Assembly: GCA_013141065.1 (NCBI GenBank)
Contig: JABFRR010000016.1
Span: 188,147 to 252,146 of the forward strand
Source: Bacteriovoracaceae bacterium
GTDB taxonomy: Bacteria; Bdellovibrionota; Bacteriovoracia; Bacteriovoracales; Bacteriovoracaceae
Direction: 5' to 3'
DNA length: 64,000 bases
The notes beneath the pieces were generated by a model. The model was not told the DNA's origin, did no database searches, and worked only from the letters and a program-made list of their open reading frames with translations. Positions 1-64,000 of the stretch are shown piece after piece. Each line of letters begins with the position of its first letter. The stretch's first letter is position 1. A program made the position numbers and the translations under genes.

Positions 1-101
1 AGGGTGGAAAACTAATCTATGATGGAAAACCACTAGAGATTAATGAAGAATGGTTTAAAACGATTTACGGTGAAGAAGCTGTAGAAGTAACTATTAACTA
101 A
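1..101 (+). CDS. phnC: C-terminal end of phosphonate/phosphite ABC transporter ATPase (partial)
   Basis: Only the last 32 codons lie in the window, in the frame starting at base 3, ending in TAA at 99-101. The tail has the pattern GKLIYDGKP followed by TIYG, which is how PhnC-type ATPases usually end (a short strand after the switch region, then an IYG motif). PhnC energises import of phosphonate, phosphite or similar oxyanions through PhnE. The phnE gene starts 27 bases downstream, which supports the identification. The catalytic core is outside the window, so substrate and activity cannot be judged. Confidence 0.75.
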   Translation, partial: GGKLIYDGKPLEINEEWFKTIYGEEAVEVTIN

Positions 102-128
102 TTTTATAATTGATAAGAGAGCTCCCCA

Positions 129-1178
129 ATGAAACAAAACGTATATAGAGTACCTAACAAATCTATTCAAAATATTAAGGCCATTACACTAGATGTCCTA
201 GCTTGGGCCTATATGGCCTTAGTAAGCTATAAAATCATCTACGAAAAAATAATTATTGATGAAAGGTATCCTGAGTTCAGTTGGAATCAGCCACTTTATT
301 CACTCTATGCTGGAATAGTGATTGCTGCACTTTTGTTTTTTTCTAAACTCTCTTTAGGTAGAGGAATGTTCGGTCTCATTAAATACGATGAAAATGAAAG
401 CCCAACTTCTCAGGCATTTGCTTACATCGGATATTTACTCATTTTACTTACTTTCATCGCTGGTTTTTATGTTTCGCAAATATCACTTAAAGAATTTTTA
501 TCTGAAAGTGGACTTGAAGGTGCCAAAAGAATTTTCAAAGCGCTATTTAATCCTAATTGGTCAATTTTTGAGGAAGGATTATTTGCTGCTATTGAAACCA
601 TTTATATGGCCTTCATTGCAACAGCAGTGGCAATTCCCATTGCTTTTGTCTTAGGATTTTTTGCTGCCAGAAATTTAATGAATGAGAACGCCCTGGCGTT
701 TACATTTTACAACTTGCTTCGAGCTTTTTTAAATATTTCTCGCTCAATTGAGCCTTTAGTTTGGGCCATTATTTTTTCTGTCTGGGTAGGTATTGGGCCA
801 TTTTCTGGAATGCTCGCACTTTGTATCCACTCAATTGCCTCTTTGACTAAGCAATATTCTGAACAAATTGAATCTATTGATGACGGACCGATTGAAGCGA
901 TAACGGCTACGGGTGCACACCCTATTCAAGTTGTTTGGTTTGGAGTTGTTCCACAAATTGTTCTACCTTACTTATCTTATACAATTTATCGATGGGATAT
1001 AAACGTCAGAATGGCGACTATTATCGGTCTCGTTGGCGGTGGTGGTATTGGTAACTTACTTATGCAATACCAAGGTCAAGCACGTTGGAATGAAGTTGGA
1101 ATGCTCGTCATTTTAATTGCAGCGATCGTGTGGACAATGGACTGGGCGTCTTCAAAGTTAAGAGAAGCACTGAAGTAA
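129..1178 (+). CDS. phnE: Phosphonate-type ABC transporter permease PhnE
   Basis: A 349-residue inner-membrane permease of a phosphonate/phosphite-type ABC importer. An N-terminal extension of about 150 residues carries three hydrophobic segments. The conserved permease core follows, with the EAITATGA loop motif that contacts the ATPase near residue 258 and a glycine-rich GLVGGGGIGNLL segment near residue 300, both typical of PhnE. The family is often about 260-300 residues, so the N-terminal part is long. It follows the phnC tail directly and is probably co-transcribed with it; the binding protein PhnD must lie upstream of the window if present. No gene follows on this strand for 2.6 kb, so phnE ends its operon. 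Phosphonate, phosphite and phosphate ester are all possible substrates. Confidence 0.88.
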   Translation: MKQNVYRVPNKSIQNIKAITLDVLAWAYMALVSYKIIYEKIIIDERYPEFSWNQPLYSLYAGIVIAALLFFSKLSLGRGMFGLIKYDENESPTSQAFAYIGYLLILLTFIAGFYVSQISLKEFLSESGLEGAKRIFKALFNPNWSIFEEGLFAAIETIYMAFIATAVAIPIAFVLGFFAARNLMNENALAFTFYNLLRAFLNISRSIEPLVWAIIFSVWVGIGPFSGMLALCIHSIASLTKQYSEQIESIDDGPIEAITATGAHPIQVVWFGVVPQIVLPYLSYTIYRWDINVRMATIIGLVGGGGIGNLLMQYQGQARWNEVGMLVILIAAIVWTMDWASSKLREALK

Positions 1179-1320
1179 TAGTCTTTAAGTCGTCTATTTA
1201 ATCATGCAGGTCTTAAGTTTACATGCGACATTTGGTCGTGGAATAAGCTTTAAATTTTTAAGATTATTTTTAAATGTAATATTATTTATTTTTATATAAT
1301 GCCCAATCTGCAAGGCTTTA

Positions 1321-2079
1321 CTACTTCCAATCTTTAACAGAGTACTTGTTTAAAATTTCTTTTAACTTTCCAGATTTTCTAAATTCATTCATCCCCTCAT
1401 CTAGTAATCTTGCATATTCTTTCGATTTGGGATTTTTAGGTGAGAAAGCAATAAAAAGATCTGGATCTGTCGCCATGTTGGGACTAGCTATTTTAAAGTC
1501 AGAACTTTTCAATTTACGTTTTTTTAAAGAGAAGCTCAACACTGCAGGGTCTTCAATAAATCCATCTATTCTTTTTGTTGAAGTCATTTGAATCATTCTT
1601 GTAAGAACATCATCACCGGCCATTGATTTTAAGCTTGGGTGCTTATTTTCAATAAGTTTATCGACGACAGCTCCATAAGAATATCCATTAATTACTGCAA
1701 ATGTCTTATTATAAAGAGATTTTTCGTCCTTATAAAACCATGGGTCTGTGCTTAAAGTATAAAAATAATTTAATAGATTTCCATTTGCGATTTGTGGAAT
1801 CATAAAGCCGACTACTTCTTTTCTCAAAGCACCTACTGCTCCATCGATTCGCCCTATTCTCGCATCTGCCAAAGCACGTGCCCAGCTAAGATTTTGGTAT
1901 TTAATAGTATGCCCATGTTTTTTAAATACTTCCTGAGCTATTTCAATCATAAATCCCGGCATGGAGCTTCCCGGTTCACATGTATAGGGGCACCACAAAT
2001 CAGCACCTAAATTTATTTCATCAGCTTTTATTTGATTAGTGAAAAAAGAAAGTAAGATAACAATCAAGATATTTTTCAT
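1321..2079 (-). CDS. Periplasmic amino-acid-type solute-binding protein (SBP family 3)
   Basis: A 252-residue exported protein with a signal peptide at residues 1-19 ending QIKA, followed by a type 3 extracellular solute-binding fold. The start of the mature chain (ADLWCPYTCEPGSSMPGF) has the layout of polar amino-acid binding proteins, and the segment GFMIEIAQEVFKKHG is typical of the first lobe. No permease or ATPase lies beside it. Its start codon overlaps the stop of the upstream sensor kinase as TAATG, so the two are translationally coupled. It may therefore feed a ligand signal to the kinase instead of serving a transporter, although SBP-3 proteins without a transporter also act as stand-alone binding proteins. 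Ligand unknown. Confidence 0.75.
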   Translation of the reverse strand: MKNILIVILLSFFTNQIKADEINLGADLWCPYTCEPGSSMPGFMIEIAQEVFKKHGHTIKYQNLSWARALADARIGRIDGAVGALRKEVVGFMIPQIANGNLLNYFYTLSTDPWFYKDEKSLYNKTFAVINGYSYGAVVDKLIENKHPSLKSMAGDDVLTRMIQMTSTKRIDGFIEDPAVLSFSLKKRKLKSSDFKIASPNMATDPDLFIAFSPKNPKSKEYARLLDEGMNEFRKSGKLKEILNKYSVKDWK

Positions 2080-3632
2080 TAGGCTAACTCTTTATAGTTT
2101 TCATTGTCACAGTATTTTGCATTTTTAATTTTAAAAACAAATTGAGTATTAATAGAGCTTCTATTGTACTCAAATGTTCCACCGTGTTCCAATATAATTG
2201 ATCTAGAAATACTTAAACCTAGGCCAGTTCCTTTAGAAACACCTTTTGTGGTAAAAAAAGGCCTCATAATATTATTTATCAAGCTATCCGGAATTCCAAG
2301 GCCACTATCTGTGATATAAAAAACAATAAACTCTTCTTCTTCTTCTTTGACTTCCAAACGAACCCATTTCTCCAGAGGTATGGCCGATGTATTTTTACCA
2401 TTATTGGACAAGTCTCCAATGGCATCTATTGAGTTCCCAATGAGATTTACTAAAACTTGCGAGACTTGAACTTCTCTACCAAATGCCATTGCATTGGGTT
2501 GATCGAAAATAATTTCAAAAGCGACTGATTCTGCTTTCAGTTTCATTTCAATTAAAACTTTAACATCTTCAAGCATACTGGTGATATTAAACGCAGTTAA
2601 CGGATCTTGATTCCCATCCCTTGAAAGAGCTTTTAAACCTTTTATGATTTTTGCAATTCGATAAACCATTAACTGAATTTTTTCCGTTGTTTGATTAATA
2701 TCATTTACATTTTTTTCATAATTAGTGCTTTCATCTCGCTTTAAAAGCCATAACTTTTTAAGTTTAAGTACATTTAAATCAATAACAGTAAGTGGATTAT
2801 TAATTTCATGGGCCACTCCGGCTGCCATTTCACCTAGAGCTGTCATTCGGGAAGAGTTTAGATTTTTTTCCATTTGTTGTTCAAGCTCTGTGGTTCTTTC
2901 AGTAACCAGTCTTTCTAAATCAAGATTGTGATGGTGGATATCTAAATTTCTTTTTTCAATTATTTGTCCAGCTTGAGTAAGTGCTTGTGAAACGACTTCA
3001 AGCTCATGCGGAAGCCCCGAGAGTGCATTCAGTTTATAATTTTCTTTTTCAATTTCTTGTACTTGATGAAGGATTTTTTTCATTGGATTAGCTAATGATA
3101 ATTCAAAATAATATCTTAACGCAATAGTAAAAATTCCAAGTATTGAAAAAGATAAAAGTAAAATTGAAAAGAGTTGTTTACGGTATCCTAAAATATAACC
3201 TTCGTTAGTCATACTTAAAAAAATCTCTCCAATTTTTTGATCATTTTTTATGACATCAATAGTAATGGATTGGGCATATGAATTATTTAATGCTTCATCA
3301 AATGATTTATTAGCGTTACTAGTTTTTTCAAATAAAATACTATTTTGAGCATCAGTTAATCTAATCGCCGTAGTTTGGACATACTTTGAATTTACGAATA
3401 GTGAATTACCTATTTCATTTATCAGGACTTGATCATAAGTCCATAAAGGTTCAGTGAATGCTTTTTGTAAAAAAAATGTTTTTTCAGTCAAAACATCAGC
3501 TAAGACTTTTTTACCAAAGGAAATAACAGTGAGATACACAACGGATGTTACAATAATCATGGCCAATGAAGTCATCAAAAATGTCGAAATCGTTAATTTT
3601 TTAACTAGGCTAAGTTTATTGCTTGAACTCAT
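2079..3632 (-). CDS. Membrane sensor histidine kinase
   Basis: A 517-residue two-pass membrane kinase. TM1 is at about 13-38, a periplasmic sensor region of about 115 residues follows, and TM2 is at about 154-174. Next come a HAMP/coiled-coil linker at about 180-260, the H-box GEMAAGVAHEINNPL with the phospho-accepting His275, an N-box (NLIGNSIDAI) and the ATP-lid glycine boxes DSGLGIP and FFTTKGVSKGTGLGLS. The sequence resembles HisKA/HATPase kinases of the NtrB/PAS-free family. No response regulator is adjacent; the partner must be elsewhere. The stop codon overlaps the start of the binding-protein gene by one base, which argues for a joint sensing function. Confidence 0.88.
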   Translation of the reverse strand: MSSSNKLSLVKKLTISTFLMTSLAMIIVTSVVYLTVISFGKKVLADVLTEKTFFLQKAFTEPLWTYDQVLINEIGNSLFVNSKYVQTTAIRLTDAQNSILFEKTSNANKSFDEALNNSYAQSITIDVIKNDQKIGEIFLSMTNEGYILGYRKQLFSILLLSFSILGIFTIALRYYFELSLANPMKKILHQVQEIEKENYKLNALSGLPHELEVVSQALTQAGQIIEKRNLDIHHHNLDLERLVTERTTELEQQMEKNLNSSRMTALGEMAAGVAHEINNPLTVIDLNVLKLKKLWLLKRDESTNYEKNVNDINQTTEKIQLMVYRIAKIIKGLKALSRDGNQDPLTAFNITSMLEDVKVLIEMKLKAESVAFEIIFDQPNAMAFGREVQVSQVLVNLIGNSIDAIGDLSNNGKNTSAIPLEKWVRLEVKEEEEEFIVFYITDSGLGIPDSLINNIMRPFFTTKGVSKGTGLGLSISRSIILEHGGTFEYNRSSINTQFVFKIKNAKYCDNENYKELA

Positions 3633-3746
3633 TACATTATCCCTAACAAAACCTTCTTTAGAATAAATTATACTTATACATAATATAAGTTACCTATCGG
3701 AAAAATCTAAAATTAAGTTAAATCAATAAGTCAGCTAGTAAAAAGG

Positions 3747-3775
3747 TTGTCAAAGAGGCAACATTAACCGACAAT
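3747..3775 (+). promoter_or_regulatory. Candidate promoter of the dpp operon
   Basis: TTGTCA at 3747-3752 is followed after 17 bases by GACAAT at 3770-3775, a reasonable -35/-10 pair 37 bases before the GTG start of the binding protein. It lies in the 179-base gap between the divergent sensor kinase and dppA. Identified by eye only. Confidence 0.4.
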
Positions 3776-3811
3776 TTAGGTATTTTTACCACCCAAAACC
3801 AAAGAGGCTTT

Positions 3812-5395
3812 GTGCAAGCAAAAGTACTACTTATTCTCATTTTTATTAGTTTTTCAACACAATCCTGGGCAAAAAGTTTTGTCTACTGCTCTGAGGGCTC
3901 TCCTAGTTCATTTAATCCTCAGCTTGTAACAGATGGAACTTCCATTACTGCCTCTTCGGCCACAGTTTACAACCGACTTGTTGAGTTTGAATCAGGTGGA
4001 ACAAAAATAGTTCCAGGTCTAGCAACTTCTTGGGAAATTTCTAAAGACAAAAAAGTCTATACATTTAATTTACGAAAGGGAGTGAAATTTCACACTACAA
4101 AGTATTTTAAACCTACTCACGACTTTAATGCTCAAGATGTAATTTTTTCAATTGAAAGACAAAAATTAAAAGATCATCCCTTTCATAACGTTGGCGGTGG
4201 AAAATATGAATATTTTGATGGTATGGAAATGGGTCAATCAATTTCTGAGATCAAAGAAATCAATCCATTAAAACTTCAAATAACTTTAGCGAAGCCAGAC
4301 GCTACATTTTTAGCCAATCTTGCGATGAGCTTCATGAGTATTTTGTCTTCAGAGTATGCTACAAAATTGACTGCCCAAAACAAGAAAGAAGATATTGATA
4401 AACTTCCTGTTGGAACTGGTCCCTATGTTTTCATTTCTTACCAAAAAGACAGTGTCATTCGGTATGAAGACAATAAAAGTTTTTGGGGTAAAAAAGGAAA
4501 TGTCGATAAACTTATTTTCGCGATCACTCCTGATGCAAACGTAAGAACTCAAAAATTAAAAACTAATGAATGCCAATTTGTTGGTGAGCCTGCTCCAGCT
4601 GATATTCCGGGACTCAAGGCCAATTCTAAAATAAAAGTACTGGAAAGTGCAGGACTCAATGTGGGATTTCTCGCCATGAACGTTACAAAAAAGCCTTTTG
4701 ATAATGTTCTTGTGAGAAGAGCAGTCGCTCACGCTCTTGATAAAAATACTTATATCAACGCTATTTATATGGGAAATGCCCAAGCAGCTAAGAATTTAAT
4801 TCCACCAACTATTTGGTCGTACAACAACGCCGTTCCTGAAACAAAGTACAGTGTAGAAACAGCTCGTGAACTTTTAAAAAAAGCAGGACTTCCTAATGGT
4901 TTTGAAACTGAAATGTGGACTCTCCCAGTCTCAAGACCTTACAATCCAAATGGAAAAAAAATGGGAGAACTTATGCAAGCTGACCTTGCAAAAGTTGGGA
5001 TAAAAGTAAAACTTGTCTCTTTTGACTGGCCGACTTACCTAGAAAAATCTAAATCGGGTCAACATACGATGATCCAACTTGGTTGGACTGGAGACAACGG
5101 GGATCCAGACAATTTCTTTAACGTTCTTTTAGGTTGTGCAAGTGTCACTTCTGGAAGTAATTATCCTAGGTGGTGTAACGAAAAATTCAATAAACTAATT
5201 GATGATGCTAAAACCTCTACTGATTTAAAAGTCAGAACTAAATACTATATGAGTGCCCAATTACTACAAAATGAACAAATGCCTTTAGTCCCTATTGCTC
5301 ATTCAAGAACGTTTAAGGCGATGGCGGCAAATATTAAAGGTTATAAACAAGATCCTCTAGGGCAAGATTACCTGGCCGGCATAATAGTCGAATAA
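3812..5395 (+). CDS. dppA: Dipeptide/oligopeptide ABC transporter periplasmic binding protein
   Basis: A 527-residue family 5 solute-binding protein with a signal peptide at residues 1-20 ending QSWA. Near the C-terminus it has the GWTGDNGDPDNFFNVLL segment that is highly characteristic of DppA/SapA-like proteins, and the N-terminal part of the mature chain (CSEGSPSSFNPQLVTDG) is also DppA-like. The start is GTG at 3812, supported by an AAAGAGG ribosome binding site four bases upstream. It opens a five-gene importer operon. The protein captures di- or oligopeptides in the periplasm and hands them to DppBC; haem or antimicrobial peptides are alternative ligands in this family. Confidence 0.92.
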   Translation: MQAKVLLILIFISFSTQSWAKSFVYCSEGSPSSFNPQLVTDGTSITASSATVYNRLVEFESGGTKIVPGLATSWEISKDKKVYTFNLRKGVKFHTTKYFKPTHDFNAQDVIFSIERQKLKDHPFHNVGGGKYEYFDGMEMGQSISEIKEINPLKLQITLAKPDATFLANLAMSFMSILSSEYATKLTAQNKKEDIDKLPVGTGPYVFISYQKDSVIRYEDNKSFWGKKGNVDKLIFAITPDANVRTQKLKTNECQFVGEPAPADIPGLKANSKIKVLESAGLNVGFLAMNVTKKPFDNVLVRRAVAHALDKNTYINAIYMGNAQAAKNLIPPTIWSYNNAVPETKYSVETARELLKKAGLPNGFETEMWTLPVSRPYNPNGKKMGELMQADLAKVGIKVKLVSFDWPTYLEKSKSGQHTMIQLGWTGDNGDPDNFFNVLLGCASVTSGSNYPRWCNEKFNKLIDDAKTSTDLKVRTKYYMSAQLLQNEQMPLVPIAHSRTFKAMAANIKGYKQDPLGQDYLAGIIVE

Positions 5396-5398
5396 AAA

Positions 5399-6415
5399 AT
5401 GAAATACTTTTTAAAAAAATTATTAGACTTGATCCCTACTCTTTTTGGAATAAGCCTCGTTTGCTTTATTCTCATCAGACTGATTCCAGGGGATCCAGTC
5501 CTTAATCTCATTGGAGAACGAGGAGCCGATCCTGCTAGGTATTTGGAAATGAAAAAGGCCCTAGGCTTAGACTTGCCAATCTATCAGCAGTTTTGGTTTT
5601 ACCTTAAAAATACTTTGCAAGGTGATATTGGCACTTCAATTATTTCAAACAATACAGTTTGGAGTGAATTTATTGAAAGATTTCCAGCGACGATGGAGTT
5701 GGGATTTATCGCGCTTTTAGGTGCAACTGCGCTTGGTCTTCCATTAGGAATGATTGCGGCCATTAAACGAAATAGTTTTTTTGATTATTTCTTGATGAGT
5801 ACAAGCTTAATTGGTTATTCAATGCCTATTTTTTGGTGGGGACTTATTCTTATTTTATTCTTTTCAGTTAAATTAGGCATAACACCGGTATCTGGCCGAA
5901 TTGATTTTTTGTTTGATATTCCTCACTACACTGGCTTTTATTTAATCGATACACTTCAAAGTAGTGTGGTTAAAGAAAATGGATTTGCACCATTACTAAG
6001 TGCACTTAAACATTTATTACTTCCTTCTATCGCACTCGGAACAATTCCTCTGGCGGTTATAGCGAGAATGACCAGGTCGAGCATGCTTGAAGTTTTAGGT
6101 GAAGATTACATAAGAACAGCGCGTGCTAAAGGCATGAACAAATACCGAGTGATTGCAATACATGCTTTAAGAAATGCTCTTATACCTATCATTACGACCC
6201 TTGCACTTTTATTCGGATCAATTATCACTGGTGCAATTCTCACTGAAACTATTTTCAGCTGGCCCGGAATTGGTAAATGGATTGTTGCTAGTATTACAGC
6301 ACGGGATTACCCAGTTATTCAGGGTGGAGTGCTTATCATATCATTTGTCATTGTTCTCACAAACATGTTGGTGGATATTATCTACTATGTGCTTAATCCA
6401 AAAATGCGTAGTTAA
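5399..6415 (+). CDS. dppB: Peptide ABC transporter permease DppB
   Basis: A 338-residue inner-membrane permease with the N-terminal DppB/OppB hallmark (LIRLIPGDPV near residue 27) and the ATPase-coupling EAA-type motif EDYIRTARAKG near residue 230, followed by GAILTETIFSWPG. About six membrane segments are visible. It begins three bases after the dppA stop codon and is certainly in the same transcript. It forms the translocation channel together with DppC. Confidence 0.93.
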   Translation: MKYFLKKLLDLIPTLFGISLVCFILIRLIPGDPVLNLIGERGADPARYLEMKKALGLDLPIYQQFWFYLKNTLQGDIGTSIISNNTVWSEFIERFPATMELGFIALLGATALGLPLGMIAAIKRNSFFDYFLMSTSLIGYSMPIFWWGLILILFFSVKLGITPVSGRIDFLFDIPHYTGFYLIDTLQSSVVKENGFAPLLSALKHLLLPSIALGTIPLAVIARMTRSSMLEVLGEDYIRTARAKGMNKYRVIAIHALRNALIPIITTLALLFGSIITGAILTETIFSWPGIGKWIVASITARDYPVIQGGVLIISFVIVLTNMLVDIIYYVLNPKMRS

Positions 6416-6433
6416 GGAATTAAAGAATATTAT

Positions 6434-7300
6434 ATGAAACTTTTTATTAGTGAACTCTTTTACGAACTTAAGAAAAATAAAGGATCAATGATAGGTATTG
6501 TGATAATACTTTTTTTTATTTTTGTCGCATTTTTTGCGTGGCCCTTAGCTCCGCATGATCCAACCTTTATTTATTCCGAATTCTTAAGACTTCCCCCGAG
6601 CTTTACTCCTGGTGGAAATGCACAATTTTTCTTTGGCACAGATGACTTAGGTCGCGACTTATTAAGCCGTCTCATCTATGGCTCTCAAGTTTCATTGTCG
6701 GTTGGTTTTGCAGTTGTTATCTTATCGCTAATCACAGGTACATTTTTAGGAGTCCTTGCTGGATATTATGGTGGCTCCTTAGATAAGATTATTATGAGAA
6801 TCACTGATCTCATAATGTCACTTCCAAGTATTTTATTTGCCATCGTTATCGTCGCTGTCTTAGGACCTGGAATCTCAAATGCGATAGTCGCTGTCAGCAT
6901 TGTTGCGGTTCCTAACTTTGTGAGAATTATTCGTGCACAAGTGATGGTTGAAAAAAATAAACAATATGTTTTGGCCGCAAGGCTATTTGGTGCAAGCAAC
7001 TTTAGAATTATGTTCAAAGAAATTCTTCCTAATTGCATGGCCCCTCTTATTGTCCAAGCGACTCTTGGTTTTAGTGATGGAATTCTCAATTGTGCGGCCC
7101 TTGGTTTTTTAGGCCTAGGCGCCCAGGCTCCTATGTCAGAATGGGGAACGATGTTATCAGATGCCAGGAGCTATATAGAAAGCTCACCTTGGATGGTTAC
7201 CTTACCCGGGCTTTGTATTCTAGTTGTAGTTTTATCATTTAACCTTCTTGGTGACGGACTTAGGGATGCTCTTGATCCTCGTCTTAAAAAGCAGAATTAA
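6434..7300 (+). CDS. dppC: Peptide ABC transporter permease DppC
   Basis: A 288-residue permease of the DppC/OppC type. It has an N-terminal TM1 segment, then the FGTDDLGRDLLSRLIYG motif near residue 77 that defines this half of the channel. The coupling motif QYVLAARLFGA lies near residue 177. The C-terminal GDGLRDALDPR end is standard for the family. It lies 18 bases after dppB. Its length and motif set are complete and nothing is odd. Confidence 0.93.
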   Translation: MKLFISELFYELKKNKGSMIGIVIILFFIFVAFFAWPLAPHDPTFIYSEFLRLPPSFTPGGNAQFFFGTDDLGRDLLSRLIYGSQVSLSVGFAVVILSLITGTFLGVLAGYYGGSLDKIIMRITDLIMSLPSILFAIVIVAVLGPGISNAIVAVSIVAVPNFVRIIRAQVMVEKNKQYVLAARLFGASNFRIMFKEILPNCMAPLIVQATLGFSDGILNCAALGFLGLGAQAPMSEWGTMLSDARSYIESSPWMVTLPGLCILVVVLSFNLLGDGLRDALDPRLKKQN

Positions 7301-7303
7301 AAT

Positions 7304-8284
7304 ATGTTATTAAATGTAGAAAATCTCAATATTCACTTCAAATCTGATAAATCGAGTACTCCCATTCATGCAGTACGAGATCTCTCTTTTAAAATAAATA
7401 AAGGCGAAATGCTCGGAGTTGTTGGTGAATCAGGATCTGGAAAAAGTATCACCAATCTGGCCCTACTCGGTCTTTTGCCTGACAGTGCACTAGTGACGGC
7501 CAAAAATCTTGATTTTGAAGGAAAAAAACTGCTCAGTCTCAATGAATTAGAATGGTGTCAAGTTCGTGGTCGTGAAATTGCTATGATTTTTCAAGATCCA
7601 ATGACTGCACTCAATCCTTTTCTCACTGTAGAATTTCAAATTGTTGAAACTATCAAGGCCCATCTAAATCTCTCTAATAAAGAGGCCATAAATAAGGCGA
7701 TTGAACTATTAAATTTTGTTGGAATTCCCTCTCCAAAAGATCGATTAAAAGCTTATCCTTTTGAACTTTCTGGTGGAATGGCCCAACGAGTGATGATTGC
7801 CATGGCGATTTCGACTGACCCTAAATTACTTATCGCTGATGAACCTACAACTGCATTAGATGTAACTATTCAAAAACAAATTTTAAATTTACTTAAAGTG
7901 CTGCAGGAAAAAAATAATATGTCTATTATACTTGTTACACATGACTTAGGTGTTGTGGGAGAATATAGCGATAGACTTCAAGTGATGTATGCTGGTGAAG
8001 TGGTCGAAGAGGGATTCACAACTGAGATATTAAAAAATCCAAATCATCCTTATACTGAAGCCTTATTAGCATCAAGACCCGGAGCTTCTGCCCACCTTAA
8101 AAGAATTCCTAAAACATTATTGCCTTCTATTTCTGGAATTGTACCTGCTTTTCATCAAAGACCTTTAGGATGCCAATTTCATCCACGTTGTTCTTATAAA
8201 ACCCACGAATGTGAACAATCCATAATCGAATTAAAAGACTTTGTGAGATGTATTCATCCCTGCAACCAATTGAGTTTAAAATGA
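7304..8284 (+). CDS. dppD: Peptide ABC transporter ATP-binding protein DppD
   Basis: A 326-residue ABC ATPase. Walker A is GESGSGKS near residue 40, the Q-loop [12 protein letters not shown] follows, the signature is LSGGMAQR, and Walker B is [12 protein letters not shown]. The C-terminal oligopeptide-transporter extension carries the cysteine-rich [14 protein letters not shown] pattern shared by OppD/DppD proteins. It powers uptake through DppBC as a heterodimer with DppF. Its TGA stop overlaps the ATG of dppF by four bases (ATGA), so the two ATPases are translationally coupled. Confidence 0.94.
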
Positions 8285-9252
8285 GTAAACTTATCCTACC
8301 ACTTTTAAATGTTTCAAATCTTAATAAAAATTTTGAAATCAAAAAAATATTTAAGCCTATAAAAACTCTCAAGGCCCTAAGTGAGGTCAGTTTCACTTTG
8401 AATACAAACGAAACATTGGGTATCGTTGGTGAATCAGGATGTGGTAAATCAACTTTGGCAAAAGTTCTCACGCAATTAGAAAAACCAAGTTCTGGATCAA
8501 TTCAAATTGAAGGAATTGAGATTCCAAACCTTGATCCAAAAGAATTCCATTCGACAATTCAAATGGTTTTTCAAGATCCCTATCAATCTTTAAATCCAAG
8601 AAAAAAAGCCTTTGATATTATTGCTGATCCACTTAGGATCAATACCAATAAAAGTGAAAATGATATAAAAGAACTCGTTTTAGACATGATGAAAAAAGTC
8701 GGTTTAAGAGAAGAATTTAAAGAACGTTATCCCCACCACTTCAGTGGCGGTCAACGCCAAAGGCTAGGTATCGCACGCGCTTTAATGTTGCGGCCAAAAA
8801 TTCTCATTTTAGATGAGCCTGTCTCTGCCCTCGATGTTTCCATTCAGGCGCAAGTTCTCAATTTATTACTTGAACTCCAAGCAGAATTTTCATTATCTTA
8901 TTTATTTATTACTCATGATTTATCTGTCGTTGAACATATCTCAGATAGAATTCTCGTTATGTATCTTGGCAGGATTGTCGAGTACGGCCCAAGAGAGCAA
9001 ATTTTTAATAATCCCAAACATCCGTATACTCAATTACTCTTAGAGAGTGCACCAAAAGTTTTGGGTGGGACAAACTCTAAAAAAGACTGGAATATTATAA
9101 CAAGTGAAGCACCTTCAGCTTTAACACTTCCAAAAGGATGTGCATTTGCTTCGAGATGCAATAATAAAACACCACAATGCGATCTAAGCATTCCTGAATT
9201 AAAAGATGAGGGAGGCAGACTAGTCGCCTGCTTTAACGCCATCAAAGGATAA
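8281..9252 (+). CDS. dppF: Peptide ABC transporter ATP-binding protein DppF
   Basis: A 323-residue ABC ATPase, second of the pair. Walker A is GESGCGKST, the Q-loop is MVFQDPYQSLNPR, the signature is FSGGQRQR and Walker B is ILDEPVSALD. The C-terminal extension has CAFASRCNNKTPQC. The start chosen is ATG 8281, which overlaps the dppD stop as ATGA; an in-frame extension 11 codons upstream exists but lies entirely inside dppD. It completes the DppABCDF importer. Confidence 0.94.
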   Translation: MSKLILPLLNVSNLNKNFEIKKIFKPIKTLKALSEVSFTLNTNETLGIVGESGCGKSTLAKVLTQLEKPSSGSIQIEGIEIPNLDPKEFHSTIQMVFQDPYQSLNPRKKAFDIIADPLRINTNKSENDIKELVLDMMKKVGLREEFKERYPHHFSGGQRQRLGIARALMLRPKILILDEPVSALDVSIQAQVLNLLLELQAEFSLSYLFITHDLSVVEHISDRILVMYLGRIVEYGPREQIFNNPKHPYTQLLLESAPKVLGGTNSKKDWNIITSEAPSALTLPKGCAFASRCNNKTPQCDLSIPELKDEGGRLVACFNAIKG

Positions 9253-9255
9253 AAA

Positions 9256-9852
9256 ATGGGACTAATGTATATATTTCCTGTAACGACTGAAGAAAATGAA
9301 GGTGACCGAGTTGCGATTGCTGACTCTACACTCACGCTTAAAACTTACGGCCTACCAATGGTTTTTTGGGGCTACCTGGCCGCTGTCTATGCAGTGTTGT
9401 TTGTCATGTGGTTGGCAGCAAGACCAGTAATTAATAAGCTCTTAAGTTATAAAGACGATTTCTCTATGGTTTTTTTAGGTCACTTAGTTGGATGGACTTT
9501 ACTCATTTCACCAATTGTCTTACTTGGATTCTTTTTTTATGAAAAATGTATTGCTAAAAAAGGTTTAAATATAATTGTCGGACATCGCCTTTTTTTTATG
9601 ACTTTTTGGAAAACAAAATATGTTCTCAAAGATGTTAACTCACTAAGTGTTGATCATTTTATGGACTCTCCTAATATGGCCAAAATAAAAAATGCGGATC
9701 CAGCATTGTCTCAAGAGTCTATGAAACATTTTGAAAATAAAGGTTATTTTGAATTAAATATCAAGACTGCCAATGATAAAATTGTCAATATTGATCGACA
9801 TTCGAGAAAAGTGGATTTGATCAAACTGAAGGAAATTCTCTCAAAATACTAA
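9256..9852 (+). CDS. Small membrane protein of unknown function behind the dpp operon
   Basis: Not recognised. It is a 198-residue protein with two clear membrane segments, about 34-54 and 71-95. A soluble C-terminal domain of about 100 residues follows, rich in alternating hydrophobic strands, that could be a PH-like domain of the kind found in small bacterial membrane proteins; this is a guess from the pattern. The gene starts three bases after dppF stops and so shares its transcript. It ends five bases before the convergent hydrolase gene, with no visible terminator between them. Whether it serves peptide uptake or is just a passenger cannot be decided. Confidence 0.6.
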   Translation: MGLMYIFPVTTEENEGDRVAIADSTLTLKTYGLPMVFWGYLAAVYAVLFVMWLAARPVINKLLSYKDDFSMVFLGHLVGWTLLISPIVLLGFFFYEKCIAKKGLNIIVGHRLFFMTFWKTKYVLKDVNSLSVDHFMDSPNMAKIKNADPALSQESMKHFENKGYFELNIKTANDKIVNIDRHSRKVDLIKLKEILSKY

Positions 9853-9857
9853 GAAGT

Positions 9858-10889
9858 CTACTTAAAGAATTTTTCCATCTCAGAAAAAACACGATTTCGG
9901 TTGATGTCTTTATCCATAAGCACTTCATGCTTAGATGTTTCGAGATACATACGGTTACAATAAGGTGCTTCTTCACACAGCTTAATCATTTCACTTTTGT
10001 CGGAATACATTTCAATTCCCGCATGGGCCACTCTCAAGGGAATTTTTAATTCACTATACTTAAAACGCATGCGCCAGGTTCCACTCATCACTTCATTGAG
10101 CCATCTATTAGTTACCCCTCCTAGTCTGGCCTGAGGATAAGTATCAAAAATGTCCATTGTCATATCATAGCGGGCTTTAGAATTTGTAAATCTATTAAGT
10201 TCAAAATTCCTTTCATCTGAAAAGGTTTTTTGTCCTATGGCAAACTTGCTGCCGAGACCTCCGGCCATACTCGCCAAGACAATTGTTCGGGCCATAGAAT
10301 AACTGTAAGGCTCTGTTTGGATTTTTAGCATTGGACTCGATAAAAAAGCACGGTCAATATATTCTGGATTTTTTTGCATAAAATCCACGGCAATACCAGC
10401 TCCCAGTGAATGTGCCAGTAAATTTTTTTCGGTGCATCCACTTTTATTAACGATTAAATCAAAAAAGATTTTAACGTCGTTTGAGTAATTTTCAAATTGA
10501 TCAACATGCCCTTTAAAGTAATCAAGAGGATCTTTTTCAATCATTCTTCCAGAGCTTCCTTGACCTCGGTGATCCATAAGAAAAAACTTATATTCACCTG
10601 CCAGACTACCGGTATTTAAGTCATAAACTACCTCTGCATATTTTTCCAAAGGCTCACTTCTACCGGGCAAGATAATCAGGCAACGGCTACTTTGTTCGTT
10701 TGAGGCATATTTTGCGTAATGAATTGGGACAAGCTTGCTGCCAATAAAAGACTTTTTTTGAAATTGATTTAAAAGTGGAATGATTTTTTCTTGATAATCA
10801 CTTTTATAATTTTGTTCACTTAAAGCAAGTGCTTGAGATGAATAATTAAATAATAAAAAAAACCACAATCCATTGAGTTTCTTTTTCAA
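9858..10889 (-). CDS. Secreted alpha/beta hydrolase, lysophospholipase (PldB) type
   Basis: A 343-residue alpha/beta-hydrolase with an N-terminal signal sequence (residues 1-22, ending QALA). The oxyanion/loop region LPGRSEPLEKYAE, the DHRGQGSSGR motif and the nucleophile elbow AHSLGA (Ser161) match the PldB/monoglyceride-lipase branch; the usual first Gly of GxSxG is Ala here. A plausible catalytic His lies near the C-terminus in SKHEVLMD. Lysophospholipids or monoacylglycerols are likely substrates. It is the last gene of the long rpoH-like/rpsO/pnp run and begins four bases after the ferredoxin gene. Secretion suggests action on envelope or prey lipids, which is inference. Confidence 0.8.
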   Translation of the reverse strand: MKKKLNGLWFFLLFNYSSQALALSEQNYKSDYQEKIIPLLNQFQKKSFIGSKLVPIHYAKYASNEQSSRCLIILPGRSEPLEKYAEVVYDLNTGSLAGEYKFFLMDHRGQGSSGRMIEKDPLDYFKGHVDQFENYSNDVKIFFDLIVNKSGCTEKNLLAHSLGAGIAVDFMQKNPEYIDRAFLSSPMLKIQTEPYSYSMARTIVLASMAGGLGSKFAIGQKTFSDERNFELNRFTNSKARYDMTMDIFDTYPQARLGGVTNRWLNEVMSGTWRMRFKYSELKIPLRVAHAGIEMYSDKSEMIKLCEEAPYCNRMYLETSKHEVLMDKDINRNRVFSEMEKFFK

Positions 10890-10893
10890 TATT

Positions 10894-11625
10894 TTACTTC
10901 CTGAATTTTTTAAATTCCTTATCTGAATCTGGAATTTCTCTACTTTTTTGAACTAAGTGTTTATCTGTTTTTTGTTGCGCACTTTGCTCAGACTTCTGGG
11001 CCAAGCGTTCGTCTTTTAGTTTTTGTTTTTCTGGAGATAAAGGTCGAGTGTAAGTTTCATTTTCGTAATCTACTTTATCGGTATTAAAATACTTTGGACG
11101 CTTTCCACCTGCTAATTTCTTTGGAGCTCCAGCTTCTTTTTCCTTGTCCCAATGATTTTTCCAAGTCTCTGACTTTTCTTTTTGATCTTGTTCGAATTTT
11201 GTTTGTTCTGCTAATTGCTCTGCTCTTATTTTTTCTTTATCTGACTCTTTTCGAACGATTGCTGGTGCTTGCTTTTTTTTTGAGTAATTTGATGTCTTAT
11301 TTTTTAAGCGTGCCTCATCTGTGGCCTTATCGTGTTTAGAAATATCGATAATCACATCTCCTGTCACACAAGTCTGACAAGCTAATCGCTCTTTTGTAAT
11401 GTGAAAAACATTTCCCAAAAGCTTAAGCTCTTCAAAGGGAGGTGGAGTGAGATAATCTTCACCTGAGACAATCTTAATTATGCAATCTGTACAAGTCGCA
11501 TGACCTCCACAGCTTGATTTAACGTAAGTATCTGCTTCACGAAGAGCGACTAAAAGGTTTTTCCCTTCTTCAACTTCGACCACATTGCCAGATGGCCTGC
11601 AAGTAACTTTATGCTTAAGTGCCAT
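10894..11625 (-). CDS. Adrenodoxin-type 2Fe-2S ferredoxin with long charged C-terminal tail
   Basis: A 243-residue protein. Residues 1-100 form a 2Fe-2S ferredoxin domain with ligands Cys39, Cys45 and Cys48 (CGGHATCTDC) and Cys83 in RLACQTC; Cys86 is an extra cysteine. The remaining 140 residues are low-complexity and rich in Lys, Glu, Gln and Asp and are probably disordered; ordinary ferredoxins of this class stop near residue 110. The domain transfers single electrons, classically in Fe-S assembly or hydroxylase systems, but no reductase is adjacent. It lies nine bases downstream of the small PHA-type gene and four bases upstream of the hydrolase gene in the same operon. The role of the tail is unknown. 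Confidence 0.8.
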   Translation of the reverse strand: MALKHKVTCRPSGNVVEVEEGKNLLVALREADTYVKSSCGGHATCTDCIIKIVSGEDYLTPPPFEELKLLGNVFHITKERLACQTCVTGDVIIDISKHDKATDEARLKNKTSNYSKKKQAPAIVRKESDKEKIRAEQLAEQTKFEQDQKEKSETWKNHWDKEKEAGAPKKLAGGKRPKYFNTDKVDYENETYTRPLSPEKQKLKDERLAQKSEQSAQQKTDKHLVQKSREIPDSDKEFKKFRK

Positions 11626-11634
11626 TCGTATTCC

Positions 11635-11919
11635 CTATAAGTTTTTTTTAATTTGCCGTTCAATTTTTTCTAAAATTTTAGATTTTAGCGGCTTTAATAG
11701 AAATGATAAATCCAAATCTACGTCACAATGCTGATCTAAAAAACAAAGCACCAAAGTAAATCCTGTCCCTTTGGCCTTAACTATTTTTTTATCGTCATCA
11801 TAATTAATATCTGCTTTGACTTGAAATTTTTCTATGTATTCAGGAGTAATGAGTGTTTTAACCTTTTGGTATGCCTCATTACTATCCTTCATATTTAAAT
11901 AATCAATTTTTATTCCCAT
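11635..11919 (-). CDS. Small protein, possible polyhydroxyalkanoate-system family (PHA_gran_rgn-like)
   Basis: A 94-residue protein whose pattern (a short helix with many basic and acidic residues, beta strands around ADINYDDDKKIVKAKGTGFTL, then a strand and final amphipathic helix LKSKILEKIERQIKKNL) resembles the putative polyhydroxyalkanoic acid system protein family. That family is itself poorly defined. The start overlaps the dut stop codon as TAATG, so translation is coupled. It sits between dut and the ferredoxin gene. The family assignment is moderate at best. Confidence 0.5.
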   Translation of the reverse strand: MGIKIDYLNMKDSNEAYQKVKTLITPEYIEKFQVKADINYDDDKKIVKAKGTGFTLVLCFLDQHCDVDLDLSFLLKPLKSKILEKIERQIKKNL

Positions 11920-12389
11920 TATGCTTTACCTGTAGATCCAAATCCACCAGCTCCACGAAGTGTTGTTGTTAAGTCCTCTTGAGACTCTACATAAAGTGCT
12001 TGGGTGACTGGTGCAAGAATCAATTGAGCCACGCGATCACCGTGATTAATCACTTCTTCTGCTTGACCTAAATTTCCTAAAATAATTTTCACTTCACCTC
12101 GGTAATCGCTATCGATTGTTCCAGGTGAATTTAAAACCATAAGTCCTGTCTTAAATGAAAGCCCTGATCTTGGTCTCACTTGAATTTCAAATCCCACTGG
12201 AATTTCCATTGAAAGCCCTGTGGGAATCAAAACTCGTTCACCAGGTTTAATCAGTAAACTCTCTCCAGGGCCTAGGCTGGCACGAATATCGGCTCCCGCA
12301 GCTCCAGATGATTCATAGGTTGGAAGAGAAAAGCTCTCATCGTAATGAGAGAGCTTTTTAACTTTTACTATAATTCTTTCTTTGTTCAC
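11919..12389 (-). CDS. dut: Deoxyuridine 5'-triphosphate nucleotidohydrolase (dUTPase)
   Basis: Hydrolyses dUTP to dUMP and pyrophosphate, preventing uracil misincorporation and supplying dTMP synthesis. All five trimeric dUTPase motifs are present: GAAGADIRA, PRSGLSFKTG, GTIDSDYRGEV, RVAQLIL and RGAGGFGSTG. The frame is open back to 12449 inside pnp, but the GTG at 12389 is the better start: it gives 156 residues, the usual length, lies five bases beyond the pnp stop, and has a GAAGGG Shine-Dalgarno site overlapping the end of pnp. A strong terminator-like hairpin lies 31 bases into the coding region. Confidence 0.93.
   Translation of the reverse strand: MNKERIIVKVKKLSHYDESFSLPTYESSGAAGADIRASLGPGESLLIKPGERVLIPTGLSMEIPVGFEIQVRPRSGLSFKTGLMVLNSPGTIDSDYRGEVKIILGNLGQAEEVINHGDRVAQLILAPVTQALYVESQEDLTTTLRGAGGFGSTGKA
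12329..12358 (-). promoter_or_regulatory. Terminator-like hairpin inside the 5' end of dut
   Basis: On the minus strand AAAAGCTCTC-TC-AT (12358-12345) can pair with ATGAGAGCTTTT (12340-12329) over 12 base pairs with a two-base bulge and a TACG loop. The stem is GC-rich in the centre and ends in four U residues, so it could act as an intragenic attenuator between pnp and the genes after it. No function is demonstrated. Confidence 0.45.
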
Positions 12390-12393
12390 TTTT

Positions 12394-14523
12394 TTATCGC
12401 CCTTCTTTTTTCTTAATAGATTGAACTGCTTTTGCTGAAAGCTTAACACGTCCCATTTTATCTATTTCCATAACTTTTACTTTAATCATGTCACCTTCAC
12501 TGATGAAGTCATCAACATTTTGAACACGTTCGTCAGAAAGTTCAGAAACGTGAACAAGTCCTGAAACTCCTGAACCGATTTCAACGAATGCACCATATTC
12601 TTTAATCGAATCAACACGCGCTTCATAAATTGTTCCAATTTCAGGTCCGTTGATTTGCATATTGATTGTCGCAATACAAGTCTTGAGAACTTCCATATCA
12701 CTACCCAATACTTTAACCATTCCTTCTTCAGTAATTTCAATCGTGACTTTGTATCCTTCTTGAAGTTTTTTGATATTTTTTCCACCAGGACCGATAAGGG
12801 CTCCGATTTTATCTGTAGGAATCATAACCGTCATGATCGTTGGAACACCTGGCTTAAATCCATCTCTTGGAGTTGCAATAGTTTTTGCCATCTCTCCTAA
12901 AATATGGAGACGACCTTTAAGTGCTTGTCCAATTGCATCTTCAATAATTTGTGGAGTGATACCTGTGATCTTAATATCCATTTGAATCGCTGTTACACCT
13001 TTTGCTGTTCCAGCAACTTTAAAGTCTAAGTCACCTAAATGATCTTCATCACCTAAAATGTCAGTTAAAATTTTATAGCTTGATCCATCAGTTATTAAGC
13101 CCATTGCAATACCAGCAACTGGTGCTTTAAGAGGAACTCCGGCATCCATTAGTGCCATTGAGCCTGAACACACTGAACCCATTGAGCTTGATCCATTTGA
13201 TTCTAAAACTTCACACACAACTCTTGTAGTGTATGAAAAAGTTTCTTGTGGTGGCATCACTGCTTTAAGTGCTCTTTCTGCTAAGTTTCCATGTCCTAAT
13301 TCTCTTCTACCCGCTCCTCTAGAACCTTTTGCTTCCCCAACAGAAAATCCAGGAAAGTTATAGTGAAGATAAAATTTATCGTAATTTAATCCAGAGATGC
13401 GGTCATGCATTTGGTCTCCAGTCGAAGCTCCAACTGTAACAGTGGCCATAACCTGAGTTTCACCACGAGTAAAAAGAGATGATCCGTGAGGAGCATTTAA
13501 AACTGAAACTTCAGTTTCAATTTTTCTTACTTCATCAAGCTTTCTTCCCGCGATTCTTTTGCCTTCTTTTAAGATATCAGCTCTCATCATGTCGTATAAA
13601 AGTCCATCAACGGCTTTATAGGCTTCTTTTGAAGCCCCTTTATCATCTTTTAAACCAAAAGCTGTTGGATCTAATTTTATGGCATCTGCAACTGATTTAT
13701 TAAGTGCTCTGACTGCGTCTTGGCGTTGCATTTTATCGTTAATTGATAAAGCAGATCTAGCAGTCGTTGAAAAGTCTGACAAAACTTTTTTACTTAAAGT
13801 GACATTTGCTTCAGCCGAAACATATTTTCTTTTTGGTTTACCAATTTCTTTTTGAATTTTTGCTACTAAATCACAGTAGTGCTTAATATTTTCGTGAGCA
13901 AAATTGATAGCAGCTAAAACTTCTTTTTCTGGAAGTTCATGAGCTTCACCTTCAACCATTAAAATAGCGTCTTTTGAAGCAGCTACAGCAATTTCCATGT
14001 CAGAAGTTGCCCAGTCAGCGTGATTTGGATTTAAAACAAATTTACCATCAATACGCGCGACTTTTGCGTTCCCTATTGGTGCGGTGAATGGAATGTCTGA
14101 AATAGCGATAGCTGCTGAAGCCCCAAGTCCAGCTAGGACTTCTGCGTCTCCAGCTTCGTTGTAAGAAAGAACTGAACATGTCACAACGGTATCGAACATG
14201 TAGTCACTTGGGAACATTGGTCTTAGTGGTCTATCAATTAATCGACAGGCCAAAATTTCAGCTGTAGAAGGACGGTTTTCACGTTTAATGAAGCCACCAA
14301 GAAATTTTCCAGCAGCGTAGAACTTTTCTTGATATTCAACTAATAAAGGAAAAAAATCTTGGCCATCTTTAAGGTCTCTTGCCGAACACACCGCCACGAG
14401 GACTTGTGTTCCATTACAACTCATAAGAACTGAGCCATCAGCTTGTTTTGCTAAGCGGCCAGTTTCGATTGTGACTTCTTTGCCACCGTAATTAAGTTTG
14501 TACTCTTTTTTGTTTTCGTTCAT
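12394..14523 (-). CDS. pnp: Polyribonucleotide nucleotidyltransferase (PNPase)
   Basis: A full-length 709-residue PNPase, the 3'-to-5' phosphorolytic exoribonuclease of the RNA degradosome. It has two RNase PH cores, the first beginning near residue 10 (KQADGSVLMSCNGTQVLVAV) and the second near residue 325 (IETEVSVLNAPHGSSLFTRGET). These are followed by a KH domain (GPGGKNIKKLQEGY) near residue 567 and an S1 domain (YEARVDSIKEYGAFVEI) to the end. It sits downstream of rpsO as in many bacteria. Its leader has an unusual set of complementary segments around the Shine-Dalgarno site. Confidence 0.97.
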   Translation of the reverse strand: MNENKKEYKLNYGGKEVTIETGRLAKQADGSVLMSCNGTQVLVAVCSARDLKDGQDFFPLLVEYQEKFYAAGKFLGGFIKRENRPSTAEILACRLIDRPLRPMFPSDYMFDTVVTCSVLSYNEAGDAEVLAGLGASAAIAISDIPFTAPIGNAKVARIDGKFVLNPNHADWATSDMEIAVAASKDAILMVEGEAHELPEKEVLAAINFAHENIKHYCDLVAKIQKEIGKPKRKYVSAEANVTLSKKVLSDFSTTARSALSINDKMQRQDAVRALNKSVADAIKLDPTAFGLKDDKGASKEAYKAVDGLLYDMMRADILKEGKRIAGRKLDEVRKIETEVSVLNAPHGSSLFTRGETQVMATVTVGASTGDQMHDRISGLNYDKFYLHYNFPGFSVGEAKGSRGAGRRELGHGNLAERALKAVMPPQETFSYTTRVVCEVLESNGSSSMGSVCSGSMALMDAGVPLKAPVAGIAMGLITDGSSYKILTDILGDEDHLGDLDFKVAGTAKGVTAIQMDIKITGITPQIIEDAIGQALKGRLHILGEMAKTIATPRDGFKPGVPTIMTVMIPTDKIGALIGPGGKNIKKLQEGYKVTIEITEEGMVKVLGSDMEVLKTCIATINMQINGPEIGTIYEARVDSIKEYGAFVEIGSGVSGLVHVSELSDERVQNVDDFISEGDMIKVKVMEIDKMGRVKLSAKAVQSIKKKEGR

Positions 14524-14530
14524 GAAAAAA

Positions 14531-14631
14531 TCTCCAAAATATAGGCACCAAAATCGGTGCGATTATCATGAAAGAAAGACATCATCATTTTTGGAGAGAT
14601 TTAAAAGATATTTCAAGACAGTGGGTGCCTA
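14531..14631 (-). promoter_or_regulatory. Candidate structured, possibly bistable leader of pnp
   Basis: On the mRNA (minus) strand four segments occur in this order: A1 TAGGCACC (14631-14624), B1 TCTCCAAAA (14597-14589), A2 GGTGCCTA (14549-14542) and B2 TTTTGGAGA (14539-14531). B2 contains the pnp Shine-Dalgarno GGAG. A1 is perfectly complementary to A2 (8 bp) and B1 to B2 (9 bp), but these two pairings cross. A2 can instead pair with a local GCACC (14560-14556), which nests inside the B1-B2 helix. One fold would leave the ribosome binding site free and the other would hide it. PNPase autoregulation through its leader is known in other bacteria; the mechanism here is inferred only. Confidence 0.5.
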
Positions 14632-14729
14632 AATACAAAGCTACACTAACTTCAAATATCCTTCAAATTCCACCACCATAAAAATTCGAAGTCTTTCATT
14701 TCAGTAAATAGTTTAACGTAAGAACAAAC

Positions 14730-14757
14730 AAAAAGGGAACCCGAAGGTTCCCTTTTT
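14730..14757 (-). terminator. Rho-independent terminator after rpsO
   Basis: A perfect 12-bp inverted repeat (AAAAAGGGAACC / GGTTCCCTTTTT) closes a TTCG loop on the minus strand, giving the extra-stable C(UUCG)G tetraloop, and ends in a run of five U. It lies 11 bases downstream of the rpsO stop and about 200 bases before pnp. It probably ends most rpsO transcripts, with some read-through or a separate promoter for pnp. Confidence 0.85.
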
Positions 14758-14768
14758 GGTAATATTTT

Positions 14769-15047
14769 TTATTTTCTTAAGCCTAATTTCTTAATGACAC
14801 CTTGATATTTCTTTTCATCAGTTCTTGATAAATAAGAAAGTAATCTTTTTCTTTGTCCAATTAGTTTTAAAAGACCTCTGTTTCCAGAATAGTCATGCTT
14901 GTTAGCTGCAAAATGTGGAGCAAGGTTATTGATTCGCGTTGTAATCAATGCAACTTGTACTGCTGTACAGCCTGCATCTTTGTCACTTGAACCAAATTCT
15001 TTTCCAAATTCAGCAGTAATTTTTTGAGTTTCTTCTTTTGTAATCAT
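14769..15047 (-). CDS. rpsO: 30S ribosomal protein S15
   Basis: A 92-residue S15 protein, close to the usual 88-90, with the family pattern KDAGCTAVQVALITTRINNLAPHF and the basic GLLKLIGQRKRLLSYL segment that binds 16S rRNA. The start has a strong GAGGAGAA ribosome binding site. The rpsO-pnp order is conserved in many bacteria. The 76-base gap to the upstream sigma-factor gene holds a small inverted repeat at 15075-15086 (GGATA/TATCC), which could be part of an S15 feedback site but is too short to judge. Confidence 0.97.
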   Translation of the reverse strand: MITKEETQKITAEFGKEFGSSDKDAGCTAVQVALITTRINNLAPHFAANKHDYSGNRGLLKLIGQRKRLLSYLSRTDEKKYQGVIKKLGLRK

Positions 15048-15123
15048 AAAATTCTCCTCGCCAATATTCTAGCCGGATAGATATCCCAACCAAAACAAAG
15101 GTGTTTTTAATAGTTCTAACCTT

Positions 15124-16104
15124 TTAGCGAATAAATTCAGACATGTAAACTTTTAAATTTCCGATGAGACGCTCTTCGATTTGGCGTATACGCTCACGCG
15201 ACACACCATACTGGTCAGCAATGCTCTGCAGCGAAGCCGGGACCTCTGAAAGAAGCCTCTTTTCAAAAATTTCTCTATCACGCTCTTTGAGATTATCGAG
15301 GAAGTGATGCAATTGATCCTTGAGGATTTCAATTCCTTGTAAATCCCCCAAACGCTCATCTATGGAAAGTTCTTCAGGATCAACCAAAAGATCTCCGAGA
15401 CTCGGCCCATTGTCATCAATTTTAGCTTCGAGAGATAACTCACTGCCACCATTGGAAAGACGACGATCCATAACCGCAACGGCCTTTTCAGACACGCCCA
15501 GGCTTTCCGAAATCATCTTATTGTCAGGACTAAAGCCCAGGCCAATGAGGCGTTCTTTTTCTTTCATCAAGTTAAAAAAAAGCTTTTTTTGTTCGTTAGT
15601 GGTTCCGATTTTAACTAATCGAAAGTTATCAAGAATAAATTTTAATATATAAGAGCGTATCCACCAGCTGGCATAATAAGAAAGTTTGGCACCTTTAGTT
15701 CCGTCATACTTTGAAACGGCTTTCATCAATCCAATGTTGCCTTCTTGGATGAGGTCCATGACATTTTGCCAGGCTGAGCGATACTCAATGGCAATTTTGA
15801 CAACAAGCCTGAGATTGGCAAGCACTAATTTTTTAGCAACTTCAATGTCTCCGGTTTCTTGCAATTCTTTCAAGAGAGCTTCTTCTTCTTCAATTGACAA
15901 GAGTTTGTAGCGACTAATTTCTCGCACATACTGAGTGAGAGGGTCAGTAGAAATAGGTAAATTATTTCCTCGCCCATGACCTAATATGGATTTAACAACC
16001 TCGACTTGATGATTGGGATTTAAGTGTTCAGTTAACTCATTTGCTACCAATGCTGGTAACTTATTTTTACTTTTTCGAGTTGTGGAACTTTCTTTTTTTG
16101 CCAT
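15124..16104 (-). CDS. RNA polymerase sigma factor, RpoH (heat-shock)-like
   Basis: A sigma-70 family factor of 326 residues. Region 2 contains DLIQEGNIGLMKAVSKYD and SYYASWWIRSYI; the segment EQKKLFFNL is the RpoH box that distinguishes heat-shock sigma factors from the primary factor. Region 4 ends with a helix-turn-helix (LQSIADQYGVSRERIRQIE). Region 1.1 is absent. An in-frame TTG at 16110 would add two residues, but ATG 16104 is the likelier start. An N-terminal extension of about 55 residues precedes region 1.2 and is Lys/Ser-rich at first. The gene heads the run that continues with rpsO and pnp, 76 bases apart. Whether it is the heat-shock factor of this species or a lineage paralogue is unknown. 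Confidence 0.85.
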   Translation of the reverse strand: MAKKESSTTRKSKNKLPALVANELTEHLNPNHQVEVVKSILGHGRGNNLPISTDPLTQYVREISRYKLLSIEEEEALLKELQETGDIEVAKKLVLANLRLVVKIAIEYRSAWQNVMDLIQEGNIGLMKAVSKYDGTKGAKLSYYASWWIRSYILKFILDNFRLVKIGTTNEQKKLFFNLMKEKERLIGLGFSPDNKMISESLGVSEKAVAVMDRRLSNGGSELSLEAKIDDNGPSLGDLLVDPEELSIDERLGDLQGIEILKDQLHHFLDNLKERDREIFEKRLLSEVPASLQSIADQYGVSRERIRQIEERLIGNLKVYMSEFIR

Positions 16105-16148
16105 AGCCAATCATAAATGAAAAAAAGCGAATTGTCATTCTAGTAAGT

Positions 16149-17846
16149 TTATTTTCCTTGAGTTAGCTTACTTTTTTCAATGAAGGATTGGACTTTGAAT
16201 TGATGGGCCAAATATTTTAAGGCAAAAACTCCATAATTAATTTCGATATCAATTACTGTCATCCCTTTTTCAGTTAACGGAAGAAATTTAAGGGGCGTGT
16301 CGAGGATCTGAGAAGTGAGTTCAGTCACAATCAATTCATCCAAATCACCTTTCCAAGGAGGAATTATTAATTTCTCACGTGCAGCTTTTACTTCATGGCT
16401 TATTTGATACTTAAAACGATTTTTAAGACGCAATTTTTCAGCAGTGTCCTTGAAAGTTAAACTTTGAAGCGCCGTACGGTAATAATTTAAAAATGCTGTT
16501 TGTACATTGAGTTTGAAGTTCATTCGAATTTTGCCAACTCTTTGATTTGTCCGATCAAACTCACCTAAATTCACATCGAATGCGACTCTCAATTTATTAG
16601 CTCGAAAATCATAATACTGGTTTTGGTCAACCAGCTCTAGGGTCAATGGTTCTTCAAAAAATAACTCTCTAGACAAATTTTCTGTATTGGCCTTTGCCCA
16701 TTTAGTCCACACATTATCCATACTCGATCGCAAGACATCTTCACCCTGATTAAAATTTGAAGCCCGTAATAAAAAATCCGGAATTCCGGTGATTAAAGCA
16801 ATGAACTGGGAGTTGATGAAATTTTCTTCATCAAAAGTTCTTTGATTCATGATTTGAGCCAGTCTTGGATCACTTTCTTTTGGCAAGTAATAAGCATTTC
16901 TATAATAATTACAAAAAAGTTTTTTTTGATCTTCGGCTATGCTCGTTCCACCCAGAGAGTAAGAATATTTCCTGATCATATTATCTCTACTGGTCTTGCG
17001 ACAAATTAAATTATCACAAGCTATTTGGACTGTATCGTTGTCTTCTTTTAAATATAGAGAATTATCGATGGCATTCCATCCGACTTGTTGCCCGGTCATT
17101 TGTCGATTAAAAAATGCCATTATTCCACTGTGTTTGAATACAGGGACTAAAAGTCCGAGGTTTTCAGGATTTCCATTCCACGAACAAAGAGATTGAAATA
17201 ATTTAACGGTATAAAGTAATTCTTGTTCGAGAGATTTCGTTTTAGGAAGCAATTCATTCAGATTTTCCGGGAAAAACGGATTTTTTTCAACTGAAGGAAG
17301 TTTAAAAGAATTTTCTTTTTCAAATTTAATTTTTAAATTTCTAAGTAATTCTTTTTTACTAATAATTGATAGATTTTGCGAACAATAATTTGCCACTAAA
17401 CCTTGGGTGAGATTGTCATACTCACTAGCTGAAAATTCTAATTCTTTTGCATACTGTGCAATGGCACGAGTCGACAAATCAAGACCAATATACTGAACAG
17501 TTGAAATCATAGCTCTTTTGGCCTGAGTCTTCTCCCACTCGGTGATAAAGCGAATTTCACTTGCTTCCGTACAAGTGTTTTCAAGATTTTTACCCTCTTC
17601 ATAGAATGCTCGGTAGTTAGCTAGTTGGATGCGATTAATATCTTTAGCCGAGTCTAATTTTGCCTCTAAAGAAAGTTCTTTAATAAAAACATAGTTGAGT
17701 GGATCAGTTTCATTTTCTGTATAGCGCTCACTAAAATCACCTAAAATCAAACTCTCAATTGGCGTTAAGGCAAATGTTTTGTTCGTTAGAACAAGAATTG
17801 TTAATAAGAAAGTTAAACTTTTTATATTCTTTATATACTTTTGCAT
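16149..17846 (-). CDS. Secreted protein of unknown function
   Basis: Not recognised. A 565-residue protein with a signal peptide (residues 1-26, ending KTFA) and no other membrane segment, so probably periplasmic or exported. Several cysteine pairs are visible, including CDNLICRK near residue 286. The central part is rich in helical charged segments and the C-terminal third ends in strand-like segments. It is divergent from the TPR gene at 17887, with only 40 bases between them, and lies 44 bases beyond the rpoH-like gene on the same strand. No catalytic motif could be identified. Confidence 0.6.
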   Translation of the reverse strand: MQKYIKNIKSLTFLLTILVLTNKTFALTPIESLILGDFSERYTENETDPLNYVFIKELSLEAKLDSAKDINRIQLANYRAFYEEGKNLENTCTEASEIRFITEWEKTQAKRAMISTVQYIGLDLSTRAIAQYAKELEFSASEYDNLTQGLVANYCSQNLSIISKKELLRNLKIKFEKENSFKLPSVEKNPFFPENLNELLPKTKSLEQELLYTVKLFQSLCSWNGNPENLGLLVPVFKHSGIMAFFNRQMTGQQVGWNAIDNSLYLKEDNDTVQIACDNLICRKTSRDNMIRKYSYSLGGTSIAEDQKKLFCNYYRNAYYLPKESDPRLAQIMNQRTFDEENFINSQFIALITGIPDFLLRASNFNQGEDVLRSSMDNVWTKWAKANTENLSRELFFEEPLTLELVDQNQYYDFRANKLRVAFDVNLGEFDRTNQRVGKIRMNFKLNVQTAFLNYYRTALQSLTFKDTAEKLRLKNRFKYQISHEVKAAREKLIIPPWKGDLDELIVTELTSQILDTPLKFLPLTEKGMTVIDIEINYGVFALKYLAHQFKVQSFIEKSKLTQGK

Positions 17847-17886
17847 AATTTATTAAGTTATCGGGAGATTGACCGAAAAAATAAAC

Positions 17887-19284
17887 ATGAAATATCTTCT
17901 TATCTTCTTATTTCTGACAGTAACATTCGGTCATTCGAGTGCCCAAGGTGTTAATGAATTTAAAGAACTTATTCTCGATGAAGATGATCCGGCATTTGAG
18001 GCGTTTGATGAAAATCTGATTACAATTGAAAATAATCAACGGATTTCTGATATTTATAATTTGCAAAAAGCTAAATTCAAATTAATCAACGGAGACCTCA
18101 AACAAGCGGAGTTTTATTTAAATCGAATAAGTGAAATACAATCGCAAGTTGTGGCCGTTAAAAAAAGATATTTAGGAACGATTTACTTTCTTCAAGGTAA
18201 ATTTAATGAATCTCTCAACACTCTCAATAATTCGAAGATAAATAATAACTACATCAATCAAATTTGCTTGCTCAAATTACTCAACTACATGGCCTTGGAC
18301 AAAAATTTAGAGATCATGAAAGAAAAAGATGTTTGTATGCTACAAACCGCAAAATACTCCAAAAATGATCAGTTTTGGTTAGAAGCAATGGTGGCCTTAA
18401 AAATTCAAAACAAAAAAGGCATTGATCAATTAATGAATAATGGTTCTAACAATCTATTTAGTAGAGACGAAGATGCCAAAATGTGGCTTAAAACCGGGCT
18501 CTATCTTAACCAAGAAAAAGAACTCCTCAGTTATATATCGACTCTATCGGAATCTTCATACCAATCAAAACGCTTGCGAGAAATAATCGCCTTTTTATAC
18601 CTCCGATCTGGTGAAGCAAAAAAAGCGCTCGCATTTATTGAAGATATAGACACGGCCAATGCTGAAAACATTAAAGGGACAATTAATTTAAATAACAAAG
18701 AGTACGAACTGGCCTTTGGTCATTTTAGATTAGCACTCCAAAAAAAGCAGGATTCAAACAACGCACTAGAGCGTGCAATTCCACTTTCATGGCTTTTGGG
18801 TCAATGGGCAGATGGGCTATCGATGCTCAATAATATTTCAAATCCTACTGTTGATAAAAGAAATGCTCATGCATTAAAAATAGCCTTTTTAATTCGTGAA
18901 AAACGATTCAAAGAAGCCGCGAATGAACTAACACTACTTAAAATCTCCTTTCAAAATGAGCCACCATTTGAAGTCAGCATTATGGATAGTTATGTAGGAA
19001 TGATGTTAGGTGAATCAGATAGAAAAATTGATAGAAGAAACAGTGAAGAACTAACTGAAAAAGCCTGCAAAGCCTTTGATGGTTTAAGTTGCTGGGTTGC
19101 ACTTCAATACATTCAATGGGAAAACTTAGGGAAAACGATAAGAAGAAATGAACCAACCATGGTCGATCATAAAATGACTTTAGAAAGCCTCAAAGAAAAG
19201 CAAGAAATCACACCTTTAAAAGAAGATCAAAGTATTGACCAATCGGATATTGAAGAGCTGGATGGAGCGAGCATTGCTCTTTAA
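17887..19284 (+). CDS. Secreted TPR-like repeat protein of unknown function
   Basis: A 465-residue exported protein. The signal peptide MKYLLIFLFLTVTFGHSSA begins at ATG 17887; an in-frame TTG at 17869 would place extra charged residues before it and is less likely. The mature chain is a long alpha-helical solenoid with TPR-like units such as FKLINGDLKQAEFYLNRI and YLGTIYFLQGKFNESLNTL, suggesting a protein-protein interaction scaffold in the periplasm. The family is unrecognised. Its 3' end lies 13 bases from the convergent FecR-type gene. Confidence 0.65.
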   Translation: MKYLLIFLFLTVTFGHSSAQGVNEFKELILDEDDPAFEAFDENLITIENNQRISDIYNLQKAKFKLINGDLKQAEFYLNRISEIQSQVVAVKKRYLGTIYFLQGKFNESLNTLNNSKINNNYINQICLLKLLNYMALDKNLEIMKEKDVCMLQTAKYSKNDQFWLEAMVALKIQNKKGIDQLMNNGSNNLFSRDEDAKMWLKTGLYLNQEKELLSYISTLSESSYQSKRLREIIAFLYLRSGEAKKALAFIEDIDTANAENIKGTINLNNKEYELAFGHFRLALQKKQDSNNALERAIPLSWLLGQWADGLSMLNNISNPTVDKRNAHALKIAFLIREKRFKEAANELTLLKISFQNEPPFEVSIMDSYVGMMLGESDRKIDRRNSEELTEKACKAFDGLSCWVALQYIQWENLGKTIRRNEPTMVDHKMTLESLKEKQEITPLKEDQSIDQSDIEELDGASIAL

Positions 19285-19297
19285 AGGGCAATCACGA

Positions 19298-21175
19298 TTA
19301 AAGCGCAAAAATATATTTTAACTCTAATCCACTTTCACTGCGAGTTTGTTCATTATAAGCTAGTGCACTAGTGGCTTCAGATGATTCATTTTTAAGAAAT
19401 CCGGTCAAAGACAAACTTCTTTTATTATCAAATTGGTATTGCGGTCCAAAATTTAGACTAAAAGCCGACCCATTATTTACAATGAGTGAATTATATTTTT
19501 TTCTCGGCATCAAACTGACTGATCCTTGTCCCAAGAGTGACCATTTTTCAGTCTTAAAAAACTCATAATCAATGCCCAAACTAAGTTTTGTCATGACAAC
19601 TTTTTTAAAAATAAAGATATCTGGAGATATTGAAAAACTTTCAGCAAAATGTTTTTGATCTAATCCAAGCTTTAAAAAAAAGTCTAAACTTGTTGACCAG
19701 GCATATTTTCCTCCAACATAAAGAGACCATAATGTTTGAGAATCCTGTATATCGGACTGTTGTACCGATTTTTTAAAATCCACCTTAGCAAGAGAGAATC
19801 CAGAAAGTGTTGTAAAGCGTTTTTTTGAAGAGGATTGAAATTGAACTTCAAGTTTTTGTGACGATGTATCTTTTACTTTAAAATTTGTTCGATTGGTTTT
19901 TTTATTCAGTTCAATGAGGTGGGATCCTGCACTGAGATTAAGGGTTAGATAGTTTCTTATAAATTTTTCTTCCTCCGCAAATCTTAAGTCTTTATTCTTA
20001 TCTTCGTCACTGCCAATGACAATTTTTTGAGCAAGTTGATTATTTAAATCTTCTTTTTTGGCGAAAAGCTCAACTCTCGCATCAGATTTATTCAATATGA
20101 CGAAACCTTCTTTAGGGTCTAACTTAAGACCCGGAGGAGGAAAATATTCTCCTGAATCCCTATCAATATCCCCACTATTTAAAGCAAGATAAATGTTATT
20201 ACTTGTATCAAATTTGGAATCCTGATCTGGGGCAATATAAAGAGCAGTATTAAGATCGATAAATCCACCGGCCCTTGGAGCAAATTCTCCAGTTTTTTTA
20301 TTATAAATGCCGTCGATTGAAGCAGTCTGTGGAGCTGTGTCAACAATTGGTTTCACTCCTTTATCGCTTATTGCCGATTTCAAGTTCAATACATTTTTTT
20401 CTTGAAACTCATTATTTCGATAAAGAGCATTAAATTGAACCGTTGATATTTTTACTGGTTGAGATGATTGTGAAAGTGACTGAGAAGAAAAAGCATTCTG
20501 TCCGGCCGGCACAAGCACAACTTCATTTTTATTTAAAATTTTTCCCAATTCTTGATGCTCGTTTACAGGGGCGCCTGACACCTTAGATACTGTAACTGTG
20601 TTGGTTAGGTCATCACGAAGAACTTTAGTTGTACCCTCTTCAAACAAAAGATGAGTTTCTTCTTCTATTTTTGTAAAGGCAACCTGGCCTTTAAAAGTGA
20701 GAAGTGAAGTGACATTATTTTCTGGATTATAAATTGTTTGAAAATCAGTTCCTCGAACACCCATGGCGGCAGAACGAGTACGGATATAAAATTTATTATT
20801 ACCTTTCGGGCCATTTGATTCGTTTGCTTTTTGAACTTCTGTTCTAATTCTCCCTTTTAACAAAGAGATAATTCCAGGGGTGTCAGTTTTCATTGAATTG
20901 ACAACAATCTTACTTTCTGGCCCCATATTGAGAAGAGAATTGTCGATAAATTTAACCTGTATAAAACTTTTAGGACCCGTAACTAAAGAGGTATCTTCGA
21001 GGATCAGGTCTCCGATACTCACCTGACTGGCCTCGAGTGCCCCTGGGAGAAGTTTAGTAACTGATCCGCGCAACTTTGAAACACTGGCAATGGGAGCTTG
21101 GGAAGCCAAGCCCACTGAAATATCTAAAAATGGTAATGCTATAAAAAAGTGAAAATAGATTAATCGCCTGAACAT
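19298..21175 (-). CDS. FecR-domain protein with probable C-terminal beta-barrel
   Basis: A 625-residue exported protein with a signal peptide ending near residue 24. A FecR domain follows at about 35-170, with SVTKLLPGALEASQVSIGD, LEDTSLVTGPKSFIQVKF and the characteristic RTRSAAMGVRGTDFQ. The last 190 residues alternate short polar and hydrophobic strands and end LELKYIFAL, which is compatible with an outer-membrane beta-barrel. FecR domains usually regulate ECF sigma factors or bind peptidoglycan; none is adjacent. Its start overlaps the SpoVR stop as TAATG, so it is made from the same transcript as SpoVR, DUF444 and PrkA. Confidence 0.75.
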   Translation of the reverse strand: MFRRLIYFHFFIALPFLDISVGLASQAPIASVSKLRGSVTKLLPGALEASQVSIGDLILEDTSLVTGPKSFIQVKFIDNSLLNMGPESKIVVNSMKTDTPGIISLLKGRIRTEVQKANESNGPKGNNKFYIRTRSAAMGVRGTDFQTIYNPENNVTSLLTFKGQVAFTKIEEETHLLFEEGTTKVLRDDLTNTVTVSKVSGAPVNEHQELGKILNKNEVVLVPAGQNAFSSQSLSQSSQPVKISTVQFNALYRNNEFQEKNVLNLKSAISDKGVKPIVDTAPQTASIDGIYNKKTGEFAPRAGGFIDLNTALYIAPDQDSKFDTSNNIYLALNSGDIDRDSGEYFPPPGLKLDPKEGFVILNKSDARVELFAKKEDLNNQLAQKIVIGSDEDKNKDLRFAEEEKFIRNYLTLNLSAGSHLIELNKKTNRTNFKVKDTSSQKLEVQFQSSSKKRFTTLSGFSLAKVDFKKSVQQSDIQDSQTLWSLYVGGKYAWSTSLDFFLKLGLDQKHFAESFSISPDIFIFKKVVMTKLSLGIDYEFFKTEKWSLLGQGSVSLMPRKKYNSLIVNNGSAFSLNFGPQYQFDNKRSLSLTGFLKNESSEATSALAYNEQTRSESGLELKYIFAL

Positions 21176-22665
21176 TATTTACTCTGTTTGAAATCTTTAC
21201 CATCAAAACTAAGCGTAATATTTTGCTCTTCTTGTCGGCTACTAATATTGACGGGTCTTTTCCAAAGAGCATACAGATTTCTCAAAGTGTCTGAAGCGTA
21301 TCCAAAATCTAAATCCACACCACGGTGAACGTGACGAAGCAAGAGCTCCCCTCTATTTTGAAAATTTCCACTCTCAACTTCAATGACTGGAGATCCAAAA
21401 TTTGAAAGTTGATTTAACAATTTATTTTTAATGTCTAAAAAATCTCGAGTTTCAATTTCATTTCGACCAGTTCTTGGATTGTATTTGTAGGTGAATAATT
21501 GTTGGCGCTCACAAAATTCAGGGGTAAAAAATTCATCAATAAAACTCACATCGTTATGTGTTTTTCTGACTTCAAAAATTTTTTGTCGACCTTGATTTAA
21601 TTTTTTATCCCAATTTAGTTTGGCATGCATATCTTCACAATCGTTATACTCTTTTCCAAAACGACCGGTATTCCATCGATATTCAATATCGCGATAAAGC
21701 TCTATACCGATCTTATAAGGATTAATATTTTGCTTACTCATAGCCATGACACCTGCATGATGATCGGCATAGTCGATGATCTCACTGGCCTTTAGGGCCC
21801 TGGTGGTCATGATGTGAGAGTGCCAGTAGCTGGCCCAGCCTTCATTCATAATTTTTGTCAAACGCTGTGGAAGAAAATAATAAGCCTCATCTCGGAGTAT
21901 TCCCAAAATGTCAGCTTCCCATTCTTCAAGTGGGGCATTATCAAGTAGGTAATACATGATATCCCTTGGGTAGTTGACTCGCTTGTCACGCAAATCTAAA
22001 TTTTCGTGAGCTGGCAATGGGCCGACATGAGTTCGATCCTTAGTTCTCATAAAGGATTTGAGTGCACTAGACCTATCATCTGTGAGACTTGCAATTTCTT
22101 CTCTCGCAGTCTTCATACGTTCTTCACTTTGTCTTTTAGAATCAGAAGTTTCAAAAAGCACACCAACATCTATTAAGTTTTCTATTGAATTCACTCGATC
22201 AATGAACTCTTCAACGCGATTTTGACCATAACGTTCCATATAACGTCGAATTTTTGTCCCATGATTGGCCATTACCGAAAGCATATTTCGATCTGTATTG
22301 GCAAACCAGGCATTATTTTTAAAGAAATCAGCATGGCCATAAACATGGGCCATAACAATTTTTTGATCAACCAAATGATTGGCATTTAAGAGGTAGGCAT
22401 AACAAGGATTGGTATTAATAACCATTTCATAAATTTTTTGAAGTCCGTAGGCATAACCTTTAGAGAGTTGGTCATAATCCATTCCGAAACGCCAATGCGG
22501 ATAGCGACTAGGAAATCCCCCTTGAGCTGCAAGAATATTGATAGTGTCATAGTCACAAACTTCAAATCTGACTTCGTGAAAATCTAATCCAAACTCTAAT
22601 GCATAAGCATGGATTTCATCTCTAATTCTTAGTAATTCGCCTTCTAGTGGTCTGGTTCTAGACAT
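21175..22665 (-). CDS. SpoVR/YcgB family protein
   Basis: A 496-residue SpoVR-family protein. It has the family pattern HVYGHADFFKNN near residue 130, WEADILGILRDEAYYFLPQ near residue 236 and MNEGWASYWHSHIM near residue 266. In Bacillus SpoVR affects spore cortex; in E. coli the homologue YcgB is part of the YeaG/YeaH/YcgB stress module. The gene is third in the minus-strand run PrkA, DUF444, SpoVR, FecR, and has an AAGGAT ribosome binding site. The biochemical activity is unknown. Confidence 0.93.
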   Translation of the reverse strand: MSRTRPLEGELLRIRDEIHAYALEFGLDFHEVRFEVCDYDTINILAAQGGFPSRYPHWRFGMDYDQLSKGYAYGLQKIYEMVINTNPCYAYLLNANHLVDQKIVMAHVYGHADFFKNNAWFANTDRNMLSVMANHGTKIRRYMERYGQNRVEEFIDRVNSIENLIDVGVLFETSDSKRQSEERMKTAREEIASLTDDRSSALKSFMRTKDRTHVGPLPAHENLDLRDKRVNYPRDIMYYLLDNAPLEEWEADILGILRDEAYYFLPQRLTKIMNEGWASYWHSHIMTTRALKASEIIDYADHHAGVMAMSKQNINPYKIGIELYRDIEYRWNTGRFGKEYNDCEDMHAKLNWDKKLNQGRQKIFEVRKTHNDVSFIDEFFTPEFCERQQLFTYKYNPRTGRNEIETRDFLDIKNKLLNQLSNFGSPVIEVESGNFQNRGELLLRHVHRGVDLDFGYASDTLRNLYALWKRPVNISSRQEEQNITLSFDGKDFKQSK

Positions 22666-22678
22666 GAATCTATCCTTT

Positions 22679-23794
22679 TTATTTTCCTTTACCCAAAAAA
22701 TCTTTTATCGAATCGAGAATAGCATCTTTATTCTTTATTTTTGAGAGAATGACTTTTTCATCATCTTCACCGTATCTAGTAACTAGATCCTTATAAAATT
22801 GTCCTGAACCATATCGACTTTCAACTTGCCCGTAGCAAAAAACGTTGGAAGCTGGCAGCAAATCCTGATCGAGTATTTCTAGACAAATTTTTGTATCGTC
22901 TGCAGACCAATTGTCTCCATCAGAAAAATGAAATGGATAAATATTCCATTCATTAGGATCGTAATCAGCTTGAATGATTTCACGACATAACTTAAGAGCA
23001 CTTGAAATAAGAGTCCCACCACTTTCGCGAGTTTTAAAAAAAGTTTCTTCATTGACTTCTTTTGCTGTTGCATCGTGAATAATGTATCTCACTTCAATGT
23101 CTTTATATTGACTTTTTAGCCACAAATTAATCCAAAAGCTTTCAGTGCGTACAATTTCTTTTTGTTCGTCACCCATCGATCCAGATACATCCATCATATA
23201 AATAACGACTGCTGAATTTTCAAATTCAACTTTCGCATCACTTGCTCGGTATCTAAAGTCTCTTTTAACTGGAATAACTCGAGGGTCATTAAAATCGTAA
23301 GAGCCTGAAGCAATTTGTCTTTTCATCGCTTCACGGTAAGTGCGTTTGAAGTGTTTAAGTGAATTAGGCCCAGTCATGCCAATCGATGTGTATTTATTCG
23401 TGACTGAAGGCATGGCCTTTTTACCTTTAGGCTCAATTCTAGGTAATGCTAACTCTTCACCTAAAATACTTGCAAGTTCTTCTAAACTTAAATCGACTTC
23501 TAATTCTTTTTTACCTGATTGATTTCCTACTTCCTTGCCATCTCCAGGTCCTTCACTTTCTTGGCCGTCAACAGGATCTCCCGCTTCTCCATTACCTTGT
23601 CCCATTCCTCCTTGATTGCGATCCCCAAATTTAAATCGGGGTGTATCAATTGAGGGCATGGGTATTTTAAATGTGCCGTCCCCTTTAGGGGCCGGCATTT
23701 CACCTTTAGAAACATACTTTCTTAAATTGTCACGAATACGTCCTTTGACAATTTTTCTAAATCGAGCGTGGTCTCTTTTTATTGGATGATCCAT
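22679..23794 (-). CDS. DUF444/YeaH family VWA-like protein
   Basis: A 371-residue DUF444 (YeaH) protein. The N-terminal quarter is glycine- and glutamate-rich ([18 protein letters not shown]) and probably flexible. The C-terminal part is a von Willebrand A-like domain with the metal-site motif DVSGSM in [14 protein letters not shown] near residue 200. Its place between PrkA and SpoVR is the standard arrangement. It is thought to act with PrkA and SpoVR in stress signalling; the mechanism is not established. Confidence 0.93.
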
Positions 23795-23814
23795 TTCAAA
23801 CCCTAATTACAAAG

Positions 23815-25872
23815 TTACGATTTAGCTGAGTCGCCTTTAGCAAAAATCGAAGCGACAAAATTAAGAGCATCTGTAGCACAAATTTCACAATAACCATGGT
23901 TTTTGATTAAACGAGATTTTACTACATCAATTTTTTCTTGTGTTTCTTTATCGACAACTTTAGAAATAATTGTTGTGAGCTTAATTGAATCTTTTTGATC
24001 TTCAAATAATTTAAGTTCTAGTGCTCTATGAAGTCTCTCGTTCATTTTATAATCAAAAACTTTTCCTTCAATCGCCAATGCTCCAATATAATTCATGATT
24101 TCTCTTCTGAAATCATCTTTTCTTGACTCAGGAATATCAATTTTTTCCTCAATACTTCTCATGAATCTTTCATCAGCATCTTCTAATTTATTAGAATACT
24201 TATTTCGAATTTTTTCTTTTTGAGTATAAGCTTTGACGTTATCGATGTAGTTTGCACAAAGTGTTTGAATCGCTGATTCATCAACTGAGATCGCTTTTTG
24301 CACATCATTTTTGACAATATCTTCATATTCTTGTCTGGCGATGGCCAACATCTCTTTATAATGGTCAAGCTGCTCTGGAGAATTAATGAGACCATGGTGT
24401 TTAAGACCACTTTCTAGTTCATTAAAAACCATAAATGGATTTAGACATCCGACATGGCCATTTTTAACTAGCGAGTTTGACAGTTTGTCTTGAATATAAC
24501 GAGGAGAAATTCCCTCTAAACCTTCTCTTATGGCCTCTTTTCTTAATTCTTTAACATTGTCTTCGTTATAGCCTGGTAAAGTTTTTCCATTATAAAGCTT
24601 CATTTTTTGAAGTTTAGTCAGGTCAGATTTTTTAGGCTCTTCTAATCGTGTGAGGATTGACCAAGTTGCTGCCATCTCGATAGTGTGAGGTGCGATATGA
24701 ACATGGGGAATTCTTTCGCTGTTAAAATCTTTTTGATAAATTTTAACTTCCTGATCAAGTCTAGTGATATAAGGCACATCAATTTTAACTGTTCTGTCTC
24801 TTAATGCTTCCATGAACTCATTAGACTGAAGTTTTCTAAATTCTGGCTCGTTAGTATGGCCAAGAATAACTTCATCAATATCAGTTTGAGAAAACTTTTT
24901 AGGTTTAATGGACTGCTCTTGAGAAGCTCCCAACAAGTCATAGAGGAAAGCTACATCGAGTTTTAGCATTTCGATAAATTCGACAATACCACGATTGGCA
25001 ATATTAAATTCTCCATCAAAATTAAATGCTCTTGGATCAGAGTCAGATCCGTACTGAGCAATTTTTCTGTAGTTAATGTCCCCAGTTAATTCTGTCGAAT
25101 CTTGGTTTTTTTCATCTTTTGGCTGGAATGTACCAATACCAATTCTGTCTTTTTCGGATAACAACAATCGTTTGACTCGAATGTGATTAAGAACTTTTTT
25201 CCAATCACCGTTATATTTTTTTAAATACTCGCCTAAAATATAACGATCTGCTGGACAAACCTCAGCCTTAATATTGATTTTAAAGCCGTCTTTTCTACCT
25301 TTATTAACATCATCTAAAAATTGTTTTCTCACTTCAACTGGTAGAAGCTTGAGTGGCTCTTCATGCATTGGAGAAGGAAATAGTTTTGAGCCTCCCAAAA
25401 TTTCAGATTCCGTTTCGTCGTACCATTCAAAAGTATAAAGTGCACCAGTGTCAGTACGAGAATAATGTTCAAGTCCTTTTTTTATCATGCGAGAAATAGA
25501 AGATTTCGCTGATCCTACTGGTCCGTGGAGAAGTAAAACGCGTTTTTCTGTTCCGTATCCGGCTGCTGCAGATTTAAAAAAATTAACTAACTTCATTAAA
25601 TGAACATCGATACCAAACACAGCGTCTTTTCCATTTTGAATGGGATCATCAAAAAAATGGTAACGAGTCACTTCTTTTTTATACTCAGTATAATTAGTCG
25701 ATCCATACGACATAATCATGTCGTGAACTCTTTGAAATGCATTTCTCGTCACTTTAGGATTTTCTGCAACTAAATCCAAGTACTGCTGAAAGCTCCCAGT
25801 CCAATGAAGGTGAGAAAAATCTGAAACTTTGTAATTCTCATCCATGAACTTATTGATATCTATTTTTGACAT
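23815..25872 (-). CDS. prkA: PrkA/YeaG family serine protein kinase-AAA protein
   Basis: A 685-residue PrkA protein. An AAA-like ATPase region with the P-loop GPVGSAKSS at 117-125 occupies the first half, and the PrkA C-terminal kinase domain follows. PrkA/YeaG proteins have been described as serine kinases and also as AAA ATPases or proteases. The start has a GGGAGG Shine-Dalgarno site five bases upstream. It heads the SpoVR module and is divergent from a PP2C phosphatase across a 195-base control region. PrkA activity could be counteracted by that phosphatase. Confidence 0.93.
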
Positions 25873-25922
25873 TCATCCTCCCAAATTTCACGACAAATTT
25901 ATTCACTTATTTATTCTCTTTA

Positions 25923-25952
25923 AGTATGACATAATTTCAAAAAATGTCTCAA
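25923..25952 (-). promoter_or_regulatory. Candidate promoter of the PrkA operon
   Basis: On the minus strand TTGAGA (25952-25947) is followed after 18 bases by CATACT (25928-25923), about 50 bases before the prkA start. The same -10 sequence and spacing recur before the Rrf2 gene. Seen by eye only. Confidence 0.4.
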
Positions 25953-25958
25953 GTAAAT

Positions 25959-25988
25959 AATTATCCCGATGGTACAGGTCGGGTAATT
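25959..25988. promoter_or_regulatory. Inverted repeat between divergent prkA and PP2C genes
   Basis: AATTATCCCGA (25959-25969) and TCGGGTAATT (25979-25988) form an inverted repeat with a nine-base centre; the CCCGA/TCGGG arms are perfect and the outer AATTA/TAATT arms pair with one unpaired T. It lies between the two opposed candidate promoters and could be a shared operator. Confidence 0.4.
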
Positions 25989-26000
25989 GTAAAAATGAGT

Positions 26001-26029
26001 TTGACAAAAATCCTTCTGAGTTGAACAAT
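26001..26029 (+). promoter_or_regulatory. Candidate promoter of the PP2C phosphatase gene
   Basis: TTGACA (26001-26006) is followed after 17 bases by AACAAT (26024-26029). A perfect TATAAT also occurs at 26032-26037 but without a matching -35 at normal distance. The gene starts 38 bases after AACAAT. Confidence 0.45.
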
Positions 26030-26067
26030 CTTATAATAGGAATAAATTTAATAAAGTTTGGAATAAA

Positions 26068-26811
26068 ATGGGAATAATTGCTTCCGGATTAACAGATATT
26101 GGGCAAAAACGAAAAACTAATCAAGATTCGTTATATTTAAGTTTAGAACATAAACTTTTCATCGTGGCCGATGGAATGGGTGGACATAATGGCGGAGATA
26201 TCGCTTCGCAGATGGCAGTTAAAACATTTCCTGCGAGCCTAATAAAAAATAGTGAACTCGATCCCGTCAATTTACTTAAAAGTTCAATAAAAGAGACCAA
26301 TTCGACCATTAAAAACTTTGGGGAAACTCATCCTGAACTTGTAGGAATGGGCACAACCATTGTGAGTTTTTACTTTAGAGGTCAAAATCTCTATATTGGA
26401 AACATCGGAGACTCTCGAGGTTACCTAATTAATTCTAAAAAAATCTATCAACTCACCCGCGATCATTCCTTAGTTCAAGAAAAATTAAACTATGGCATAT
26501 ACGACAGGGATCAAGCTGCACTAGATCCACAAAAGAATGTTTTGGTTCGAACCGTAGGTTTTGAAGAAGAAATTGAAATTGACGTTTTTGTTTATAAAGT
26601 TGTTAAAGGTGATATTTTTATCTGCTGTTCTGATGGACTTCACGGTAAAGTCAGCGACGAGGATATTCTCTTTATAATCAATAAATATATTCCTGAGCCA
26701 GGAAGTGCGACTCAAGAGGTCGCAAATAATGTTGTTAAAATGCTCATTGATCAGGCCAATGAAAATGGTGGCCAGGACAATATCACGGCTATTGTCGTCA
26801 TAGCACAATAA
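26068..26811 (+). CDS. PP2C-family serine/threonine phosphatase
   Basis: A 247-residue cytoplasmic PP2C (PPM) phosphatase with the metal-binding motifs in order: KTNQDSL near residue 19, VADGMGGHNGG near 36, GNIGDSRGYL near 116, SDGLHGKV near 189 and GGQDNITAIV near the end. It removes phosphate from Ser/Thr proteins using two Mn or Mg ions. There is no adjacent Hanks kinase, but it is divergent from prkA and may oppose it or reset other regulators. It is followed 61 bases later by an M23 peptidase gene. Confidence 0.93.
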   Translation: MGIIASGLTDIGQKRKTNQDSLYLSLEHKLFIVADGMGGHNGGDIASQMAVKTFPASLIKNSELDPVNLLKSSIKETNSTIKNFGETHPELVGMGTTIVSFYFRGQNLYIGNIGDSRGYLINSKKIYQLTRDHSLVQEKLNYGIYDRDQAALDPQKNVLVRTVGFEEEIEIDVFVYKVVKGDIFICCSDGLHGKVSDEDILFIINKYIPEPGSATQEVANNVVKMLIDQANENGGQDNITAIVVIAQ

Positions 26812-26846
26812 ATTATTGCCAAGAGTCCCCATCAAAACTACAATTT

Positions 26847-26858
26847 ATTAGTACTAAT
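26847..26858. promoter_or_regulatory. 12-bp palindrome upstream of the M23 peptidase
   Basis: ATTAGTACTAAT is a perfect palindrome 14 bases before the ATG at 26873. It could be a regulator site or just part of an AT-rich gap; there is only one copy in this gap. Confidence 0.25.
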
Positions 26859-26872
26859 TCATAAGTCTTAAA

Positions 26873-27988
26873 ATGGAGTTCCCATTGGATCGATACTATA
26901 CATTAATGATTATTCCTGAAAAAAATAAAGACGTTAGGTCAATTAAAATACCAAGACTAGTGTTTAAGAGTATCGTTTTCTTAATTGTCACTTTTACTAT
27001 TTTATTGGGTATTCTGACTTATGATTATTGGAATGTATTAAGTCAGGTTTACGAAAATAAACACCTACTTGTTGAAAATAGACAGCTCAAAGAACAAGTC
27101 CAATTATTCCAGATGAAACTCAATACCATCACCGACGATCTTGAACGTATCAATGTTTTTGAAAGAAAACTTCGCGCGATCACTGGATTAGAGGCGATTC
27201 AACCAACAACTGTTGACAGTAGTCATCTCAATAATAAAAGTAATGGATCCAATTTAATTGGTGAGCCAGATCGCGATTATACACCAGGCTCAATGTTAAA
27301 AATCTTTAAAAAATCTCCGACAAAGATGTCGCAAAAAATTGAACAATTTGAAGAAGATAAAAATTATGTAGAAACTAAAAAACGCTACGAAGAAATTATC
27401 GCTGCAGCTTATGTAGATAATGCAGATTTCACCTATTCCAATGAATGGTCTTTTTTAACTCGTCAAAGCTTGGGAATGGCGCCACTGTATGCCGAGTTTG
27501 ATTATAAGTATGAAATTGTCACAGGATACTTAAAAGAAATTGAAGTGAGAGTCCACCAGTTAGACCAACACTTACTCGATAAAAATTCATTCTTGCGATC
27601 TACACCTACACTTATTCCAGCTTTAGGTGCCATTACTTCAGGTTATGGCCCACGCATGTCACCTTACGCTGGTAGAATTAAAATGCACGAAGGCATTGAT
27701 GTTGGCGCACCTACTGGAACACCTATCGTCTCACCGGCAGATGGAATCATAACTTTTTCTGGAGCAAAGCCAGGTTTCGGAAATTTTGTTCAAATCGATC
27801 ACGGCTACGGAGTTGAAACCATTTATGGCCATGCTTCTACATTGACAGTAAAAAAAGGACAAAAAGTAGATCGCGGAGACAGAATCGCCACAGTCGGAAA
27901 TACTGGTTATTCAACAGGCCCACACGTTCACTATGAAGTCAGAGTTAACGGCACTCCCGTTGATCCACTCTATTACATGCTTAATTAA
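26873..27988 (+). CDS. Membrane-anchored M23 (LytM) peptidoglycan endopeptidase
   Basis: A 371-residue cell-wall endopeptidase or regulator. An N-terminal membrane segment lies at about 34-55 and a coiled coil at 55-105. A C-terminal M23 domain follows with the zinc ligands HEGIDVG and the active-site HVHYEVR. This layout is common for LytM proteins that act on peptidoglycan in the periplasm. ATG 26873 has no clear Shine-Dalgarno site. A TTG at 26885 is preceded at six bases by TGGAG, so the true start may be TTG 26885, which would begin the protein with DRYYTLMII. It is followed by secA. Confidence 0.88.
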
Positions 27989-28029
27989 AAAATATTTTAA
28001 AAATTTTTTCTATATGGAGACTACTATTT

Positions 28030-30585
28030 ATGTTTAACCCACTTCAAATTATTTTCGGTACGAAGTATGACCGCGATTTAAAAAAATTAAAACCAATTGT
28101 CGACATCATCAACTCTCTTGAGCCTAAAATGAAACAAATGAGTGATGAAGAACTCCAAGCTCAAACACCAAAACTTCGTGAAAAACTTTCCTCGGGCATG
28201 ACTATCGCTGATATTCTTCCTGAAGCTTTCGCAACTATCAGAGAAGCTTCAACCAGAGTCTTAAAAATGAGACACTTTGATGTTCAGCTCATGGGTGGGA
28301 TATCACTGTACAATGGCTGCATTTCTGAAATGAAAACCGGAGAAGGTAAAACTTTAACCGCGACTCTCCCACTTTATCTTATTGCTCTAGAATCAAAAGG
28401 AGCTCATGTTGTTACGGTCAATGACTACCTGGCTAAAAGAGATGCTGATGAAATGGGTGTACTCTATAACTGGCTTGGATTAAGCGTCGGAGTCATCCTT
28501 TCTCAAATGTCAGATGACGACCGCCAAGTGGCCTATAAAGCAGACATCACTTACGGAACTAATAACGAATTTGCCTTTGATTATCTTAGAGACAATATGA
28601 AATTTTCTCTCGAAGAGTATGTTCAAAGGGAACATCATTTTTGTATAGTCGATGAAGTTGACTCAATTTTAATTGATGAAGCCCGAACTCCGCTTTTAAT
28701 TTCAGGACCATCCGAGGGAGATACAGCTCTTTACTACGTCGCAAACGATGTCATTCCTAAATTATCGAGGGACACTCATTTTACTGTGGATGAAAAAGCT
28801 CGCTCAGCAATGTTTACTGAAGACGGAGTTATTAAAGTTCAAGAACTTCTTAAAATTGATAATCTCTATAATATAGAACACTCAAACTTGCTTCATCATC
28901 TCAATCAATCACTGAAGGCCCACAATCTTTTTAAGCTCGATGTTGATTATGTTAACCGTGATGGCCAGATAATTATTGTAGATGAATTCACTGGACGCCT
29001 TAAAGAAGGTTCCCGTTGGTCTGATGGACTTCATCAATCAGTAGAGGCTAAAGAAGGCGTAAAAATAAAATCAGAAAACCAGACACTCGCCTCTATCACC
29101 TTTCAAAATTATTTTAAACTTTATAAAAAACTCTCAGGTATGACAGGAACTGCAGACACAGAAGCTGAAGAGTTTATGAAAATTTACAATTTAGATGTTG
29201 TTGTCATTCCTACTAATTTACCTATGCAAAGAATTGATGAGCCGGATATTATTTATAAAAATCGAGCTGCTAAATATAAGGCGGTGGCAGAATTAATTCA
29301 AACCCTTCATAAAAAAGGTCAACCTGTCTTGGTCGGAACTATTGCCATTGAAACCAGTGAACTCATCTCAAATTATTTAACGAGTGCTGGCATTACTCAT
29401 GAAGTTTTAAATGCAAAACAACATGAAAGAGAAGCTGAAATCATCAAAAATGCTGGACAACCAGGTGCCGTCACTATCGCCACCAACATGGCCGGACGTG
29501 GAACAGACATAAAACTAACTCCTGAGACTAAAGCAGCTGGTGGCCTCTACATTTTAGGAACTGAACGACATGAATCAAGACGTATTGATAACCAATTAAG
29601 AGGTCGCTCAGGAAGACAAGGTGATCCGGGAAATTCAAAGTTTTTCTTATCTCTTGAAGACGATCTAATGAGAATTTTTGGATCAGATAAAATATCAGGA
29701 CTCATGAACACTCTGGGCATGAAAGAAGATGAGCCTATCGAACATAAAATGATCTCAAATGCGATAGCAAAAGCGCAAAAGAAAGTCGAAGCCCATAACT
29801 TCGATATCAGAAAACATTTACTTGAATATGATAACGTCATGAACGAACAACGCAGAACCATTTATAAAATTAGAAGAGATATTTTAAATGATCAAGATAA
29901 CCATGGTTTTGTGCAAGAAATGGTTGAAGATGTGACGTTTGATTTTCTCGATTCTTATCGACCAGAGAAAAAAACTGCTACTGAATCTTGGAACTGGGAA
30001 GAAATGAAAAGTGGTTTTAAGACCACCTTTAATACTGATTATGAAATTTCCTATAATGAATGTGTCACTTCATTTGATGGTGATCTAGACCGCTACTTAT
30101 CATCGATTGCTAACTCTCTCTTGGAAAAAAAATTCGCCCAATACGAGGCCGAGCAAGTGACTTATGCACTCAGAGAAATTCTCCTCTCTGCCTTTGATCA
30201 ACACTGGAAAGATCACTTACTTCAAATGGACCATGCTAAAGAAGGGATCAATCTTCGTGCCTATGCTCAAAAAGATCCTTTAACAGAGTATAAAAAGGAA
30301 TCATTCATACTATTTGATGCAATGAAGGTTCAAGTAAAAAAATCTATTGTAGAGAACCTTTTTACTGTTAGACTTTATACTAAAGCTGAGATCGAAGAAT
30401 TACAAAAGAGACACCAAGAGGAACTAGAAGAACAACTAAGTGCCCACAAAAAAGCACTTGAAGCTGCAACGATGAAAGAAGAAGCTAGGATGATTAAAAG
30501 AGTTAATCCTAAAGTTGGCAGAAATGATGCTTGTCCTTGTGGTTCAGGAAAGAAATATAAGCAATGCCACGGAGTAGACGCTTAG
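28030..30585 (+). CDS. secA: Preprotein translocase ATPase SecA
   Basis: A complete 851-residue SecA motor of the general secretion pathway. It has Walker [10 protein letters not shown], the [17 protein letters not shown]-type motif, the helicase-like [11 protein letters not shown] and the [11 protein letters not shown] motifs. The C-terminal zinc finger [18 protein letters not shown] binds SecB and phospholipids. It has a GGAG ribosome binding site nine bases before ATG. It is followed nine bases later by an acidic protein gene, so the two may be co-transcribed. Confidence 0.97.
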
Positions 30586-30594
30586 GACGGGTAA

Positions 30595-31950
30595 ATGGTT
30601 AAAAAAAAAGATGGTGAATCAAAAGATTTAACGAGGCTAGAAGATATATCTGAATTTTTACATCAGGAAGATCAAGATCTAGATGATAAATTTAATATTT
30701 TTGATGGCCAAAGCCCAGAACCAGAAGCAGATGAATCCATTGGCCTTGACGACATTTTGCCTGATTTCATTGAACCAAAAGAGTCATTAGATGAAGAATC
30801 AAGAGCAATCGATATTTCTAACGAATACGACAATGTTCTGCCGGATGAGTTGTTAGATTCAAGTTTTTCACTCAATTCTGATACTGACTCTGAACTTCCC
30901 TCTGATTTCACCAGTGACTATCTGGCCCAAAACCCAGATGCAAATGAAAGTGCTAACGAAGAAGTATTAGAATCAATTGCTGATGTCGAATTACCGCTTT
31001 ACTCAGACGACTCACCTTCTACAGCTGACGAATTTGAAAGTCCAGAAGCTCCAGAAATCCCAGAAATCCCAGAAATCCCTGAGATTCCCATTTTTAGAGA
31101 AGCACCTCAAGTTAATAACAGTGAGCGATTTTTAGATGTGAAATCATTTGCTCAAAACTTCTCTTATGGTAAATCTAGTGGCGTTGGTGGAAATCCTCCT
31201 TTTAGCCTAATTGCTCGCAATATAAAGTACAAAGAAGAAGCAGATGACATCCTTATCCTTTTATCTGAGTTAGGACTAATCAACTCTCAGAATGAAAAAG
31301 ATATTGAAAGATCACTCGAACTCGGCTCGCTCCTTGTCCCCCAAATTAGTGAGTTTACCGCGATTGTACTGGCTCACAAGCTAAGAAGATTTGATCTTGA
31401 TTTAGAAGTAGGATTAACAGATGAGATTCATCCTTCAAAATCTGGAGAAACTAATCCTCGCGGACTAATTAAAAAAGAAAACATAAGACAAAATAAATCA
31501 GAGCGACAAAATCTTTCTGAATTAGTCACATCGATTGATGAAATACTTATGACAACTTCTCAATCCTTAACAGGATACAAGGTCCATGAATTTTTAGGCG
31601 TCAAATCGACTTTTGCGATCGTCGAAGAAGCGGAATTAGAAAAATTACAGTATGTTCAAAAAACAATGAGAGAAAAATCGACACTCATTGAAATCGATAA
31701 AAATGAAAATGATCACGATATACATACATCTGAAAAAGCGTTTAGGGATTTTAACGACTCATTTTTAATGATCTTTGATGATCTACTCATGCAATTAAAA
31801 CAAAAAGCCTATACCCATAAAGCCAATTCACTTTTGGGTATTAACTATCAAGTTTCACCAATGCCATTTGATCGAGTAAATAATAGGGTAAATGCCTATC
31901 AAGTGACTTGTAGTGCAACTATGGCCATTGTGGCCAAGGAGAATGAGTGA
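30595..31950 (+). CDS. Acidic protein with C-terminal YbjQ-like domain
   Basis: A 451-residue cytoplasmic protein without signal or membrane segments. Residues 1-170 are very acidic and low in complexity, ending in the repeat EIPEIPEIPEIP. Residues 205-275 form a compact helical segment containing VPQISEFTAIVLAHKLRRFDLDL; its family is unrecognised. Residues 325-448 resemble the YbjQ/DUF74 fold (GYKVHEFLG then AYTHKANSLLGINY and VNAYQVTCSATMAIV), by eye and at moderate confidence. The gene lies between secA and glpD; its last bases overlap the glpD GTG start as GTGA. Its role is unknown. Confidence 0.65.
   Translation: MVKKKDGESKDLTRLEDISEFLHQEDQDLDDKFNIFDGQSPEPEADESIGLDDILPDFIEPKESLDEESRAIDISNEYDNVLPDELLDSSFSLNSDTDSELPSDFTSDYLAQNPDANESANEEVLESIADVELPLYSDDSPSTADEFESPEAPEIPEIPEIPEIPIFREAPQVNNSERFLDVKSFAQNFSYGKSSGVGGNPPFSLIARNIKYKEEADDILILLSELGLINSQNEKDIERSLELGSLLVPQISEFTAIVLAHKLRRFDLDLEVGLTDEIHPSKSGETNPRGLIKKENIRQNKSERQNLSELVTSIDEILMTTSQSLTGYKVHEFLGVKSTFAIVEEAELEKLQYVQKTMREKSTLIEIDKNENDHDIHTSEKAFRDFNDSFLMIFDDLLMQLKQKAYTHKANSLLGINYQVSPMPFDRVNNRVNAYQVTCSATMAIVAKENE
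31051..31086 (+). repeat. Short tandem 9-bp coding repeat
   Basis: The 9-base unit CCAGAAATC occurs three times (31051-31077) and is followed by a diverged fourth copy CCTGAGATT. It encodes the Glu-Ile-Pro repeat of the acidic protein. Slippage could change the number of units. Confidence 0.8.
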
Positions 31951-33407
31951 AAAAACTGGGCCAATCACACTTCCAATGCATAATTGTTGGTGGCGGTATT
32001 GTTGGTGCGGGAATTTTTCGTGACCTGGCCCTTCACGGCGTGGAAACTTTGCTGATCGATTCTGGAGACTTCTCAGCACAAACGAGCGAGAGAAGCTCAA
32101 AGATGCTTCATGGTGGAATTCGTTACCTTGAAAATATGGATTTTAAATTAGTCTTTGAAGCTTTACACGAAAAAAATTTATGGCTCAAACTCACTCCACA
32201 CCTGGCACGTGAAGAAGCTTTTTTTTTACCAGTCTACAAAAACGCCGGACGACCTCTTTGGATGATTAGACTTGGACTATTTTTATACGATCTGCTTTCC
32301 CAATTTAAAAATTCACCCTACAAAACTCTCTCACAAGAAGAATGTATTAAACGAATTCCCGACTTAAATCCAAAAGGCTTAAGTGGAGCTGGCGTTTACT
32401 ACGACGGCATTATGGATGATGTGAAAATTACTTTAGAAGTAATTTATGACTCTTTATTAATGCCTAATACTTATGCTCTTAATCATACGATGCTCACAAA
32501 CGTCAGTATAGATCCACAGACAAATAATTCATTACTTACTCTGATTGATCAATTAACCGGTGAAAAGCAAGTTGTGAGTGCTGAAAAAGTTATTTATGCT
32601 TTAGGACCTTTTACTGACTCTTTTTTAACACGATATCCATTCTATGCATGGAAAAATGTACTTCTTCCTTCAAAAGGTTCGCACATTTGGATTTCTAAAA
32701 ATGATTTACCTCTCAATCATCCAATAGTAATGACTCCAAAAGATGAATTTGGAGACCGAGTTATTTTTGTCATCCCTCATAATGAAAAAATACTCATTGG
32801 TACTACCGAAGTGCCAAGCTCTGGTGATCTTTTTCACGTGACACCATCAAAGGATGAAATAAATTACTTGTTAAAGAATCTCAACTCTTATTTTCCTAAA
32901 CTTAATCTCAATGAGTCTCATGTCATTGGAAGTTTTGCTGGAATTCGTCCACTGGTCAAAGAAAATGAAAATTCCATTGATAGAGGAAAAACATCTAGAG
33001 AGCATAAAGTTTATAGGCCGTTAAAAAATACTTATGTCATTGCCGGTGGAAAATACACTACTTTTAGAGTTATGGGACAAGCTATTACCAAAGAAATTTG
33101 CCAAGCTTTTAATAAAAACTATGATTCAAATCTCACCAAAAAAGCTCTCCGACAAAAATCTATCGTTTTACCTTTTGAATGGAAACTGCCAACCGGCGAA
33201 GAATTAGAACTTATTTGTCAAAGAGAGGCCCCAAGAACGCTCGAAGATTTAATCAAAAGACGTTTATCCATAGTATCGATCAAAAATTGGGAATTAAAAA
33301 CAAAAGAAAATATAGAAGATTATGTTATTAAAAATAGAGAAATTCTCAATCGCTATATGGATGTAGGAGCAAGTGCGCTCAGTGAACTTTTAAAAGCGAT
33401 ACGATAG
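31947..33407 (+). CDS. glpD: Glycerol-3-phosphate dehydrogenase (FAD)
   Basis: A 486-residue FAD-dependent GlpD that oxidises glycerol 3-phosphate to dihydroxyacetone phosphate and passes electrons to quinone. It has the N-terminal dinucleotide fold IIVGGGIVGAGIFRDLALHG, the substrate/FAD motif SERSSKMLHGGIRYLE and the C-terminal VIAGGKYTTFRVMG segment. It starts with GTG at 31947, overlapping the previous stop, with AAGGAG five bases upstream. No glycerol kinase or facilitator is adjacent. Its end overlaps the convergent surface-protein gene by 18 bases. Confidence 0.92.
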   Translation: MKKLGQSHFQCIIVGGGIVGAGIFRDLALHGVETLLIDSGDFSAQTSERSSKMLHGGIRYLENMDFKLVFEALHEKNLWLKLTPHLAREEAFFLPVYKNAGRPLWMIRLGLFLYDLLSQFKNSPYKTLSQEECIKRIPDLNPKGLSGAGVYYDGIMDDVKITLEVIYDSLLMPNTYALNHTMLTNVSIDPQTNNSLLTLIDQLTGEKQVVSAEKVIYALGPFTDSFLTRYPFYAWKNVLLPSKGSHIWISKNDLPLNHPIVMTPKDEFGDRVIFVIPHNEKILIGTTEVPSSGDLFHVTPSKDEINYLLKNLNSYFPKLNLNESHVIGSFAGIRPLVKENENSIDRGKTSREHKVYRPLKNTYVIAGGKYTTFRVMGQAITKEICQAFNKNYDSNLTKKALRQKSIVLPFEWKLPTGEELELICQREAPRTLEDLIKRRLSIVSIKNWELKTKENIEDYVIKNREILNRYMDVGASALSELLKAIR

Positions 33408-34580
33408 CCCTAATTGAAGTCGCACTCCTGAAAGTGATGTATCAGTTGTCGATAAATCGTCTAGTTCTCTTGATTCTGATGAGCTATAAAAATCAACAAG
33501 TGCCCGCATACCGAAGCCACCTATAAATAAATATTTGGCCCCAGCTCCCAGAGAAAAAAATGAATTACTACCGGTATCACTCGCCGAAGTTGTTGATACA
33601 GTTGAAACTGTTTCAGTGCTCACACTCCCAGCTCCAATTGCAAATGTTCCAAATCCTATAATCCGATTGACATGATAGGCCCGATTATAAAAATGGTAAT
33701 TAAGTCCAAGGCCGTATTCAAAATAATCATTCGTATTTAAAGAGCCATCTGATTTCATAGAAGTTTTGTGAATAAAACCAAAAAGAGAAAAATCTTTAAA
33801 AAAATTATTGCTGTTATAGAAGTATTTCTCTAGTGCAAGGCCTAGATCTAAACCTGTAGGTGAAGCCGAAGTGGTAACATCATCAGAAGTATACCAAAGA
33901 GAATTGAAATTCATTGAACCTACGACATCCCAAGTTTTCTTTCGAAAACTAGAACTCATGACTGGAACTGTGTTGACTTCATTGGTGTCATCGTCGTTAT
34001 TGTTTTCAGTATTTGAAGATTTAGAAGAAGTTGAATTTTTCTTTTTAGAATTATTTGGCACTACTTTATTTTTTGTTTCACTTAATCCGACATCTCTAAG
34101 TTCATTTTGATCTTCGTCAGTAATAACAACTTCTTTTTCAGAACTATCCATTTCGTCATTATTAACACTTGTCACCTCATCGCCCATACTCATGGTCTCA
34201 CTGCCCCCAGGAATAGGTTCTTCTTTAAGACTTTTACTAGGATCATCTGTAATTTTAACAGGACTAGATATTTTTAAATTTAAAACTTTATCTTGAGTAA
34301 TCTCTGATGGATCAACAACGCGATAAAGTGACCAAACAGAACGAGTTGGAGAAACTTTTTCTACCACTCCTCGAGCAACAACACCCGCTGTAATAAAAAA
34401 CTTCGCATGGTCACCAACAACGAGCCCATCTTCTCCACCACGATTAATTAATACCGTCTTTTGACTAGATGACACTTTTAAGAATCGAAGTGTTAATTTT
34501 TCATCTATATCCAATCCAAATATTGATGAAGAATAAGAAATGGCCAAAATTGGTAAAAGAGTCCAAATTGATTTTTTCAT
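33390..34580 (-). CDS. Probable outer-membrane protein, paralogue of the upstream gene
   Basis: Not assigned to a known family. A 396-residue exported protein with a signal peptide (residues 1-22, ending SSIFG). It has a soluble N-terminal domain with TLRFLKVSSSQKTVLINRGGEDGL and GVVEKVSPTRSVWSLYRV, a low-complexity middle rich in Asn, Ser, Asp and Glu, and a C-terminal region of alternating strands ending GLSYRF, as in small beta-barrels. The N-terminal block shares its layout with the upstream gene, so the two appear to be diverged copies. It lies 15 bases after that gene. Confidence 0.65.
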   Translation of the reverse strand: MKKSIWTLLPILAISYSSSIFGLDIDEKLTLRFLKVSSSQKTVLINRGGEDGLVVGDHAKFFITAGVVARGVVEKVSPTRSVWSLYRVVDPSEITQDKVLNLKISSPVKITDDPSKSLKEEPIPGGSETMSMGDEVTSVNNDEMDSSEKEVVITDEDQNELRDVGLSETKNKVVPNNSKKKNSTSSKSSNTENNNDDDTNEVNTVPVMSSSFRKKTWDVVGSMNFNSLWYTSDDVTTSASPTGLDLGLALEKYFYNSNNFFKDFSLFGFIHKTSMKSDGSLNTNDYFEYGLGLNYHFYNRAYHVNRIIGFGTFAIGAGSVSTETVSTVSTTSASDTGSNSFFSLGAGAKYLFIGGFGMRALVDFYSSSESRELDDLSTTDTSLSGVRLQLGLSYRF

Positions 34581-34595
34581 GTCTGAAATAATCTC

Positions 34596-36185
34596 CTAAA
34601 AATAAACACTCAGTCCTAATGTATATTTTAAGTCTTTGACAGAAAATTTACTATTAATATCATCTTCTAATCGATCAAGAACAGATAAATTCTTAACATC
34701 TAAATTAAGTGCGAAGTTTAAACTCGCCCCCACATTGGCCGTTTCTTCGACCAAGTCCCCCGTTCTAAATCGATACTTCGTCATCAGTTGTAAAGCTGGC
34801 AAAGTCAAAACTTGATAGGAATACTCTTTTGAGATGTCAGCAGAGGCCACACTGGCCGTACCATTTTTAAGTCCAATGCCAAAAAGATAAATAAATGAAT
34901 TCAAAGTCAGTGGATTATTTATAAAATAATAGTTTAAATAGGCGCCATAAAAATACTCTCTCGATCTTGCATTAAACACTCCCAGGTCATAGTCGCTTAT
35001 TCCAGACTCAAAAAGAAATTGGAGAGACCAGTTTTTTAGTTCCTGTGAAGTTCTTGATAAATGCAAGTCATAACTTATTCCCAAGTTATAGCCTTTTCCT
35101 TGATAATTTGGATCTTCATTATTACCGTGAGAAACCATAGAGCCAGAAAAATGCAAAATTATCTCATGACCTTCAAGTTCATTCATTACCAATTCGCGTC
35201 TTCTCGTTTCTCTTTCAAGCCCTGTTTGAACAAAATACTTACGAAGATCATCGTCATTCATATCTGCTGACCATAATTCGCCATCTCTTTTAACTTTGGC
35301 GAATACTCGTGGACTAATTTCTTGTTCTTTTCGTTCTTTTTCTCGAGTCTCATCATAGACATTAGGAATGACTCCACCGGCAGCTAGGTCCATTGCTCCT
35401 TCAGTCTTTTGGTGAAGTCGATAATAACTTTTCACTCCATACTTCATTCCGTTAACTTTTTGGACATAACCTTTACTCATAGATTCAAAAAGGATTCGGT
35501 CTTCAGCATTTTTGATATCACCGAGGTCAACCTCGCGTTTTCCAATCGTAATTTTCTCACCAGTAAAATCACCATAGACTTCACTGAATTGTTCTTTACC
35601 AGTCGTTTTATAATTTTCAAATGTAGTTACCAGCACATCAGAATCTGGAGTTTCATCTTTAACTTCAGAGGAATCAAATAAATCAGGAGTTGCTACAAAG
35701 TTATTTCCCTCTTTTATAAAACGATCTGGAATATTATCTTTATTTTTATCCTGATAATCATCCAAATTTCGATACTGATTTTCTGATGCCACGATATGAA
35801 GATTCTTTAATTTTAGAGGGCGTCCAGAAGTCACTTGATTAATAGAATGTAAATAAACGAGAGAATTTCTTTCAAATGCTTTCGAAATAAAAACTTTCTT
35901 TACCAGCCAATATGATTTTTTAGGGAAACTTTTTACAACTTCTGCTTGAGCGATTAAAAAAACTTTGGGAGATTCTTTCGGCCCTTTTTGTAGATAGATA
36001 GACGCTAAAACACCTTCTTCAAAGTTATCTAAATTCCCTACTTCCAAAATAAGACTTTTTTCAGAACTCGAAACCTCTAGCAAACGGGCCTGGGTGAGAT
36101 CCATGGCGATACCTTCAAAAGAAATCAAAACGCAGCAAAAAACGCTGAGAAACGAGTAAACTATAGTTTTGGTCACTTTAATCAT
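34596..36185 (-). CDS. Probable outer-membrane protein with conserved N-terminal block
   Basis: Not assigned to a known family. A 529-residue exported protein with a signal peptide ending near residue 27. Its N-terminal block (LLEVSSSEKSLILEVGNLDNFEEG then KSFPKKSYWLVKKVF) mirrors that of the next gene. A central charged linker (residues 150-330) has several Glu/Lys-rich stretches. The C-terminal 190 residues form repeated amphipathic strands ending TLGLSVYF, consistent with a membrane barrel. It is divergent from the small protein gene at 36319. Function unknown. Confidence 0.65.
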   Translation of the reverse strand: MIKVTKTIVYSFLSVFCCVLISFEGIAMDLTQARLLEVSSSEKSLILEVGNLDNFEEGVLASIYLQKGPKESPKVFLIAQAEVVKSFPKKSYWLVKKVFISKAFERNSLVYLHSINQVTSGRPLKLKNLHIVASENQYRNLDDYQDKNKDNIPDRFIKEGNNFVATPDLFDSSEVKDETPDSDVLVTTFENYKTTGKEQFSEVYGDFTGEKITIGKREVDLGDIKNAEDRILFESMSKGYVQKVNGMKYGVKSYYRLHQKTEGAMDLAAGGVIPNVYDETREKERKEQEISPRVFAKVKRDGELWSADMNDDDLRKYFVQTGLERETRRRELVMNELEGHEIILHFSGSMVSHGNNEDPNYQGKGYNLGISYDLHLSRTSQELKNWSLQFLFESGISDYDLGVFNARSREYFYGAYLNYYFINNPLTLNSFIYLFGIGLKNGTASVASADISKEYSYQVLTLPALQLMTKYRFRTGDLVEETANVGASLNFALNLDVKNLSVLDRLEDDINSKFSVKDLKYTLGLSVYF

Positions 36186-36318
36186 AGATTCTCTTAGTTT
36201 AGCGTAAACAAAACGCTATGCATATAAGAGGGAAATCCTTGCTTCCTTTTGAAAATTTCACTATAACAATAGGAATTAAACTCTCTTAAATAGAAAATAA
36301 TAGAAAAGGTCCATGACT

Positions 36319-36543
36319 ATGAGCAAGAAAAAAATTAAAAAAATCTACAAATATGAATGTAATGTCTCAGGGGAAGTTTTTAAAACAACTTCTGAAGCTC
36401 CATCACCTGGTGATTTATCGACAGTAAGTGCATTCTACCAAATGAATCCAGAATTAGATGACAGACCTGTCGATATTAAACTTAAAGTTAAAAATGAAGA
36501 AGAATCAGCTGCAGAATTAAAAGCAGCTCTTATGCCTGAATAA
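36319..36543 (+). CDS. Small conserved protein of unknown function
   Basis: A 74-residue cytoplasmic protein with a basic start (MSKKKIKKIYKYECNVSGE) and the pattern FYQMNPELDDRP. It looks like a small conserved protein of related predatory bacteria, but I cannot name its family. The ATG at 36319 lies nine bases after an AAAAGG site; an in-frame ATG two codons earlier at 36313 is only three bases from it and less likely. It lies 50 bases before trxB and may share its transcript. Confidence 0.6.
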   Translation: MSKKKIKKIYKYECNVSGEVFKTTSEAPSPGDLSTVSAFYQMNPELDDRPVDIKLKVKNEEESAAELKAALMPE

Positions 36544-36593
36544 ATCAGACTAAAAAAATCAATTAATCTAAAAAACATTCACGGGGAATTACC

Positions 36594-37553
36594 ATGACAA
36601 ATTCAATTCCAACCAGACAAGTTATCATTATCGGCTCCGGCCCTGCTGGTTACACAGCGGCTTTATATACCTCGAGAGCAGGACTAAATCCCCTCGTTAT
36701 CGAAGGCCATGAACCTGGTGGACAATTAACAACAACAACTGATGTCGAAAATTTTCCAGGATTTCCAGAAGGAATCATGGGGCCAGACTTAATGAATAAT
36801 ATGAAAAAACAAACTCTACGTTTTGGAACAGAGTTTTTATCAGCAAAAGTGACTGAGATAAATCTTTCAAAAAAACCTTTTCATTTAAAATGCGATAATG
36901 GCCAAGAATTTCTCGCAGAAACAGTCATTATTTCTACTGGAGCATCGGCAAAATACTTGGGATTAAAAAACGAAATGGAACTCATTGGTAAAGGTGTTTC
37001 GGCATGTGCAACTTGTGATGGATTTTTCTATAGGAATAAAGTTGTTCACGTTGTTGGTGGTGGAGACACTGCTCTTGAAGAAGCTAACTTCCTTACTCGT
37101 TTTGCTTCTAAAGTTTATCTCGTACACCGCAAAGATTCTTTTAGAGCAAGTAAACCAATGCAAGAAAGAACTTTTAATAATCCAAAGATTGAAGTTGTAT
37201 GGAATACAGAAGTTAAAGAAATACTTTTTAATGAAACAGGTGTTACTGGGCTAAGTGTTCTTAACAATCAAACGAATGTTCTCTCTGAAAGACCAACAGA
37301 TGGATTTTTCCTAGGTATTGGACATGAGCCGAATACAAAATTCTTAAAAGGACAAATCACACTTGATGATCACGGCTATATAAAGACAAGTGGTGGGCAT
37401 CCTGATACTTCTATACCGGGTGTATTTGCTTGTGGAGATGTTCAAGATCCTTATTACCGCCAGGCCATATCAGCTGCAGGATCTGGATGCCAGGCCGCGA
37501 TTAGGGCCGAAAGATTTCTTGAAAGTGAGCACGATAAAAAAAGCCACAAGTAA
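36594..37553 (+). CDS. trxB: Thioredoxin reductase
   Basis: A 319-residue NADPH-dependent flavoprotein that reduces thioredoxin. It has the FAD fold IIIGSGPAGYTAALY, the redox-active CATC (Cys138, Cys141) and the NADPH site VVGGGDTALEEANFL, and ends in the standard FAD motif GVFACGDVQDPYYRQA. The start has a GGGGA ribosome binding site. It is followed by a weak hairpin and then a promoter for the next gene. Confidence 0.96.
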   Translation: MTNSIPTRQVIIIGSGPAGYTAALYTSRAGLNPLVIEGHEPGGQLTTTTDVENFPGFPEGIMGPDLMNNMKKQTLRFGTEFLSAKVTEINLSKKPFHLKCDNGQEFLAETVIISTGASAKYLGLKNEMELIGKGVSACATCDGFFYRNKVVHVVGGGDTALEEANFLTRFASKVYLVHRKDSFRASKPMQERTFNNPKIEVVWNTEVKEILFNETGVTGLSVLNNQTNVLSERPTDGFFLGIGHEPNTKFLKGQITLDDHGYIKTSGGHPDTSIPGVFACGDVQDPYYRQAISAAGSGCQAAIRAERFLESEHDKKSHK

Positions 37554-37583
37554 GCATTCTCATACCCGATCACTTCATTTCAA

Positions 37584-37600
37584 AAGTCCTTTTTGGACTT
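37584..37600 (+). terminator. Weak candidate terminator after trxB
   Basis: AAGTCC and GGACTT form a six-base stem with a five-T loop, 31 bases after the trxB stop; only a diffuse AT-rich tail follows, so efficiency is doubtful. Confidence 0.35.
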
Positions 37601-37678
37601 AAATTATGTAATTTTTACAAAATTCACTCAAAAGACAGATATTCTCAGCATTTTTTTACACTTTTTTGATGAGGTGCT

Positions 37679-37708
37679 TTGACATACATTTTTAAAGTTT
37701 GAAACAAT
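37679..37708 (+). promoter_or_regulatory. Candidate promoter upstream of the crotonase gene
   Basis: A consensus TTGACA at 37679-37684 is followed after 18 bases by AACAAT at 37703-37708, resembling the promoter before the PP2C gene. The downstream start is 83 bases away. Confidence 0.45.
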
Positions 37709-37790
37709 AGTTAGAGAAAAAGAGAATGAATCTCTTCATTTCTAAAACCACTTGAGACTCTTAATCAGTGTAAATTACCAAGGAAGGTAC

Positions 37791-38588
37791 ATGAAAGCAC
37801 TCACACGAATTCCTATTTTTAGTTACAGTACGATTGCCACGACTCTACTCACAGACTCAAAATCCCTTGAAATAAAATTTAGAAAAAAATACTTAACACT
37901 TGAATCTCTCTTTGAATTTGAATCTATTCTCGCCTGGTGTGCCAGTCACCCTGAAGTCCAGTCGCTCTTAATTACTGCTTATGGAGACCATTTTATTCAA
38001 GGACTTGATCCTGAAGAAAGTAAAACTTTTACTGAAGAAAAAATGCGCAAATTTCATTCTAAACTTTCAACGATTTGTCAGTCGATGTTTTGCTTATCTC
38101 AAACAGTAATTATGGATATAAAACTTGGAACTAAAGGCCTAGGAATTGAGCTTTCTTTATGTGCTGATATACGAATCGGATCAAGTGATGCGAAATTTAC
38201 ATTTAATCAACTCCACACCGGAATCACACCAAGCTGCGGAACATTTTCTTTTCTAGCTCCCTATCTAAATCAAAATATCTTAAGGGCCCTGCTTATGAGC
38301 GGCCAAGAATTTAATTTAGAAGTTATGAATCAGTTAGGTGGATATACTATCACTAACTCTAACGCTGGAGAAATGGTAAAAAATGTATTTCTTCAAGCTC
38401 CTGTTGCCCGCATGCAGGCCAAGCGAGGACTTCTTGGAACCAATTTCACCAACGAGTTAAACCCTCAAATCGAAATTGAAAAACAACTTTTTAATGCAGC
38501 TATAAAAACTGGAGACTATAAAGGACCTGAGTCTTTTATGGCCCATAATGAATTCAAAGAAAAAATTTCGAATGGACTAGAAACTTAA
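37791..38588 (+). CDS. Crotonase-fold (enoyl-CoA hydratase/isomerase-like) protein
   Basis: A 265-residue protein of the crotonase superfamily. The pattern LLITAYGDHFIQGLDPEE, then SLCADIRIGSSDAKFTFNQLHTGI, matches the CoA-binding strand and oxyanion loop of enoyl-CoA hydratases. The usual second catalytic Glu is not visible in the segment TPSCGT, so it may be an isomerase or a variant. Start ATG 37791 follows an AAGGAAGG site five bases upstream; a TTG 13 codons upstream is less likely. The 3' end overlaps the convergent mevalonate kinase gene by 12 bases. The substrate is unknown. Confidence 0.75.
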   Translation: MKALTRIPIFSYSTIATTLLTDSKSLEIKFRKKYLTLESLFEFESILAWCASHPEVQSLLITAYGDHFIQGLDPEESKTFTEEKMRKFHSKLSTICQSMFCLSQTVIMDIKLGTKGLGIELSLCADIRIGSSDAKFTFNQLHTGITPSCGTFSFLAPYLNQNILRALLMSGQEFNLEVMNQLGGYTITNSNAGEMVKNVFLQAPVARMQAKRGLLGTNFTNELNPQIEIEKQLFNAAIKTGDYKGPESFMAHNEFKEKISNGLET

Positions 38589-39497
38589 TAGCAGTCTTAA
38601 TTCATGAGCAGAGAGGACCTGTTTAACTTTTTGGAAATCACTCGTGATTCCCATTAAAAATCCACCTCCTCCTGCTCCACATAGTTTGAGTGAATATCCA
38701 CCAGAATTAATTCCTTCAATCCACAAATCACGATAGAGTTTTGGAATCATCGGAGATAAATATTCGAATTGAAATTCGGAGAGAAGTTTAAAATTCTCTA
38801 ATAAGAGTTTTGTTTCAGCTGCTAAAAAGTTATTTATACAATCGTTTGTAATTGGAACTAGAACATTTTCACACAAATCACTAAAGTGAGAGTTCGTTGA
38901 TTTTTCTAAAAATAAATTCACTAGAGGCTCTGTTTTTCTAGATCTTTTAGTATTGAGTAAAAAAATTCCCCCTGGCCCCTTAGGAAAATTTGGAATGATA
39001 ACAGGCCCTAAATCTTGTTTTCCTTTAATAAGTATTGGTGAATTTAAATAACTTATAAGTGGATCAATTCCCGAACTTGCACCGTGAAAATGAGATTCCA
39101 TTTGAGAAAATATTTTCTTAAGTTTACTTATATCAAGAGTTGAATGATTTTCTTGTTCATAACGATCAAAAATAGCCGCCACCAAGGCCCCTGAACTTCC
39201 CACACCATAGCCTTGTGGAATAGTCGAATCAAAATAAAGGCCTTGAGAAATATCAAACTCAAATGAAGTGCTGTCAAATTGAAAGCTCAATTGATTAGTG
39301 TCCACTAACTGATTTATATAAAGAGAAAATGCCTTGAACTCAGGATCAATTACAATTCGATTATCTCTACGAAAAGTCAGCTTTCCATCAAAAAGTGTAT
39401 ACGGAATACAAAGTCCCATCGAGTGCTGGATAACGCTGTATTCACCAAATAGTAAAACTTTAGAATAGAATTTTTTTTCAAGTACGGATCGACTCAT
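38577..39497 (-). CDS. Mevalonate kinase-like GHMP kinase
   Basis: A 306-residue GHMP-family kinase with the N-terminal KVLLFGEYSVIQHSMGLCIP motif, the phosphate-binding loop PQGYGVGSSGALVA and the C-terminal LCGAGGGGFLMG, the set of mevalonate kinases. It phosphorylates mevalonate with ATP. It is the last gene of the mevalonate operon, six bases after the diphosphomevalonate decarboxylase. As the operon also has a second GHMP kinase, which one uses mevalonate and which uses phosphomevalonate is inferred from the patterns only. Confidence 0.82.
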   Translation of the reverse strand: MSRSVLEKKFYSKVLLFGEYSVIQHSMGLCIPYTLFDGKLTFRRDNRIVIDPEFKAFSLYINQLVDTNQLSFQFDSTSFEFDISQGLYFDSTIPQGYGVGSSGALVAAIFDRYEQENHSTLDISKLKKIFSQMESHFHGASSGIDPLISYLNSPILIKGKQDLGPVIIPNFPKGPGGIFLLNTKRSRKTEPLVNLFLEKSTNSHFSDLCENVLVPITNDCINNFLAAETKLLLENFKLLSEFQFEYLSPMIPKLYRDLWIEGINSGGYSLKLCGAGGGGFLMGITSDFQKVKQVLSAHELRLLLSF

Positions 39498-39503
39498 GAC
39501 CGT

Positions 39504-40547
39504 TTATTCCTTTAATTGGATAGGCCCACTACCTATCTCATCATGAATTATGGCAAAGTCTACAAACTCAATATGAAGCCAATTTATTACTTCAATTTTA
39601 TATTTTTCTGGATAAAGGACATGGATATTAGGGCCGGCATCAATCGTAAAACAAACAGGAATACTTGTTTTCTGCCTGAAATCTCTTAATTTTTCAATGA
39701 CCAAAAGTGAGTTTGGCTTTAATAAAATATAACTTGGTTCAGAAGTCATCATTAGTGCATGTAGCATTAAGGCCTCTTCTTCAACAACTTCTATAAAACT
39801 TTTAAGATCACCTTCTTTCATTGCTTGAAGTATTTTTTGACAGTTAAGTCTTGCTCTCTTAAATCTTTCATCTTTAAAAGGATGATTCTCCATGAGCTTG
39901 TGGCCCGCTCGACTAGAAACAGACTTAGTGCCTGCATCGACAATTATTATAGAATCACAATAATTCGTAAAAATTGGATTGATACCCTTTAAATCGATAA
40001 GAGCTGCATGCTCATTGTCTGAAGCCAAGACTCCAGATAATTCTCCCCAAGAGACAATGGGAGCATAGACAGAACGAGATGCCGATCCTGAGGCGACCCT
40101 TGATAAATTTGAAGCTTGTTTAAAGAAAGATTCAGGAGATATTTTTTTAGCTTGAATTTTTTCATCTAGACTTAAAAGACAAAGACATAAAGCCGACATA
40201 GAGGAGGCTGAAGAAGCAATCCCTGAAGAGTGTGGGAAAGTATTTTTAGAATTTAAAGTTAAATGATAATTCACGAGCCAAGGAAATTTATCAACCACAG
40301 TGAGTAAAAAATTTTCGATTTTTTCTTGAAACTTCGGAGACATTGCTCCTTCAAAGAAAAAATCAATTGAAAGTTTTTTATCAGCATCATGATTTTTTAT
40401 TTTTGCAGTAATATCAAAATAAGTAACAGACTCTTTTAAAGTAAAACTTATAGAGGGGTTTGCAGGTAATTGCCCAGGAAATTTCCCCCAATATTTGACT
40501 AGTGCAATATTAGATGGTGAACACCAAGATGTCGTCAAAGCTTCCAA
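39504..40547 (-). CDS. mvaD: Diphosphomevalonate decarboxylase
   Basis: A 347-residue enzyme that converts mevalonate diphosphate to isopentenyl diphosphate with ATP. It has the family start SNIALVKYWGK, the NPSISFTL motif, the phosphate loop SSGIASSASSMSALCLCL and FTIDAGPNIHVLYPE near the end. It lies eight bases after the upstream kinase gene and is the fourth of five co-directional mevalonate genes. Confidence 0.92.
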   Translation of the reverse strand: MEALTTSWCSPSNIALVKYWGKFPGQLPANPSISFTLKESVTYFDITAKIKNHDADKKLSIDFFFEGAMSPKFQEKIENFLLTVVDKFPWLVNYHLTLNSKNTFPHSSGIASSASSMSALCLCLLSLDEKIQAKKISPESFFKQASNLSRVASGSASRSVYAPIVSWGELSGVLASDNEHAALIDLKGINPIFTNYCDSIIIVDAGTKSVSSRAGHKLMENHPFKDERFKRARLNCQKILQAMKEGDLKSFIEVVEEEALMLHALMMTSEPSYILLKPNSLLVIEKLRDFRQKTSIPVCFTIDAGPNIHVLYPEKYKIEVINWLHIEFVDFAIIHDEIGSGPIQLKE

Positions 40548-40555
40548 AAAAAATC

Positions 40556-41599
40556 CTAATGCAATAAGTGGTTTGAAAATCCCATTTTCACTGATTCTTT
40601 TGATTCAGTCTCTAGTGGGTCAGAAATAAGATCACTATAACGATAGACTGTATCTAATCCTTTTGCTCCAAAGTATGATCGAACAAATTCAAAATCATTT
40701 TCTGCCGCAACTAAAACGAAATCCCCACCCCAAGCACCTAAGGATTTGATAGCACCGGGAAAGTCACTAAATAAAGTCTCTTTCACTTTTTTAAGTCCTA
40801 AATTATCTGAAATAACATTTTCATGCACGGTCATCGCTGCTTGAAATTGTTTAAGAGTTTGAGCATTTAAAAATTCTTGTGTGAGTTCAGTAATTTTTGA
40901 AATAAGTGAATTTTCAAAAGGCTTTTTCTTAGCATAATCTTTAATCGCATCTCGTGAATTTTGTTTTTTACCTAAATAGACGAAATATAAATTATTTTTG
41001 AAACTTGGATTAAAATAAATTGGCGACCAATTCGGTCCCGATGAAATTTTTTTGTAGGCAATCGGCCCATCTGACTGAGCACAGGCAATATCATATCCAG
41101 ATCCACCATGAGTTTTAAAAAGCAGTTCAAATGGAGAAATGTAGGCCCATTGGGCAATGTTATAAATTAAAGATGAACTGCTACCAAGTCCCCAAGCAAG
41201 GGGGAAACCTAAACGTGTTTCAACTTTTACATCGACAGCGTCTCTTAAAAAATGAGGATTTTGTTTACGGGCCTGGAGAAGAATTTTTTGTAAAAAAAGC
41301 GCTTCATCAGAGGGATTTTCATCAATACATTTAAAATGCCAGAATTCAAACTGACTATCAAACCAAATGTTTCCACTTACATCATAAGATTTCCATGAAA
41401 GAGTTGGCGAAAACGACTGGGCATACTTCACTGAGAGTGACTGGCCAATCTTAGTTGGCAATGCAAGCGAGAGAGCACCGTCAAGGACAAAATACTCTCC
41501 AGTTAATAACAGTTTTCCATGACCAAAATAGTATTGATCTTTTTCTGGACAAGTTTTTTTAAGGTCATTATTTAATTGATTCAAATTAACTTGATTCAT
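40556..41599 (-). CDS. GYDIA-family GHMP kinase (probable phosphomevalonate or mevalonate kinase)
   Basis: A 347-residue GHMP kinase with GKLLLTGEYFVLDGALSLALP, the phosphate loop WGLGSSSSLIY and the HGGSGYDIACAQSDG motif that names the GYDIA family, plus the final WGGDFVLVAA. Such kinases sit in mevalonate operons of some bacteria, where they are proposed to act as phosphomevalonate kinase or as a second mevalonate kinase. In this operon phosphomevalonate kinase is the missing step, so that is my first guess. It lies 20 bases after the HMG-CoA reductase. Confidence 0.78.
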   Translation of the reverse strand: MNQVNLNQLNNDLKKTCPEKDQYYFGHGKLLLTGEYFVLDGALSLALPTKIGQSLSVKYAQSFSPTLSWKSYDVSGNIWFDSQFEFWHFKCIDENPSDEALFLQKILLQARKQNPHFLRDAVDVKVETRLGFPLAWGLGSSSSLIYNIAQWAYISPFELLFKTHGGSGYDIACAQSDGPIAYKKISSGPNWSPIYFNPSFKNNLYFVYLGKKQNSRDAIKDYAKKKPFENSLISKITELTQEFLNAQTLKQFQAAMTVHENVISDNLGLKKVKETLFSDFPGAIKSLGAWGGDFVLVAAENDFEFVRSYFGAKGLDTVYRYSDLISDPLETESKESVKMGFSNHLLH

Positions 41600-41619
41600 C
41601 CTTTTCCCTATTAACGGTA

Positions 41620-42996
41620 TTAAACATAATTCCTAAGTCCTGCAAGAAAATCTCTCACGGCCTTAAAGGATATAACTTCATTTTCAAAATATGCCTTCGC
41701 CTGAGATCTCTCAGTTTCGTTTGCTTCTAGGTGATTGAGTATATTCATCAAATGCATCTTCATGTGACCTTTTTGAATCCCACTCGTCACTAATGACCTA
41801 ACAGCTGCAAAATTTTGAGCAAGTCCTATCGTCGCAATAATTTTCATCAGGTCTTGGGCACCAGGGGAACCAAGCATCTCTAGTGAAAGTTTTGACATTG
41901 GATGAAGTGATGTTAATCCTCCAACTGAACCCACCGCCAAAGGAAGATCTAGGCTAAAACGAAAGAGGCCATCACTGATATCAATATTTGAAAGCCCACG
42001 GTAAGTTCCATCACGTGAAGCATAAGTGTGACCACAGGCTTCTACTGCACGAAAATCATTACCAGTCGCTAACACGACAGCATCAATTCCATTAAAGATA
42101 CCTTTATTATGAGTTGTGGCCCTAGTGACATCAATTTTTGAAATACGAATCGCTCTGGCAAACTTTTCAGCAAATTCTTCAGCTGACATCTCTAGACTTG
42201 GATCATTAAGCTCACTTATTTTACATTCTACGGAGGCCCTTACGATGCATTCAGGTGTGTAATTAGACAAGATCGCCATGATGACTTGCAAGTCTCGTTC
42301 AGCTTCATTAAAAGAGTTTTCTGAGGCCACCATTTCTTTAAAAGTGCGACCAAGAATTTCTAAGATGCTATTAATAAAATTAGCCCCCATAGCATCACGA
42401 GTGTCGAATTCACCTTTTATTTGGTAATATCCCGGCTCATCTTTTGTTCTATCAATTAATGAGAGGTTTAATATTCCCCCACCACGCTTATTCATATTCG
42501 AGGTGAGCGCCGTCACTGATTCGAGAAGTTCGGGAATTTTTGATTCAAAAAAACTCTGAAGTTTACTGTTATCCCCGTGCCAAATAAAATGGACTTGGCC
42601 CACTTTTTTTACACCTAAGACAGTGGCCTTAAATCCACCACGAGAAAGCCAAAAGTTAGCCGCTTTTGCTGAAGCTGCGACCACCGAACTTTCTTCAATG
42701 ACCATTGGAACACAAAAAATCTGACCGTTAATTTTTACGTTAGGAACAACACCAAATGGAAATGAAAAATTTGTGAGAGTGTTTTCACTAAATTCATCTA
42801 TCGTTCTTTGAGTGGCTTCGTCATTTAACCAAAATTTTTTTAATTGTATTTTTGCAGACGCTGGGTCACTGAAATATTCTTCCGCAATCAAGTTAATCTT
42901 TTCGATTTTTGAAAGTTTTGAAAAGCCTTTTAGTGCTTTTTTTTCATTATTTAAAAGAACCGCATTGTTAGCGACTTGTCTCAATTCTTTAGTCAT
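41620..42996 (-). CDS. mvaA: Hydroxymethylglutaryl-CoA reductase, class II-like
   Basis: A 458-residue HMG-CoA reductase of the bacterial type. It has VPNVKING then VPMVIEESSVVAASAKAA, the DAMGANFINSI cofactor/substrate segment and the LATGNDFRAVEACGH segment. Reduces HMG-CoA to mevalonate. Its ATG overlaps the stop of the isomerase gene as ATGA. Neither HMG-CoA synthase nor an acetoacetyl-CoA thiolase is in the window. Confidence 0.9.
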   Translation of the reverse strand: MTKELRQVANNAVLLNNEKKALKGFSKLSKIEKINLIAEEYFSDPASAKIQLKKFWLNDEATQRTIDEFSENTLTNFSFPFGVVPNVKINGQIFCVPMVIEESSVVAASAKAANFWLSRGGFKATVLGVKKVGQVHFIWHGDNSKLQSFFESKIPELLESVTALTSNMNKRGGGILNLSLIDRTKDEPGYYQIKGEFDTRDAMGANFINSILEILGRTFKEMVASENSFNEAERDLQVIMAILSNYTPECIVRASVECKISELNDPSLEMSAEEFAEKFARAIRISKIDVTRATTHNKGIFNGIDAVVLATGNDFRAVEACGHTYASRDGTYRGLSNIDISDGLFRFSLDLPLAVGSVGGLTSLHPMSKLSLEMLGSPGAQDLMKIIATIGLAQNFAAVRSLVTSGIQKGHMKMHLMNILNHLEANETERSQAKAYFENEVISFKAVRDFLAGLRNYV

Positions 42997-44036
42997 AGAA
43001 CCTCCTTCAGAGTCAGAAATGACTTGGCCATTTTTAAACCCGAGATTTGCTCATCTGTGAATTTTTTTAATAATTCATAATCTTCAGCGAACGAAAGAAA
43101 TTTATTTGCGTGTCCGTAAACAGAAGGATTATTTGATCGACTTCGAAGATAGTGCCCATCGAGAAAATTCTCAATACCCCCTGAAATTATTAGTGGGAGA
43201 TTTTTAATTTGAGGATTTTTTTCTCCTAGAGCATTAATAAAATCAATCATCTCAAGTGGTGTATGTCCCACATTAAAAAGAGGGCTACGTGAATCTACAT
43301 AATTTTCTTGTGACAGAGCTTTTGATCTTAAAACTTCTAATTTAGAAAAATTAGTCCCGCCAAATCCAGCAAGTTCAAACGCATCTATGGGTAATTCAAA
43401 GAGTGATTTTAAGCTCAAAGGCCCCATGCCTTGGCCTACTTCTTTGACAATAATTTTTATTTCATTTTTTTGAAACTGACTCATAAACAAAGTCAGAGTC
43501 TCTAGCGGAGATTGTTGAAAATGATCTCCTTCAACTTGAAACCACTCCTGCATTGGATTGATGTGAATAAAAAGACCATCAACTTGCAGCTTCTTACAGA
43601 GTTCACTTATTTTATGAGTCTTATTTTCTCTGAGTATTAATTCTAATTGAGCTATTCCCAAGTTTGCATATAAGGGAAGATCAGGGCCAATAATCGGACG
43701 AAGATTAAAATCTTCAAAATACTGATTACTCTCTAGTAGACTTCGGCAAGAGCCAAGCCCCATACCTAAATTAAATTCACGACACAAACGAGCTAGATTT
43801 TGATTAATATGTCGGGCTTCTCCTACCCCGCCAGTCATACTTGAAATCCACAAAGGTGCATCAAGTTTTTTACCTAAAAAATTTATTGAGATGTCAGATT
43901 TCTCGCCAGGATGCCCAGACAAAAGTGGTTCATAATTAAATCGTTGGTTAACTAGAGCGCGCACCGTTTGCGCGTTTTGAGCTAACTCAATATGATCTCG
44001 TTTTCTGGTTTCATGCATAGGGTTGATTACTACCAT
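42993..44036 (-). CDS. fni: Type 2 isopentenyl-diphosphate delta-isomerase
   Basis: A 347-residue FMN/NADPH-dependent isomerase, interconverting isopentenyl and dimethylallyl diphosphate. It has the RKRDHIELA start motif, SSMTGGVGEARHIN, and GLGSCRSLL and VKEVGQGM segments of the FMN barrel. It heads the mevalonate operon. An in-frame ATG at 44018, just before HETRKRDHIE, is an alternative start. The 48-base gap to the next gene upstream holds no obvious promoter. Confidence 0.92.
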   Translation of the reverse strand: MVVINPMHETRKRDHIELAQNAQTVRALVNQRFNYEPLLSGHPGEKSDISINFLGKKLDAPLWISSMTGGVGEARHINQNLARLCREFNLGMGLGSCRSLLESNQYFEDFNLRPIIGPDLPLYANLGIAQLELILRENKTHKISELCKKLQVDGLFIHINPMQEWFQVEGDHFQQSPLETLTLFMSQFQKNEIKIIVKEVGQGMGPLSLKSLFELPIDAFELAGFGGTNFSKLEVLRSKALSQENYVDSRSPLFNVGHTPLEMIDFINALGEKNPQIKNLPLIISGGIENFLDGHYLRSRSNNPSVYGHANKFLSFAEDYELLKKFTDEQISGLKMAKSFLTLKEVL

Positions 44037-44084
44037 ATTCTAGTGTTATCCGTCATTTATTTTTACCATGGGATTGGATCAAAT

Positions 44085-44801
44085 TCATTCAGATATCACT
44101 AAGACAAACTCCCGTCTAAGCTCGGTCAGACCCAAAAGAAGCTCTTTAGGAGAACCCCTCTTTAATTCCTCTGAGTTAGAGTTAAGATCCATCGCCAAAA
44201 AGACAGATTTTTTAGAATTACCAAAGACGGATTGCAACTCTTCAAGGACTCTTTTAAGCCTATAAGGCGTATCCATTAAAATCGAGGTATTTTTCATGGC
44301 CAGGAGGTTTTTTAATGATTTTTGACGCTCTTCTGTCTCTAGCGGCAAAAAGCCTTCGAACCAAAATTTTTTATGGGAAAAACCTGAAAGGGCCAAAGCG
44401 AGGGCGACCGAATTAAAAAATGGAGTTGAAGTCACTTTGATATGATTTTTATGGCAAAGATCCACTAATTCGACACCTGGATCATAAAAAGCCGGAAGTC
44501 CACCATCACTCATTAAAAAAACATTATGGCCTTGCTTGAGTTCGTTTAAAAGTTCTAGGGCAACAACATTAGCGGTGTGTTCATTGTAACAAATGAAATT
44601 TTCAATACACTCTCTCGGTAAACCAAAGTGCAGCCATCTTCGTCTGCCTGGTTTCAAATCTTCAATGACAAAGCGGCTATGGGCACGGTTGGATTCATTA
44701 GAGGCAAGAAGCAATAGCTCCAAAGCCTTTGGCTCCAAAACCCCTTCTTCGGATAAAGGTGTTGGAATTAAAGTCAAGACACCAAATTTTGGATTGCTCA
44801 T
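44085..44801 (-). CDS. SAM-dependent methyltransferase related to RsmI (tetrapyrrole methylase fold)
   Basis: A 238-residue protein with the order of motifs of RsmI, the 16S rRNA C1402 2'-O-methyltransferase, but diverged: LTLIPTPL instead of the usual VATPIGNL, IEDLKPGRRRW in place of the EDTR region, MSDGGLPAFYDPG for SDAGTPxISDPG, and FEGFLP. This class is a distinct RsmI-like branch in some bacteria and its substrate may differ. The start at ATG 44801 is preferred to an in-frame TTG at 44843 because an AAAGG site lies seven bases upstream. It is divergent from the response regulator gene. Confidence 0.75.
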   Translation of the reverse strand: MSNPKFGVLTLIPTPLSEEGVLEPKALELLLLASNESNRAHSRFVIEDLKPGRRRWLHFGLPRECIENFICYNEHTANVVALELLNELKQGHNVFLMSDGGLPAFYDPGVELVDLCHKNHIKVTSTPFFNSVALALALSGFSHKKFWFEGFLPLETEERQKSLKNLLAMKNTSILMDTPYRLKRVLEELQSVFGNSKKSVFLAMDLNSNSEELKRGSPKELLLGLTELRREFVLVISE

Positions 44802-44979
44802 AACGAAACCTTTTAAAGACAAAGTTAAAGATTCTTTTTCCAAAGTAAATAACTCAACTTAAGCAGAACTGTCACTCGGAAATGACAATTTAAAGTGTAA
44901 TCGAGTTGAAATAAATGAATCCTGGCATTAAGCTTGTTAGTAATAGACTGCTGAAGAATTTGATTTTGGAGTGCATACA

Positions 44980-45402
44980 ATGAGTGATGAACGATCAATA
45001 AATGATATTCGAGTTATTATTGTTGATGACCTCGCTTCCTACCGGGAAATACTTCGTGAAATTATGCGAATGATTGGTGTAACTCATGTCACTGAAGCCG
45101 TAAATGGCCAGGAAGCTTTTGAAAAAATCATTATGGCCGCAAAGGGTAATGAGCATTTCGATCTTATTATTTCTGATATAAATATGCCTAAAATGAATGG
45201 CCTAGAGCTTCTAAAAAACGTCCGAGGGGCCCATAAACTTGGTAAAGTTCCCTTCATTCTTGTCTCGACCGAAAATGAAAAGAAAATAATTATCGAAGCT
45301 CTTGTTTTAGAAATCTCTGACTACCTCATTAAACCTTATGATATTGCGACTGCCTCAAACAAAATAAAAAAAATTATTTTGAAAATTCTTCAGACGCCTT
45401 AA
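44980..45402 (+). CDS. Single-domain CheY-like response regulator
   Basis: A 140-residue protein made of one receiver domain: acidic pocket VDDL, phospho-acceptor Asp in ISDINMPKMNG, switch VST and LIKPYD. No output domain follows, so it acts by protein-protein contact, like CheY or Spo0F. The ATG at 44980 has GGAG eight bases upstream; an in-frame GTG at 44971 is part of that site. No histidine kinase or chemotaxis gene is adjacent. Confidence 0.9.
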   Translation: MSDERSINDIRVIIVDDLASYREILREIMRMIGVTHVTEAVNGQEAFEKIIMAAKGNEHFDLIISDINMPKMNGLELLKNVRGAHKLGKVPFILVSTENEKKIIIEALVLEISDYLIKPYDIATASNKIKKIILKILQTP

Positions 45403-45468
45403 TAAGCTCAGGCATGCGCTAGCAAAAAGATTTTGGATTATTAAACTGTACGCCCTTGTCCGCACTAT

Positions 45469-46638
45469 TTATTTTAAAACTGATTTTATTTTTTCTAAAT
45501 AATCAAAAACTTCTTCTTTTTTCAAAAAAGGAGAAAATGAGAAACGAAGGGCAGACTTAGAATCAACACCTGAATAGCCCATTGCCATGAGAATCCGATT
45601 TTCTTTAATAACGCCAGACGAACATGCTGATCCGGTTGATAGCTCTATTCCGGCCAAATCAAACTTAATACTTAATGACTCAGCTTTTTGACCATAAAGA
45701 ATTAAAAATATTGTATTGAGATTTCGATTGGTATTTTCACGAGCGACAATTTCTCCGCGAGTTCCAATAAACTCGACCAGCGAATTTTCAATCTCTATTT
45801 TTGCCTCATAAAGATTTTGTGAATTGAATCTTTCTTTCATTTCCATCAAAGAGAGTTTTAAAGAATAAACACCCATGGCATTTTCAGTCCCAGCGCGAAG
45901 TCCATCTTGTTGAGTTCCACCGACAATCAGTGCAGGAAAAGTGACTTCTTTTTTTAAAAAGGTAAATCCTATTCCTTTGATCGCTCCGAATTTATGTCCC
46001 GAAAAGGTATAGGCATCAAGAGTTAAATCCAACTCATTCCAATTGGGAATTTTTCCCACGACTTGAACTGCATCCACATGAATAAAAGCATTTGTTCGTT
46101 TTTTTATGTCTAAGGCCCATGATAGTGGCCATACAACACCCGTTTCATTATTAACATAAGTATAATTAATAAAAGTCTCTCGGCCTTCACTCGATTCTTT
46201 TACAATTGAGCTTATGAGTTTTTCGCGGTCAAATATTCCGTTTTTATCGACAGAAAAAAAGAAGACTTTGTGTCCAAGGGTTTCTAAGTCATCTTTTAAT
46301 TGAACAACACACGCGTGATCGACTTCAGAAAAAAAGAATGAAACAGATTTTTTTGCTTTAAAGTTTTTTAGTGCGATTCCTTTAAATATAGTATTGATTC
46401 CCTCAGAGGCTCCTGAATGAAAAAATAATTTAAAATGATTCGAGCTTAGGCTAAAGAGATCGTGAAGATATTCAATAGACTCATTAATGAGCTTTTTTGA
46501 TTTTTTGCCAGACTGATGTTGTGAAGCTGGATTGCCAAAAAGAAAATCCCCGCTATGAAGAAAGTCTGTAACTTTTTTCGCTAGCGGGGATGTTGCATTA
46601 TAATCAAAGTAGAAACGATTACTGATTGATTTCTCCAA
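45469..46638 (-). CDS. Cysteine desulfurase (NifS/IscS type)
   Basis: A 389-residue PLP enzyme that takes sulfur from L-cysteine for Fe-S cluster and tRNA thiolation. It has FDYNATSPL at the start, His108 (SEVDHACV), the PLP lysine Lys216 in SGHKFGAIKG and the catalytic Cys339 in STGSACSSG. No IscU, IscA, HscB or Fdx genes are adjacent. It overlaps the end of the Rrf2 gene by 20 bases if the TTG at 46638 is the start; no ATG or GTG lies upstream of the conserved FDYNA motif. Translation must begin at a rare codon, coupled to the end of the regulator gene. Confidence 0.88.
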   Translation of the reverse strand: MEKSISNRFYFDYNATSPLAKKVTDFLHSGDFLFGNPASQHQSGKKSKKLINESIEYLHDLFSLSSNHFKLFFHSGASEGINTIFKGIALKNFKAKKSVSFFFSEVDHACVVQLKDDLETLGHKVFFFSVDKNGIFDREKLISSIVKESSEGRETFINYTYVNNETGVVWPLSWALDIKKRTNAFIHVDAVQVVGKIPNWNELDLTLDAYTFSGHKFGAIKGIGFTFLKKEVTFPALIVGGTQQDGLRAGTENAMGVYSLKLSLMEMKERFNSQNLYEAKIEIENSLVEFIGTRGEIVARENTNRNLNTIFLILYGQKAESLSIKFDLAGIELSTGSACSSGVIKENRILMAMGYSGVDSKSALRFSFSPFLKKEEVFDYLEKIKSVLK

Positions 46639-47131
46639 TCGGATTTCTAATTGCAGAAGTCATGATTCCAGCTTGTTCAGTTGGAGCGCTTGCGCCAATT
46701 CCTGCTTCAGTTTCAGTTTCTTTTGTCTTTCTTACAAGATCCCCAAGAGAAGTCGTTGCAAGATATTCTTTCATGATAACACCAAGGTTCATGAAGTAGT
46801 TTTTTGAAAGATGGAATTCAAGAGAATTCGCAGCTTCAGCTTCAGTTCCTACGATATCACGAGCTGGATTGATGTTTTCACCAACACAGTCTAAAACATC
46901 TTTAATAGTGATTTGGTCTTGGTTTCTAGCTAGTACATAGCCTCCACCAGGTCCACGTACAGACTTAACGGCCTGGCCATTTCTTAGCTTTCTAAAAAGT
47001 TGTTCTAAGTAATGAAGACTGATGTTTTGTCTTGTTGAAATTTCTTGTAGTCTTACCGGATTCCCATTTGAATGAGTAGTAAGGTCTAACATTGCTCTAA
47101 CTGCGTAACGTCCTTTCGATGTAAGTCTCAT
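46619..47131 (-). CDS. Rrf2-family transcriptional regulator, IscR-like but without Fe-S cysteines
   Basis: A 170-residue winged-helix regulator beginning MRLTSKGRYAVRAMLDL, with the wing KSVRGPGGGYVLAR, the standard IscR DNA-binding domain. IscR proteins carry three cysteines after the dimerisation helix that hold a 2Fe-2S cluster; here the only cysteine is Cys82 and that region reads GENINPARDIVGTEAEA. The C-terminal 40 residues are an unrelated tail. It has a GGAGG ribosome binding site. It lies just upstream of the desulfurase gene and probably controls that operon. Confidence 0.82.
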   Translation of the reverse strand: MRLTSKGRYAVRAMLDLTTHSNGNPVRLQEISTRQNISLHYLEQLFRKLRNGQAVKSVRGPGGGYVLARNQDQITIKDVLDCVGENINPARDIVGTEAEAANSLEFHLSKNYFMNLGVIMKEYLATTSLGDLVRKTKETETEAGIGASAPTEQAGIMTSAIRNPIGEINQ

Positions 47132-47527
47132 TGGTCTTCCTCCATAAAAAATCCAATTGATCGTAACCTGATTCTAGAAAATACTTTTGAGAAAATCGTG
47201 TGTCGTCTGCTTCTATTAGAGACCTAATCCTTGATCTCTTTTTAGTTTTAATTTTCTTTTCTTACTTTCTATTCTTAGTTTCTTTTATGTTAAATCGAAT
47301 CTCTTGAATCGTTCTAACAAGAATAGTATGACGTGCGCGGATCAAGGAAGTCAATCCACTTTTTTCTATCATTTTATTGTAAGGTATTGAAATTAAGGTA
47401 ATCTAAAGCGTTAACTTCGGGTGATTTCTCAATAAAACCGATAGATTAGGTCACTTGATTCACTGCTTTTTATTGATAGAAAATATTTTTCTCAGACCAT
47501 TTTGATCGGAATATTTTGCCTACTATT
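47132..47527 (-). other. Gene-free region: regulator promoter and long 5' leader
   Basis: This 396-base gap separates tsaE from the Rrf2 gene, both on the minus strand. It carries a candidate promoter (47325-47354) and a leader of about 190 bases whose RNA side is rich in A and G between 47235 and 47286. No open frame above about 20 codons, tRNA or recognised riboswitch was seen. A GGAGG site lies just before the Rrf2 start. Confidence 0.6.
47325..47354 (-). promoter_or_regulatory. Candidate promoter of the Rrf2-desulfurase operon
   Basis: On the minus strand TTGACT (47354-47349) is followed after 18 bases by CATACT (47330-47325). This matches the candidate before prkA in its -10 and spacing. 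The predicted leader is about 190 bases. Confidence 0.5.
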
Positions 47528-47950
47528 CTAGAGTTTTTTGAGTATAAAATTGCGAGACTGATTTTCATTGATTTCTATATTGAGTTGATAGAATTTGAAT
47601 TCATCTCCAATAATTCTCTGAAGTTCGTGAAGATAAGGCATGCCCCATTCAATGAGAAAATAATCTTTCTCCTCTAGGTACATGGGAATTTCTAAAAAAA
47701 GAAGTTCTTCTTTTTTCTCGATTCGATAAAGATCAGCATGTAAAAGATTATCTACTTCATTAATAATCGAATAAGTCGGACTATTAGATTGTTTTTTATC
47801 GAGAAAAATTTTTGCAAAAGTTGTTTTTCCGGCCCCTACTGGCCCATCTAGGATTATTACACTTGGAGGCTGAATGACTTCTTTCATTTCTATTGCAATG
47901 TTTCCCAGATCTGAGACTAAAACTTTTTTCCAAGCTCTTATAATGCTCAT
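47528..47950 (-). CDS. tsaE: tRNA threonylcarbamoyladenosine biosynthesis ATPase TsaE
   Basis: A 140-residue P-loop ATPase needed to make t6A37 in ANN-decoding tRNAs. It has Walker A GPVGAGKTTFAK, SPTYSIINE, HADLYRIEKKEE and IEWGMPYL, the conserved TsaE set. It begins seven bases after pdxJ and ends the cdaA-pdxJ run. The partner TsaB/TsaD genes are not in this window. Confidence 0.92.
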   Translation of the reverse strand: MSIIRAWKKVLVSDLGNIAIEMKEVIQPPSVIILDGPVGAGKTTFAKIFLDKKQSNSPTYSIINEVDNLLHADLYRIEKKEELLFLEIPMYLEEKDYFLIEWGMPYLHELQRIIGDEFKFYQLNIEINENQSRNFILKKL

Positions 47951-47957
47951 TTAATAC

Positions 47958-48713
47958 CTACTTGAGTGGATGAGCTTCAAAAACTGTTTTAAGATTCTTC
48001 ACTGTGGTTGAGAGTCCATGAAATAGTGAATTGCAAATTATCCAATGCCCAATATTATATTCTTCAAAAATTTTATGTTCTAATAAAGGAATAACACTCA
48101 TGTCTGTTAGGCCATGACCTGCATGGGTCGCAATTTTATTATTCGTTAAAAATTCTTTAGCTGCTTTATACTGCTCAATAAATTTATTGATGTCATCGCC
48201 ATGACCAAATACTCGTGCATACTCTCCAGTGTGAATTTCAACTGCATCAATATTTAATTGAGTGGCCTTAATCAAAACTTCAATTTTTGCTTCTAAAAAA
48301 AGTGAGATCCTAACGTCTTTAATAGACGATTTTAATTTTTGAACAGCTTCTTCAATTCTAATGAAGTTGGCATCATCTAATAGATCAAGGCCCCCTTCTG
48401 TGGTTTTTTCTTGTCTTTTTTCAGGAACTATACAAATCCACTCTGGAGATGAAGCGATGGCAATTTCAACAATCTCAGGATTGACTCCCATTTCAAAATT
48501 TAAAGGTTTACCAAAACGCTTAGTCACTAAGCGAACCGTTTCAACATCAGTGTCTTGAATATGGCGTCTATCTTCTCGCAGATGAATGGTAATTTGATCT
48601 GCACCATTTAATAATGAAACTTGGGCAGCATCGACGACACTTGGATATTCTTCACCACGAGCTTGTCTTAAAGTGGCAACGTGATCAATATTTATTCCTA
48701 AACGAGGTATCAT
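47958..48713 (-). CDS. pdxJ: Pyridoxine 5'-phosphate synthase
   Basis: A 251-residue TIM-barrel enzyme that condenses 3-amino-2-oxopropyl phosphate with deoxyxylulose phosphate to form pyridoxine phosphate. It has the family start LGINIDHVATLRQARG, then ITIHLREDRRHIQDTD and the C-terminal AGHGL and IGHWIICNSLF. A GGAGA site precedes the ATG. It sits between glmM and tsaE. Because deoxyxylulose phosphate is one substrate, a DXS enzyme should exist elsewhere in the genome even though isoprenoids appear to come from mevalonate. Confidence 0.95.
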   Translation of the reverse strand: MIPRLGINIDHVATLRQARGEEYPSVVDAAQVSLLNGADQITIHLREDRRHIQDTDVETVRLVTKRFGKPLNFEMGVNPEIVEIAIASSPEWICIVPEKRQEKTTEGGLDLLDDANFIRIEEAVQKLKSSIKDVRISLFLEAKIEVLIKATQLNIDAVEIHTGEYARVFGHGDDINKFIEQYKAAKEFLTNNKIATHAGHGLTDMSVIPLLEHKIFEEYNIGHWIICNSLFHGLSTTVKNLKTVFEAHPLK

Positions 48714-48731
48714 GAAATCTCCTAAAATTTT

Positions 48732-50096
48732 TTAACCAATTTCTTTTGAAACAATGGCCACCAAACGATTGCATTCAGACTCAACCAACTCCGCATTATC
48801 CCCTTCAACCATCACTCTTAAAAGTGGTTCAGTTCCTGAATAACGTAATAAGACTCGTCCACGTCCATCTAATTTTTTTTCGGCTTCTTTTATAGCATCG
48901 TCAATGACTTTAACGGTTTCGATGGGTGGTTTATTTTTAACAACTACATTTTTGATATACTGGGGAAAAAGCTCGATTTCTAAAACAAGATCTTTAAGTG
49001 CTTTATTGAAATATTTCATGGCCTCAATGACTTTTAAACCACCGAGAGATCCATCCCCCGTAGTAGAATGTTTGCTAAATATGATATGTCCTGATGGCTC
49101 TCCACCCAAGATACAATTATTAGCGCGCATATACTCTATGATGTACCTGTCTCCGACTTTCGTACGAAAGAATTTTAAGCCTAAAGATTTAATATAAATT
49201 TCTAATCCTAAATTGCTCATGACGGTGCCAACGACTGTATCGCCTTTTTTTAATTCACCACGGGCCAAAAGTAATTTCGCAAATAAACCAATAATTTTAT
49301 CACCATCAATTAAGGTGCCCTCTTGGTCGATTACACTGACACGATCGCCATCTCCGTCAATACAAATTCCAATATCTGCTCGGTAGCGCAGCACTTCTGC
49401 TCTGGCCGCTTCAGGGTGAAGAGATCCACAATTTTTATTAATATTTTCACCGTTGGGGCTGATGCCAATTGAAAAAACTTCTGCTCCCAATTCTTGAAAC
49501 ATCATTGGAGTCACTTTGTATCCCGCTCCGTTAGCACAATCCAAAACAATACGCATTCCATCTAGGTCATAGTCATGGCCAAGGGCCGACTTCACTTGGA
49601 CAATATAACGACCGTAGACTTCTTTGAGTCTTTCAGCATTTCCAAGTTGAGAGCCGTATTTAGGTGGCATTAGTTCCGGATGCAAAATAAGATTTTCTAG
49701 CTCAAGCTCTACGGAGTCGGGAAGTTTATTGCCTTTTCCATCAAAGATTTTAATTCCATTATCTTGAAAATGATTGTGAGAGGCTGAAATCATCACGCCC
49801 GCATCTGCTCGCATATTATGGGTGACAAAAGCCACTCCAGGAGTTGGTAATGGCCCAGTTAAAATGACTTCTCCGCCTTGTGAGCAAACACCAGAAGCAA
49901 AGGCCATCTCTAACATATAACAACTCAGCCTAGTGTCTTTGCCGACAATAATAATAGGTTTAGTATTACTTGGATTAATTGACTGAAAATAATGAGTCAC
50001 CGCTCTGCCTAAGGCAGTAGCGACTTCTGCAGTCATTGGGTAAGCATTGGCCTTGCCGCGAATGCCGTCTGTACCGAAAAGTTTTCTCTCCGTCAT
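48732..50096 (-). CDS. glmM: Phosphoglucosamine mutase
   Basis: A 454-residue phosphohexomutase converting glucosamine 6-phosphate to glucosamine 1-phosphate for peptidoglycan and LPS. It has the active-site serine loop ISASHNHFQDNGIK (Ser106), the Mg site DGDGDR, the GGEPSGHI sugar loop and the C-terminal RYSGTEPLLRVM. The loop has His where E. coli GlmM has Pro. It lies 28 bases after ybbR, the common cdaA-ybbR-glmM order. Confidence 0.95.
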   Translation of the reverse strand: MTERKLFGTDGIRGKANAYPMTAEVATALGRAVTHYFQSINPSNTKPIIIVGKDTRLSCYMLEMAFASGVCSQGGEVILTGPLPTPGVAFVTHNMRADAGVMISASHNHFQDNGIKIFDGKGNKLPDSVELELENLILHPELMPPKYGSQLGNAERLKEVYGRYIVQVKSALGHDYDLDGMRIVLDCANGAGYKVTPMMFQELGAEVFSIGISPNGENINKNCGSLHPEAARAEVLRYRADIGICIDGDGDRVSVIDQEGTLIDGDKIIGLFAKLLLARGELKKGDTVVGTVMSNLGLEIYIKSLGLKFFRTKVGDRYIIEYMRANNCILGGEPSGHIIFSKHSTTGDGSLGGLKVIEAMKYFNKALKDLVLEIELFPQYIKNVVVKNKPPIETVKVIDDAIKEAEKKLDGRGRVLLRYSGTEPLLRVMVEGDNAELVESECNRLVAIVSKEIG

Positions 50097-50124
50097 AAAA
50101 CTATCCTTTTAAACAAATCAATTT

Positions 50125-50811
50125 CTATTCGTCTCTTTTCAATAGAGGACGTTTAGGAATTGTTTGTTGTATTTTATAAATGACTTTTACTTTAATTTCT
50201 TCATCATAAATCAATCTCGGGTCTAGATCTTCAATCGACAAGGTTAAACTACCCTCTTCTTTGACAAGTGTCGAAAGATTTATAGGTGTCGAGTCTACCC
50301 GGGAGATCTTTTTAATAATATCAATAGGACCTCGCACCAAAATAGATTGGGGGCTCGTGCTTACTTCCTTAAATTTTTTGTCATATGCGAGATTGCCAAT
50401 GAATTGGATGCGAATTGGCATTTCCAATTGTGCAATACGGTCAATTTCAATATTGGCATCTTTTGGATGCATGTCCAGAATATCAACTCCAAAAGGAACA
50501 TTAATCTGAGAAGGATGATACTGAATTTTAAAATTTTTTCCAAACTTTTGAAAATAAGGGTTTAAGTCTACAATTAACTTTTCTTTATTGGTAAAAACAT
50601 TGCCTATAAAAGCTTTTGAACCTTTAAGTTTTAAAGTCAGATGATTTTCTGTCAGGCTAGAAATTGCAAATCCCTTAGGGAGCAGATATTCAATTTGGAT
50701 TTTTTTTTCGATTTCAACGGGTTCACTATTTAAAACATAAAACCATAGAGAAACAGCAAAAAAGATGGCTATAATTTTTAGTGTATGTCTTTGGGCTTTT
50801 TCAAGTTTCAA
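50125..50811 (-). CDS. YbbR-like domain protein (CdaR type, regulator of CdaA)
   Basis: A 228-residue protein with one N-terminal membrane segment (about 10-27) and YbbR-like repeats outside, for example SLTENHLTLKLKGSKAFIGN and KKFKEVSTSPQSILVRGP. CdaR proteins bind and modulate CdaA in Firmicutes. The start codon is TTG at 50811, which overlaps the cdaA stop as TTGA, so it is translationally coupled. The family usually has three or four repeats; this protein is short, with perhaps two. Confidence 0.85.
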   Translation of the reverse strand: MKLEKAQRHTLKIIAIFFAVSLWFYVLNSEPVEIEKKIQIEYLLPKGFAISSLTENHLTLKLKGSKAFIGNVFTNKEKLIVDLNPYFQKFGKNFKIQYHPSQINVPFGVDILDMHPKDANIEIDRIAQLEMPIRIQFIGNLAYDKKFKEVSTSPQSILVRGPIDIIKKISRVDSTPINLSTLVKEEGSLTLSIEDLDPRLIYDEEIKVKVIYKIQQTIPKRPLLKRDE

Positions 50812-51623
50812 CGGACAATATCCTTGGTCTGGATGGGCCTAAGTGTGCCATCTAAACTTTCATTACTCCATATGTGACGGAGATATTGGCCCAGCTCTTT
50901 TTCTGTTTTACAAAGATAGAATATACCTTCAACACATAGATTGATTTTACCACTTTCTTCAGAACATGTGATAACTAATGCATCAGTAATTTCAGTTAAT
51001 CCTAAAGCTGCGCGGTGCCTGGTTCCCAAATGCCTTTCAATATCAAAATTTTTAGACAATGGAAGAAAACAACCGGCCGCACTTAACTTTGAGCTTTGAA
51101 TGATGATCGCCCCATCGTGAAGTGAGGAGCTTGATTCAAATATTGAGTAAATAATATCTGAATGTATTCTCGAATCTAAACGAGTCCCGGTATTGACGAA
51201 ATTGAGCAGGCCATGAGTTCTTTCAATAACAATTAATGCCCCAATTTTTTCTCTGGAAAGTGCCCCGCAGGCTTCAATGATTTCATCAATTTCAAAATCA
51301 TGCTCGTCTTTTGAAAATAAAGTCAGAATGTTTCTTTTAGTTCCGACTGAAGCCAGAGCGCTTCTAAATTGGTCTTGAAATAAAACCACCACAATAATAA
51401 AAAATGAATCAAAAAAATGTGCTAGGACCCAATTGAGTGAATAGAGCTTAAAAGTTATTCCAATCCAAAAAAGGCCAAACAAAAAGCCAAGACCTACTAT
51501 CATCTGGGCAGCTTTTGTTCCTCTCACAATCAAAAGAAGTTGATAAATTAAGACCGCTACGATTAAAATATCGATTAAATCTTTAATATTCAAATGATTA
51601 AAGAACGGACTCAAAAAGGACAT
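50808..51623 (-). CDS. cdaA: Diadenylate cyclase CdaA (c-di-AMP synthase)
   Basis: A 271-residue membrane enzyme that makes c-di-AMP from two ATP. Three N-terminal membrane segments cover about residues 14-80. A DAC domain follows with the catalytic DGAIII and GTRHRAALG motifs. The YbbR and GlmM genes directly downstream are the classical cdaA neighbours. Its start is 17 bases after the stop of the PilZ-like/GAF regulator, so it is probably in the same transcript. Confidence 0.94.
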   Translation of the reverse strand: MSFLSPFFNHLNIKDLIDILIVAVLIYQLLLIVRGTKAAQMIVGLGFLFGLFWIGITFKLYSLNWVLAHFFDSFFIIVVVLFQDQFRSALASVGTKRNILTLFSKDEHDFEIDEIIEACGALSREKIGALIVIERTHGLLNFVNTGTRLDSRIHSDIIYSIFESSSSLHDGAIIIQSSKLSAAGCFLPLSKNFDIERHLGTRHRAALGLTEITDALVITCSEESGKINLCVEGIFYLCKTEKELGQYLRHIWSNESLDGTLRPIQTKDIVR

Positions 51624-51640
51624 CTGCTAAACCTTAGCGC

Positions 51641-53611
51641 TTAAGCTGCACTTAAAAACTCATCATCTTCTTTCATGAACTTTAATCGTTCATCTTCAGA
51701 AAGATTGAGAGATTTTAATATATCTGTGCTCATTAGTAATTTTTTACGTAAAGCCTCTCGGCTAATTCCCATCGCTTTAGCCGCTTTGGATTTATTTCCA
51801 TTACAGCGTCTGATTTCAGAGTGAATCATTTCTCTTTCCACTAAAGACATTCGATCTTTTAATGAAATATTATGATCACTGACAAATGGAAGATCACCAA
51901 ACATTCTTTTCTTTTCAGAAAGATCAACTAATGGCGAAGCGGAATCTTCAATTTCAATATCAGTAATAATATGGGTCTTTGGATTGTATAATACTGCTCG
52001 CTCGACACAGAGGCGAAGTTCTTTAACGTTTCCTGGCCAATCATATTTTTTTAATTTTTCCATTAATTTAGGCGCAAAAGCTTTGAGTAAAAGACCTTCT
52101 TTTTTGCACTCTGCTTTTAAAAAGTAATCTACTAATAACTCAATGTCATCAGCTCGTCTTCTTAAAGGTTCCATAAAAACTGTAGCTTTTGAAAGATGTT
52201 CATAAAGCTCACGGTCAAATTCGCCATTTGATGCTAGTAAACCAAGGTCTCTGGTTGAAGTCGCAATGATTCTTACATCTAATGTAAATTTTGTATCTGT
52301 AATATGACGAGTTTTAAAAACTTCCATTAAAGCTTTTTGGTGTTTTAAAGAAAGCCCCCAAATTTCATGCAAATGGACAGTTCCCCCCTGACAGGTGATC
52401 AGTTTACATTCTTTTTCATCTGGCCCAAAAAGCATTTTACCAACTGCATCTTGATCCTTGTCACTACAGTGAACAATCTCAAAACCTTTTAAGCCTCTTT
52501 GTCCTTCAATATGAAGTATTTTCGCATATAACGATTTCCCAACTCCACGTTCACCTGAAATGAGAACAGGTGCTTCAATATCTTTTAATTTTACAATTGT
52601 GCTTCGTAAACTTGCCACATGAGGAACACGTCCGATGAAAGCATTTTTTCTGTCAAAAGGATTACTAAAACGTCTTATAAGAGATTTATCAGACATCGGG
52701 GTAAAATTATAGAATGCCGATGAAAAGATTAGAGACAAAACTTTCATGGTTTTTTCGTCTTCAATAGTAAAACGATCTTCATTTCGTTTATTTAAAACTT
52801 CAATGACACCAATAATTTTATCTTCTCTATTATGTATCGGATGACAAATAATTGATCTTGTTTCAAATCCATATTTTTTATCAAATGCTTCGTTAAAGCG
52901 CGTACTATCATGAACTGTATCAATATTGAGCGCGACTCCTGTCGTAAAAACAGAACCTGCGATCCCAACGCGGTAATCAAACTTAAGCTGTTCTTTTCTT
53001 ATCCCTAGAGCACAAATAGCTTCTAGCTCATTAGTCTCAGGATTGATGAGAAACAATGACGCTCGTTGAGCATTTAAAATTCGAATAACTTCTTCAAGCA
53101 TCGACTCAATAAATCCTTCTTTATCTCCGAAATGAGTTATGTCTTTAAAAAGTGAAAGGAGTAGAGAAAATATTTCGAATCCGTCAGTCGCCTTGGTGTA
53201 TCTTTCTTTAATGGCCGAATCAACTAAGCAATTTTTTAGTCTTTCAGAAGAAAATCCTAATATATAATGTTCAAGAAATTTTGAAATACTTTTATCTTCG
53301 TCGATTTCAAGTCCATAAATAATTTTTTGGTCATCTAAAGTCTGAGAAAAAGCCCTTACAACTTTTCCAGTAAGATCAAGATGATGTTTCTTGAATTGTA
53401 GTGATATAGTGAGTTCTTTACCAACTGAAATTCTCTCAGCAGTTGCAAAGCCAAGACCTGTAAGAGATATATCTAAAAGTTTTGCATCATTTATGTATTC
53501 TAATGGTGCACGATCACGGGATATCTGCACCAAAAATCTCAGATCATCCGCATCTTCAACAGGAATTCTGAATGATTGATAGAACTTAAATTCAGAAAAA
53601 CTTGCTAGCAT
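51641..53611 (-). CDS. PilZ-like, GAF and degenerate AAA+ regulator with Fis-type HTH
   Basis: A 656-residue cytoplasmic regulator. Residues 1-115 look like a PilZ domain, with DISLTG (residues 47-52) but no RxxxR motif in front. A GAF domain follows at about 160-300. The AAA+ domain (325-545) resembles sigma-54 activators and has Walker A GERGVGKS (353-360) and PLRRRADDI. It lacks the GAFTGA loop: only about 12 residues separate LFG and GG, and the Walker B region reads GGTVHLHE, with His415 replacing the Asp. The C-terminus is a Fis-type HTH (about 585-632). It may regulate without sigma-54 remodelling. It is the first gene before cdaA. Confidence 0.82.
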   Translation of the reverse strand: MLASFSEFKFYQSFRIPVEDADDLRFLVQISRDRAPLEYINDAKLLDISLTGLGFATAERISVGKELTISLQFKKHHLDLTGKVVRAFSQTLDDQKIIYGLEIDEDKSISKFLEHYILGFSSERLKNCLVDSAIKERYTKATDGFEIFSLLLSLFKDITHFGDKEGFIESMLEEVIRILNAQRASLFLINPETNELEAICALGIRKEQLKFDYRVGIAGSVFTTGVALNIDTVHDSTRFNEAFDKKYGFETRSIICHPIHNREDKIIGVIEVLNKRNEDRFTIEDEKTMKVLSLIFSSAFYNFTPMSDKSLIRRFSNPFDRKNAFIGRVPHVASLRSTIVKLKDIEAPVLISGERGVGKSLYAKILHIEGQRGLKGFEIVHCSDKDQDAVGKMLFGPDEKECKLITCQGGTVHLHEIWGLSLKHQKALMEVFKTRHITDTKFTLDVRIIATSTRDLGLLASNGEFDRELYEHLSKATVFMEPLRRRADDIELLVDYFLKAECKKEGLLLKAFAPKLMEKLKKYDWPGNVKELRLCVERAVLYNPKTHIITDIEIEDSASPLVDLSEKKRMFGDLPFVSDHNISLKDRMSLVEREMIHSEIRRCNGNKSKAAKAMGISREALRKKLLMSTDILKSLNLSEDERLKFMKEDDEFLSAA

Positions 53612-53707
53612 GTTAAACTCCTAAACTATACAAATAAGCTCAAAGTTCATATCGACCAAATTTAAGAAAATCTTGAATTTTGTGCCAATAATAATTTGTA
53701 GATCAAC

Positions 53708-54718
53708 TTAGTTAGGTTTAAGCCTTGAATTTTCCACACTTGGAATTTCATCTGGTACAGGAGATTTGGCAACATCCTGTTGCCTGACATTGTGAACGAT
53801 AACTTTATGCATGGCCCCTTTAAAAAGTGACCAGTACTCGGCATTTTTTCTAGCATCCGAAGAAGGAAGCTCCAAAGTATAAGTAGGAATATTCCTTTCT
53901 TGACCGGCCCAATTTCCCAGTGAACCTGGAAAAAAAGGGTAATCCTTTATATTGTATCCGTCAGCATCTTTACTCATTTGTATGAGAAGCTCTTGGGCCT
54001 TACCACCATCTGCTCCTCCATTCACTGGGTGCATTGGCCCATCATAATCAAGAACGGTTAATGGAGAATGAACTGAAACTATTTTATCTGGATTAAAACG
54101 TTTGATTAAATTTACTTGGAAAATAACTTCGGGTTCGCTATTAGGTTTTAGACCTGGATTTCTTCGAGGCTCTTTTTTAAACTTTTGAAGCCAAATTTTT
54201 CTCGCTTCGAGCATCCAGTCTGAAGTCGGAAAATTGCGATTTGGATCTATTCCTCTAGCGTTAACTCTGGTTGGTCTTTTTTTAAAAAAAGAATCTGGAT
54301 TTACTAGTGGAGAAACCAAGACAACTTTATTTTTAAATTCTTCACGAAGTTTACTATCTTTATTTTCTGGCGAATAAGCGTCTCTTAAATAATACATAAG
54401 ATCAAAACAAAATTTTATCGGTGTAATCTCATCACCATGAACACCACACATGACAATCGTGACATCTTTATCTTTAAAGCTAGGAAGATCTTCATCTGAA
54501 ACATCGCCGAAAGTTGTCCACATCAATGGATCCCCTAAGACAGAATTTCGGTAGTGAAGCCAATTAAAATCTTCACACTGGCTTTTTTCCCAACCATATT
54601 TTTTAAAGCTTTTATCGAGCTTTTCACAATAGGCTTTGATAATAGCAGGCTGCTCAATTCCAAAAGAATTGAGAGAAAAAATTAAGCAAATAAGGATAAG
54701 GACATGACCAAGTTTCAT
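53708..54718 (-). CDS. Secreted M14-family zinc carboxypeptidase-like protein
   Basis: A 336-residue exported protein with a signal peptide at about 1-20. The M14 zinc motif HGDE lies in MCGVHGDEITP, and a third ligand is probable in SVHSPL. The segment ARGIDPNRNFP holds the substrate-carboxylate Arg/Asn pair. Family members remove C-terminal amino acids or cleave murein peptides, and a secreted version could act on peptidoglycan peptides. It is divergent from the ATP-grasp gene with a 58-base gap. Confidence 0.82.
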   Translation of the reverse strand: MKLGHVLILICLIFSLNSFGIEQPAIIKAYCEKLDKSFKKYGWEKSQCEDFNWLHYRNSVLGDPLMWTTFGDVSDEDLPSFKDKDVTIVMCGVHGDEITPIKFCFDLMYYLRDAYSPENKDSKLREEFKNKVVLVSPLVNPDSFFKKRPTRVNARGIDPNRNFPTSDWMLEARKIWLQKFKKEPRRNPGLKPNSEPEVIFQVNLIKRFNPDKIVSVHSPLTVLDYDGPMHPVNGGADGGKAQELLIQMSKDADGYNIKDYPFFPGSLGNWAGQERNIPTYTLELPSSDARKNAEYWSLFKGAMHKVIVHNVRQQDVAKSPVPDEIPSVENSRLKPN

Positions 54719-54776
54719 AGTAGGTGTTATTATAGTCGCTAAGGATTTAATATATCAATGAAATTAGTGAGTTAAT

Positions 54777-55682
54777 ATGGCAAAAAAGATCAAAGAAAAT
54801 ACCAAAACTAAGCAGATTGTGATTTCTGCTCAGTCCCCGGAACTTTATACAATAAAAAGACTTTTAGCCGAGAGCTTAAAACTCAACTACTCCAGTGAGT
54901 ATATCAACCCTTATCAGTTTTCTTTTTCCTTACAAAATTCACCACAACTCAATTTTTCAAGTACAGAAAAAGAATCTTCAATCTATTTTCATCGTACAAC
55001 AGGTGTTAACTACGATGATTTTGACTTAGTCGTATCAAAACACTTCGACATGATGAACTTCAAAGTCACAAATCCAATTGAATCTCTCGCTCTCTTTAGA
55101 ACAAAAGATCAACAGGCGCTATTTTTTAAACTGCATAATATACCTTTTATCCCAACTTTATTTTTTCGCGGGGACATACACTCTACATTAATTGCAGATA
55201 TAGATAAGCTTGCTGGTAAATCTCATACCTACGTTTTAAAAATGAGTCGAGGCAACGGTGGTATCGGTGTCAATATCATTAACGGACAAAGGTCCCTTTT
55301 AAGTCTGCTAGAAACGTTTCGTGGGCTCAAAGATCAAAAAATGCTCATTCAGCCTTTTATTCCTCACAAGAAAGAATGGCGAATTCTCATCATCAAAGGC
55401 GAAATTCACGCCTGTATTGAAAAAACGATTAATCCAGATGACTTCAGAGGAAACTCGAAAAAATCAGTGGGAAAATTTATTGTAAAACCCAACCAAGCAT
55501 TACGAGACCTGGCGCTCAGGGCCTTTAATGCCAGTCAATTGGATTATGCCGGAATTGATATTTTACTCAATTCTCATACAGAAGAATTCATTGTGTGTGA
55601 AATTAATGCCATTCCCGGCTTTGAGCAAGTAGAGAAATTATCAAAGCTTAACATCGCCAAAGAAATACTTACTCACATTTAA
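54777..55682 (+). CDS. RimK-like ATP-grasp ligase
   Basis: A 301-residue ATP-grasp enzyme with the RimK-like pattern VLKMSRGNGGIGVNII, LDYAGIDILL and VCEINAIPGFEQ. RimK-type ligases add glutamate or other amino acids to protein ends or peptides. The closest known substrates are ribosomal protein S6 and small peptides, but nothing here defines the acceptor. The gene starts at ATG 54777 and its end overlaps the convergent unknown-protein gene by 14 bases. Confidence 0.82.
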   Translation: MAKKIKENTKTKQIVISAQSPELYTIKRLLAESLKLNYSSEYINPYQFSFSLQNSPQLNFSSTEKESSIYFHRTTGVNYDDFDLVVSKHFDMMNFKVTNPIESLALFRTKDQQALFFKLHNIPFIPTLFFRGDIHSTLIADIDKLAGKSHTYVLKMSRGNGGIGVNIINGQRSLLSLLETFRGLKDQKMLIQPFIPHKKEWRILIIKGEIHACIEKTINPDDFRGNSKKSVGKFIVKPNQALRDLALRAFNASQLDYAGIDILLNSHTEEFIVCEINAIPGFEQVEKLSKLNIAKEILTHI

Positions 55683-56652
55683 TGGCGGGACTTAATAGCT
55701 GTGATTTGCGATCAAATTTTGGATTTTTTATTAAGAATTTCTCGATCATTTCATCATTAAAGTTTTTTTGCACTCGTGGCCCATAACTTTTAGATCGAGC
55801 AATAAAATTTTCATTACTTCTATTAACACAATATCCTTTAATAATTTCAACTTTCATTTTTCGCCACATACGCTTTGACCAAAGACTTACATTGTAGGCT
55901 TCATCATATTTAGGGTTCACGTATTGTTTAATATCAAAAAGATTTTTAGGATTATGAATCCACTCACCATTTTGTTTTGCGAGATGTGGTTGACTTCCTT
56001 CGCACATATTTCGACCGAACATCAGCCCTTGGTAGTTGGCCTCTAAGTCACCATAAGAAAGTGTTCCCCCTACGGTGTATCCTAAAATGGCTACTTCTTG
56101 TTTATATCCTTTAAATATTGCAATTTCAGTCGACTTTTCTAAAGTGTTTCCATCATTTAAGGCTTCTAGAAAATTTTTATAATAAGCTTTACCGACAATT
56201 GAGAAATGCCCAATCTTATCCGTTCCCATATAGATGCCATCTACATTTATTGAGCGTGCCACTCCTACAATATTGACTGGAAAAGGACGATTTTTATAAA
56301 TTGAATCTTCACGGTATTTTTTTTCTTCTAGTGTGTCTTCAGGAAAGCGATCGACTGAAGGATCATCTTGAGTAAATTTACTTACCTTACTGAACGTTCT
56401 ATCTTTTGTGTAGGCCTTTAAATTGAACTCACCTAAAACTTGGACTAAAACTTCACTGGCGACATCTCGGCATTCAAACGTTTTTTTACTGTTATTAATT
56501 TTATTTAAAGCTAATTCAATTCTTTGGTGAAAATATCCGTTTAATTCAGCAGCTGAGTCGCGAATAACCGCATCTCGAGCATAAAATTGATCTGTTTCCG
56601 CTGCTAATAATTGAGCTGGAAGTACTAGCGAGATAATCCAAAAAAATTTCAT
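55669..56652 (-). CDS. Secreted protein of unknown function
   Basis: Not recognised with certainty. A 327-residue exported protein with a signal peptide ending near residue 17. It has the segment GTDKIGHFSIVGKAYYK near residue 143 and YGDLEANYQGLMFGRNMCEG near residue 203, faintly like DUF2279-type lipoproteins. It has few cysteines and a basic C-terminal part. It lies 14 bases after the hydrolase gene, so the two secreted proteins are probably co-expressed. Confidence 0.6.
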   Translation of the reverse strand: MKFFWIISLVLPAQLLAAETDQFYARDAVIRDSAAELNGYFHQRIELALNKINNSKKTFECRDVASEVLVQVLGEFNLKAYTKDRTFSKVSKFTQDDPSVDRFPEDTLEEKKYREDSIYKNRPFPVNIVGVARSINVDGIYMGTDKIGHFSIVGKAYYKNFLEALNDGNTLEKSTEIAIFKGYKQEVAILGYTVGGTLSYGDLEANYQGLMFGRNMCEGSQPHLAKQNGEWIHNPKNLFDIKQYVNPKYDEAYNVSLWSKRMWRKMKVEIIKGYCVNRSNENFIARSKSYGPRVQKNFNDEMIEKFLIKNPKFDRKSQLLSPAIKCE

Positions 56653-56666
56653 AGTGACCTTAAAAC

Positions 56667-57611
56667 TTATTCGAGTGAAGCTAAAAAACCATCAAGGTTA
56701 GAAAGCAAATCTTCGATATGAGGATTTAAGTTACCTGTAGCATTTATTTTTTTCATTGGTAAGTCTCTATGAAGAGTTACCGAATTTTTTTCAGGGTTTG
56801 TATAAAGGATGACTCTGTCTTGCTCAATATTGATTAGGCCCGCAACTGTGATCGCATAGTCATTTTCAATAGTTGTATCTGCATCAGTCAAAAACATCAT
56901 TTTAGGAAGCTTTATTAAAGTAGCACTTGCATCTTTGGTTACATTCTTTTTTAAGTGCTTAAGTAATGTATGGGCCTGGTAAGTCTGATTAAGAGCGATG
57001 TCAGGATAAAAATGCTCTGCTTCTGGAATACCTTTTTCGATTGAATATTTTACGTGTCTTAAAATTCTAGAAGTTGGAGCTGCCCAACCGTGAATCATTT
57101 TAAAAAGTGGAGCTAATAATACTAGAGAAGTGATTTTCCCTTCATAACGATTGGCCGTATCAAGTGCCAGAGCACCACCAAGTGAAAAACCGACAAGGGC
57201 CACTTTTTGTGTATCACTTAACTTAAAAGCCACTTCCATCAGCTTATCAATATCTGCTCTCCAATCAGCTAGTTTAACATTTGATCTGATATCGTGTCTG
57301 TAAGCTGGAAGCAGTCCGTGATCACGTAGAAGTACAGTTACGACGTTATAACCACGCTTATAATAAACGGCCGAAGCTTCTTTTAGTGATCCGGGTGAAT
57401 CAGATAGGCCATGAAGCATAACGACTGTTGGAGCTAATTTATCTTGAGATAAAATAAACGGACGACTTCCCTCTTTGACGTTGTCAATTCGTTCACTAGT
57501 CAGTGAGTGAAATTGCGAGAGAGTTTCACTATATTCTTGGCCTATATCGGCAAGTAATGTCTGTGAGAAAATTAGTGAAATGAGAAGCACAATCTTTGAA
57601 ATTCTTTTCAT
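56667..57611 (-). CDS. Secreted alpha/beta hydrolase
   Basis: A 314-residue exported hydrolase with a signal peptide (1-21, ending TLLA), an oxyanion loop in VVMLHGLSDSPGS, the nucleophile elbow GFSLGG (Ser143), an acidic candidate in FLTDADTTIE and a late His in SVTLHRDL. It resembles carboxylesterase or monoacylglycerol-lipase proteins. The ribosome binding site is AAGGAT. The IS element begins 43 bases upstream of its start, so its native promoter region has probably been displaced or replaced. Confidence 0.8.
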   Translation of the reverse strand: MKRISKIVLLISLIFSQTLLADIGQEYSETLSQFHSLTSERIDNVKEGSRPFILSQDKLAPTVVMLHGLSDSPGSLKEASAVYYKRGYNVVTVLLRDHGLLPAYRHDIRSNVKLADWRADIDKLMEVAFKLSDTQKVALVGFSLGGALALDTANRYEGKITSLVLLAPLFKMIHGWAAPTSRILRHVKYSIEKGIPEAEHFYPDIALNQTYQAHTLLKHLKKNVTKDASATLIKLPKMMFLTDADTTIENDYAITVAGLINIEQDRVILYTNPEKNSVTLHRDLPMKKINATGNLNPHIEDLLSNLDGFLASLE

Positions 57612-57654
57612 ATTCTATCCTTATCATTGAGAGATTTATCTCCTAAGAATAACC

Positions 57655-57679
57655 GTTAGTGTCCCGTTTTGTGTGGGAT
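57655..57679 (+). repeat. Left terminal inverted repeat of the IS
   Basis: A 25-base end that begins GTTAGTGTCCCGTTT and ends TGTGGGAT. It differs from the right end at two central positions (TG here, CA in the right end). Confidence 0.9.
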
Positions 57680-57885
57680 CACAGTTGTTGTTTAGTTCAA
57701 TTGGGATCAATTTAGCAGGTCTAGAAAAATTCGCAAGAGGGCCCTGTAGCAATTACACGGCTCAAAAAAAAGGCAATTTAAAGCTTGGAATATTCATTAA
57801 TTGAGGAGCCTTAGTAGATATAGCATTCCTTATCCATTAAACTTTTATTCGACTAAAAACTCAAACTTAACAGCAAAGGAATGCT

Positions 57886-59208
57886 ATGAAACAGAATTTA
57901 TCAGTAAACTTATTGGTGCGTCTACAGAAATTAGATTTCACTTTGGATGAAGTCATAATTGAATTCGAACAAGTTTTTAAAATGAAGGGAATGCCAGGAA
58001 TTCTAGAAGTTATCTTTGAATATATAGATGGCCTGCTGGTAAATAATATCGCCACTGCGGTCATCCCCAAGATGCAAAGAGAGTGCTGTTCCAATGATAT
58101 TTGGCATTCCCACGGCTGGACAACTAAGACGGTTAAAACGAGTATGGGCAAGCTAAAGCTCCGGCTCAAGCGAATGAAGTGCCTATGCAAGACCACTCAC
58201 ACCCCATTTCATTTATTCTTTGGTCTTAGCAAAAAGAAAAATTTCTCGAATGAACTTCAGAAAAAATGTTGCGAGTTGGTATGCAACCAGAGCTACCGCC
58301 GAAGTAGCAAAGAACTAAACTCCATTGGCAATTTGGATATTAAAAAGATGGAACTCTATAGAATAGTAAACTCTTGCGATCTGGACTTTCAAAATACAAA
58401 AAATTTAAAAAATATTAATTCCCTTATGGCCGACGGCACGGGATATAAACCCCACTTTGAAGATCAGAAATCCGAGTTGAAAATTATTGTTGGATTAGAT
58501 AATGAGAACCGCCCCATTCCCATTGGAGCGTGGATTTTTAAGGGCTGGAAAGCTATCGGTACAGAACTAAAGAAAAATAATTCTCCTACTAATAGACTTT
58601 TGGTCTTTAAGCCTATAGCAAACGTTTTAATAACTGATGGAGAACTTGCCCTTATCAAGGGCCTCAAGCATTTGGCGCATCATCTACAGCGCTGTCAGTG
58701 GCATTTTGTAAGGGATTTTAAAAACGCCTATGTCTACCTAGAAAAGGGCGATAAATCCACCTGTCGCCAGATACAGAATGAATTATACGAGCAAATAAAT
58801 ACTTGCATGGATGCTCTTAATAAGGATGAAAAAACTGTAATTGATTCAATAGTAAAGGCCGAGTTGCATCTTGAAGAATTAGAAAAAAAATTAAAAATAG
58901 AAAAATTTAATAAAGCGGCAACTTATGTGAAAAATGCTCGGCAGGAACTCTTCACTCACTTGAAAATAATTTTAACTACTGGAGAAGAGGTTTACAGGAC
59001 GACGTCGCTAATAGAACGAGTTATGCGGGAATTGGCCAGACGATTTAAACGAATCGCTCACAACTGGAGCGAAGCTGGAGCTGAAAGACTTGCTCGAATG
59101 TTGCTTCGATTTACTCTTGATAAAAAAGGCTGGGACAAGGTTTGGGAACAAAAAATTATTATTACGGGGAATTTTAAACTGGAGACAACTGGTATCTATC
59201 CCACATGA
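57886..59208 (+). CDS. IS transposase (DDE type, ISH6/ISLre2-like)
   Basis: A 440-residue transposase. The probable catalytic triad is Asp in LMADGTGYK, Asp in LITDGE and a Glu in the C-terminal helix near SLIERVMRELARR. A CQWHF motif of the C/H type lies after the second Asp. The N-terminal part is basic with a short cysteine-rich zinc-like segment (KCLCKTTHTP). It starts with a GCAAAGGAATG context. The C-terminus runs into the right inverted repeat. The frame is intact, so it may still be active. It could also be placed with IS256-like families. Confidence 0.85.
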   Translation: MKQNLSVNLLVRLQKLDFTLDEVIIEFEQVFKMKGMPGILEVIFEYIDGLLVNNIATAVIPKMQRECCSNDIWHSHGWTTKTVKTSMGKLKLRLKRMKCLCKTTHTPFHLFFGLSKKKNFSNELQKKCCELVCNQSYRRSSKELNSIGNLDIKKMELYRIVNSCDLDFQNTKNLKNINSLMADGTGYKPHFEDQKSELKIIVGLDNENRPIPIGAWIFKGWKAIGTELKKNNSPTNRLLVFKPIANVLITDGELALIKGLKHLAHHLQRCQWHFVRDFKNAYVYLEKGDKSTCRQIQNELYEQINTCMDALNKDEKTVIDSIVKAELHLEELEKKLKIEKFNKAATYVKNARQELFTHLKIILTTGEEVYRTTSLIERVMRELARRFKRIAHNWSEAGAERLARMLLRFTLDKKGWDKVWEQKIIITGNFKLETTGIYPT

Positions 59209-59222
59209 AACGGGACACTAAC
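59198..59222 (-). repeat. Right terminal inverted repeat of the IS
   Basis: The reverse complement begins GTTAGTGTCCCGTTT and matches the left end at 23 of 25 positions. The transposase stop codon TGA (59206-59208) is within it. Confidence 0.9.
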
Positions 59223-59375
59223 CAAACTTGCCGGATATTATTAGAATTTTTATGATTAGTCGAGTAAATCAGGCCTTTAGTAATCTTTACAGGTCTGTCT
59301 TTAATAAAATCGTGTAACTTTTATAATTACCCGTAACAATTCCATGATTTGAATGCTACATCCTTTATATAAACA

Positions 59376-59387
59376 TTCGTTAACGAA
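59376..59387. promoter_or_regulatory. 12-bp palindrome upstream of the secreted hydrolase-like gene
   Basis: TTCGTTAACGAA is a perfect palindrome 20 bases before the ATG at 59408, just after a TATATA stretch (59367-59372) that could be a -10. It could be an operator. Only one copy is seen. Confidence 0.3.
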
Positions 59388-59407
59388 CTTAAATAAGTAG
59401 AGTTTTT

Positions 59408-60454
59408 ATGAAAATCAAGCATTTATTTGGCATACTGTTAGTAACTCTAAGTTTTTCAATAGAAGCATTTGCTAAAATTGAAACTTTTAACCTCACAATA
59501 GACACAGGACGTTTGATTTCATTTGAAATAGTTCGTGCCCAAAATTCAAAATTACCTACATTCTTATTTTTACCTGGCGTCAACCGCGGCTTACTGGCCA
59601 GTGATGAAGCATTGGAGACTCTATCTAGCCTAGGATATGGCATCGTGACAATGAATTTTAGCACTCAGCCAATTTCGGTCTCTGCTCTACCGAAAGGAGT
59701 TAAGCCACACTTCAGAAATAATATTTACAAACTTGATGACCTCAACACTGAAGTTCATGCTCTTTCAAATGAATTAAAAAAGAGCTTTAATGTTAAAACG
59801 ATTATCCCGGTTTCAATTTCATTTAGCTCTGCAGTTAGCTCCACACTCAAAAATTTTCCTTTAATTGTCGATGCTGTACCAATGACTTCATCTGCGGCAG
59901 TTAACCCTGAACTTGAAGCTTATATCACTTACTTAAAATCAGCTGAAATATTCAATCCTATTTTTGGCCCTGGAATTTCACGTACACTTCTAGACCAAGC
60001 CTACGCGCAAAAATGGGGTGGCCAAGTTGATGCTATAGTAGACGAATTTGAACTTAATAAAGAAAGAAGATCAGACATGATAGAGGGCTATAGTGTTTTT
60101 AGTCGTGCTTCAGAAAGATTTGTTTGGGATTTAAAAAATACTGCTCCAGAGACAAGAAGAGTCTTTATTTTTGCCAAAAATGACTCTCCTACATTACTTA
60201 AAGACCAATTAGAGCTTTTTTTAAAAGCGATGGACAGCACTCCTAATGCACTGGCCTTTATTGTTAATAACTCCGGACATGTCGTTTCGAGTGATCAACC
60301 AGCGGCCTATGCAGGCATTTTAAATTCACTTGTTGCTGCCAATCTTAAAAATATCTCCGGTATCTTTGAAGTAAATCCTGGATCAGACAAAATGAAATTT
60401 TTTACTGGTGCAGAAGCTAAAAAATATATTAAGAATCTTATTAATACATTGTAA
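59408..60454 (+). CDS. Secreted alpha/beta-hydrolase-like protein with altered nucleophile motif
   Basis: A 348-residue exported protein with a signal peptide (1-22, ending EAFA). The fold pattern resembles alpha/beta hydrolases: PTFLFLPGVNRGL, then a probable elbow at VSISFSSAV (a G-less version of GxSxG), RRVFIFAKNDSP and NNSGHVVSS with a plausible His. The substrate is unknown and the enzyme may be inactive. It starts 185 bases after the IS right end and ends two bases before the MBL gene. Confidence 0.65.
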   Translation: MKIKHLFGILLVTLSFSIEAFAKIETFNLTIDTGRLISFEIVRAQNSKLPTFLFLPGVNRGLLASDEALETLSSLGYGIVTMNFSTQPISVSALPKGVKPHFRNNIYKLDDLNTEVHALSNELKKSFNVKTIIPVSISFSSAVSSTLKNFPLIVDAVPMTSSAAVNPELEAYITYLKSAEIFNPIFGPGISRTLLDQAYAQKWGGQVDAIVDEFELNKERRSDMIEGYSVFSRASERFVWDLKNTAPETRRVFIFAKNDSPTLLKDQLELFLKAMDSTPNALAFIVNNSGHVVSSDQPAAYAGILNSLVAANLKNISGIFEVNPGSDKMKFFTGAEAKKYIKNLINTL

Positions 60455-60456
60455 TT

Positions 60457-61125
60457 ATGCTTACTTTGAAAAAAAACTCACTCAATCTCATCAGCTTTCC
60501 TGTAGGAAGTTACCAGTGTAATTGCTCAATTCTTTATTCAGACAAAACAAGAGAAGCACTTATTATTGATCCTGGTAATGATCATGAATTCATACTCAAG
60601 AAAATTAACGACCTCAATCTCAAAGTTAAAAAGTTAATACATACTCACGCACATTTTGACCACATTGGCAGAAGTACTGAAGTGGCCCATGCCACCGGAG
60701 CGAGTTTGCATCTCCATAAAGGTGATCAATTTCTCTACGATGCTCTCCCGCAACAAGGCATGTTTTTTCGACAAATTGTAGGTACTCCTAAAAAACTCGA
60801 TTCCTATCTAGAAGATGGAGAAGAATTTAGTTTTGATGACCCAGAAATTAATACTTTTTTAAAAACACTCCATACTCCAGGCCATACACCTGGTTCATGC
60901 TCATTTTATACTGAATATTTTGATGAACCAATGCTCTTTGCCGGAGACACACTCTTTAGAAGATCTATTGGCAGAAGTGATCTGCCTGGAGGAGACGGGC
61001 CTCTACTTATTAAATCTATCAAAAGCCGATTGTTAATTCTCCCAGATGAAACAAATGTCATTGCCGGTCACGGCCCTGAGACTCGAATTTATGATGAGAA
61101 AAAACAAAATCCTTTTTTATGTTAA
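60457..61125 (+). CDS. Metallo-beta-lactamase-fold hydrolase (glyoxalase II-like)
   Basis: A 222-residue MBL-fold protein with the metal motif HTHAHFDH (His64, His66, Asp68, His69), then HTPGHTPGSCSFY, FAGDTLFRRSIGRSDLPGGD and the late VIAGHGPETR. This set matches the YcbL/glyoxalase-II-like branch that hydrolyses thioesters such as S-lactoylglutathione or related substrates. It has no signal peptide and should be cytoplasmic. It begins two bases after the previous stop codon. Confidence 0.88.
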   Translation: MLTLKKNSLNLISFPVGSYQCNCSILYSDKTREALIIDPGNDHEFILKKINDLNLKVKKLIHTHAHFDHIGRSTEVAHATGASLHLHKGDQFLYDALPQQGMFFRQIVGTPKKLDSYLEDGEEFSFDDPEINTFLKTLHTPGHTPGSCSFYTEYFDEPMLFAGDTLFRRSIGRSDLPGGDGPLLIKSIKSRLLILPDETNVIAGHGPETRIYDEKKQNPFLC

Positions 61126-61130
61126 ATAAA

Positions 61131-63548
61131 TTATAAGCCCGATTCTTTTTTCACCTCAGGTAATTTCATAAGCATCACAATAGGAATAATTAAAAAGATT
61201 GCCCCTAAATAATATGGATAAGCAGACCCATATTGATAATAAATAATTGCGGCCGTTATCGGGCCCACGACTCGGGCGAGAGCTCCCAGTGATCTAAAAA
61301 TACCCACACTTCGTCCTTGTTCTTCTGGTGGCGTATAAAGAGTCACTAAAGAAGTCAGGCAAGGAATAATCATAGACGATCCAACTGAAAGGAAAAATAG
61401 TCCGACATACAATAACCACGAGGAATGTGCGAGACCTATACAAATTAATCCAGGAATTAAGGTATAAAGACCTTGAATTGCCATTTTCTTTTCCCCAATC
61501 TGACCTGCTTTTCGTCTGACGTATCCGCCTTGAACCATCGCCAAAATAAATCCAATAAAAATAAAAAGATAAGCATTTTGCATAGACGTATAACCCAGTC
61601 TTTCAAATGCTAAAAAGGTTAAAGTAAATTCCATTCCTGAAAACGCACTTAAGAATAAAAAATTACCGAAGTTGACAATATTCACTCCAGGATAAGGAAG
61701 TGGCTTAAAGATTTTAAAGGGGTTTGCACTTCTTACTGTTTCAGTTAATCCTCTTTTTTCAGGAGGTAAACTTTCCTTAAATCTTTTTGAAACCCAAATT
61801 ATATTAATAAAGGCCAACATAAATGAAAGGGCGGCTGGCATGGAAAATGGATTCACTCCGTATTGTGACCATTCTGGATATATTTTTGTGAGATCGATAA
61901 GGGATAAAATTCCTCCGATGGCGGGCCCAATAACAAATCCCAAAGCAAATGCGATACCTATAACGGCCATTCCTTTCGAGCGTGTCTGAGGACTAGTCAC
62001 ATCGGCCACTACGGCCGTTGCAGTTGAAATATTACCCCCCATAATTCCACCCAGGATTCGGGCAATAATTAAAAGGGTGAACGAACCTGAAAAAAACCAG
62101 AGAATATAACTTAGCGCGAGGCCGGTAAGCGAAACGAGTAGTACTGGTTTTCTCCCTACGCGATCTGAAAGACTACCCCACATTGGAGCAGCGATGAATT
62201 GTAAAAATGAATAAAGTGCACCGAGAATACCGCCGAATAAAACAATTCCTGAAAAAACATTTGAGCCTTCAGTGTATTGAGAAATCGTTTGAATAGATCC
62301 AAAAATGGCCTTTAAAAAAACATTATCCGCATCTACTGTTAAGTAATGTTTTGCCAGACTCGGAAAGAGTGGGAAAATAATAGAAAAACCAACTAAGTCT
62401 AAAAAAATAGTGAGAAAAATAATTTTAAGCGAAGATTTTGCTTCAGTTGTTAGTGGAGGCGATTTTTGTTTTAACTCAATGGCACTCATTTCATTAAATT
62501 CACGGTAATCACTTACTTCGAGTGTATAAAAATCTTTTTCACGAGTTTTATCGTCTGCTAGGCACTGATTTTCAATAAAATGAGCAAAATCTTTACACCA
62601 TTTATCATTATCATTTAAGCAGGGAATGAAATGAATATCTCCCCCATGCTCGTGAGCCGTTTCTTTAAGCTCTGTTCCTAATTCATCTAGTGTCTCTAAA
62701 CAATCTGCCACGAAACTAGGAGAATAGACTGCTAATTTTTTTTCTCCACTTTCTACTAATTTTATCACGGTGTCTTCAGTATAGGGAGTGAGCCATTCTT
62801 CTGAGCCAAATCTCGATTGAAATGTAATCGTAATTTTATCTTGAGTTATATTTTGTAAACGCGTTTTTATAAGAAAGTAGGTCTCATAGCAGTGTTTATA
62901 ATAAGCATCACCTTTAGTTACAACTCGACGTTTTTGAATTCCATGAAAAGTTAAAAGCAATCGATCGACACTTACACCTTTGTTTTTAAATTCTAACAAG
63001 GACTCATCAATTCTTTTGACACTGTTATCAATGAAAGCTTTAGAAGTATGAAAGTTTGTCATAATACTCAGTTCAGGAATCTTCACTCTACCCTTTATTT
63101 CAGATGCCAGGCCATCAATACCTGAAGCGATAGTTGATTCAGAGTACTGTGGAAACATTGGGACAACTTTTAATTTAACTGCAGGATTAGGGTCTGCCTC
63201 CCAATCATCCCAAACTTCATTGACTCTTGGGCTAGTCAGTAAAAAGGCGTGATTAACTTCTACTTTTGGTGAAGTGAGATGGCCTCTCACTCGATCAGTA
63301 AATGCCTTAGTTATAGTAATGAGTGGAAAAGATGTCCCATCCCAAATGCGAGAATAAAGCTTCGCCGAGCGTTTTGGTCTAAACGGTAAGACAAAAAGAT
63401 TGAGAATTAATTTCCAAACGAATGGATTTATATCCACCACACGTGGATCGGCAAGAAACTCCTTTAAAAATGCCCTGACATCGCTGACTTTGGGGCTTTT
63501 AGGTGAACCTAGCTGAACAAAAACAACTTTCGTTTTTCCTTCACTCAC
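61131..63548 (-). CDS. Ferrochelatase fused to a major facilitator superfamily transporter
   Basis: An 805-residue two-part protein. Residues 1-345 are a ferrochelatase (HemH) domain with VQLGSP, RIWDGTSFPL, FPQYSESTIASG, the catalytic His202 in TFHGIQKRR and Glu285 in VADCLETLDE, so insertion of iron into protoporphyrin IX looks possible. Residues 346-372 form a linker. Residues 373-805 are a 12-segment MFS transporter of the TetA-like type, with the GSLSDRVGRKPVLLVS motif A. There is no stop or frameshift at the join. MFS export or import of a porphyrin, haem or another drug is inference. It is divergent from queF. Confidence 0.9.
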   Translation of the reverse strand: MSEGKTKVVFVQLGSPKSPKVSDVRAFLKEFLADPRVVDINPFVWKLILNLFVLPFRPKRSAKLYSRIWDGTSFPLITITKAFTDRVRGHLTSPKVEVNHAFLLTSPRVNEVWDDWEADPNPAVKLKVVPMFPQYSESTIASGIDGLASEIKGRVKIPELSIMTNFHTSKAFIDNSVKRIDESLLEFKNKGVSVDRLLLTFHGIQKRRVVTKGDAYYKHCYETYFLIKTRLQNITQDKITITFQSRFGSEEWLTPYTEDTVIKLVESGEKKLAVYSPSFVADCLETLDELGTELKETAHEHGGDIHFIPCLNDNDKWCKDFAHFIENQCLADDKTREKDFYTLEVSDYREFNEMSAIELKQKSPPLTTEAKSSLKIIFLTIFLDLVGFSIIFPLFPSLAKHYLTVDADNVFLKAIFGSIQTISQYTEGSNVFSGIVLFGGILGALYSFLQFIAAPMWGSLSDRVGRKPVLLVSLTGLALSYILWFFSGSFTLLIIARILGGIMGGNISTATAVVADVTSPQTRSKGMAVIGIAFALGFVIGPAIGGILSLIDLTKIYPEWSQYGVNPFSMPAALSFMLAFINIIWVSKRFKESLPPEKRGLTETVRSANPFKIFKPLPYPGVNIVNFGNFLFLSAFSGMEFTLTFLAFERLGYTSMQNAYLFIFIGFILAMVQGGYVRRKAGQIGEKKMAIQGLYTLIPGLICIGLAHSSWLLYVGLFFLSVGSSMIIPCLTSLVTLYTPPEEQGRSVGIFRSLGALARVVGPITAAIIYYQYGSAYPYYLGAIFLIIPIVMLMKLPEVKKESGL

Positions 63549-63649
63549 TGCTTTATTCCTTCGTGATAAAATGATATAAATAGACTAATAATTAATTACC
63601 AAAATAAATCCATAACGACTATGGAAACTCGATGAAAAAAGGTGATAAA

Positions 63650-64000
63650 ATGGCCTCTAAATCAACTAGACAGAAATCTCCACCTACTGGTCGTCAAAAA
63701 GAATTAAAAGATTTTGCCCTCGGTGAGGCCCAAACGAATTATCCAACGACCTATTCTCCAAAGATTCTTGAAGCTTTCGATAATAAAAATCCTAGCTCTA
63801 AAGCTTGGACTACATTTATATGCACAGAATTCACATCACTTTGCCCTAAAACAGCTCAACCAGATTTTGCTAAAATTTTTATCAATTATATTGCCGATAA
63901 AAAAATGGTGGAATCAAAATCTCTTAAGTTGTATCTTTTCGGCTTTAGAAATCATGGTGACTTTCATGAGGACTGTGTACAAAAAATTTGTAATGACTTG
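63650..64000 (+). CDS. queF: NADPH-dependent 7-cyano-7-deazaguanine reductase QueF (partial, cut by window end)
   Basis: The first 117 residues of a queuosine-pathway QueF enzyme, which reduces preQ0 to preQ1 with NADPH. The pattern [16 protein letters not shown] with the active-site Cys and [19 protein letters not shown] is highly specific for the short unimodular QueF class. ATG 63650 is preferred because AAAGG lies seven bases upstream; an in-frame ATG at 63632 would add six residues. The 3' end is outside the window. Confidence 0.92.

Follow-up and report, generated by a model that had tools for sequence, protein, structure and literature searches.

A predicted ferrochelatase fused to an MFSD10-like MFS carrier in the Bacteriovoracaceae, a candidate for haem transport

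We report that a single reading frame in a genome of the Bacteriovoracaceae joins, in N- to C-terminal order and within 805 codons, a ferrochelatase, a polar linker and an MFS carrier. The carrier is joined to the enzyme in 88 of the 113 ferrochelatase-bearing genomes of this family, and it stands alone in three oxidase-bearing relatives without haem-synthesis genes. Ferrochelatase is a known enzyme and the carrier has a known fold; their union is new, and a search of the open-access literature, covering titles and abstract openings, found no earlier description of a ferrochelatase-MFS fusion. For most bacteria, to our knowledge, the route that new haem takes from ferrochelatase to the cytochromes of the membrane and periplasm has yet to be settled. 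The fusion is a one-gene candidate for an inner-membrane haem carrier and also hints at what human MFSD10 carries, and we tentatively read it as a haem carrier wired to the enzyme that makes haem.

Architecture of the fused protein

The window, by which we mean the whole 64,000-nucleotide stretch of DNA under analysis, carries the following features at the locus.

61131..63548 (-): fused open reading frame, ferrochelatase and MFS carrier, 805 codons, GTG start
63557..63561 (-): Shine-Dalgarno-like AAGGA, 8 nt upstream of the GTG start, read from the sequence
62568..63533 (-): HemH (ferrochelatase) domain, residues 6-327 (PF00762, TIGR00109)
62943..62945 (-): codon of catalytic His202, which pairs with a His of human ferrochelatase in the PDB alignment
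62694..62696 (-): codon of catalytic Glu285, which pairs with the Glu in the DCIET stretch of human ferrochelatase
62436..62567 (-): polar linker, residues 328-371, from alignment A1; the stop and new start of G107 (see below) fall here
61131..62435 (-): MFS carrier half, residues 372-805, assigned to the MFSD10 family from Pfam, the best solved relative (6s4m), the tree and the model
62145..62177 (-): MFS motif A, GSLSDRVGRKP, residues 458-468, read directly
63632..64000 (+): queF (preQ0 reductase, PF14489), divergent neighbor, extending beyond the window
60457..61125 (+): metallo-beta-lactamase-fold hydrolase (PF00753), convergent neighbor, outside the system

The preliminary description had read this locus as one continuous frame joining both domains, with no frameshift at the join, and relatives bear it out on both counts. 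Among 13 same-genus genomes, 11 carry the frame at full length and without a stop at 72-81% identity, the exceptions being a gene split over two contigs (G013) and a C-terminal piece only (G010). A search for the same pair of domains across the family returned the fused frame in the 88 genomes mentioned above. Together, the same-genus and family-wide frames exclude misassembly or a frameshift as the source of the join.

The N-terminal half matches the Pfam ferrochelatase family over residues 6-327 (E 6.6e-80, 268.9 bits against a cut-off of 27) and the hemH model TIGR00109 (212.2 bits, cut-off 124.6), and is predicted from its sequence to be a ferrochelatase inserting iron into protoporphyrin. 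It resembles known HemH proteins in its full-length domain, in its scores over both cut-offs and in its catalytic His and Glu; it differs in that HemH is usually a stand-alone enzyme, whereas here a whole MFS carrier sits at the C-terminus. That both catalytic residues are retained, as had been described, extends to the relatives: His202 and Glu285 are kept in 43/43 rows from fused or tandem genes, which stand for 38 distinct loci plus 5 duplicates. The genome of the window (92% complete) holds a single match to PF00762, so that the search for a second, free ferrochelatase came back empty, and both HemE and HemB are found. As the sole ferrochelatase match in a genome with HemE and HemB, the fused protein must make the haem of the cell, if haem is made.

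The C-terminal half matches Pfam MFS_1 at residues 377-681, with a match to MFS_3 at residues 702-803 slightly below its cut-off. The complete MFS permease with motif A of the preliminary description is likewise seen: G458, S461, D462, G465, R466 and P468 of the motif are invariant in the four rows of alignment A1, and manual grouping of helices in a moderate-confidence predicted model gives twelve transmembrane segments. This model of the full protein, built from four sequences, has a mean pLDDT of 67.8 and a pTM of 0.54; hydropathy, taken alone, gives no clear helix count. Over 50 rows (45 distinct, 5 duplicates) that include unfused members of the family, D384, R497, D516, E640, R752 and R759 are invariant.

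By sequence, the MFS half groups with human MFSD10 instead of with other Tet-like MFS carriers. MFSD10 (TETRAN, 6s4m) is its best solved relative by sequence and by fold: a search of the PDB gives E 5.6e-66 for 6s4m, with NorA next at 1.2e-12, and a Foldseek search with the model places MFSD10 first, covered along its length with a TM-score of 0.76 by target length, and ferrochelatases lower in the list. A quick MFS tree separates the fused and lone MFS halves, a protein of a Planctomycetota metagenome-assembled genome (MAG L035) and MFSD10 from the remaining Tet-like carriers, both those of the phylum and those of the same genus (SH-aLRT 100); in this tree MFSD10 and L035 form long branches, MFSD10 is represented by two sequence stretches only, and 12 of 66 rows were dropped, 5 as duplicates and 7 as close rows from the same genus. 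We also considered a Tet(A)/Tet(B)/Tet(C) efflux pump, the nearest curated NCBIfam model, and rejected it: the MFS half reaches 157.4 bits, far under the cut-off of 475.

Distribution and history of the fusion

We searched 129 genomes of the family and found a ferrochelatase in 113, of which 88 carry it within a single frame of at least 700 codons. The remaining 25 comprise one tandem split (G107), 12 genes apparently cut by contig ends and 12 stand-alone genes. The contig-end cuts were called from the extents of the contigs in six genomes (G087, G071, G032, G013, G014 and G134), from a match no more than 20 bases away from the start of a contig in four (G142, G137, G127 and G072) and from split pieces only in two (G138 and G086). 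Stand-alone HemH occurs in G020, G074, G075, G089, G066, G145, G060, G029, G149, G031, G092 and G091, with flanks examined for all except G091. Within family f1, two ferrochelatase matches occur only in G127, where they look like contig pieces of a single gene. Across the phylum (368 genomes), no ferrochelatase outside this family lies in a frame longer than 433 codons among the matches listed. The fusion does recur at 56-58% identity in MAGs titled Bacteriovorax stolpii (L032) and Bdellovibrionales (L033). B. stolpii belongs to the Bacteriovoracaceae, and it is from such names of relatives only that the organism of the window may be taken for a predator.

The fusion apparently arose once, at an old locus in which queF and hemH diverge. 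In a quick HemH tree (5 of 64 rows dropped as duplicate loci), the fused rows form a single clade (SH-aLRT 98), adjoined by the stand-alone HemH of G060, G089, G031 and G029/G149; one divergent stand-alone HemH, that of G092, falls inside the clade on a very long branch. The gene queF lies upstream in 33 of the 35 other fused loci whose flank is long enough to show it, and in 7 of the 8 family loci in which the MFS forms a frame of its own, G107 included, G101 having it one gene away. It also adjoins the stand-alone HemH of G060, G149, G029, G031 and G092, and queF therefore marks the old locus. The simplest history is that an MFS gene joined hemH at this locus, followed by losses of either half.

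Traces of such losses are found on the carrier side. Seven genomes carry the MFS half without a fused HemH (G020, G074, G075, G066, G027, G101 and G102); in G020, G074 and G075 the HemH of the genome falls outside the fused clade, and in G020 it lies within a run of hem-type genes. On an rpoB tree the lone-MFS genomes are scattered among the fused ones, with G066 and G027 by G030, G102 by G028 and G020 near G015, and HemH has therefore probably been lost from the fusion on several occasions. This tree omits G145, whose rpoB is partial, as well as G021 and G090, which gave no rpoB match. The assembly of G066, with its two rpoB genes, may be mixed, which makes its foreign HemH uncertain; of the two rpoB genes, the one on a very long branch was counted as foreign when traits were tested. 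Plasmid searches with the small second contig of G015 and, at 1e-40, with the L035 MFS returned no match.

The preliminary description had named separate genes with a stop at the join in a close relative as evidence against the fusion, and one such genome exists: the linker of G107 contains an in-frame stop and, three codons further on, a new ATG, with both halves open and in tandem. The split reads as a late fission because the HemH tree nests G107 in the fused clade beside the fused G105.

Association of the carrier with haem and respiratory oxidases

In other lineages, unfused relatives of the MFS half have respiratory-oxidase genes as neighbors, an arrangement that suggests haem as the cargo of the carrier. 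In family f9, a gene of the sister clade, about 30-34% identical to the MFS half of the window, comes immediately after the haem O synthase gene ctaB in 5/5 genomes, each ctaB scoring above the NCBIfam cut-off, and ctaA precedes ctaB in four of them (G042, G049, G364 and G365). Where enough flank could be read (G056 and G049), the run starts with coxB-coxA-coxC-coxD, the run of G042 being cut by a contig end, and hemB is no more than about 5 kb away in the three genomes read widely. The Planctomycetota MAG L035 has the gene order ctaB-ctaG-coxC-MFS. The MFS genes of nine other relatives in the phylum are not near cox or cta genes, and at 30-34% identity the f9 carriers may have a different role from that of the window's half.

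Genomes without haem-synthesis genes point the same way. G027 (88% complete), G101 and G102 (99%) give no match to HemH, HemE or HemB and keep the MFS half alone. Each has two COX1 matches, and in one oxidase from each the same eight His columns align as in the oxidase of the window's genome; G027 keeps both CtaA and CtaB, and G102 keeps CtaB. Four other genomes (G093, G034, G024 and G150) lack HemH, HemE and HemB and also lack the MFS; here COX1 gives no match in the first three and one weak match in G150 (E 7.9e-60). G064, which has no HemH, HemE or HemB match either, was left out of this set, being 80% complete in 720 contigs with its MFS piece at a contig edge. The MFS-only genomes without ferrochelatase argue that metal-free porphyrin would not be the sole cargo. 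In the MFS tree the lone carriers of G101 and G027 stand on long branches, and their role may have shifted.

Across 23 genomes hand-picked as informative, a COX1 match no weaker than E 1e-100, the threshold for a true oxidase set once the matches had been seen, is found in 11/11 genomes with the MFS versus 3/12 without it (Fisher p 3.4e-4). Counting any COX1 match gives 11/11 versus 6/12 (p 0.014), and leaving out G145 (72% complete) gives p 0.001; HemB does not track the MFS (8/11 versus 7/12, p 0.67). Pairing the genomes by kinship leaves 2-4 independent events, too few for significance, and the association therefore cannot be called significant. This MFS is missing from G089 and G031 despite their oxidases and HemH, and the carrier is hence dispensable in these two genomes; its absence from G017 may reflect an assembly gap.

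A tentative haem carrier and its alternatives

We favor, tentatively, a reading in which the carrier would serve haem and the fusion would wire it to the enzyme, and we infer the cargo, the direction of transport and the hand-over between the two halves. MFS carriers have cytoplasmic ends, and the ferrochelatase half must therefore lie in the cytoplasm, on which side of the membrane it would put iron into protoporphyrin. The MFSD10-type half would sit in the inner membrane, with haem, or a porphyrin resembling it, as the likeliest cargo. In haem-making genomes, the fused enzyme would hand new haem to the carrier, which would bring it into or across the membrane for haem O/A synthase (CtaB/CtaA), haem-copper oxidases and c-type cytochromes; in relatives with haem-copper oxidases and no haem synthesis, the lone carrier would handle haem from outside. 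The preliminary description had suggested that transport of porphyrin, haem or iron is coupled to haem synthesis; for iron as cargo, the analysis gave no pointer. Its tie between carrier and haem is strengthened by the cta/cox gene context, by the retention of the MFS in oxidase-bearing genomes lacking haem genes and by the correlation with oxidases; the coupling itself is kept here as a proposal.

The MFSD10 family might carry haem or porphyrin from bacteria to man, an extension that we regard as improbable; if it is true, the ferrochelatase fusion, the ctaB-MFS operons of f9 and the oxidase run of the Planctomycetota MAG would independently point to the natural cargo of a human transporter still called an organic anion carrier. 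MFSD10 differs from the MFS half in being a stand-alone protein, enriched at the nuclear envelope according to PMC6550788, where its transport is said to have "not been directly analyzed"; PMC5627054 lists organic anions, not haem, as its cargo.

Among the alternatives to a haem carrier served by its own ferrochelatase, import from prey with direct metallation comes first, followed by an uncoupled fusion and then by the export of surplus haem. Under the first, which we judge unlikely, the MFS half would import haem or protoporphyrin of the prey, and the fused ferrochelatase would metallate the incoming porphyrin at once. Such salvage would fit the carrier kept alone in the three oxidase-bearing genomes without HemB, HemE and HemH. 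It would also fit the lack of a FecCD permease match in G101, which favors our own reading too; the permease, another possible haem route, occurs in the other 19 of 20 genomes examined, G027 and G102 among them, and there weighs against that reading. G060, moreover, combines a ferrochelatase with intact His and Glu with the absence of HemB and HemE, as expected of a porphyrin salvager, but it lacks this very MFS, its sole match (29% identical) grouping with other Tet-like carriers. Against salvage stands HemE, present in 84 of the 88 fused genomes, which therefore probably synthesize porphyrin themselves. Efflux pumps are the closest curated models, and the predatory life that salvage presupposes is read from the names of relatives.

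That the fusion might instead be a loose one, in which hemH and a neighboring MFS gene for general organic anions or drugs lost the stop between them with no functional coupling, strikes us as more doubtful than import from prey. The halves are also found apart and hence need not be joined: the MFS stands alone in the seven genomes listed above, HemH stands alone at the queF locus in five (G060, G149, G029, G031 and G092), and a single stop separates them in G107. Human MFSD10 is, furthermore, named an organic anion carrier in the title of 6s4m and in PMC5627054. An idle fusion would hardly explain, however, why 88 of the 113 family genomes with a ferrochelatase retain the joint frame, or why related MFS genes recur by oxidase and haem-O genes in two other lineages.

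The MFS half might also export surplus haem or phototoxic porphyrin, the fusion siting the pump where haem is made, to which we give a lower probability still. The closest curated models are for drug efflux (the Tet family, at 157 bits), although far under the cut-off, and an MFS haem exporter, HarT of Clostridioides difficile, is reported in PMC11442138; HarT is comparable as an MFS protein with a haem role. A safety valve would nevertheless hardly be expected to persist in G027, G101 and G102, where haem-synthesis genes were not found, and it poorly explains the sister-clade genes in cta/cox operons.

Supply of copper or another cofactor for the assembly of haem-copper oxidases is very improbable, even though the MFS co-occurs with oxidases, its relatives lie in cox operons and the MFS of L035 sits two genes past the copper chaperone ctaG. 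The copper importers CcoA/CalT are likewise MFS carriers that co-occur with haem-copper oxidases, and are defined, in PMC5829832 and PMC10588857, by MXXXM in TM7 and HXXXM in TM8; both motifs are absent from residues 363-805, on which ground we rejected a CcoA/CalT assignment, and copper gives no reason for a fusion to ferrochelatase. Transport of a deazaguanine as a partner of queF is the least probable reading: queF is the divergent neighbor in 33/35 fused loci and in 7/8 loci with a separate MFS frame, but it lies equally beside stand-alone HemH in five relatives, and it is missing from the up to 1.6 kb read upstream of the MFS of L035 and of seven phylum relatives (an eighth sequence being too short).

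Fusion of ferrochelatase to a membrane segment has a precedent. Cyanobacterial and plant ferrochelatases carry a C-terminal chlorophyll-binding helix (HLIP/CAB). No such helix was detected in the fused protein, in which ferrochelatase and MFS-type families are the only Pfam matches up to E 0.01. The precedent involves one pigment-binding helix, whereas here an entire transporter is joined to the enzyme.

Fates of the two halves in relatives

In the relative G107, the ferrochelatase and MFS halves are both open frames in tandem, a natural split by a single stop that offers a ready-made comparison of fused and unfused forms:

L088:2741-5293 (+), split ferrochelatase-MFS locus, G107; one in-frame stop, in the linker

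The MFS half remained at the queF locus in G020 (loci L077 and L078), G074 and G075. The ferrochelatase in use in these three genomes comes from outside the clade that holds the fused ferrochelatases. G060 carries a stand-alone enzyme:

L086:3954-4952 (-), ferrochelatase, G060; catalytic His and Glu intact

HemB and HemE had no match in this genome (96% complete); G060 is possibly a porphyrin salvager. Another relative, G066, has two rpoB genes (L145 and L173), one on a very long branch, and may therefore be a mixed assembly.

A second haem-pathway fusion

The window's own genome also joins haem A synthase to haem O synthase:

L218:4123-5949 (+), G000:C7, CtaA-CtaB fused frame of 608 aa; COX15-CtaA domain and CtaB domain

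The CtaB domain scores above the NCBIfam cut-off of its family model, and cox1 lies two genes after the frame. Thus, besides the ferrochelatase-MFS fusion, two consecutive haem-branch steps are joined.

Neighboring genes

One window ORF resembles an ISLre2/UPF0236-type transposase:

57886-59208 (+), 440-codon ORF, from inspection of the sequence

In two genomes of another family, f12, QueC-like PP-loop ORFs, recognized by eye, lie about 5 kb or less from the MFS relative:

L197:6268-6942 (-), QueC-like PP-loop ORF, first f12 genome
L198:3271-3729 (+), QueC-like PP-loop ORF, second f12 genome

In the window's family queF adjoins; the occurrence of Que-type genes near the MFS gene in both families is probably coincidental.
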